Shown: positions 1 to 43,674 of the stretch, one piece after another
How the letters are laid out: each line of letters starts with the position of its first letter
Numbering within the stretch: the stretch's first letter is position 1
Assembly (NCBI GenBank): GCA_021203405.1
Contig: JAJQBG010000261.1
Coordinates: forward strand, 1 to 43,674
Direction: 5' to 3'
Length of the DNA: 43,674 nt
From: Bacteroides sp.
GTDB lineage: Bacteria; Bacteroidota; Bacteroidia; Bacteroidales; Bacteroidaceae
The notes under the pieces: generated by a model
Databases searched by the model: none
Told to the model about the DNA's origin: nothing
Seen by the model: only the letters and a program-made list of their open reading frames with translations
Program-made: the position numbers and the translations under genes

Positions 1-49
1 TAAGGAGGCCCGGTGGCTCCCGTAGAAAAAACATTTTTAATTTTATACT

Positions 50-2349
50 ATGAAAAGAAATATACTACTATTCCTGTTCCTGCTTTCTCTTTTGCCTGCT
101 GTGGGAAAAGAGTGGAAAGCCTGGTGGATCGGTACGGATGTATGTCAAAGCGAACCGAATACCTGGTTGAGTTATCGTAAAACGGTGGAGATAGAGAAGG
201 TGCCGGATACTGCCCTTGCTGCTATTGCTGCAGACAGTAAATACTGGCTTTGGATCAACGATCACCTGGTTGTATTTGAAGGTGGGCTTAAACGGGGACC
301 TACCCCGGCGGATACTTATTACGATGAGGTGGATATCGCTCCTTACCTGGAAAAAGGAAAAAATATAATCGCTGTTCTGGTGTGGTATTTTGGTAAACAG
401 GGTTTTTCGCACAACAGTAGTGGAAAGGCTGCTCTTCTCTTTGATTGCCAGACTCCGGAGGTTGAAATTATCAGTGATCATAGCTGGCGTTGTATGATAC
501 ATCCTGCGTATGGTACAGCTCCTGACCCGAAACCTAATTATCGGCTTTCGGAATCCAGTCTTTTATTTGATGCCCGGAGAGATCCGGAAGGGTGGTACCG
601 GTCGGGATTTAATGAACACTCCATACCGGGCGCTTCTGCTTTACAGAAGGCCGGGGAGGCTCCCTGGAATCAATTGGTAAAGAGACCCACTCCACTGTGG
701 AAGGATTCAGGGCTGAAAGAATATGAGAAGGCATATCGTAACGGTGATACGCTGGTTTGTGAACTTCCTTATAACGCACAGGTAACACCTTACCTGAAAG
801 TGGAGTCTCCTGCCGGAAAAAAGGTAGTAATCGCTACGGATAACTATTTTTATTACAATGGGAATACGGAAAATATACGGTCGGAATATATCACCCGGGA
901 GGGAATACAGGAGTATGAGAGCTATGGCTGGATGAACGGGCATAAAGTCTATTATCTTTTACCCGGTGAGGTAAAGGTCCTTTCGCTTCTTTATCGGGAA
1001 ACGGGTTATGATACGGAGTTTTCCGGCTCTTTTACCTCTTCCGATCCGCTTTTCAATCAATTGCGGGAAAAATCGGCACGAACCTTATATGTAACCATGC
1101 GGGATACCTATATGGATTGTCCGGAACGGGAGCGGGCTCAATGGGCAGGCGATGCGGTTAATCAGGCCGGGGAGGCTTTTTATGCTCTTTCCCTCTCCAG
1201 CCACTTACTGACTCGTAAATAGATCCATGAACTGATTGGCTGGCAGAAACAAGATGGTGTGATCTATACTCCTGTTCCTGCCGGTAACTGGTATACCGAA
1301 TTACCAGGACAGACCCTGGCTGCCCTGGGGTATTACGGGATCTGGAAATATTATATGCACACCGGTGATAAAGAGACGCTGGTTGCCGTGTATCCGGCTG
1401 TAAAAAAGTACCTGGATCTTTGGACAACAGATGCACAGGGGTTGGTCCGCTTCCGGGAAGTCGGTTGGTTGTGGGGAGATTGGGGAGATAACCGGGATAT
1501 GCATCCCTTAATAAATGCCTGGTATTATCTGGCTTTGCAGGGGGCTTTTTACATGGCTACGGAGTTGGAGAATGAAGCAGATGCCCTGGAGTATGTAAAA
1601 AGGATGACCCGGCTCAAAGTAGGTTTCAATAGCTGTTTCTGGACAGGGAATGCTTACCGGGATCCTCATTACCGGGGAGAAACCGACGACCGGGTACAAG
1701 CTCTGGCAGTGGTCTCCGGCCTGGCTGATACAGATAAGTACAGGAAGCTGCAAACACTCTTCCGGACTCAGCTGCATGCCAGTACTTATATGGAAAAATA
1801 TGTTTTTGAGGCGATGATGAAGATGGGGCTGGAAGAGGAGGCGATGCAGCGGCACCGGCGTCGTATGGAAGGAATGGTAACTTATCCGGGATTCTCTACG
1901 TTGTTTGAGCATTGGAACATCGGTGTGGATGGATTTAAGGAGGTTCTGTGAACCACTCCTGGACAGGGGGAGGATTAACCGTACTCTCTCAGTATGTGTG
2001 TGGGGTCTCGCCGTTAAAACCCGGATATGAATTGGTTGCCGTATTACCACAACCGGGTGATCTGGAAAAAGCCTCCGCGGTAGTACCTTCTGTAAAAGGC
2101 AGGATAGAGACCTCTTTTGTCAATGAGAAAGATCTTTTCACGTTGCAGATAACTCTTCCTCCGGATACGAAGGGTGTGATCGGAGTGCCCGGAAAAAGAG
2201 TAAAAGAGATAACGGTGAACGGGCATACGGTATGGAAAAAAGGTAAGTTTGTGGAAAATCCTGTTTGCAGGCTTTCGGAAGAGAGAGGAGAAACTCATGT
2301 AAAATTTGAAGTATCATCTGGTAACTATCAGGTGATGGCATTGAAATAG
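50..2349 (+). pseudogene. GH78-type alpha-L-rhamnosidase, disrupted (in-frame TAG 1220-1222; 1-nt frameshift near 1937-1939)
   Basis: ORFs 50-1222 and 1259-1951 share a frame and are separated by a TAG; ORF 1948-2349 continues the protein in another frame. Motifs: signal peptide, DCPERERAQWAGDA, NHSWTGG. Restoring one A in 'TTTAAGGAGG' gives GFKGGSVNHSWTGGGL. Confidence 0.8.
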
Positions 2350-2366
2350 TAAACGATCCTGATACA

Positions 2367-5140
2367 ATGAAAAATTTATTCTTGATTGCATGTACATTGT
2401 TCTGCCTGGCTTTCCCGGCGAAAGCCCTCGAAGTGGTAGAGATACGGTGTGAAAACCAGTTACAACCTTTAGGCCTGGAAACCAGACAGCCTCGTTTTTC
2501 CTGGAAAATAAATTCGGCGGAACGGGGAGTGTATCAGACGGAGTACCGTTTACTGGTCTCTGATAACCTGAGCGATCTTAACCGGCACAGGGGAAATATG
2601 TGGGATAGCGGTTGGATCTCTTCTGCCACTTCTCTGCATCTGCTTTATGAGGGAAAACCGTTGGCATCTGCCGGTAAATATTACTGGAAGGTAAAAGTAA
2701 GGGATAACAAGCAGAAGGAGTCTTCGTGGTCGGCACCTGCTCTCTTTGGTATAGGCTTACCTGATCAGGAAGATTGGTTCCCTGCGAAATGGATCGCTAT
2801 GGAGCGGGTGGAGTCGCAGGACCGCATTGTTCTGGGATATCAGTTGGCAGGGAACCAGGTCACTCCTCTCGCCCAGGAACCTCTTATGCCACAATCCCGT
2901 AACTCTTTTGAAATTGCAAAGAAAGTAAAGTCTGCTACTGCTTTTATTTGCGGACTGGGACATTTTGAAATGAGTGTAAACGGAGAGAGTGTAGGAGATA
3001 ATTTCCTGGAACCGGCATGGAGTAACTATGATAAAGTCTCTTATTATGTAACCTATGATATTACTGATCTGCTCAGAAGAGGAGAGAATGTGGTGGGAAT
3101 AAGGTTGGGAAATGGATTTTTACATATTCCCCGGGACCCTACCCGCTACCGCAAACTACTGACTACTTTTTCCTATCCAAAGATGATCTGTAAAATAAGA
3201 ATTGCCTATACGGATGGTTCCTTCAGAGATATTGTAAGTAATGAGGACTGGAAAGTCACTTCCAGCTCTCTTACCTACAGCAGTATCTACGGCGGAGAAG
3301 ATTTTGATGCCGGAAGGGAACAGCCGGGGTGGGATCGTCCTGGTTTCTCCGATAGTGCCTGGCAAAAAGCGATTGAAATTGATCCGGCCGGTAAGCTTAC
3401 TTCCCAGCTGTCTCCGCCTATGAAAGTAATGGAACGACTCCCGGTAAAATCCATTGAGCAGACTCAGCCTGGAGTTTATATCTATGATTTCGGACAAAAT
3501 GCTTTTGCTATTGTCGCTTTAAAGGTAAAGGGCAGGCAGGGGAAAAAGTGGTGATGCGTCCCGGCGAATATCTCACTCCGGAAGGAAGGGTGAACCAGAA
3601 TAACAGTGGATATAATTACTGGTTCTCCTATACACCGGCAGGAGAGAGTACCGAAAGCTGGAAACCTGCTTTTTCCTATTACGGCTTTCGGTATATACAG
3701 GTGGAAGGAGCGGTTCCGGAGGGTGAACCCAATCCGGATGATCTTCCTGTGATTGAAGAGCTTACCTCTCTTCATGTACGCAATGCTTCGGAAAGGGTCG
3801 GAGAGGTCTCCTGTTCCAGCCCTCTCTTTAATGATATTTATTCGTTGATCGACTGGTCTGTCCGCAGTAATATGGCCAGTGTGCTTACGGATTGTCCGCA
3901 CCGTGAAAAACTGGGATGGCTGGAGGTGGCTCATTTAATGAGTCATTCTATAGCATACGGGTATGATATTAAACAGATGTATACCCAAACCCTGGTTAAT
4001 ATGAAAAATTCCCAGTATGAGAACGGACTTATTCCGAGCACAGCCCCGGAGTTTGCCCATTTTCCGGGAGATTTTCACGATTCACCGGAATGGGGTAGTG
4101 CAGCCATTATTCCCCCCTGGTTCTTATATCAGTGGTATGGAGATGCGTCGGTGATCGCTGACTATTATCCGATGATGGAAAAATATATAAATTATCTACA
4201 CTCCCGTACTGATAATCATATTCTCTATCATGGATTAGGCGACTGGTATGACCTGGGACCTGCCCATCCGGGATACAGCCAGTTAACAGCGCGGGGGCTC
4301 ACACCTACTGCTATTTACTATTATGATCTCCATATTATGGCATGCTGTGCTCTGTTATTGGGCAATGAAGAGGAGGCCCGGTATTATGAAGAACTGGCTG
4401 ATGAGGTAAAGAAAGCATTTAATGAAAAATTCTTTGACAGGGAGAAAGGATATTATGACCGGGGTAGCCAGACGGCCAATGCCATGCCCCTCTATCTGGG
4501 GATCGTAGAACCGGAATACCGGGAACAAGTGCTTGGACAGATCATACAGAATATCCGTGAACAGGATAACAGTATTACTTCAGGAGATATCGGGTTCAGC
4601 TATCTTTTGCGGGTACTGGAGAGGGAAAATGCCTCAGAAGTAATTTTTGATATGAATAACCAGACTCATAAACCAGGGTACGGTTACCAGTTGATGCAGG
4701 GAGCTACCTCGCTTACGGAATCCTGGACTGCTTTACAAACTGCCTCTCATAATCATTGTATGCTGGGGCATTTGCTGGAGTGGTTTTATAGTGGGCTGGG
4801 CGGGATAAAAACCGATCCCGATGCTCTGGCATACAAACGTTTTATGATCCGTCCCGATCCGGTGGGGGATATAACTTCTGCCAGAGTAACCTTTGAATCG
4901 CCCTACGGTAAAATATTTCATGCGTGGGAAAAGAGAGAGAACCGTTATAAGTCTCATATTACCATACCTGCTAATACTACGGCAGTAATCTGTCTTCCGG
5001 AAGCACCCCGGGAATGTATTACGGAGAATGGGGTCCCTGTCGATAACAACCCCTCTGTGACTTATCTGGGGACAGACGGAAAATATACCATGTATGAAGC
5101 CGGTTCGGGTACATACTGTTTTGAAGTGGAAAAACCCTAA
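2367..5140 (+). pseudogene. GH78 alpha-L-rhamnosidase, disrupted by a 1-nt frameshift near 3530-3532
   Basis: N-terminal part 2367-3554 (signal peptide, RCENQLQPLGLETRQPRFSWKI) and C-terminal part 3548-5140 (DCPHREKLGWLE, LGDWYDLGP). Adding one G to GGG at 3530-3532 gives KVKGQAGEKVVMRPGEYLTPEGRVNQ. Confidence 0.85.
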
Positions 5141-5161
5141 AAATCAATAAAACGAAAAAAC

Positions 5162-6676
5162 ATGAAGAAGTATTTTTTATTAGTAGTCTGCCAGTTTGCT
5201 CTGTTGAGCGGATGGGCCCAGTATGAGAATTATAAGCTTGACTGGCAAAAAATATCCGAAGAGAACCATTACAACCGGGAACCTGACTGGTTGAAGGATG
5301 CGAAATTTGGCATCTATCTGCACTGGGGAGTCTATTCTGTTCCTGCTTATTCGTATGAGTGGTATTCGCGCCACATGTTCATGGATACCCGGAAAGAGTA
5401 TCATCACCATGTAAAAACCTACGGTGATCCCCGGGAATTTGGGTACGACTCTTTTATCCCGATGTTTACTGCTGAACATTTCAATGCAGGGGAGTGGGCC
5501 GATCTTTTCTACCGGGCAGGAGCCAGATTTGCCGGACAAGTTGCAGAACATCACGATGGATTTGCTATGTGGGATAGTAAAATTACTCCCTGGAATGCAG
5601 CCCTAATGGGGCCAAAAAGAGATGTTCTGGGCGAGTTAAGCACCGAAATAAAAAGCCATGGTATGAAGTTCCTGTCTACTTTTCACCACGCACGATGGTT
5701 TCAGCGTTATAAAAACGAAAAAAATATTCCTGAGAAACTTGATTTCTGGGACCTGTATGACAGTCACTTTCCCTATGTGGAAGGAATGCCTACTACTTCC
5801 GACAATCCGATACTCCGGTTACTCTATGGAAATGTTACCGAAGAGGAGTTTTATGATCCTATCTGGTTTGGAAAGCTAAAAGAGGTAATTGATAATTATA
5901 GTCCTGATATTATCTATTTTGATTCCTGGTTAGATCAGATCCCCGAAGAGTATCTCTACAAATTTACTAAGTATTATATAGAAGAGTCCCGTAAACAAGG
6001 GAAAGAGGTGGCTATTTACCGTAAACAAGGCGATCTTCCTTTGAATGTAAGTATGGAGAACCTGGAAAAATCACGGAAACAGAAGATGGAGCCCCGCCTG
6101 TGGACTACCGAAGAGACGATCAGTACAGATAGCTGGTGCTACACTGAAGATATGGAACTTCGGAAAGCGAAAGATCTGATCGATATCCTGATTGATGTAG
6201 TGAGTAAAAACGGAGTCTTTATGTTGAATGTCTCTCCCCGGGCCGATGGAGTGATACCGGTAGAGCAACAGGAGATCCTCCTTTCTATCGGCGACTGGTT
6301 GAAAGTAAATGGAGAAGCTATTTACGGTACACGTCCCTGGTATGTATACGGAGAGGGTCCTACTTCACAACCCGAAGGAGACTTTGAGCACCATAAAGCT
6401 TTCTTGAAAATAAGATATAATTACCAGGATATCCGCTATACCACCAAAGGGAAAGATATTTATGCCATTACCATGGGAGTTCCTCAGGAGAACGAAGTCG
6501 TTGTGTTCCGGGGATTTGCCAAAGATAAAATTCCCCGGAATGTAGCCGTTAAAAATGTGACGGTATTAGGTAGCAATCAACAGGTAAGCTGGGATTACGG
6601 TGACGAAGGACTCCGTGTTACTACGCCCATACTTGCGGGGGACCAGGCTGTTGTATTTAAAATAGAATGTGAATAG
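5162..6676 (+). CDS. GH29 alpha-L-fucosidase, secreted
   Basis: Intact 504-aa ORF with signal peptide; WLKDAKFGIYLHWGVYSVPAYSYEWYSRHM, HHDGFAMWDSKITPWNA and IIYFDSWLDQ are typical of GH29. Confidence 0.92.
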   Translation: MKKYFLLVVCQFALLSGWAQYENYKLDWQKISEENHYNREPDWLKDAKFGIYLHWGVYSVPAYSYEWYSRHMFMDTRKEYHHHVKTYGDPREFGYDSFIPMFTAEHFNAGEWADLFYRAGARFAGQVAEHHDGFAMWDSKITPWNAALMGPKRDVLGELSTEIKSHGMKFLSTFHHARWFQRYKNEKNIPEKLDFWDLYDSHFPYVEGMPTTSDNPILRLLYGNVTEEEFYDPIWFGKLKEVIDNYSPDIIYFDSWLDQIPEEYLYKFTKYYIEESRKQGKEVAIYRKQGDLPLNVSMENLEKSRKQKMEPRLWTTEETISTDSWCYTEDMELRKAKDLIDILIDVVSKNGVFMLNVSPRADGVIPVEQQEILLSIGDWLKVNGEAIYGTRPWYVYGEGPTSQPEGDFEHHKAFLKIRYNYQDIRYTTKGKDIYAITMGVPQENEVVVFRGFAKDKIPRNVAVKNVTVLGSNQQVSWDYGDEGLRVTTPILAGDQAVVFKIECE

Positions 6677-6930
6677 AACGACAGAACAATATCTTATGAC
6701 TGACCTTTAGAAAGAGACAAAAAAAGAGATCGTTTTTTACTGGAGAATTTAAAAACTGTGTGAATCTTTTTCATGGCAGCAGGATGGAGGTATGTACTTG
6801 TTTGATAAGGGATGGCCATCCGGTAATCCTCCATACCGGAGCCTCCTTTCAGGAATAAAGGGTCACTTTAATAAGAAGAGAGTTTTATATACAACCTTGA
6901 TTTAGTAATTAATTTTAAAATTTGAAAAAC

Positions 6931-9900
6931 ATGAAAAACCTTTTGGCGATTTTTATGCTTTCCGGCTTTTTGCCTTATTATGCCTCTGCATATCAACCCA
7001 GGGCCGGAATAGCAGGATCTTCGGAAAACAGGGAAATTTTGCAACATGCAAAAGAGATCACCGGAGTTGTGCTGGATGAGTACGATGAGCCTATTGCCGG
7101 AGCTACCATTATCGTTCAGACCTCTACCCGGGGATGTATTACGGATGTGGACGGGGAGTTTAACCTCAGTGTATCTCCCGGAGATGTGTTGCTGGTCAAT
7201 TTCCTGGGTTATCAGACTGCGGAAATCAAAGTGACTGCTACCAACTCTTATACGGTACGGATGGTGCCCCAGGTAGACGAACTGGACGAGTTAACAGTGG
7301 TGGCTTTTGCCAAACAGAAAAAAGAGAGCGTGATCAGTTCGGTAACTACGGTCAAGCCCACTGAACTCCGGGCACCGACCAGTAACCTTACTACCGCCCT
7401 GGCAGGGAGAATGTCGGGAGTCATTGCTTATCAAACCAGTGGAGAGCCGGGAAATGATAATGCAAACTTCTTTATCCGTGGAGTGACAACTTTTGGCTAT
7501 AAAAAAGATCCCCTTATCCTGATTGATAATGTAGAGTTGACCTCCGACGATCTGGCACGACTGAATGTGGATGATATAGCCAGCTTCTCCATTATGAAGG
7601 ATGCTACCGCAACTGCTTTGTACGGGGCCCGCGGAGCTAATGGAGTGATCCTGGTCACTACCAAAGAGGGAAAAGAGGGTAAGGCAAAGGTCTCCTTCCG
7701 GGTAGAGAACTCCTTCTCCACTCCTACAAAAATGATTGAACTGGCCGATCCCATTACCGCTATGCGTCTGGAAAATGAGGCGGTAAGGACCCGTAATCCG
7801 CTGGGAGTCATTCCTCATTCCGATTATAAAATCAAGAATACCATAGAAGGTACAAATCCGTATCTCTTTCCTGCTGTAGATTGGTACGACGAACTGTTTA
7901 ATAAAGTGGCTATTAATCAGCGCGCTAATTTAAGTGTAAGTGGAGGAGGAAACGTTGCCCGTTATTACATAGCGGCTTCCTATAATAAAGATAACGGAGT
8001 GATGAAGGTAGATAAGCGGAATAATTTCAACAATAATATTGATCTGCAAAAATTTTCGGTACGTTCCAATATAAACATAAACTTAACCAAAAGTACGGAA
8101 GCTATTATCCGGTTTCAGGGTAATTTTGACGATTATACCGGGCCGCTGGATGGGGGGAATGAGTTATTTACCAAGGTAATGCGTACCAGTTCGGTGATGT
8201 TCCCCAAGTATTATCCCTCCCCGGGAAATTCTACTTCTCATATCCGGTTCGGGAACTATACGGGAGGAAGGTACATCAACCCCTATGCGGATATGGTAAA
8301 AGGATACAGAACCTATAATCGTACTTTAGTACTGGCTCAGGGAGAGCTTAAACAAAAGCTCGATTTTATTACAAAAGGATTAAATGCCCGTGGATTGATC
8401 AGTACCACCCGGTATGTCTATTCGGATGCCCATCGTAACTATAATCCTTTCTATTATATGGCTACCGGTTATGACCCGGATACCGATACCTATAGTTTAT
8501 GGCCTTTGAACGAAGGCCAGGGAACAGAATATCTCAACTACCGGACAGAGGCAAAAGATGTGATCACTACGAATTATGTCGAGTTATCTGCCAGCTATAA
8601 CCGGGAATTTAATAATCACGGTGTCAGTGGTATGTTGGTTTATACGCTGCGGAATGAGAATCGTCTCACCTCCAAAGAAGATGACCTGCAGAAATCTTTG
8701 CCTTATAGAAACCAGGGATTATCCGGGCGTTTTACCTATGCGTATGCCAATCGATATTTTACGGAATTCAATTTTGGCTATAATGGTTCGGAGCGTTTCT
8801 CCAAAAATGAACGTTACGGTTTTTTCCCCTCCATTGGAGTAGGATACATTATCTCCAATGAAGCGTTCTGGGAACCGCTGGAAGATAAGATCAGCAAACT
8901 AAAGTTCAAAGCAACTTACGGGCTGGTGGGGAATGACGCCATCGGAAAGGCGGAAGACCGGTTCTTCTATATGTCTAATGTCAATATGAATGAAGACAGG
9001 GACAGAACATCCTCTTTTGGAAAAGATTTTGGTCAAAATTACAACGGTATTACAATAACCCGGTATGCCAATGAGCTGATCACCTGGGAAAAATCAAAAA
9101 AACTCAATATAGGGGTTGAACTGAATCTGTTTAATAGCCTGGAGATACAGGCAGACTATTTTTACGAAAAGAGAACAGATATTCTGATGGAACGTAGCCA
9201 TATTCCCTCTACAATGGGGTTACAGGCGCAGGTGGCAGCTAATTTAGGAGAAGCTTCCGGAAGAGGGGTCGACTTCTCTGTGGATTACTCCCACTCTTTC
9301 AGTAAGGACCTCTGGTTGCAGGGACGTGTTAGCTACACCTATGCGGTCAGTAAATACCTGAAGGTTGAAGAACCCGATTATGGGGCAGAAGGTACTCCGT
9401 GGAGATATCTCAAAGGGTTGAGTTTGGCTCAGAAAAGGGGATACATTGCCGAAAGACTATTTATTGATGAGGCAGATGTTGCTAACTCTCCTGTTCAGAA
9501 TTTCGGAGGAGGCCAGGTGATGGCCGGTGATATTAAGTACAAGGATATTGACGGAGATGGTGTCATTACAGAGGCAGATATGGTTCCTATCGGTTATCCA
9601 GAGAATACCCTGGAAATATCCTATGGCTTCGGTCTTTCCGGAGGCTATAAGAACTTTGACGTATCTCTCTTCTTCCAGGGCAATGCCCGCTCTTCCTTCT
9701 GGCTCAACCTGGATCATATCACTCCTTTTGTCGATACAGATGGGAAGGGAGAGATTGACTCCTCCAATGCCTTGTTAAAGAGGATTGCAGATAGTCACTG
9801 GTCGGAAGCCAACCGGGATATATATGCGTTCTGGCCCCGTCTGGCAAATTATAAGTCCGCCAATAACAGTCAGGTAAGTACCTGGTGGATGCAGAACGGA

Positions 9901-10113
9901 GGATTCCTGCGTTTAAAGTCTGTTGAGATGGGCTACTCCCTGCCCCAAAAGATCGCCAAAAAATGTAAGGTCGACCTAATCCGGATCTATGCGAACGGTA
10001 CCAATCTCCTTACATTCAGTAAATTCAAATTATGGGATCCCGAAATGGGAGATAATGGTTTGAGATATCCTATTCAGCGGGTATACAATATCGGTTTAAA
10101 TGTTAACTTTTAA
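6931..10113 (+). CDS. SusC-like TonB-dependent outer membrane transporter
   Basis: Intact; CarboxypepD-reg-like N-terminus (GVVLDEYDEPIAGATIIVQ), plug domain (DPLILIDNVEL, GARGANGVILVTTKEGK), C-terminal beta-barrel. The ORF track starts at TTG 6922; ATG 6931 is more likely. Confidence 0.95.
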   Translation: MKNLLAIFMLSGFLPYYASAYQPRAGIAGSSENREILQHAKEITGVVLDEYDEPIAGATIIVQTSTRGCITDVDGEFNLSVSPGDVLLVNFLGYQTAEIKVTATNSYTVRMVPQVDELDELTVVAFAKQKKESVISSVTTVKPTELRAPTSNLTTALAGRMSGVIAYQTSGEPGNDNANFFIRGVTTFGYKKDPLILIDNVELTSDDLARLNVDDIASFSIMKDATATALYGARGANGVILVTTKEGKEGKAKVSFRVENSFSTPTKMIELADPITAMRLENEAVRTRNPLGVIPHSDYKIKNTIEGTNPYLFPAVDWYDELFNKVAINQRANLSVSGGGNVARYYIAASYNKDNGVMKVDKRNNFNNNIDLQKFSVRSNININLTKSTEAIIRFQGNFDDYTGPLDGGNELFTKVMRTSSVMFPKYYPSPGNSTSHIRFGNYTGGRYINPYADMVKGYRTYNRTLVLAQGELKQKLDFITKGLNARGLISTTRYVYSDAHRNYNPFYYMATGYDPDTDTYSLWPLNEGQGTEYLNYRTEAKDVITTNYVELSASYNREFNNHGVSGMLVYTLRNENRLTSKEDDLQKSLPYRNQGLSGRFTYAYANRYFTEFNFGYNGSERFSKNERYGFFPSIGVGYIISNEAFWEPLEDKISKLKFKATYGLVGNDAIGKAEDRFFYMSNVNMNEDRDRTSSFGKDFGQNYNGITITRYANELITWEKSKKLNIGVELNLFNSLEIQADYFYEKRTDILMERSHIPSTMGLQAQVAANLGEASGRGVDFSVDYSHSFSKDLWLQGRVSYTYAVSKYLKVEEPDYGAEGTPWRYLKGLSLAQKRGYIAERLFIDEADVANSPVQNFGGGQVMAGDIKYKDIDGDGVITEADMVPIGYPENTLEISYGFGLSGGYKNFDVSLFFQGNARSSFWLNLDHITPFVDTDGKGEIDSSNALLKRIADSHWSEANRDIYAFWPRLANYKSANNSQVSTWWMQNGGFLRLKSVEMGYSLPQKIAKKCKVDLIRIYANGTNLLTFSKFKLWDPEMGDNGLRYPIQRVYNIGLNVNF

Positions 10114-10123
10114 ATGAGAAGCA

Positions 10124-12067
10124 ATGAAAAGTAAAAAGATCATAATCTACTGCCTGAGTATCCTTTTTTCGGGCCATCTGTTTTACTCCTGCGATTACCT
10201 GGATGTGGTTCCGGATAATGTAGCCACCCTGGATATGGTTTTTAATAACCGTGTTACAGCCGAACAATACCTGGCTACCTGTTACAGCTATGTACCCCTC
10301 TATGGAGCACAGGCCCACAACCCCGGTATAGGAGCAGGGGGAGAGTTCTGGTTCTATACTTTTGCCGACAGCTGGTTCGGGAACGACCAGTCTTTTGGTA
10401 TTGCCAACGGTATGCAGAATGCCAACAAACCCCTGAATAATTATTGGGACGGAGAAGGGGCCTATCCACTCTTCCGGGCCATCCGCGATTGCAATATATT
10501 TATTGAAAATGTATCAGACCGTTCCCGGGTGACCGACCTGGAAGAGATCGAAAGAAGGCGTTGGATCGCAGAAGGAAAGATGCTGAAAGCCTTTTTCCAT
10601 TTCTATCTCTTTCAGCTTTATGGCCCTATTCCGGTCATTGATGAGAATCTTCCCATCTCTACCAACGAACAGGAGGTACGTGTTACCCGCCAAAAGGTAG
10701 ATGAAGTGGTCGATTATATCGTTGAATTACTGGAGGAAGCCACTCCTGACCTGCCTGTCAGGATTCAAAAAGAGGCCACAGAACTGGGTCGTTTTACCCA
10801 ACCGGCTGCGCTGGGGCTCAAGGCTAAAGTGCTTCTGCTGGCTGCCAGTCCCTTGTTCAATGGAAATACGGATTATGCCGCCTTCAGGGATCACGACGGT
10901 CAACCCTTCTTTAACCAGACATACGATCCCGGAAAATGGAAAAAAGCTGCGGATGCCGCTCAGGAAGCTATAGCGGTTTCACTTTCGGCAGGGCACACCC
11001 TGTACGATTTCCGGGCTTATAACCCCGTGATCCTCAATGATAGCCTGGGAGTATCTATGAATATCCGGGGAGTGGTATCCGACCGCTTTAACAGAGAGCT
11101 GATCATGGGGGTAGGAAAAGGCCATACTACTGACCTCCAACAATTAGCCCAGGCAAGGCTGGAAAACTTTCATCTCACTCAACAGCAAAATGTAAAGAGT
11201 CTGCTGGCCGTTACGTTCGATGTAGTAGAAAACTTTTATACAGCCAACGGAGTACCGATGGAGGAAGATAAAGAGTGGGTGGAATCCGGTATGTATGAGA
11301 ATCGGTATTCCACTAAAGTGGCCGAGCATAAGCATCGTTACTTTATCAAGGAGAATTACGAAACAGCCCTTATGCATTACAACCGCGAACCCCGCTTTTA
11401 CGGTTCTATTGCTTTTGACGGTTCCAGCTGGTACGGAAGCGGAAGGATCGATATGGAAAATATGCTCTATCTGGAGGCCAAGAAAGATCAGTTAGGGGGT
11501 AAAAGATTGCAGGGGCTCTATTCTATAACCGGTTACTGGCCTAAGAAACTGGTTTGCTACGAAAACGTAATTGACAATACCTCTATCATGATCAAAGAGT
11601 ATCCTTTCCCTATTATCCGGTTAGCCGATCTCTATCTGATGTACGCCGAGGCGGTGAACGAATCTTTAAACGATGGAGAAGCAGTGCCGCCGGCTGTGTA
11701 TGAGTCTCTGGATCTTATCCGGAAACGTTCCGGGCTGGAAGGCATTAAAGAGTCCTGGCAAAAATATTCCATATATCCCACCAAACCCGATACCAAAGAG
11801 GGAATGCGTGAGATCATACGCCGGGAGCGAAGCATCGAGCTGGCACTCGAAACCCATCGCTTCTTTGATATCCGCCGGTGGAAACTGGGCTTGTCGGCCT
11901 TTAATACCACCCTTACCGGATGGAGTATCGATGAAAGTGAAACGCAGGACTATTATCAGCTTTATCCCATTGGCTATATGAGGTTCACCCAGAAAGATTA
12001 TTTATGGCCTATCAAAAAGCAGAACCTGATTGTAAACCCACAATTAATTCAAAATCCAGGTTGGTAA
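10124..12067 (+). CDS. SusD-like nutrient-binding outer membrane lipoprotein
   Basis: Intact 647 aa; lipobox-like SCDYLDVVPDN, directly after susC, C-terminal FDIRRWK and LWPIKKQNL motifs. Confidence 0.94.
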   Translation: MKSKKIIIYCLSILFSGHLFYSCDYLDVVPDNVATLDMVFNNRVTAEQYLATCYSYVPLYGAQAHNPGIGAGGEFWFYTFADSWFGNDQSFGIANGMQNANKPLNNYWDGEGAYPLFRAIRDCNIFIENVSDRSRVTDLEEIERRRWIAEGKMLKAFFHFYLFQLYGPIPVIDENLPISTNEQEVRVTRQKVDEVVDYIVELLEEATPDLPVRIQKEATELGRFTQPAALGLKAKVLLLAASPLFNGNTDYAAFRDHDGQPFFNQTYDPGKWKKAADAAQEAIAVSLSAGHTLYDFRAYNPVILNDSLGVSMNIRGVVSDRFNRELIMGVGKGHTTDLQQLAQARLENFHLTQQQNVKSLLAVTFDVVENFYTANGVPMEEDKEWVESGMYENRYSTKVAEHKHRYFIKENYETALMHYNREPRFYGSIAFDGSSWYGSGRIDMENMLYLEAKKDQLGGKRLQGLYSITGYWPKKLVCYENVIDNTSIMIKEYPFPIIRLADLYLMYAEAVNESLNDGEAVPPAVYESLDLIRKRSGLEGIKESWQKYSIYPTKPDTKEGMREIIRRERSIELALETHRFFDIRRWKLGLSAFNTTLTGWSIDESETQDYYQLYPIGYMRFTQKDYLWPIKKQNLIVNPQLIQNPGW

Positions 12068-12079
12068 AAAATAGTAATT

Positions 12080-13270
12080 ATGAAAAAAATAATAGTTGTA
12101 ACAGTTGCGTTCTTTGTTCTTTTTACAGGGTGTAAAGAGGAAAATTTCCGGGTTCCCTACGGTCCCGATAACGGTCGGGCTCCCGGTAAGATCGAGTTTC
12201 TGGAATATGAATCCATTCCCGGAGGGGCCATTGTCAGATACAGATCTCCGGACGATGAAGACCTGTTGTATGTAAAAGCCGTTTATACCCTCACTTCCGG
12301 AAGGTCGATGGAGGCAAAAGCCTCTATCTATGATAATCAGATTGAGATAGTCGGTTATAACGATACAGAGGAAAAGGAGATCGTTTTCTCCACCGTAGAC
12401 CGGTATGAGAACGAGGGAGAGCCGGTTACCGTAAAAATAAAACCCGGTGTTTCTGCACTCACTACTGCGTTCCATACCCTCTCTATCAATGAAGCTTTCG
12501 GCGGGGCTACCATCAGCCTGCAGAATGAAGACCGGGGGAACCTCATCATCAGTGTCCTTACTCCCGATTCCATCGGGCAGATGGAAGTCATTGCAGAGAA
12601 TTATACCTCCCTGCGGAACATTCGTTTTGCTGTCCGGGGATATGGGCCGGAGAGACGTGCCTTCGGAGTCTGCCTGAGAGATCGCTGGGATAACCTGACA
12701 GATACCCTTTATCAGGAACTCATTCCCTGGGAAGAGCATGAACTCGATAAGGCAAATTTCAGGGAGGTTGTACTGGAGACCGATATCCGTCTGAATGCAT
12801 GGGGCTTCTCCATGGCCCATATCTGGAACAATGAATATGGATGGGGACTCAATGACATGTGTCACAGTGAAGATTTCCCCGCTTATCCTGTCTGGTTTAC
12901 TTTTGACCTCGGAGTAACAGCCCAGTTGAGCCGTTATATGTACTGGCAGCGGCTTCAGGAAGGATCTTTCTACCGTCATGGCAATATGAAAGAGTGGGAA
13001 GTATATGGAAGAGCCGATATTCCGCCGGCAAACGGCACGTGGGAGGGATGGACACTTCTACGCGAATGCGAATCTTTCAAGCCTTCGGGGCTTCCGCCGG
13101 GCGAAGGCTCTTTTACCTAGGAAGATATAGATTATGCCGTCAAAGGTGAAGAGTTTGAGTTCCCTTCGGATATTCCACCTGTCAGGTATATACGCTTCAA
13201 GGTATTAGGGTCTTTTGACGATACCCATACCATACATTTTCTGAGATATCTTTCTTTGGTCAGATCGTAG
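12080..13270 (+). pseudogene. DUF4959/DUF5126/DUF5000-type surface lipoprotein with in-frame TAG at 13118-13120
   Basis: MKKIIVVTVAFFVLFTGCKEENFRVPYGPDN...; after the TAG the same frame continues EDIDYAVKGEEFEFPSDIPPVRYIRFKVLGSFDDTHTIHFLRYLSLVRS to TAG 13268-13270. Confidence 0.8.
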
Positions 13271-13288
13271 AGTAAATGACTTATAAAT

Positions 13289-13978
13289 ATGAAAACAGTA
13301 AAAACAATAATGATTCTGTTGTGCCTGGCCGCACTGGGCGCATGTGGAGATATGATCGAGAATATACGCCCCTATTTAGATAAAGGCGAAACCATCTATG
13401 TAGGCAAAGTAGACTCTCTTCACACCTTACTGGGGTATAACCGTATTATGCTGGTGGGATACCTGCCTTATGGTATGAACCAGACAAGCTATAGCATAAC
13501 CGTTACAGACCCGGAAGGAGTGAGCCGGGTGTATGAGAACAGCGTTTCCAGAGTTAACCTGACAGATACCCTGGAGATACTCTTTGAGGAGCTGAAAGAG
13601 GGACAGTATAGTTTTGATATGACAATGTATGACAGATACGGGAACTCTTCCCTGACGGTTACTGCCGATGGATATGCCTATGGAGATTTCTACCGGTCTA
13701 CTCTGCTTAACCGCAGGATTGAACGGGTTGAAAAGATAGAAGAGGGTGTTCGTATCACCTGGAGGGCCATGGAAGGAGCCCTCTATACGGAAGTCAGCTA
13801 TCTCAATGAAAAGGAAGAAGTAATCTTTCTGGAGGTGGAGAACAAAGAAAATAGTACGGTCATAGAGAATTATAAACCGGGCAGCCTGTTTACCTGGTGA
13901 AGTGCGTATGTGCCGGTTGAACTCTCTGTCCTGGATATTTTTTATGCGACAGCCGGTGAAATGTATTTTCCCGAATAA
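13289..13978 (+). pseudogene. DUF4998-type surface lipoprotein with in-frame TGA at 13898-13900
   Basis: Lipobox LGACGDM; the frame continues after TGA as SAYVPVELSVLDIFYATAGEMYFPE to TAA 13976-13978. Confidence 0.72.
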
Positions 13979-13997
13979 CCGAAACTCCCTGCAACAG

Positions 13998-14021
13998 CTG
14001 GCCGGATCTCTATCCGGCCAG
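13998..14021. terminator. Candidate hairpin at convergent gene ends (no strong T-tract)
   Basis: CTGGCCGGAT-CTCT-ATCCGGCCAG, 10-bp stem with 4-nt loop, overlapping the stop codon of the metallophosphoesterase. Confidence 0.5.
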
Positions 14022-14501
14022 TTCTATCACTTCCAGATCCTTAAATTCACCGCTATCAATGGTGAAACGAACCAGGGTACGCACTTTATGGAAACCAGAT
14101 ATACTGGCAGCTCCCGGATTAATATGGAGCATCCGCAAGGTTTTATCGTATTTTACTTTCAGGATATGGGAGTGCCCGCTGATAAAGAGTTGCGGAGGAT
14201 GCACCATCAGGCTTCCCTGAATGGAAGGATCATATTTCCCCGGATAGCCGCCGATGTGTTTGATCAGTATCTCAGCCCCTTCCAGGGTAAACCGGTTTAC
14301 CTGCGGATAAACTCTCCGGATATCTTGCCCGTCAATATTACCATATACCGCCCGGAAGGGACGGAACGCTGCCAGTTTGTTGGCTACTTCGAGCGAGCCG
14401 ATATCACCGGCGTGCCATATCTCGTCGCAGCTTTCAAAATAGTCCAGGTATTTGTCGTCCCAGTATCCGTGGGTATCTGATAAGAGTCCGATCCTTTTCA
14501 T
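14010..14501 (-). CDS. YfcE-like metallophosphoesterase
   Basis: MKRIGLLSDTHGYWDD...HAGDIGS...VYGNID...SGHSH...NPGA motifs; 163 aa. Confidence 0.93.
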   Translation of the reverse strand: MKRIGLLSDTHGYWDDKYLDYFESCDEIWHAGDIGSLEVANKLAAFRPFRAVYGNIDGQDIRRVYPQVNRFTLEGAEILIKHIGGYPGKYDPSIQGSLMVHPPQLFISGHSHILKVKYDKTLRMLHINPGAASISGFHKVRTLVRFTIDSGEFKDLEVIELAG

Positions 14502-14606
14502 TCTTTTCTTTTTACTTCCTGCAAATGTAACACATTTTGCGAAAGTTTGAAGAGCAGCTTTTTCAATTCCTACAAAAAATGTATATTTACCACAAATTCA
14601 GGCTCT

Positions 14607-16676
14607 ATGGAAGGAGGTTATAACTATTTTAAACGGGATATAAGCTGGCTCTCATTCAACTACAGGGTATTACTGGAGGTGGAGGATGATACTTTGCCTT
14701 TGTATGAATGGATCAGGTTTATCTCCATCTACTCTTCCAACCTCGAAGAGTTCTATAAAATACGGGTGGCAGAGCATAAAGCTGCGCTCTCCGGAACCCG
14801 CAAAAGCGATGAGGATCTGCAGGCTACCCGGGAAGTGCTGGAGCAGATCACCCGGGAGGTGAACAGGCAACTGGAAAAGCGTGTGGATATCTATGAAAAT
14901 AAGATCCTTCCGGCACTCCGGGGAAACGGGATCATTTTTTACCAGAGCAGTCAGGTAGAGTCTTTCCATACGGAATATATACGTAGTTTTTTCCGGGAGG
15001 AGACCTTTCCTTATCTTCAGCCGGTCCTTATTGCCAAAGGTGATACGCTTACTTTCCTGCGGGATAACCGTCTTTATCTGGCTGTAAGAATGCTCCGTAA
15101 AAGTGTATCTCCGGAGGCTCCCGATCGGGTTCAATACTTTGTCCTGAAACTTCCTTATAGTAAGGTTCCCCGTTTTATTGAGCTTCCGGCCTGTAACGGT
15201 TATCACTACCTGATGTTCCTGGAAGATATTATTAAAGCCAATATCGGAATGATGTTTCCCGGATATGAAATGGATTGTGCTTATTGCATCAAGATCTCCC
15301 GGGATGCCGATATCCTGATCGATGAAGAGATTGCCGGCGATATTGTAGAGCAGGTTAAAAAGAAGGTAAAGAGACGCAAGATCGGTGCCGTATGCCGGTT
15401 CGTATATGACCGGGAAATGCCGGACGATTTTCTGGATTACCTGGTAGATGTCTTTGGCATTGACCGGAATGAACTGGTTGCCGGGGATAAACACCTCAAC
15501 CTGGAAGACCTGATCCATTTACCCGATCCGACCGGACGTTTGGATGTACCGCACGGGCTTACTCCCCTCAGGTTGACCTGTCTCAATAAAAAGGAGTCTG
15601 TTTTTGACTATATACACAACCGTGACCTCTTACTCCATTTTCCCTATCACTCTTTTGAACACTTTATCCATTTTCTCTACGAGGCGGTGCACGACCCGAT
15701 GACCCGCGAAATTATGATCACCCAGTACCGGGTCGCTCAGAATTCGGCAGTGATCCATACTCTGATCGCTGCGGCGCAGAACGGTAAAAAAGTAACAGTC
15801 TTTGTAGAGCTCAAAGCCCGGTTTGACGAGGAGAATAACCTGGCAACGGCAGAGATGATGAAAAATGCCGGTATACATATCATCTATAGTCTGCCGGGAT
15901 TGAAAGTGCATGCCAAGGTGGCGCTTATCAGGCGTACTACCGATAAGGGGCGGTTGTTAAAAAGTTATGCCTATATCAGTACGGGTAATTTCAATGAGAA
16001 GACCGCCCGTACCTATGCCGATACCGGACTTTTTACCTCAGAGAGAGAGATCGTGGAAGATGTATATACTCTTTTCCGCTATCTCCGGAAAGAGACTCAG
16101 AAACCGGTGTTTACTCACCTATTGGTCTCCCAGGTCAATATGCTGGATGAGCTCGACAGACTGATAGATCGTGAGATAGGACTGGCAGAAGCGGGAAAAG
16201 CGGGAAGGATTATCCTGAAAATGAATTCCCTACAGGATAAAAAGATGATAGATCGCCTGTATGAAGCCTCTGAAAAAGGAGTAAAGATCGATCTGATCAT
16301 ACGGGGGATCTGTTGCCTGATCCCCGGACAGCCCTATAGCCGGAACATCCGGATCACCCGTCTGGTGGATACCTTTCTGGAACACGCCCGTATCTGGTAT
16401 TTCGGCAATGATGTAAACCCGAAAGTCTATATCGGATCTCCCGACTGGATGAGGCGCAATCTCTACCGGCGTATTGAGGCCGTAGTTCCGGTGCAGGACC
16501 CGAAACTGAAAGGTGAGATCATCGATCTGCTTACCATCCAGCTTACCGATAACCAAAAAGCCTGCCGGGTGAATGAAAAGCTGGAGAATATCTTTAAACG
16601 GGAAGGAACAGCGCCTGTACGGGCTCAGTATTACTTCTATAACTATCTTGAAAAGAAGAATGTAACAGGATTGTAA
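14607..16676 (+). CDS. ppk1: Polyphosphate kinase (PPK1 family)
   Basis: FKRDISWLSFNYRVL, SNLEEFYKIRVAEHKAA, QYRVAQNSAVIHTLIAAAQNGKKVTVFVELKARFDEENN, HAKVALI, YISTGNFNEKTARTYADTGLFT. The ORF track starts at 14547; ATG 14607 fits the family start better. Confidence 0.95.
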   Translation: MEGGYNYFKRDISWLSFNYRVLLEVEDDTLPLYEWIRFISIYSSNLEEFYKIRVAEHKAALSGTRKSDEDLQATREVLEQITREVNRQLEKRVDIYENKILPALRGNGIIFYQSSQVESFHTEYIRSFFREETFPYLQPVLIAKGDTLTFLRDNRLYLAVRMLRKSVSPEAPDRVQYFVLKLPYSKVPRFIELPACNGYHYLMFLEDIIKANIGMMFPGYEMDCAYCIKISRDADILIDEEIAGDIVEQVKKKVKRRKIGAVCRFVYDREMPDDFLDYLVDVFGIDRNELVAGDKHLNLEDLIHLPDPTGRLDVPHGLTPLRLTCLNKKESVFDYIHNRDLLLHFPYHSFEHFIHFLYEAVHDPMTREIMITQYRVAQNSAVIHTLIAAAQNGKKVTVFVELKARFDEENNLATAEMMKNAGIHIIYSLPGLKVHAKVALIRRTTDKGRLLKSYAYISTGNFNEKTARTYADTGLFTSEREIVEDVYTLFRYLRKETQKPVFTHLLVSQVNMLDELDRLIDREIGLAEAGKAGRIILKMNSLQDKKMIDRLYEASEKGVKIDLIIRGICCLIPGQPYSRNIRITRLVDTFLEHARIWYFGNDVNPKVYIGSPDWMRRNLYRRIEAVVPVQDPKLKGEIIDLLTIQLTDNQKACRVNEKLENIFKREGTAPVRAQYYFYNYLEKKNVTGL

Positions 16677-16731
16677 TATGTATGACATTTGCGTGCAATA
16701 AGTTTGTTGTTTTTTTTGCAACATAATTATC

Positions 16732-18978
16732 ATGCATATGGAAACATTTTATTTACTGATCGTCGTTTTTCTATTCCTGCTTGCTATCTTTGACCTGATG
16801 GTCGGGGTGAGTAACGATGCTGTTAACTTTCTGAATTCTGCTATCGGGGCAAAAGCAGCACCTTTCAAAATTGTACTGATCGTAGCAGCGATCGGGGTTT
16901 TTGCCGGAGCGGCCCTTTCCAACGGAATGATGGATATTGCCCGTCACGGTATATATCAGCCACAATATTTCTATTTTGCAGAGATCATGTGTATCCTGCT
17001 GGCGGTTATGTTGACCGATGTGGTATTGCTGGATGTATTTAATACGCTGGGAATGCCTACCTCTACTACTGTTTCGATGGTGTTCGAACTGTTGGGAGGA
17101 ACGTTTGCCCTGGCTCTTATCAAAGTACACAACTCTGATTTTCTGGATTTCGGCATGTTGATCAATACCGAAAAGGCACTTTCGGTTATTATGGGTATTT
17201 TCCTTTCGGTAGCTATCGCTTTCTTTTTCGGTATGCTGGTACAATATATTGCCCGTCTGGTATTTACCTTCAACTATAAAAAGCGGATGAAGTACTCCAT
17301 CGGTATTTTCGGGGGAATTGCCGCTACTTCCATTCTCTATTTTATGCTGATCAAAGGGTTGAAAGATAGTTCCCTGATGACAAGTGATTTTAAAGCCTGG
17401 GTGTATGGAAATACCGGTATGATCGTACTCGGCTTTTTCGTTTTCTTTACGATCCTGATGCAGATCCTGCACTGGTGTAAAGTAAATGTTTTTAAGGTGG
17501 TTGTACTCATGGGAACTTTCGCGCTGGCCATGGCCTTTGCCGGGAATGACCTGGTGAACTTTATCGGTATCCCTCTTGCCGGTTACTCTTCCTTTATGGA
17601 CTTTATTTCTCAGGGGGCGGATGTTACTCCGGGTAATTTGCTAATGACCTCTTTACTGGGACCTGCTAAAACTCCCTGGTACTTCCTGATCGGTGCAGGT
17701 GCCATTATGGTATATGCCCTTTGCACTTCTAAAAAAGCACACAATGTCATTAAGACCTCCGTAAACCTTTCCCGTCAGGATGAAGGAGAGGAGAGTTTTG
17801 GTAGTACTCCTATTGCCCGTACCCTGGTTCGTGCCACTATGAACTTTGCACAGGGATTTGTAAGTATCGTACCCAAATCTACCCGCAACTGGATCGATAC
17901 CCGCTTCCGTAAGAATGAAGCCATTATTGAAGATGGAGCAGCGTTCGACCTCGTTCGTGCTTCCGTCAACCTGGTACTGGCCGGGTTGCTGATCGCCTTA
18001 GGAACATCTATAAAACTTCCCCTTTCCACTACCTATGTAACGTTTATAGTCGCTATGGGTACCTCACTGGCCGACAGAGCCTGGGGACGTGATTCAGCGG
18101 TATTCCGTATTACAGGTGTATTGAGTGTGATCGGCGGATGGTTCATTACTGCGGGAGCAGCCTTTACCAGCTGTTTCATCGTAGCACTGATCATTTATTA
18201 TGGAGGTGCAGTTGCTGTGGTGGGTATGATCGGGGTAGTAGCCGTTTCATTGATCCGGAGTCAGATCCTCTATAAAAAGAAGGCTAATAAAGGCCAGGGA
18301 CCGGATTCCTGGAAAGAGATCATGAATAATACGGACGAAACGAAAACACTGGGGCTTGTACGTGCTTTCAGCCTGGAAGAGCTTTCCAAGGTATTGGCAT
18401 ACGCCGAAGAGAACTTTGACCGTACGGTAGACTCTTTTATGAAAGAGAATCTCCGGGGATTGCGGAAAGCTGCCGGTGCTACCAAATTTGAAAAACAGCT
18501 TATTAAACAGATGAAACGCCAGAGTACACTGGCAGTAAGTAAACTGGATAACAATGTGTTGCTGGATAAGGGACTCTATATTTATCAGGGCAATGATTTT
18601 GCCGGTGAGATCGTATACAGTATCGGCCGTCTTATAGAGCCATGCCTGGAACATATTGATAACAACTTTAATCCGCTGAGTGAAGCGCAGAAAAAGGAGT
18701 TCACCGATGTAACCAAACATGTCTCTTACCTGCTCTCTTCCATCCGAACTATGATCACTTATAACCGGTATAATAATTTTCAGGAGATCATTGATATCTC
18801 CAACAAGGTAAACAGCCAGTTATCTCAGATCAACCGGGAAGAGTTGAAGCGTATCCAGGGAAATGCCGGTAGTATCAAAGTGAGTATGGTTTATCTTACG
18901 ATGATCCAGGAAGCTCAGAATGTGGTAAATTATTCGGTTAATCTGTTGAAGGTTACACGGCGGTTCCAGCAGGATTAA
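16732..18978 (+). CDS. PiT-family inorganic phosphate transporter with long cytoplasmic C-terminal region
   Basis: GVSNDAVNFLNSAIGAKAAPF, NTLGMPTSTTVSMVFELLGG, FAGNDLVNFIGIPLAGY, IKLPLSTTYVTFIVAMGTSLADRAWGRDSA. Confidence 0.93.
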   Translation: MHMETFYLLIVVFLFLLAIFDLMVGVSNDAVNFLNSAIGAKAAPFKIVLIVAAIGVFAGAALSNGMMDIARHGIYQPQYFYFAEIMCILLAVMLTDVVLLDVFNTLGMPTSTTVSMVFELLGGTFALALIKVHNSDFLDFGMLINTEKALSVIMGIFLSVAIAFFFGMLVQYIARLVFTFNYKKRMKYSIGIFGGIAATSILYFMLIKGLKDSSLMTSDFKAWVYGNTGMIVLGFFVFFTILMQILHWCKVNVFKVVVLMGTFALAMAFAGNDLVNFIGIPLAGYSSFMDFISQGADVTPGNLLMTSLLGPAKTPWYFLIGAGAIMVYALCTSKKAHNVIKTSVNLSRQDEGEESFGSTPIARTLVRATMNFAQGFVSIVPKSTRNWIDTRFRKNEAIIEDGAAFDLVRASVNLVLAGLLIALGTSIKLPLSTTYVTFIVAMGTSLADRAWGRDSAVFRITGVLSVIGGWFITAGAAFTSCFIVALIIYYGGAVAVVGMIGVVAVSLIRSQILYKKKANKGQGPDSWKEIMNNTDETKTLGLVRAFSLEELSKVLAYAEENFDRTVDSFMKENLRGLRKAAGATKFEKQLIKQMKRQSTLAVSKLDNNVLLDKGLYIYQGNDFAGEIVYSIGRLIEPCLEHIDNNFNPLSEAQKKEFTDVTKHVSYLLSSIRTMITYNRYNNFQEIIDISNKVNSQLSQINREELKRIQGNAGSIKVSMVYLTMIQEAQNVVNYSVNLLKVTRRFQQD

Positions 18979-19079
18979 TAAAAGGGAATAGCTTTAAGAG
19001 GATAGTGGTTTTTAAGGTAAACAGAGTGTTTCAGGATAAACGATCCTCTGAATTTTATACATAGAGGGTTTAACATATT

Positions 19080-19116
19080 CTTCCCCTGCCTTACAACGGC
19101 AGGGGAAGACGTTTTT
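19080..19116 (+). terminator. Rho-independent terminator between convergent PiT and SGNH genes
   Basis: CTTCCCCTGCC-TTACAAC-GGCAGGGGAAG (11-bp perfect stem) followed by ACGTTTTT. Confidence 0.85.
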
Positions 19117-19120
19117 AGGG

Positions 19121-20505
19121 TCAGGGTGTTGTGGATCTGAGAGTGATCTTTCTGCGTACCGGTTTATTTATCTCGTATATTTTAGCAATCAGTCCCTCCA
19201 TTTCCTGCTCGCGGGCCTCACGTACTTCCGGATGCATCATTTTGGTATAGATGTCCCGGTGACCGGGTAACCAGACGTTGGTAGCCAGGTTTTCATCCAG
19301 TACATCAATGGATCTTCTGTTGTTGGCAAACAGGAGTCCTTTCTCCTGGAAGAAACAGAATTGTATCCAGGCGTACTGTCTGAACCCTCTTTCTATCTCC
19401 CAGCGATACTCATTCAGGTGCATGACAGCCAGTGCCTGCTGATATTGGGGAGTTTTGGTTTCGTTAGCCAGGTTAATGCCTTTTGCCCACTCTTCTCCGC
19501 TCCATACCCCGATCTCTTCGTCGTCAATAAAAAGTATATGATCTCCTTTCAATCCGGTAACTTTGAGTATTTCCTGATTCATCTCTTCCATAAAAGGAAC
19601 TACTTTGACTGCTTCGGCCTGGCTTATTTTCTGTTCCCATCCCCGTGCAATGGTATCTAACGGATAAGGCAGTGTGTGGGCCAGGTAATCAAAACTAAGC
19701 TCTTTGCCTGATTTTTTATAGAGGAGATCTCGCAGTTTACCGCTTTGATAACTTTTGATTGTGACGCATTAATTTCAACATCTGCTACCTCTTTACCTGC
19801 AAATCCCTGCTCCTTCAGGAACAGATAGGCCATCACCATGTGCCCGTTATTATCCGGATGAATACGGTCATTGCCGCAAAGGGTAAAAGAGGGGAGTGCC
19901 TGCTGCATTTTTTGATTAATAGTTGTCATCGGTTCATTGAAGTCTATGAACTGCCAGTTATTTTGCCGGGCAGATTGTCTCTGGAATTCCATAATCCTTT
20001 TCATCACTTCGTTCTTGCCCTGTAAGGGAGGGTTGGGGATCTGTGCGGTTTCGTCATAAGGCGAACTTCCCATCAATACTATTTTTGTATCAGATAATCC
20101 TTGCAAGCGCTTTTCTACCAGCTGGTAGTTAGCAAAACATTCCTGGTATTTTTGTTCACCGAACTCTTTCGGGTTACTACCGTTGTATTCGGAATAGCCT
20201 GAGTCATTCATTCCGAAGGTGACCATCAGCACTGTGGGCCTTTTATTAAAAACATCTGTATCTAAACGTTGGTACATATCCCAGGCTGTATTTCCTCCTA
20301 TACCGGCATTGAGGATGGTAAGTTTCATTTCGGGGAAACGTGTCATGTAATAAAGCCATATATAGGAGTGGTAGTGTCCGCCGTCGGTGATGCTGTTTCC
20401 TAAGAATACGGCTCTGTCCCCCTCTTTAAAGGGAGAAATAGTCTGGGCAACGGTTGAAAAAGATAGGGTGACAATGGTTATCAGGGATACGATCATTCTT
20501 TTCAT
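19121..20505 (-). pseudogene. SGNH/GDSL-type hydrolase, disrupted by a 1-nt frameshift in the T-run 19712-19717
   Basis: N-terminal part GDRAVFLGNSITDGGHYHSY, GIGGNTAWDMYQRL, GNDRIHPDNNGHM. Adding one nucleotide to the run gives SSIKKSGKELSFDYLAHTLPYPLDTIARGWEQKISQAEAVKVVPFMEEMNQEI, joining ORF 19121-19591. Confidence 0.8.
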
Positions 20506-20559
20506 CTTCTTATTTGTAGTTAAGTTATTAAATCAGGGTAAATATACATAGGGAAAAAG

Positions 20560-21672
20560 TTATTCAGGATGATAGACGGCAACGGCTACCCGGGAGTCGG
20601 CACAACCATAATAAAGGAACCATTTTTCCTGATGGTAGACGAGTCCTTCAATGAACACGGTCCCGGCAGGATACTGGCCGCTCTTCTCAAAATCAGCTTC
20701 GGGAATGAAAAAGGGTTTATCTAATCTGCCGATCAACCGGGTAGGGTCTCTCAGGTCAAACAAAGCCTGGCCTGCACAATAAGAGTTAGCTGTATACCGG
20801 GTATCCCCCTCGGTCCCGGCTTTGTTTTTACCGTTGTACATCAATAGGATTCCTTTATCGGTCATGATCGCCGGAGGACCGCATTCTGCCAGGTAGCTGT
20901 CAAATTTGCCCGGACGCGTGGTCATTACTTTCAGCAGGTCCCCCTTCTCGTCGAGCAGGGGTGTCCAGTTAATAAGGTCTTCTGAGGTGGCTACATTCAC
21001 GAGCTCTTCTCCCCAGTACATCCAGTATTTATTGTCTATTTTTGCAATGACCTGTTTGCCGTTCTCCAGTTTGGTGATAATGGATGCTGATTTGGAAAAA
21101 TCGTTGAAGAAACGCCCGTTGTATGCTTTAGCAAACGCAGGTCCGTATTTATCCCAATGTTGCAGGTCACGGGAGGTGGCTACGGCTAAACGTGCCTGCT
21201 TCCTGTTCCATTGGGTATAAAACATTACATAGAGACCTTCTTCGGTCATCGCAATACGGGGATCTTCACACCCTCCGGGCCATTCCAGTTCTCTCTGGCT
21301 GTCTGTGCCGGGATAGAACACCGGAGTGCTTTTGCGCTGGAAGTGTAGCCCGTCTTCAGACCAGGCGTAGCCGAGACGGGAAGTTCGCCCTCCGATACCT
21401 TCGCCCGATCTATCTTCGGCACGATAGAGTACGATCACTTTTCCATCGTAACTGGTGGCACCGGGGTTAAAAGTATCGTTAGATTCCCAGGCTACGGAAT
21501 CCTGGGTCAGCGGGCAATAGAACTTCGTATCTTCTACCGGAGAGAGGATGGGGTTTAATCCTTCGGGGCGCCGGAAATCTGCCCATGCCCAATCCGGATA
21601 GTCATTTTTGGGTGGTTGGCTGCATGCGGCAAGGGTAATGGTGACGACTAAATAAAAAATAATTCTTTTCAT
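20560..21672 (-). CDS. GH130 family glycoside phosphorylase/mannosidase lipoprotein
   Basis: Intact; lipobox LAACSQ; FNPGATSYDGKVIVLYRAED, WPGGCEDPRI, ECGPPAIMTDKGILLMYNGKN, PAGTVFIEGLVYHQEKWFLYYGCADSRVAVA. Confidence 0.88.
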   Translation of the reverse strand: MKRIIFYLVVTITLAACSQPPKNDYPDWAWADFRRPEGLNPILSPVEDTKFYCPLTQDSVAWESNDTFNPGATSYDGKVIVLYRAEDRSGEGIGGRTSRLGYAWSEDGLHFQRKSTPVFYPGTDSQRELEWPGGCEDPRIAMTEEGLYVMFYTQWNRKQARLAVATSRDLQHWDKYGPAFAKAYNGRFFNDFSKSASIITKLENGKQVIAKIDNKYWMYWGEELVNVATSEDLINWTPLLDEKGDLLKVMTTRPGKFDSYLAECGPPAIMTDKGILLMYNGKNKAGTEGDTRYTANSYCAGQALFDLRDPTRLIGRLDKPFFIPEADFEKSGQYPAGTVFIEGLVYHQEKWFLYYGCADSRVAVAVYHPE

Positions 21673-23861
21673 ATTTTCGGGATTATTAATGATGGCTTTT
21701 GGATTAAATCAGGGGAAGGAGGGGGGGGTATTACCTGGGTTCCCCATTTCTTATCGGGTTTAGCCGAGGTACTGAACTCCAGCGTGGCTCCCTCTGAAAC
21801 GACTTCCCAATCTATCCAGGTGCTATCGTACGTTTTTCCGTTTAATTTCAAACCTTGGGTATAGATATTCTTTTCAGAACCACCTTTGATAATAATATCT
21901 CCGTTCTTCAGGTGAATTTTAATAGTATGGAAGATGGGAGTATTCAGGGTAAATCCGCCGATCCCGGGAATCTGGGGATAGATACCCATGCAGGCAAATA
22001 CATACCAGGCTCCCATGGTACCCAGGTCATCGTTACCGGGAAGTCCGTTCTCCTTGCTGGTATATTGTTCATTCAGGGTGCGGTTGATCACCGCCTGTGT
22101 TTTGTATGGACTGCCTGTCCAGTTATATACCCAGGGGATCTGAAAGCTGGGTTCGTTCCCTGAAGCGAACCACGGGTCGTTATAACCGGTATCCAGACGG
22201 ATAAAGAATTCATCCAAACGCTTTTCTGCTGCTGCTTTTCCTCCTATAATCTCTATCAGGCCGGCAATGTCATACGGAACCACCCAGAAATAGTTTTTAT
22301 AGGTTGATTCCCTGAAATCTTCGCTCAATAGTTTCCATGAACCGTCCGGATTACGTGACTGCAGCCATCCGGTCTCCGGATTAAACAGGTTTTTCCACGA
22401 ACGGGCAAAGTGAAAGTATCGCCAGCTGGCGAATTCGTCTCCAACTGCCTGCAGGGCGAACTGTCCGATGGCAAAATCGGCCGAAGTGTACTCCAGCTGG
22501 ATGGAAGCATCGTAATAACCTTTATCCAGGTATTGCCTGAGCCCCGGACGGGCTTCCACTCCTTGTGAGGCGGCTCCGGGTTCCTCGGCATTGGTCCGCA
22601 TAATGTTGAACAGGGGCTTGGGGTCATAGTTACGTGCACCAAAGGCATAAGCATTGGCAACTAATATAGGGGTAGGGTCGCCCTGCATTACACCGGTCTC
22701 AATGTTTGCCATTACCCAACGGGGATAGGCTCCTCCCGATTGTTCGGCGAATAGCTGGTGGGAGATTACAATGTCAGAGGCAATATCGGGTACCAGCATG
22801 GAAAGTAGCTGAATCTGTGTACGGTATGTATCCCAGTTGCTGAATGAAGTGTAATTCCTGGAACGGGATCTGTAAACTTTGTTATCTGCTCCCATATATT
22901 CGCCGTTTACATCGCTGCATACATTGGGGTGGATGAATGAGTGATACAGATGAGTGTAGAATTGAGTGATACGGTCGGGATTGGTCCCTTCCACTTCTAT
23001 CTTGCTCAGGTAATTATTCCATGTAGTCTCTGCCTGGTTCTTTATAGTATCAAAATCCCATCCGCTATTCTCTGCCCGGAGATTTTCTCTTGCGTTTTCG
23101 ACCGATACATAAGATACTCCGATCTTATATTGAATGTTTTTATTCTTCTTTACATCAAAAGTAAAATATACACCGGAGTTCTCACCTTCTGCAAAGGTAC
23201 TTCCTGGTTTCAGTTTATCGTGCTTCCAGGTGCCTGATTCAAGGGCTTGCCTGTCGAATTCGGCAACAAAGTAGATTTTATAAGGAGTATGGATACCACA
23301 AAAATTCCCACCTTCGGCATATCCTTCACATTGATTGGGAGCGGTGACGACAATAGCGGCCTGGTCGATGGGTGTAGCCGAAACTCCGCCGCCAATTATA
23401 ACTGTAGCATACTCTTCTTCTTCGGGATAGCTATAATGGGCCATTCCTGTTCTTTCTGTTACGGTCAGCTTTGCCTGGATATCTTCCTGTACATACGCTT
23501 CATAATAGCCGGCATGCCCTTTTTCACGGGAAACGTTTATACGGTAATTCAGGATATTGTCCGGCGACATCTGCAACTTTCCTTTTACGGGAAAGGTAGG
23601 GAAATTACCCATATGTTCACATCCGCCGCCGCTCAGCTGGTTAATTACAAAGCCTGAGCGTTTTGAAAAATAGGAGGGTGTGAACTGAACCATACCAAAA
23701 GGATAGGTAGCTCCCGGATAGCAGTACCCCGATGTGAGTCCCAACCCTTTGGTGCCTATTAATGTGTTGACCTGCAAGGCATAGTTCTTGTTTTGGCTGT
23801 GAAGAGGGGTCAGGAAAAGAATCCCTCCCAGCAGACAGAATAATAGAGTTTTGATCTTCAT
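21669..23861 (-). CDS. GH92 alpha-mannosidase, secreted
   Basis: Intact 730 aa; GYCYPGATYPFGMVQFTP, GGCEHMGNFPTFP, NWDTYRTQIQLLSMLVPD, GNDDLGTMGAWYVFACMGIYPQIPG. Overlaps the start of the GH130 gene by 4 nt. Confidence 0.92.
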   Translation of the reverse strand: MKIKTLLFCLLGGILFLTPLHSQNKNYALQVNTLIGTKGLGLTSGYCYPGATYPFGMVQFTPSYFSKRSGFVINQLSGGGCEHMGNFPTFPVKGKLQMSPDNILNYRINVSREKGHAGYYEAYVQEDIQAKLTVTERTGMAHYSYPEEEEYATVIIGGGVSATPIDQAAIVVTAPNQCEGYAEGGNFCGIHTPYKIYFVAEFDRQALESGTWKHDKLKPGSTFAEGENSGVYFTFDVKKNKNIQYKIGVSYVSVENARENLRAENSGWDFDTIKNQAETTWNNYLSKIEVEGTNPDRITQFYTHLYHSFIHPNVCSDVNGEYMGADNKVYRSRSRNYTSFSNWDTYRTQIQLLSMLVPDIASDIVISHQLFAEQSGGAYPRWVMANIETGVMQGDPTPILVANAYAFGARNYDPKPLFNIMRTNAEEPGAASQGVEARPGLRQYLDKGYYDASIQLEYTSADFAIGQFALQAVGDEFASWRYFHFARSWKNLFNPETGWLQSRNPDGSWKLLSEDFRESTYKNYFWVVPYDIAGLIEIIGGKAAAEKRLDEFFIRLDTGYNDPWFASGNEPSFQIPWVYNWTGSPYKTQAVINRTLNEQYTSKENGLPGNDDLGTMGAWYVFACMGIYPQIPGIGGFTLNTPIFHTIKIHLKNGDIIIKGGSEKNIYTQGLKLNGKTYDSTWIDWEVVSEGATLEFSTSAKPDKKWGTQVIPPPPSPDLIQKPSLIIPKI

Positions 23862-23935
23862 AATATAGTGTGCAATTAGTTATTATCTTTTTATGGGTGG
23901 AGACGCAAATACGCGTCCCTGCAGGGAGCCAGACC

Positions 23936-26211
23936 TTATTCTCTCTTTGATGAGGAAAAAGGAGCAGCATCTGCGGTAGTACCTCTGCTTTTGTTGGGTT
24001 GATCCCCCATTTCAAAACGTAGGGTTCCACCTTTGTTATATCTTTGTAGGTAATGTAATTCCTGGTCAGTGGTTCCCCGTTAAGTGTGGCAGATTGAATG
24101 TAAACATTCTTTTTGTTGTTCTCAACAGCTTCAACAACGAACTTACTGCCATCTTCCATCGTAATTGTTGCTTTGGGGAAAAGCGGACTGCCCAGCACAT
24201 ATTCGTCCGTTCCGGGACAGACACTGTAGATACCCAGCGCATTCAGAATGTACCAGGACGACATACCTCCCTGGTCTTCATCGCCCGGATAACCTCTTTC
24301 TGTAGAGTTGTAGAGCCTGTCCATGATCTGACGTGCCCAATATTGGGTTTTCCAGGGCTGCCCGGCATAGCTGTACAAGTAGATCATGTGCTGTATGGGT
24401 TGATTACCATGAGCATATTGTCCCATACCGGCCAGTTCCATCTCTTTCATTTCATGGATAATAGCGCCGTATGTACCGGGTTTGATCACATTGGGTGCAG
24501 TAAATACCGAATCCATTTTGGTGGTGAATTTCTCGTTGCTTCCATACAGGTTGATCAATCCTTGTACGTCGTGAAACACCGACCATGTATAATGCCAGGC
24601 ATTTCCTTCACAATAGGGACCACCCCAAACGTAGGGGTCAAAGGGCTCCTGCCACCGGCCGTCTGTTCCTCTGCCGCGCATAAATCCGGTTGAAGGATCA
24701 AATACATTCCGGTAATTGTACATTTGCCGGGCAAATATCTCTTCGTAAAATTTATTTCCGGATTCCCTGGCTAATTGATATCCGCAGAAATCATCATAGG
24801 CATGCTCCAGTGTTTGTGCCGTAGAACCCAGGGATTCCGGGTAGGGTACGTAGCCTAACTGGAAATACTCTTTCCACCCCTGGCGTCCGTTGGCTCCTCC
24901 CCACGGACCTTTGTTCATTGCTTCGTGCGCGTAGGCACGCAGGGCCCTTTCAGGATCGAAGGTGCGGATACCTTTTACCCAGGCATCGGTCAATAATGAG
25001 ATCGCATGGTTACCTATCATACCTCCGGTCTCTCCCGGGGCCGACCACGAAGGTAACCATCCGCATTGTTCGCAGGCATCCAGCAGCGCATTCATATAGC
25101 GCCCCTGCATCGTGGGATGAAGAATATTTGTCAGCGGGAACTGTGAACGGAAAGTATCCCAGAAGCCGTTATCGGTGTACATATAACCGCTATATATTTT
25201 CCCGTCATAAGGACTGTAGTAATACGGCTGATCGTCGGCATCGCGTTCGTAAAATTTACGGGAGAATAGATTAGCACGGAATAGGCAGGAGTAAAATGTT
25301 CTCATTTGCTCCTCTGTTCCTCCTTCCACCAGGACTCTGTTCAGCAGTTCATTCCAGATCTTTGCTCCGCGGGCTTTGGTTACTTCTAGGGTTCTATCTC
25401 CACCCAATTCGCGGTTGAGGGTGATCCGGGCTTGTTCGTAACTGATGTAAGAGGAGGCTGCCTTGGCTTGTACTATGGTTCCTTTCCGGAACCGGATGTA
25501 TGCTCCGTATCCTTTTCCTGTACCGGTAAATTGTCCGGCGAAAACCTTATCTTGCTGATTTTCCCAGATGCCGCAGGACTCAAAGGGTTGATCGAACTGT
25601 ACCACAAAGTAGTTCCGGAAGGTGGAAGGTTCATTCACAAAACGTTGATTGTTTACCCAACCGGTAATTTGTCTTTTATCCGGATCAATATGGATCTCGC
25701 TCATGTCCGTGTAGCCATCCAGTACAAGATAAGCCTCTTCGTTTTTCGGAAAGGAGAAGCGCAGGTGTACGCCTCGTGTGGTAGGAGCCATTTCGGTAGT
25801 AATACCATTATCCAGTGTTACTTTGTAATAGTGAGGTTTGGCTGTTTCATTATCGTGGCTGAACCCGGTGGCTCTCTCTTCCTGATTTACGACCAGTTTC
25901 CCTGCTACGGGCATTAAAGAATAAACGGCGTAATCGCTTACCCACGGACTGCATTGGTGCGACTGGCAGAACCCCCGTATTGTATGCGCGGAATATTGAT
26001 ATTTCCACCCTTCTCCGTTTTTTTCGGTCTGTGCCGACCATGTATGCATGCCATAGGGCATACCGGTGGTCGGATAGGTGTTCCCGTAGCTCAGATCAAA
26101 ATGAGAGTCGGTCCCCTGCAAGGTATTTACATAGTGCACCAGGTCTTTAACCTGTGCAGGTAGAGCAAGGGTAAATAGGAAAATAATAGATAGTACCTGT
26201 AATTTCTTCAT
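23936..26211 (-). pseudogene. GH92 alpha-mannosidase with a C-terminal 1-nt frameshift near 24030-24031
   Basis: YGNTYPTTGMPYGMHTWSAQ, NGFWDTFRSQFPL, GDEDQGGMSSWYILNALGIYSVCPG. The tracked ORF (to 23641) reads past the natural end in the wrong frame; restoring GG to GGG gives YKDITKGGTLRFEMGDQPNKSRGTTADAAPFSSSKRE ending at TAA 23936-23938. Confidence 0.82.
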
Positions 26212-26212
26212 C

Positions 26213-28871
26213 TTATTCGTTTGGAGTGAGTGTAAATGTGATCGCGTAGCTGCCTGTATTTAAAAGCAACTCCGGACTTTCAATCTCTGTTTTTTCTCGG
26301 TTCACTGTACAACCCGTCGCTTTTTCAGGAATTGCCACACTGGCTTGTACCCCTGCCGGCAGGGAAATATACATGTGTTGTTGATTCTCTGCCAGCTCCC
26401 AGTTGACTGTGACGGTTCCATACGGTGTCTCTTTAGTGGTCTTTGCCCAGGTAACTCCCCGGGGGGATCTGGGGTTCGATATAGAAGTGTTGATACCCCG
26501 GATGATCTTCATCCGGCCGGATACCTCCTACAGCCTGGTAGAACCAACTGCCGATACCGTTGTAACAATTGTGTACCCGGCTGCGTTCCCCGCTCCAGTA
26601 CTCCCAGGTGGTGGTCGCTCCGTTGTTTAACATGTGCAGGTATCCCGGATAGTCAGGCTGTTTCAGCATAGCGTACATAAAGTCGGTCTCTTTGTTTTGA
26701 ATAGCCCATTCGGTAAGTACAGGAACACCGACCAGTCCTACGGCAATATGATTGTTATGATGAGTCTGGCTCAACCCGGTCATCTTCTCCTGGACGTTCT
26801 TGTATAAGGAGGCGGGAACCGCGCCTACTAACATAGGGTAAGACATATCTAATTGGGAACCGGTTGCATAGATACATTCTTCCGGGTTATAGAATCTCTC
26901 ATGTATGTGCCGGTTCAGGGTTGCTTTACGCTCTGCAAAATCTTTAGCCTCTTCCGGTTTTCCCAGTACAGCAGCTATTTTCTGCAAAGTGCCTAAACAT
27001 TCACTGATACAACAGTTATTAACCAGGTCAATGGAGGATTCATTCCCGCTATCCACACCGGCAGGAGCGAGCCAGTCGCCCAGATACCAGCTCCGGTATT
27101 CCGTGTCGGGCCATCGTTCCAGCAATCCGTTAACGGTATATTTTTCCACATATTCCATCCATCGTTTCATTGTGTCGTAGTATCGCTCTATAAAGCGTAA
27201 GTCGTTGTAATTTACATACGTTCTCCAGGGAGCAAGTACCATGAAACTGCACCAGTAAGGACCGCCGCCGGTAGTTATGTAATTGGGTGCTACGTACGGC
27301 AGGCTTCCATCTTTGCGCATGACATCCTTCCAGGACTGCAACCAGTTCAGGAAAACAGGAGAAACATCGTACATGGTTTGCAGTACCTGGGTAGATGCAT
27401 TGCCGTCGCCTCCGTAGCCGGCACGTTCAATGTGAGGACAATCTACCATATACCCGCTGAAAGTAAGGCACTTCAACGTGTATTGGATCATCGTGTGGAT
27501 GGCATTCAGGTCTGTATCTGAACATTCGAAAGTTGCTGCCGGTTTGTAATCTCCATAAATAAGGTAAGCTTTGACCTGTCCGCTTTCAGGTTTATAGGGC
27601 AAATTGGTTATTTTTACATACCGGAAAGCGTGATGGTTGAATTTATTACAGAAAATATCACCAGTCTTGCCGGAAGCGATATAAATATCGCTTTCTCCCT
27701 GGTCTGTAAAGTTGGGGTCTAATGTAAGATCATCTGTATAAGTTACTGTTACTTCATGTCCTTCCGGGAGTTGTGAAAGTTGTAATTCAAACCATCCGGT
27801 TATTACTTTTCCCATATCTACTAACCAGGAGTTCTCAGTAAGGACCTGAATGTTTTGGGGGATCAGTACTTCCTGTATTTTATCCGGTTCGCACATCTGT
27901 GGTGTTTCTTTCCGGTTGGAAACAGGGATAGCTGTTACGGGAAACCATTCCAGCTTATTCAAACTATGGGCTGACATATCCCCGGGAAGTAACCGCCCGT
28001 CTATTCTTTCTCCGCCGAACCGGAGGGCCTGCCAGGTATCAGTGTCCGAATATCCGCTTTCACGACCGCTCCACGAGGTATCGGTCGTCAGGATTGGTTG
28101 CCAGTTCCCGTTTTGTAGTATATCTATTTCTGCCTTTACCAGAGGGCCGTCATACTCGGTTCCGAAGGTTGTTTTTTTGTACCATCCCTATCCCAGCCAG
28201 AATACGATCTCGTTCTCTCCCTGTTGCAGATAAGGAGTAATATCATACGTTACGATCAGTGAACGTTTATCCAATTGAGAAGTGACCGGAGCCAGTACTC
28301 TGCTATCCGCTTTGATACCATTGATATAGGCTTCATGATAACCCAGGGAACTAACATATAGAAAAGTAGTGCCCGATTGACTCATCGTAAAGGTTTTCCT
28401 TAGGAGCGGAGCACGGACATCCCCGTGGCCTGTAGCGAGTCCTATATAGGCTCCCTGAAGTTTGTCATTTTCCAGAATACCCACTGCGAACCGTCCGATA
28501 GCACTCCAGTCGGATGCTTCTCCTTTTTCATTCCATATACGGACCCGCCAGTAACAGAGCATACGTGACCTTAATTCTTTTCCTTCATAAGGGATCATCA
28601 CGGAAGCCGGTCTCCGGGTCTTACCTGAGTTCCACAGGTCAGGATTGTTTTGTATCAGACGGATACTGTCTGATGCTACCTGAATTTCATAGTATTAGGA
28701 CTGCACGGGGTCCGCGGATCGTATCTTCCAGCTGAAATGGGGATGGGTGGTATCAATACCCAGCGGATCAGTAAGACTCTCGCATCTCAGGTCAGTAATG
28801 AGGAGGGAAGAGGCTGTGAGGATATGGATATTTATTAAACAGGTTGCAAGTAGGTAGAGTGCTTTTTTCAT
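26213..28871 (-). pseudogene. GH78 alpha-L-rhamnosidase with two in-frame stops (TAA 28695-28697, TAG 28188-28190) and one frameshift (26461-26466)
   Basis: From ATG 28871: MKKALYLLATCLINIHILTASSLLITDLRCESLTDPLGIDTTHPHFSWKIRSADPVQS*YYEIQVASD...FWLG*GWYKKTTFGTEYDGPLVKAEI...; middle ORF has DCPHIERAGYGGDGN; PPGSYLGKDH* versus PRGVTWAKTTKETPYGTV at the C6 run. Confidence 0.85.
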
Positions 28872-28910
28872 GGTATTATAAATATGATAAGTTGCGGTAT
28901 ACAGAGTGAT

Positions 28911-29057
28911 AAAAAGAGTGTTCCGGGACTCCTCCTCCGCTCTTCAGGTACGGTAAAGGCTGGTTTACCATCCTTCGGAGAGGGGTCGGTCGGAGGAGGG
29001 TTCCCGGAACATCCTCATGAGTAAAGGGGTTAAAGAATATTCCGGAACACTCTTTTT
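28911..29057. repeat. Nested inverted-repeat element in the DUF4961-GH78 intergenic region
   Basis: Perfect 16-bp arms AAAAAGAGTGTTCCGG (28911-28926) / CCGGAACACTCTTTTT (29042-29057), plus a second arm pair 28919-28939 / 28991-29011 (19 of 21 matching) sharing the left arm. Confidence 0.85.
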
Positions 29058-29076
29058 CCGGGTGGTCCGTCACTTT

Positions 29077-30093
29077 TTATTCACAGGTCTCCTCAACAAC
29101 AAAATTATCGTCCGTTTCACTATCCAGTATGATTATACTTTTATCTTTATTGGTAAAGTGTACCTCAATCGTCAGAATCGTGGCATCTTTTGATAACTCA
29201 AAGAGATCTCTCGGATAGATATACTTCTGGAAAGAGGTTACCGAACCCAGATCGCCCAGAGGCTCCATCAGGGTTTTATCGGAGATCTCGTCTATGATCT
29301 TCTCCTTCTCTATCCCGCCTTCCATGTACACTACTTTTGCATACATATACGCATTGTCCCCTTTCAGGCCACCTTCGGTTATATAGTTGGGCTCGTTGTA
29401 GCGGATGGAGAATATGTCACCGAAACCGAAAGTCGCAGGCACATACGATACCGCAGGATCAGAGGTAAAATCCATCTGGGGCTCATCACCTCCGGTAACT
29501 TCCAGAAGTTTAGCCGCTACCACATCCTCATCCGGGTATTTTTCGCCGTCAAATCCGGTCGACTCTCCGCAGAAGGCATATCCCGCATAGAACCTGACCG
29601 CACGCGTACCGGTGTGAAGTTTTATATTCACAGTACCTGTTACGGTTTTTTGTGCTTCAATGTTATCATCGATCTGGAAGGTGGTAGCCGATTTAAACAC
29701 CACCCATTCCACAGGCCCTGTGTTACCCAGTACCCCAAAACGGCTCTGGAACGAAGCAGACCAGGGTTTGCCGTCCGACGGATTTGTATCTGTGGCACTC
29801 ATCAGTGTCATGGGTTCGTTGGTAACCGCATTACCGGCAAATCCCGCTTCTGTGGTAAGGGTCACTGTTGCATACTCACTCACATTCCAGGCTTTAGGCA
29901 TTAATATACCAAAGGCCAGCTTGCTGCTGCCATCGGTTTCGGCCACCAGTTTTATCTTTACGGTAATGTTGATATCGCTGTCTACCTGTGCATCGTCAGG
30001 GTGAATGATCTCTTCAATGGTCATACAGGTGGCAATCAGGAATGACAGTACCAGCAATGAGAGTAAATATTTATATTTTTTCATGAATTTCAT
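29077..30093 (-). CDS. DUF4961-type surface lipoprotein
   Basis: Intact 338 aa; N-terminal lipobox-like region (LIATCMTIEEIIHPDDAQVDSDI), position downstream of susCD. Confidence 0.65.
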   Translation of the reverse strand: MKFMKKYKYLLSLLVLSFLIATCMTIEEIIHPDDAQVDSDINITVKIKLVAETDGSSKLAFGILMPKAWNVSEYATVTLTTEAGFAGNAVTNEPMTLMSATDTNPSDGKPWSASFQSRFGVLGNTGPVEWVVFKSATTFQIDDNIEAQKTVTGTVNIKLHTGTRAVRFYAGYAFCGESTGFDGEKYPDEDVVAAKLLEVTGGDEPQMDFTSDPAVSYVPATFGFGDIFSIRYNEPNYITEGGLKGDNAYMYAKVVYMEGGIEKEKIIDEISDKTLMEPLGDLGSVTSFQKYIYPRDLFELSKDATILTIEVHFTNKDKSIIILDSETDDNFVVEETCE

Positions 30094-30105
30094 ACAGTTA
30101 CAGTT

Positions 30106-30573
30106 TTATTGATTAACACTCTTGAAAGTATATTTATAATCTACCGACGAGCAATCCAGCTTGAAAGGAATGCTGAACTCACCATCCACAAAATAGGCGA
30201 TAACAAGATCCGATCCGGTTATACGCAATTCGTTGGGAAGCACGGTTGTATCCAGGTACGCATCCACCTTACCGGCAGGAACCTCATAGCTGTAAGGTGA
30301 AAAAGGTATATCGCCGTTATTGAAAGTTACTGCACTGATCTTACCGTCAGTATAGTGCAGTATTAGTTTGAAGGTATCAAAAAAGCTAAACTTCTGAGTA
30401 ATATCGATCCCGTTAATGTTTACCTCATCATACTGATAAACGTGGAACAGACTATAATTTATATCATAATCAGAAGGGTAATCTGATGACATTCTGGTAC
30501 GGTTATCGTCATCGCAGCCTGCAAGGGCGGACAAAACCGAAACGACTGTGAATATTAATGCATATTTCTTCAT
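30106..30573 (-). CDS. Small PUL-associated lipoprotein of unknown function
   Basis: Intact 155 aa; lipobox SALAGCDDD; no family confidently recognised. Confidence 0.65.
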   Translation of the reverse strand: MKKYALIFTVVSVLSALAGCDDDNRTRMSSDYPSDYDINYSLFHVYQYDEVNINGIDITQKFSFFDTFKLILHYTDGKISAVTFNNGDIPFSPYSYEVPAGKVDAYLDTTVLPNELRITGSDLVIAYFVDGEFSIPFKLDCSSVDYKYTFKSVNQ

Positions 30574-30616
30574 TATTTGAGTTTTTGAGTTTATAAATTA
30601 CGAGTTTTCAGGCTCT

Positions 30617-31998
30617 TCATTTTTCATTCATAATTTTATCTATATCCACCCAGAAGAACCGGGGACGATAGGTACTTACATCGCTGAATTGCTCCGCAAA
30701 TACTTCGGTATTCACATTGTAACTAATGAGGATCATCCCCTCTTTTTCAAACTGCGGGTGAGCCATTGCGTTGTAAGTGAACAAATGTGGAATATCCTGT
30801 TCGTATGTCTTAAAAATAAGTTGTTTATTTCTCCAGGGTCCTGTAGGGCTATCGGCAATAAAAGTATAGATCTCACCCGTGTTAAATGTCTTTTTCTGCG
30901 TAAGTAATACATATTTGTCCCGCAGCCTGAACACATTGAACTGTGACGAAACAGGTACAGAAGATAACCCTTCCAGCTTTACGGCATCCGATGGATCTGC
31001 ACTCCAGCCCGAACCGTTGTAATAGTGCCAGTTGTTGTACGGATCGCCTGCAACGGTCCGTGCTACCAGCACTTCGGTGATAGGATCCAGATCGTTCCGT
31101 ATATCTACTTGTGCATAAATATAGGTGTGATCACCGTCGTTCAGTGCGGCCATTCCGTAATGTATATCTGTTGAGCCGTTGAAGGGTATAGGGGTTATCC
31201 GGTTCAACTCCAACCCGGGAAGATTGTACTCCAGAATATGGGTAGTTTCATACATAAATTCCCACATATCATCTCTTTCCTGGTACATCAGCGTCTGGAA
31301 GATGTACAACTTATCACCCTCCACAAAACCGTGTCCCGGCCAGTACCATTTTTGCTCGTCGGGGTAACCGGGAGGTACGGCAGCAGAAGCATTTTTGTTA
31401 CCTCCGGCCCGTAAATGGCACTCACCTTACCGTTGTCATACACAATATATGTATTCCGGTACATGGGGTCTGATGTCGGGCGTTGTCCGCCTGTGACCGT
31501 TCCCACGTAAGAGTCACCCATCAGGAAGATACTTCTGCCATCGGGCAGGAGAATAGAGTACATTCCATCGCCTGCGGTTACACTACCGCGGTCGGGGATG
31601 ATAACGCCTGCGATCACCTTATCCAGGCCATCGATCTTTACCTGAGTGGTACTGGTGCTGACCGCTTTGCCACCTTCCATCAATGAGATAGCTACGGATA
31701 CAGGCTCGTTGTACGGCACGCGGGTAAAGTAGGACATCGTTTCGTCCCTTCCGACGGTTTTGACTGTGGCCGGTTTGCCCAGTTCAATGCAATAGTGATC
31801 GAAACTGAATTCCGGGTCGGTAAGTTCCCACGACAGGTATAAGGTATCGGCATTGGATGTAGTGACGATCCTGAACAACGTATCGTCGTCTCCGGGCTCA
31901 AAGGGGTTTTCCCTTTTACTGTCATCCCTGTCAGAGCAGGAGAGGAGAAGCCCGAGTAAGAGTGCTGATAACACTATAGGGTTGGAGTCACACTTCAT
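30617..31998 (-). pseudogene. DUF5005/DUF4185-like surface lipoprotein, disrupted by a 1-nt frameshift at the T-run 31392-31396
   Basis: LLLSCSDRDD; SILLPDGRSIFLMGDSYVGTV. Adding one nucleotide to the run gives GPEVTKNASAAVPPGYPDEQKWYWPGHGFVEGDKLYIFQTLMYQ, joining ORF 30617-31324. Confidence 0.7.
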
Positions 31999-32017
31999 GG
32001 TTAACTACTTGTTTATA

Positions 32018-33538
32018 TCAGTCTCTTTTCAAATTGGGATTTAACCTCTTTTCCCGGATCGGATACGGCAACAACAAACTTGCCTCGGTAAAGGGTGCTG
32101 TATGGCTCGGCGTCTGGTATCCGATCAAATTTACGATCTGACCTGTAACAGCGTGCAGAGCTTTGCGGGTTCTTGCCATGTCATACCAGGTCTGGTTCTC
32201 GAAAGCCAGCTCCCAGAAACGTTCCTGCAATACCTTATCAACAGTGATAGAGGTGGGTTTTTCCTCTTCGGGCAATGCACGGTTTCTGACTAAATAGTAT
32301 GCTTCAATAGCATCGGCGTCAGTGGTAGTACCACCGTCGGCATTGGCTTTTGCTTCAGCCATCATTAAAAGAACATCGGCATATCTCAGAAGGGTAAAGT
32401 CAGCACCTGATTTTCCGGTCTCTGCAGCTTCCTGATCCCAGTATTTGTAGATATAGAGTCTTCCCAGGTCTACCATTCCCGAACCATCCAGGGCTTCCTA
32501 CTCAGTATAGTAAAACTCTCTCTCTTGTATACGCTTATCACCCTGGGGGTAGGTATTGAAGAAGAGCTGCGTAACAGTGATCGCTCCGCCGTAAGCGGCA
32601 CTGGCTGATACCGATTTTGCAGGAGCGGGATAAGCCAGCAGGGCACTATGGAGGGGATTACCTGCCTGGTCGGCTTCCCGCTGAACAGACCAGATGATCT
32701 CTCCGGAGTTTTCCACTGTCCTCAGTTCTTCGTAAGTATCGAACAGTTCAAATGCTTTACTATTGTATACCTGTTTTGCCATGGTATAAGCCCTGGTATA
32801 ATATTCGGCTCCTTTTTGAAGAGGATACCCGGCCATAGTCAGTAAAACCTTGGCATGCATAGACTTCACAGTGCCCTTGGTTACACGGCCGCTGACATTG
32901 GTCCAATCCGGATTCTCCATCAGTTCACCGGCTTTAGCCATATCTTCATCGATCTGGTTGTAGACATCCTCTACGGATGACAGCTCGATGGCTGTGTTGG
33001 CTACATCCTTGGTCGGTGTAAGTTTCAGGGGTACCGGTCCGTAGAGTCTTACTAAGTTAAAGTAGAAATAACCGCGAAGAAAGTAAGTTTCGCCCAGGTA
33101 CTGATTTTTTTTATTTTCGGCAATGGATCCCTCTTCCATTCCTTCAATACCTTCGATCACGCTGTTACAGTTCTCAATGGCTTTATAGGCTGTTTCCCAG
33201 AATCTTTGTACATAGCTGTTGTTATCGGCAATGAGCAGACTGTTGGCCTGTACAAGGTCCTGGGTTCCTTGTCCGCGCATTCGTTCACCGTAGCCGTGCA
33301 TAAATTCCAGGAAAATAAAACTTTGCGAACCAGGTTCAATATCCGAATCCATGATATCATCCACGAAGGTGTATATACCGTTAACGGCGGCAAGTACCTG
33401 CTTTTCGTTCTGATAATAGGAGTCGGGATTGAGGAATGTCTTGGGGTTTTCTTCTAGGAAGGAATCGCAGGAAGAGAGGATGACCGCCAGAGCCATAAGC
33501 CGGGTTATAGTTGAATATATCTTTTTCATATCGTTCAT
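32018..33538 (-). pseudogene. SusD/RagB-like lipoprotein with in-frame TAG at 32498-32500
   Basis: SSCDSFLEENPKTFLNPDSYYQNEKQVLAAVNGIYTFV; same frame resumes after TAG (YYTE*EALDGSGMVDLGRLYIYKYW...LLRYADVLLMMAEAKANA). Confidence 0.9.
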
Positions 33539-33550
33539 CGTATTAAGTTT

Positions 33551-36500
33551 TTAGAAGGTGATCTTAATGTTAGCAGTAACGGTTGTCGGTCGTGGGTAGG
33601 AGTAAAAATCGATACTCTGACCGTTATCTGTATTGAATGTTCCCATCTCCGTATCGTATCCCGGATACTGAGTGAATAATGCCAGGTTCTCGACATTCAC
33701 TCCCAGCGACAGGTTGCTGACCTCAGGAATATGCCTAAGGAGTTTGGGACTAAAGGAGTAGGAGAGGCCGATATTGCGTATCCTCACGAAATCTCCTTTG
33801 TGAAGCATATATGAATCTTTCTCGTTCTCGCCGAAGAAAGGATCTGACGGCAAACGTAGTGCGGCAACCATGGTGTTCTGATTCTCAGGTGTCCATGCTT
33901 TGAGTATATCTTTTACACTGTTGCTATACAAAGGCCTGTTCTCACCCATGGAGTGGGTAATACTCATGATCTTAAAGCCATATACATAGTTCACATCCAC
34001 CATAAGAGAGAAACCTTTATAAGTAAAGGTATTTACCATAGTCAGATTACCTTTCGGGCGACCGGTCCCCATAAGCTGACGGTCTTCCTCGTCGATCTTA
34101 TAGTCACCATTCACATCTTCGTATTTGATATCGCCCGGTCTCTTACCATACTTGGCTGCCTCTTCTACCTCATCAAGCCCCCATGTACCAAGCCTTTTAT
34201 ACACATAGTAAGAAGCCCAGTCTATCCCTTCGCGGGCAATGATATCGTTGCCCAGGTCGATGGTTTCACCGTTAATATCCAATGTCTTCACTTTATTGGT
34301 AGAATAGACAAAATCTGTTTGCCACATAAAGTCACGGTTGTGGATGTTGCGTGTGGTAAGGGTAGCCTCGAAACCGTTGTTGCGTATCTTACCCAGGTTG
34401 GTCCATGTAGTAGCGTATCCGGTGGTGATCGGTATCTGTTTCTCGAACAACAGGTCTTTAGTGGTTTTAGTATAGTAATCCATAATTAACTCCAGGCGGT
34501 TATTAAAGAAGTTTAGGTCTAACCCAATGTTGAACTGGCTGGATGATTCCCACTTAAGATCTTTGTTACCCAGGTTACTGAGAATGACATACGAGTTCAG
34601 GGTATTATCGAAGATGGTTGAACCATTGCTGTATTGTGAGATGGTTCTGTAATTGGGTATAGAGGCATTCCCTACCAAACCGTAACTGGTTCTTAGTTTG
34701 GCCTGATTTACCACGTTGAGAAGGGGTTCGAAGAAACTCTCTTCTGAGATACGCCATCCGGCTGAAACAGAGGGGAAATAACCGTACTTGTTGTTCATAC
34801 CGAAGTTTGAGGCACCGTCCACACGGAAAGTAGCCCCCAGCAGATACTTGTCACGGAAACTATGGTTCATACGGAAGTAATATGAGTTCATGGTATTCTG
34901 GTTCATTCCTGATGTCGGTTCGTGCCAGGTTGTTCCTGCAGAGAGGTTGTAATAGTCAAAGAAATCATCAAAATATTGTTCAGAACCGGAAGAGGAACTT
35001 TCGTCCCGTTTGTAATACCAACTGGCTCCCAGCACAAAGTTAGAACTGAGTTGTCCGTTAAAATATTCATCGCTGTAAGTGAAGTAGTTCTCGCTGGTCA
35101 GTTTCTGGGTATCGTAATTGTAAATATCGGCATATCCACCATTATTCTCGCTTACATCCAGCAGACCGGCCTTGGCATACTTCATCTCTTTCTTATTATT
35201 CTGTTGGTAGTCACCCTGAAGAGTCAGTGTCAGTTTTTTAGTAAGGTCGAGGGTCGCATTGAGGCTAAATACGGAGAAATTAGATTTCCACTCGTCCTTT
35301 CTGTCCCGTAGCAGAAGCAATGGGTTCTCTCCCTCTTCGGAATATGGATAGTCACCCTTGCGTCCCCAGGTACCATCTTCATATTTCACAGGCACGATAG
35401 GGGGCATTTCGATCATACCACGGAGGGCTCCCTGGCTGAAAGAACTTTCCATATCGTTGTTATTACCCTTCTGGCTCCCTACGGTTCCTACTACCTGAAC
35501 CCGTAACCACTCTTTGATCTTGCTGTTTACATTCACAGTACCCGAGAAGCGTTCGTACTCGGAACCCTTCATCACTCCCTCATAGTTCTGGTAGGCAACA
35601 CTGGCGTAAACACTGGTGTTATCGTTACCCGATGCAAAAGATACAATGTGGTCATTGGTGATGGCTGTACGGGTCATCTCCTTCTGCCAATCGGTATTGT
35701 ATTTGGGTGAAGCGATCAGCAGGCCGTTCTCATCGTATTGATAATTACCCGAAGCATCTTTAGCATAGTGGAAGAGCTTTTCGTCGGCAGTGAGCAGGTG
35801 AGGTATGGTTTGTCCGCTGTATGCATAGCTTCGTCGCTGAACTTCCATATATTCATCTGCATTCAGCATATCAAGTTTGCGGTTCATAAAGCCGAATCCC
35901 ATCTTACCATCGTAAGTAACGGTACCTTTCCCCTTTTTCCCTTTTTTGGTGGTGATAAGCACAACCCCGTTCGATCCTTGTGCACCATACATAGCTGTTG
36001 CCGCTGCGTCCTTAAGCACATCGATCGATTCAACATTGGCAGAGTTTATAATATCGGGATCCACACCGATCACCCCGTCAAGTACATAAATAGGATCTTT
36101 GCCTGCGTTGATGGAACCCATCCCCCGAACACGCAGAGCAGAAGAACCACCAGGTCTGCCGGACATGGATACATTGGTTACCCCGGCTACTTTTCCGGCA
36201 ACACTCTGCATGATGTTGAATGCGGAAGGGCGGTCGTTCAGCTCTTCGCTTTTTACGGAACTTACCGCTATGGACATATCCTTTTTGGAACGGGTTCCGT
36301 ATCCTATAACCACCACATCGTCGATCAGCACATAATCCGGTTCCATAACTACATTGAACTGCGTTTTGTCACCGATAGGAAGTTCTACGGTTTTCATTCC
36401 CATATAGGTTAATTGCAAGGTTCCGGCGTTGGCGGGTATCTTCAAGGTAAAAAAGACCGTCAATATCCGTCGTGGTACCTATGGTCGTTCCTTTTACCAC

Positions 36501-36692
36501 AACAGCCGCTCCGATTACAGGTTCACCGCTATCATCTTTGACCAAACCGGAAATGGTTCTTTCTGTCTGTGACAGGATAGTAGAGGTTGCTTTCGCCTGA
36601 GTGCCGCTCATTAACAGCAGTGTCAGGGCAAACATCAGTTTTACAACTTTGCACATGGTACTCCGTGCATCCGCTCTCTGTTTTTTCTTCAT
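33551..36692 (-). pseudogene. SusC/RagA-like TonB-dependent transporter, disrupted by a 1-nt frameshift in the A-run 36449-36454
   Basis: N-terminal ORF (SGLVKDDSGEPVIGAAVVVKGTTIGTTTDIDGLF) and main ORF (TLKIPANAGTLQLTYMGMKTVELPIGDKTQ...VIGYGTRSKKDMS). Removing one nucleotide restores TDIDGLFTLKIPANAGTLQLTYMG. Start taken as ATG 36692. Confidence 0.92.
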
Positions 36693-36785
36693 ATTAGTAA
36701 ACAATTTTTAATTAATAAAAAGTTGTACCTTATTAGCAGGCTAACATTCAAGGCATCTTATTTTTAAATCGTCTGTTTTTTTTGA

Positions 36786-36944
36786 TTAGTTCATGTAGAA
36801 CTATTCTCTTTTTACTCCCTGTATAATATGCATAGTCATTTATAAGGGGACTTTTGTTTTTTCTTCTTTGTTCTCTTTTCCGCTAAATCCTTTCTCTTAG
36901 GCATTCATGCAACGTTTCTGTTTACCAAGTTCTACATGAACTAA
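36786..36944. promoter_or_regulatory. Candidate invertible promoter segment upstream of susC
   Basis: Perfect 17-bp inverted repeat TTAGTTCATGTAGAACT (36786-36802) / AGTTCTACATGAACTAA (36928-36944), each of the form AGTTC(N5)GAACT, flanking 125 bp of AT-rich noncoding DNA just upstream of susC. Confidence 0.7.
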
Positions 36945-37021
36945 GTGGGTACTAATTCTATGATCACTGTATCCGTGAAAACAGAATTGTAAAACAGGGA
37001 GTTAAGCAGGATTAAAGCGTT

Positions 37022-39364
37022 TTATCTCCCCCATTCTTTCTGAGGGGTATCTCCCATATAGATCTCCAGTACCCCACCGTGAACTATATCGGAAAAGTCC
37101 AGGTAACACTTGTTGTACTCTTCTCCGTTGAGTACGGCCCTCTGTATGTATATATTTGAAGAAGAGTTATCGTGAGCTATTACCGTAAATTTTTCTGCGC
37201 TTGCATATTCAGGGTCCAGTTGGAATTCTATCCGGTCAAATACAGGGCTGGTGATCTCAAACCTCGTATCTCCCGGACAGGAAGGATGGATACCCGAGGC
37301 TGTCAATACATACCAGGCCGACATCTGTCCCGCATCTTCGTTACCTACAATACCTTCCACCTCGTTACGGTAAGCGTTCTTACAGATATGCCGGCTCCAT
37401 TTTTGTGTATTCCAGGGCTCCTCCAGTTTATTAAATAAGAAGGGCACAAAGTGTACAGGCTCGTTGGCATGGTTGTAATAATCGTTCCATAAGAAATCCT
37501 CCGGGGTCTTGTCAAAGAGTTCATTCAGGTCTGCCAATACAGCTTCCCTGCCACCCATCAGTTCCACCATTCCCTCTATATCGTGAGGTACGAACCAACC
37601 CTGTTGATAGGGATTGGATTCTACACAACCGTACCATTCGGTGGTTCGGGCGTTCTCCGGCCACGCCATCCATGAGCCGTCTGCTTTACGGGGACGGAAC
37701 CACCCCTTCTCCTGATCAAAGATATTGCGATACGCCTGGCTTTTCTTTTGAAATTCAACCGCATCCTCTTCCTTACCAAGTGCAGCTGCCAGTTGCGCAA
37801 TGCACCAGTCGGTGTAAGCATATTCCAGGGTATGTGAGATGCTGAGTTCCGAAGGAGTATACCCCAGTTCATCGTTCCCGAAAACTTTGGAGGTGTTCTT
37901 TGCATACCTGTATGCTTTATCCACATCAAAAGTGCGTATCCCCTTTATATAAGCATCAGCCAGTATGGAGAGTGCCGGATTCCCTAACATACATCCTGAA
38001 TAGGCATTCATAAGCTCCCAGCGTTCATAATACTCCCGGCCACTCTGTTCAGCAAGTGTAATGAGGGAGTTCAGTTCATCACTGACCAGAGCAGGATTAA
38101 TAATGGTCTGTAAGGGGAACTGGCTCCGGAACACATCCCAGCCACTGAAAATAGTCCGTTTGGTGAATGCACCCCCGGTAGAATAAATTTTACCGTCGCC
38201 TCCCGTATAACGTCCGTTGGCATCGGTGTATATCCTGGGATCTATCATGGTGTGATACAGGGCGGTATAGAAAATGGTCTTCTCATCATCGGTTCCTCCG
38301 GATATTTTTATCCGGCTCAGCTCTTCATTCCATTGCCGGTAAGCCTCTGCTTTTACATCTTCGAAACTTAAAGCAGCTATTTCGGTATTGAAATTATTTT
38401 CCGCACCTTTCATATCTACAAAAGAGATCCCCACTTTGAGTGTTACTTCCTCTTCGTTCCGGGTTGGAAACTCCGTATAAAAGCCCAGGTGCTTGCCCCG
38501 GAGTTCATCTTTTCCGGTTATTACCGGAGCTTCCGCTACTCTTTTCAGGTAGGGGACCCGGATCACGTCATCTTTTTTCCGGCTCCAGCTGTCAGGGATC
38601 TCAGCACTCCAGAACCCGTAGTTCTCCAACGGTTTGCTGAATTGACCAAAGAAATATAAGGTATAATCTACATTTCCTTCTCCGTCGCCCCAGCCACCTC
38701 CTTCGGGAGTACATTTTATCCATCCCCGGATCGTGTTTTCATCTGCCACTTGGATATATTGTTCAACGGATGTTCCTCCCACTCTCCGGGCAAGGTCTAT
38801 CTGGATACGGGATCGCTCATTTTCAGGGAATGTAAATTTTAATATCCCGCATCGGGGTGTTGCACTGCTTTCAGTCTTTATATGATAGTCTGTAAGCTCT
38901 ACTGAATAGAATCCGGCCCGGGCAATTTCAGAACCCTTATCATAGCGGGAACGATACCCGGTAATACTTCCATCTTCTTTTCCGGCTATCTTTTTCAACG
39001 CTCCGGTTGTCGGCATTACCAGGAAGTTACCCAGGTCGCCAAACCAACCCACTCCGCTCATCTAGGTGAAAGCAAAACCTTCTATGGTTTGGTGTTCATA
39101 ACTATATCCGGGGCTGTTATCCCCTCCGGTAATTGTATTAGGACTTACCTGTACCATTCCATAAGGAGTCGTTGCTCCCGGGAACGTTTTTCCCAGCCCG
39201 TGGTAGGCTCCTGCGGCCGAAGTGCTGGTACTTGCCCCGATAAAGGGGTTCACATACTCTGCCGGTAGTAGGGAATGAGTGCTGCGGTGTGTTTCCGAGC
39301 AGGAGGCTGACCCGAAGATCAGGCAGGCCAGAAATAGCTTGAAAATGTTCCGGTTGTGTATCAT
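37022..39364 (-). pseudogene. GH92 alpha-mannosidase with in-frame TAG at 39062-39064
   Basis: VNPFIGASTSTSAAGAYHGLGKTFPGATTPYGMVQVSPNT...IEGFAFT*MSGVGWFGDLGNFLVMPTTG; the same frame continues through GNEDAGQMSAWYVLTASGIHPSCPG. Confidence 0.9.
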
Positions 39365-39411
39365 ATATTTGATTTTTTTTATAATTACCAGACTCTATGT
39401 TATCTCTCTGA

Positions 39412-39428
39412 GTGAACGTTACGTTCAC
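39412..39428. repeat. Perfect palindrome between GH38 and GH92 genes
   Basis: GTGAACGT-T-ACGTTCAC, 8-bp arms around 1 nt. Confidence 0.8.
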
Positions 39429-39435
39429 CTCTTTA

Positions 39436-41979
39436 TCACTGGTGGGGTGTCAATCTCAGGGTTTTCAATCCGAAACGGGGCATTGTTACTTCCACCTCTG
39501 TTCCACCTTCCGTATATAGTGTAGGAAGAGTAGATAAAGTATTCCCGTTCAGGTCTGTTTCTTCCACTTTCGATAGAGAGGTCCCAAACTTTATAACCCT
39601 GGGAGCATCATTTCCGTCGGCATTGAAGAGCCTTATCATAATACCTTCGTCACACAAATAGGAGGCTACTATTTCGTAACCGGTTCCCTCCACATTGATC
39701 AACGAAACATTTTCAGGCTTTGCATCTTTTTGGAAGGAGGTAATAAGAGATTCATTCCATCGCAGACTCTCAGTATGAATATGAGAGGCATCCCACTCTT
39801 TGCTGTGAGGGATCACCGCAAACCGGATATAGGTAGAGCCCTCAATGGGATAATCGCGGCCCCACAAGCCATTCCCGGAGAATTGTACCGTAAGCCCAAG
39901 CGGGAAATTCTCTCCGTAAGAGTAGGAAGTAGTATGGTCTGAAAGTAGCGAAAAGCCATATTCCCCTTTTTGATCTGCAAGGTCCACCCAATTCAGGATT
40001 ATATTGTGTTTAATGCTATCCCAGGTGTTGAAATGGGTGTTTTCCAGTTCGCTGCGACAAACATCAAAAGGAGCATTTTTATAGAGAACAGGTGAATTCA
40101 GATCCACGGGAAAAAGAACGTTCAGCTTGAACCGGTCGTCGTAGAAGGCCCGGCGGTTGTTATCGTAAGCATCGGTCTGATGATATTCACCGATACCCAC
40201 ATTGCTCTTCCAGTCGATAGTAAGGTCAAAATCTATTTTTCGTTGCCCTTCTCTGAGGGTAATGGTTTGAGTAAAAGGATGCGAAGCTATTTCTCCCTCT
40301 ATCCGGACACTTTTTTCGAAGGGATTCTCCTGCACGACGGACACTACGGCAGGCTTTTCTACGGACGAATGGAACAAACCTTCGTCATAGAAGAACCCGC
40401 GTAGTTCGCCGATGTTAAATTCGCTGTTGTTATCTGAAAACTCTCTGTTACCCTCTTTTTTAGCTATAAGACTTTTAATAATACCCCCTTTTAACGGATC
40501 AATGACGATCCGATACATACTGTTCTCCAGTACTATCTCCTCCTGCCTGATCGTGGCTTCGGTCTTACATGGATTCTCTGCTCTTTTATCGGGTATCACA
40601 TAATAGGTGGCATATCCGAAAGCGGGTACCTCTGCTTCGAATACGATAAACGATCTGCTGTCTTCCGTTGTAGTACAAGTTTCTATTCTTTTACCGGTGG
40701 CGTCCGTAACATTCAGGTTCATCCCCGTAAAGTCCCCGGGCAGTTCCGCAGATACGATCTCACGCCTGGGAACACCCAGCGTATTGTATACCCGGAGATA
40801 GACCCCTTTTGTACCGGTTTCACCGGTTGTAAAGCTATCCGATACTTCTTTGAGGATATTACCGCAGATGAGGTTGGCCTCATGGGTCCAGTTCTGAATT
40901 TCATTGGCCCATGTATTCTGCCCGTGTAAACGATTATAAGGTACGATCCATGAGTCGTGGTGCTGGGTCAACATTAAAGTACGCCATGCTTCGTCCAGAT
41001 CCTCCTGTTTGTAACGGTATCCGTTAGAAAGGTTGGCTATTACACCCATCTTCTCGGCTATGACCAGGTTGTTCTCGGATTGACGTACCTGTCTGGCTAT
41101 CCGTTGCAGGACCTGGCTGCCCCACATCAGGCTGACACGGATATCTTCCTGTGAAAGATGATAATTATCATCCGTTTTACCGTTGGAAATGTGTTCAAAA
41201 TACTCCCTCCAGGTAACATAGACAGAGTTATTTTTAATGCTGTCTCCCGTGCCTATCCAGGGGCCTCTTCTCCAACCTGCATCCTGATAAGTCATACCCA
41301 CAGGATGCTCTATTCCAGCCTTGAAACAGGCTTGCAGGTAACCGGTCTCATTGCCCCAGACGGTAGTTTGCCATACGGAATTAGGCTCCAGTTCCTCACA
41401 GGCATACCTGGGGACAGTGAGTATGGAACTCCCATCCGGACCGGTCCAGTTCACTAACTCACCCCCATAAGGCGCGGTATATCCTCCCCAACAGGTATTG
41501 GGACATTTCAGCACGGCATACCTGAAACCAAATTGGGTAAGTATTTGTGGCAGGCTACTGGTAAAGCACGGCTCTTCTACCGCATAGGTGACAAATTCAA
41601 CTTCCGGAAAATGGTTCCGGATACTTTGGATACCGTAGCCAAACTGGCGTATAATACTCTCTCCGGATACATTATAACAGTAGGGTTGAGCATAAGCAGG
41701 GTTGGTGAATTCTACCCGTTTATCAGTGGCGATCCTGCAGAAGCGCTCATAATCTTCCGGTGTTCTTACTGCTACCGTATCCCAGGTCTCGGGTTCTATT
41801 TCTAGCCCCATTCTCCACCAGGGATATTCCGATAACAGATCCATCATATAGCTGGTTTTCCATTCTACCGGATAATGGCCGTAAATACCTCCATGATATC
41901 CATCGACAAAATAGACTTGTTGTCCGTAGACCAGGGTATATACTACACAGGATAGCAGTACAAAAAAGGTGCGTTTCAT
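39436..41979 (-). CDS. GH38 family alpha-mannosidase, secreted
   Basis: Intact 847 aa; signal peptide then VYFVDGYHGGIYGHYPVEW, TLMLTQHHDSWIVPYNRLHGQNTWANEIQ, C-terminal beta-sandwich with GIGEYHQTDAYDNNRRAFYDDRF. Confidence 0.82.
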   Translation of the reverse strand: MKRTFFVLLSCVVYTLVYGQQVYFVDGYHGGIYGHYPVEWKTSYMMDLLSEYPWWRMGLEIEPETWDTVAVRTPEDYERFCRIATDKRVEFTNPAYAQPYCYNVSGESIIRQFGYGIQSIRNHFPEVEFVTYAVEEPCFTSSLPQILTQFGFRYAVLKCPNTCWGGYTAPYGGELVNWTGPDGSSILTVPRYACEELEPNSVWQTTVWGNETGYLQACFKAGIEHPVGMTYQDAGWRRGPWIGTGDSIKNNSVYVTWREYFEHISNGKTDDNYHLSQEDIRVSLMWGSQVLQRIARQVRQSENNLVIAEKMGVIANLSNGYRYKQEDLDEAWRTLMLTQHHDSWIVPYNRLHGQNTWANEIQNWTHEANLICGNILKEVSDSFTTGETGTKGVYLRVYNTLGVPRREIVSAELPGDFTGMNLNVTDATGKRIETCTTTEDSRSFIVFEAEVPAFGYATYYVIPDKRAENPCKTEATIRQEEIVLENSMYRIVIDPLKGGIIKSLIAKKEGNREFSDNNSEFNIGELRGFFYDEGLFHSSVEKPAVVSVVQENPFEKSVRIEGEIASHPFTQTITLREGQRKIDFDLTIDWKSNVGIGEYHQTDAYDNNRRAFYDDRFKLNVLFPVDLNSPVLYKNAPFDVCRSELENTHFNTWDSIKHNIILNWVDLADQKGEYGFSLLSDHTTSYSYGENFPLGLTVQFSGNGLWGRDYPIEGSTYIRFAVIPHSKEWDASHIHTESLRWNESLITSFQKDAKPENVSLINVEGTGYEIVASYLCDEGIMIRLFNADGNDAPRVIKFGTSLSKVEETDLNGNTLSTLPTLYTEGGTEVEVTMPRFGLKTLRLTPHQ

Positions 41980-42030
41980 GGTTTATATAAATTAAGTATC
42001 AGACTTAATGATGCAAAAAAGCTGTTGTTG

Positions 42031-42038
42031 CAAATGTA
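42031..42038 (-). promoter_or_regulatory. Candidate Bacteroides -7 element (TAnnTTTG) for the GH38 gene
   Basis: TACATTTG on the - strand, about 55 nt upstream of ATG 41979. No clear -33 TTTG at the expected spacing. Confidence 0.4.
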
Positions 42039-42313
42039 GTAGCTAAAATGTGGGACTGATACCCGTAGTAGAAGACAAAGTAGATTAATGGAAAGGTTAT
42101 ATATTTGTTAATTAGAGTGTTAAGCGTTTAAAGTAAATGGATTCGGTAAATAGCGTAGAGATACTTTTAAAGAAAAAAGCGTGGTCATTGCGGAACCCTG
42201 CAATGTTTTAACGGGATATGTAAGGTAAGAATGAATAGATAGAAAAGAGTACCGGAAGGGCATTCCCGGCTTAAAAAAGCGAACCGATCTTTTTTACCTG
42301 TTCTTCAAACAGG

Positions 42314-43674
42314 TCACCCTCCGTTATCGCGTTCTTTTTTTATTTTGCTCTTATAGTTATAGATCGTTTGTGTGGATAGGCGGAGTTGTAAAGCGATCTG
42401 AGCCACATCCGTGATCCCTAAACGGATCAGGGCAAAAATACGTAACTCAGCATTAAGCTGTGATTTCGGTAGATTAAATCGTTTATCGGGCTTTAGTAAT
42501 GCATTGAATTTTTCTACAAAGTCAGGATAAAGTTCCAGGAAAGCTTTATCAAAGTTGGCATAAATATCTTCTATCTCTTTCTCAAAACTACCGGATGAGG
42601 ATTTATAAAGTTCCTGTATCAGTCCCGCTTTGATCTTGAGGTTTACATCCTTCCTGTAGCGTTCCAGCTTATCAATGTAAACAGAGTTCTGATTGATAAA
42701 ATATCCGATATATTTCTCTTTTATGATATTCGCCTCGTCAAGCCGTCTATTAAGTTCTATCAATTCTTCGTTTTTCTGTAAAAGATCCTCCCTGGTCTTT
42801 ATGATGATCTTCTTTTGATTATAATTGAAATACAAAGCGATGACCAGGGTAATAACGATCAAAGTGATAAAGGCGGCATATAGACGCAGGTTTTGTTTCT
42901 GGTGCTCTATTTTTTGCAGGTAAGTATTTTCAATAATCGGCTGTACCCGTGCGATAACGCTGTTCTTAAAACGGGAATTGAAAAAATTAGCATCTTCCAG
43001 GGCTACTTTAATATACGTATAAGCACGGTCTGTTCTGCCGTCCTGGTAAAGCCTGGTAGCCAGCGAAAGTAAAGCTTCGTTCTCTTTGACTGCCAGTTGA
43101 GTATCGGTAATGGCAGCCAGCAGTAAATAATAATTTTCCTCTTCTTCATTCCCTGCCAAAGCATATACTTTTGCCAGGCTCATGGCTGCCATCGCATAAG
43201 CATGCGTTTCGGGTTGTTTTTTCTCAAAAGAGGTTAACAATAACTTAAGAGCTTCCCGATAATTACCCGCCTCCTGCAACCGGAAGGCATATTCTTTGTC
43301 ATATTCATCCGATCCATTGTCCAGTAAACTGATAACTTCATTCCGGTAAGAATTGATCTCCGCCATGTATGGATCGGAATATTTCACGTCGGCTGTATAT
43401 TTGATCAGGTTTTCATAATATCGTATGTATGTCCAGCAATACCTGCATTTTAAATAGCCGGGAAGGGTATCATATACCACCGAGGTCAGGATCCCGTGAG
43501 CCTGGATGAATAAACCTGACAGGGAATAGACGAACGCCAGTTCAAGCCTGCTTTCATTCAATAGATCATCATTCCCGAGTTTTTGGGCAATTTCTATATT
43601 TTCATGAATATAATATTCGGCTGAGTCACAAATTAAGGTCTGGTATTGAGAAATGATCTTATTATTTATATAAT
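42314..43674 (-). CDS. DUF6377-like membrane-anchored regulator with C-terminal HTH, 5' end beyond the window
   Basis: The tracked ORF starts at TTG 43561 but the frame stays open to the edge (YINNKIISQYQTLICDSAEYYIHENIEIAQKLGNDDLLNESRLE). TPR-like repeats, one TM segment (LYAAFITLIVITLVIALYF), coiled coil, LuxR-like HTH (LGITDVAQIALQLRLSTQTIYNYKSKIKKE). Confidence 0.8.
   Translation of the reverse strand, partial: YINNKIISQYQTLICDSAEYYIHENIEIAQKLGNDDLLNESRLELAFVYSLSGLFIQAHGILTSVVYDTLPGYLKCRYCWTYIRYYENLIKYTADVKYSDPYMAEINSYRNEVISLLDNGSDEYDKEYAFRLQEAGNYREALKLLLTSFEKKQPETHAYAMAAMSLAKVYALAGNEEEENYYLLLAAITDTQLAVKENEALLSLATRLYQDGRTDRAYTYIKVALEDANFFNSRFKNSVIARVQPIIENTYLQKIEHQKQNLRLYAAFITLIVITLVIALYFNYNQKKIIIKTREDLLQKNEELIELNRRLDEANIIKEKYIGYFINQNSVYIDKLERYRKDVNLKIKAGLIQELYKSSSGSFEKEIEDIYANFDKAFLELYPDFVEKFNALLKPDKRFNLPKSQLNAELRIFALIRLGITDVAQIALQLRLSTQTIYNYKSKIKKERDNGG

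Follow-up and report, generated by a model that had tools for sequence, protein, structure and literature searches.

An inverted intergenic segment ahead of susC in a mannoside-type PUL of Bacteroides, most probably a phase-variation switch

The window considered here, i.e. the whole stretch of 43,674 nucleotides that was analysed, is contig C17 of a Bacteroides-type MAG (4.02 Mb in 427 contigs, 84% complete) and carries a cluster of genes encoded on the minus strand. In the order of that strand, the cluster consists of a SusR-family regulator gene near the contig end (DUF6377; 42314-43561), which matches PF19904 and, with 420 bits, falls under the cut-off of 480 for NF058541; a GH38-type alpha-mannosidase gene (39436-41979; PF01074 and PF07748); a GH92 alpha-mannosidase gene (37022-39364; PF07971, PF17678 and TIGR01180); the segment that is the subject of this study; a susC/ragA gene immediately downstream of the segment (33551-36692; TIGR04056, 771 bits), the ATG of which at 36692 is codon 5 of a TTG-started ORF at 36704; a susD-like gene (32018-33538; PF14322); and lipoprotein genes. 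The presence of GH92 and GH38 genes in the cluster makes a mannoside or an N-glycan the likely substrate of this PUL.

The same locus (L028) is present on contig C178 of a sister Bacteroides MAG, G549 ('Bacteroides sp. isolate BH.2_15', 79% complete), and some of the gene calls of the original prediction are revised here. The GH92 gene stands as predicted, but its reading frame is cut by an in-frame stop, the end of which is at 39062; as a further correction, susC shows a +1 frameshift near 36456 when compared with the sister. The susD-like gene is divided into two ORFs in the window and is intact (507 aa) in the sister, a base is lost near 31411 in the window, and several frameshifts or stops occur in susC and GH92 of G549. 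Genes of the PUL (30617-39364, and L172) are broken by differing single-base indels or stops in the two MAGs, which may reflect either decay of the PUL or sequencing errors; split ORFs are also seen beyond the PUL, at 50-5140 of the window.

The segment that separates GH92 from the susC leader is bounded by two arms of 17 nt each, which are candidate recombination sites. The left arm, TTAGTTCATGTAGAACT, occupies 36786-36802 on the plus strand, has the core ATGTA and lies 93 bp from the susC ATG; the right arm (36928-36944, minus strand) is the exact reverse complement of TTAGTTCATGTAGAACT, its core reading TACAT on the plus strand. The arms are thus 100% complementary and enclose a noncoding spacer of 125 nt (36803-36927), to which no strand is assigned, the whole measuring 159 bp (36786-36944) with a GC content of ~34%. 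Both the positions and the complementarity of the repeats, and the noncoding nature of the spacer upstream of susC, agree with the original prediction. Each arm by itself is an imperfect palindrome of the form AGTTC(N5)GAACT, according to that prediction one of the inverted-repeat classes of promoter inversion in B. fragilis. The window has exactly two copies of the motif AGTTCN5GAACT, against a mean of 0.05 in 100 dinucleotide shuffles, none of which contains two. The whole 4.02-Mb MAG has five such sites, about four being expected by chance, and 36786/36928 is the sole pair.

A DNA search of 150 relatives returned no orthologue of 36640-37020, and a protein search with susC in 121 genus genomes returned nothing above 36% identity except the window itself. 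The DNA-level result was superseded by a pattern search for the pair of sites in 160 genus genomes, which found the orthologous pair at 11696-11849 of the G549 contig. The pair is present in six of the 160 genomes, the window included, and the two cores are reverse-complementary exactly in five of them and with one mismatch in the sixth. The G549 contig is collinear with the window over ~15 kb at 91.5-92.5% identity, bar 36786-36944, which is reversed. In a BLAST comparison of the two assemblies, positions 43674-36928 and 36802-28642 of the window align as minus-strand blocks (91.5% and 92.3%, respectively), and 36786-36944 as a plus-strand block (88.75%), so that the breakpoints of the inversion, on the left as well as on the right, are the repeats themselves. 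Since exactly this stretch is reversed in the sister genome and its flanks are collinear, the segment has inverted since the divergence of the two species and is a real invertible segment (inverton), which lends direct support to the inversion that had been inferred from the window. A second perfect inverted repeat of the same cluster (28911-28926/29042-29057) served as a control; its interior has the same orientation in G549, and a perfect inverted repeat alone is thus seen to occur without such a reversed alignment. The right core of the sister locus is TGCAT instead of TACAT, a single mismatch that might hinder further flipping there. A single mismatch in an otherwise reverse-complementary core is seen in both L028 and L069, which come from MAGs of the 'BH.2' series.

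The site class was surveyed in ~85,000 prokaryote genomes (a GTDB-based collection) by a scan for pairs of AGTTCN5GAACT sites with a distance of 110-140 nt between them, and 83 stretches were matched. Exactly reverse-complementary 5-nt cores, the chance of which is 1/1024 per pair, were found in 37 pairs (34 stretches), the window left out. Among these, all the titled stretches belong to the Bacteroidales (Tannerellaceae, Parabacteroides, Bacteroides, Phocaeicola and unclassified Bacteroidales); the other taxa in the scan have direct-repeat or unrelated cores. Viral contigs gave five single-site and seven pair matches, none of the pairs having inverted cores. When the window and one wider-spaced pair are counted in, 30 distinct cores occur among 39 pairs, the half sites of 5 nt being fixed and the cores varying between loci and matching within a locus. 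Strand exchange by tyrosine recombinases across a short overlap requires a matched core. A variable core that is matched within each locus is therefore expected of a recombination overlap that needs identity and not a fixed sequence, and as fixed operators have no need of a matched core, the pattern argues for recombination. It also provides a simple genome-only membership test for the class, which separates its members from palindromes that arise by chance, from tandem repeats and from hairpins. Opposed segments between flanks of the same orientation were observed in four comparisons (L036/L082, from Parabacteroides gordonii/faecis, L030/L062, L016/L092 and L092/L098), and the inversion is thus also backed by flipped segments of the same class at other related loci. 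The start of a susC-like gene lies within ~350 bp for 13 of the 37 segments; the remaining ones include some before sigma/anti-sigma genes, FkbM methyltransferases and short KxYVKP-type proteins, the sigma/anti-sigma and KxYVKP labels being the authors' own reading of the sequences.

A pair of fixed operators to which a dimeric regulator binds, which the original prediction had set against its own reading, or an RNA hairpin could account for the repeats without any inversion, given that each arm is an imperfect palindrome and that stems are predicted for the region. Such an account is at odds with the sister genome, where the segment, unlike its flanks and the control repeat, is reversed; as the segment has flipped, fixed operators are excluded as the sole explanation, and the account as a whole is highly improbable. 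It might also be argued that the segment was joined the wrong way round in one of the two MAGs, both being metagenome assemblies with fragmented contigs. However, assembler k-mers are normally longer than 17 bp, the length of the present repeat, and the segments in the four further comparisons, two named Parabacteroides species included, are flipped alike, which leaves very little room for an assembly artefact.

The segment lacks TAnnTTTG in both directions, a finding of the original prediction that a promoter scan reproduced. Among relaxed matches the best, GACTTTTG at 36849, faces away from susC, does not exceed those in shuffled sequences (p ~0.8) and is not conserved in G549; therefore, the ON/OFF orientation is left unassigned, scans of either strand having given no assignment whether or not the orthologue was included. 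No terminator-like site was detected in 36600-37100 and Rfam gave no match in the region. The RNA over both arms is predicted to form a stem of 16 pairs (z ~-5) in either orientation because the arms are unchanged by the inversion, and folding thus cannot tell the two states apart. The absence of a consensus Bacteroides promoter from the segment speaks against a promoter switch. In its favour are the position of the segment, with GH92 on one side and the susC leader on the other, the frequent occurrence of the class just before susC and the literature on invertible SusC and PUL promoters, which suggest that a promoter within the segment probably switches susC and that the reversal most probably moves this promoter. 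In such a mechanism, a trans-acting recombinase would pair the two AGTTC(N5)GAACT sites, strands would presumably be exchanged within the 5-nt core, and the 125 bp between the sites would be reversed, turning the putative promoter toward or away from susC. The expected outcome, provided that susC responds and the flip is reversible in living cells, would be that the susCD part of the mannoside/N-glycan-type PUL varies in phase between ON and OFF. We consider it quite probable that the locus is a site-specific invertible segment, flipped in trans, which most probably phase-varies susCD of this PUL via a promoter; the inversion is observed, and the promoter is presumed from its setting.

An invertase acting in trans is consistent with the gene content of the window, in which a profile search with PF00589 and PF00239 found neither a tyrosine nor a serine recombinase, as had been noted from the sequence. 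Matches to PF00589 in the MAG lie on contigs C69, C427 and C293, and PF00239 (serine recombinase) has none in this 84%-complete genome; besides XerD it has two integrases, an intact one of the Phage_int_SAM_5 type (L013) and a broken one on C293, and no invertase was identified beyond these. XerD excepted, no orthologous recombinase is common to both MAGs. L013, the sole intact non-Xer integrase of the MAG, was rejected as the invertase, being a generic Bacteroides integrase (matched at E <= 1e-60 in 62 of the 160 genus genomes) whose nearest G549 counterpart has only ~45% identity. A scan for AGTTCN5GAACT at the integrase loci of genomes that have a pair gave one match against 0.3 expected, and hence no sign of an invertase beside such a site. 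A tyrosine recombinase orthogroup (L182, L186, L201, L220 and L243; up to ~390-400 aa, L201 being a shorter ORF) is present in the five other pair-positive Bacteroides with 54-64% identity, XerD in those genomes being 65-74% identical (the G000/G549 pair excepted); no member was detected in the MAG of the window, which is 84% complete. The orthogroup is a candidate trans-acting invertase, offered as a lead only. It is a speculative and rather doubtful extension that the Bacteroidales AGTTC(N5)GAACT sites form one system, in which a single conserved and vertically inherited tyrosine recombinase, possibly this ~390-aa candidate, would accept any matched 5-nt core and act in trans on SusC PULs, FkbM methyltransferase arrays, KxYVKP-type short proteins and sigma/anti-sigma operons.

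The inversion may also be that of a relic switch, flipped in the past and now locked in one or both species while the invertase and the PUL decay. The core mismatch in the sister genome, the ORF-breaking indels and stops at different places in the PUL genes of both MAGs, and XerD as their only shared orthologous recombinase are in line with this, but the arms and the core are perfect in the window, neither MAG is complete (84% and 79%), and homopolymer indels of one base may be sequencing errors, ORFs being split outside the PUL too; a relic is thus given a small though appreciable probability. Inversion without a strict promoter switch, which would alter read-through from GH92/GH38, the structure of the leader RNA or antisense transcription and have a graded effect on susC, appears unlikely. 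Read-through is possible with all the neighbouring genes on one strand, and both the missing promoter consensus and the predicted stem over both arms speak for this reading; however, there is no terminator-like site in 36600-37100, the stem forms in both orientations, and the characterised small Bacteroides invertons often bear promoters (PMC11892184).

Invertible promoters and SusC/SusD inversions have been described in Bacteroides (PMC4747536, PMC12632263, PMC10939037, PMC11892184), and in gut Bacteroidales they include invertible regions near susC/susD (PMC10939037) and invertible PUL promoters (PMC4747536). The segment has the near-perfect arms around a short interior and the two orientations relative to the flanks (window and G549) that characterise Bacteroidales invertons, and the fixed half sites and reverse-complementary cores (ATGTA/TACAT) of the AGTTC(N5)GAACT class. 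With the invertible promoters of Bacteroides (fin regions, invertons) it shares short inverted repeats, an AT-rich intergenic segment of 100-200 bp, a position close upstream of a surface-protein operon, an orientation that varies between genomes and, presumably, a recombinase in trans; it differs in having no recognisable TAnnTTTG. A single recombinase of B. fragilis, Tsr0667, acts on SusC/SusD clusters and nine other scattered regions (PMC4747536), a control of many regions by one recombinase that the present class may share, but it acts on SusC/SusD shufflons, whereas a single small segment flips at the window locus. The capsule promoters of B. fragilis are likewise inverted by a master invertase in trans, Mpi (FinA), in the way proposed for the present segment; Mpi, however, is a serine recombinase (PMC4747536), and the 84%-complete MAG of the window is without a PF00239 match. 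The inversion ahead of the mannoside-type PUL is a new, well-supported case of the known Bacteroides invertible segments and very probably an on/off switch. An inversion tested against an orthologue at such a locus indicates that glycan use, besides the capsule, is likely to be bet-hedged in this lineage.

Several FkbM-type methyltransferase genes (L090, a Tannerellaceae MAG, at 1175-4724; also L046, L055 and L066) have AGTTC(N5)GAACT segments of their own, with 80-93% mutual identity, and possibly form a multi-copy phase-variable family. Runs of short KxYVKPxxES-type proteins with such segments ahead of them occur in L022, L078 and L087; one of these proteins was compared with Pfam and gave no match. 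Within the window, the second perfect inverted repeat (28911-29057; arms of 16 nt, spacer of 115 nt) lies between a DUF4961 gene and a GH78-like fragment and is conserved in the same orientation in G549, the structure being absent from all other loci examined. The RNA of this repeat has a very stable predicted fold (-75 kcal/mol, z -6.5) with a T run at the end, and would be a large structured intergenic RNA or a terminator.
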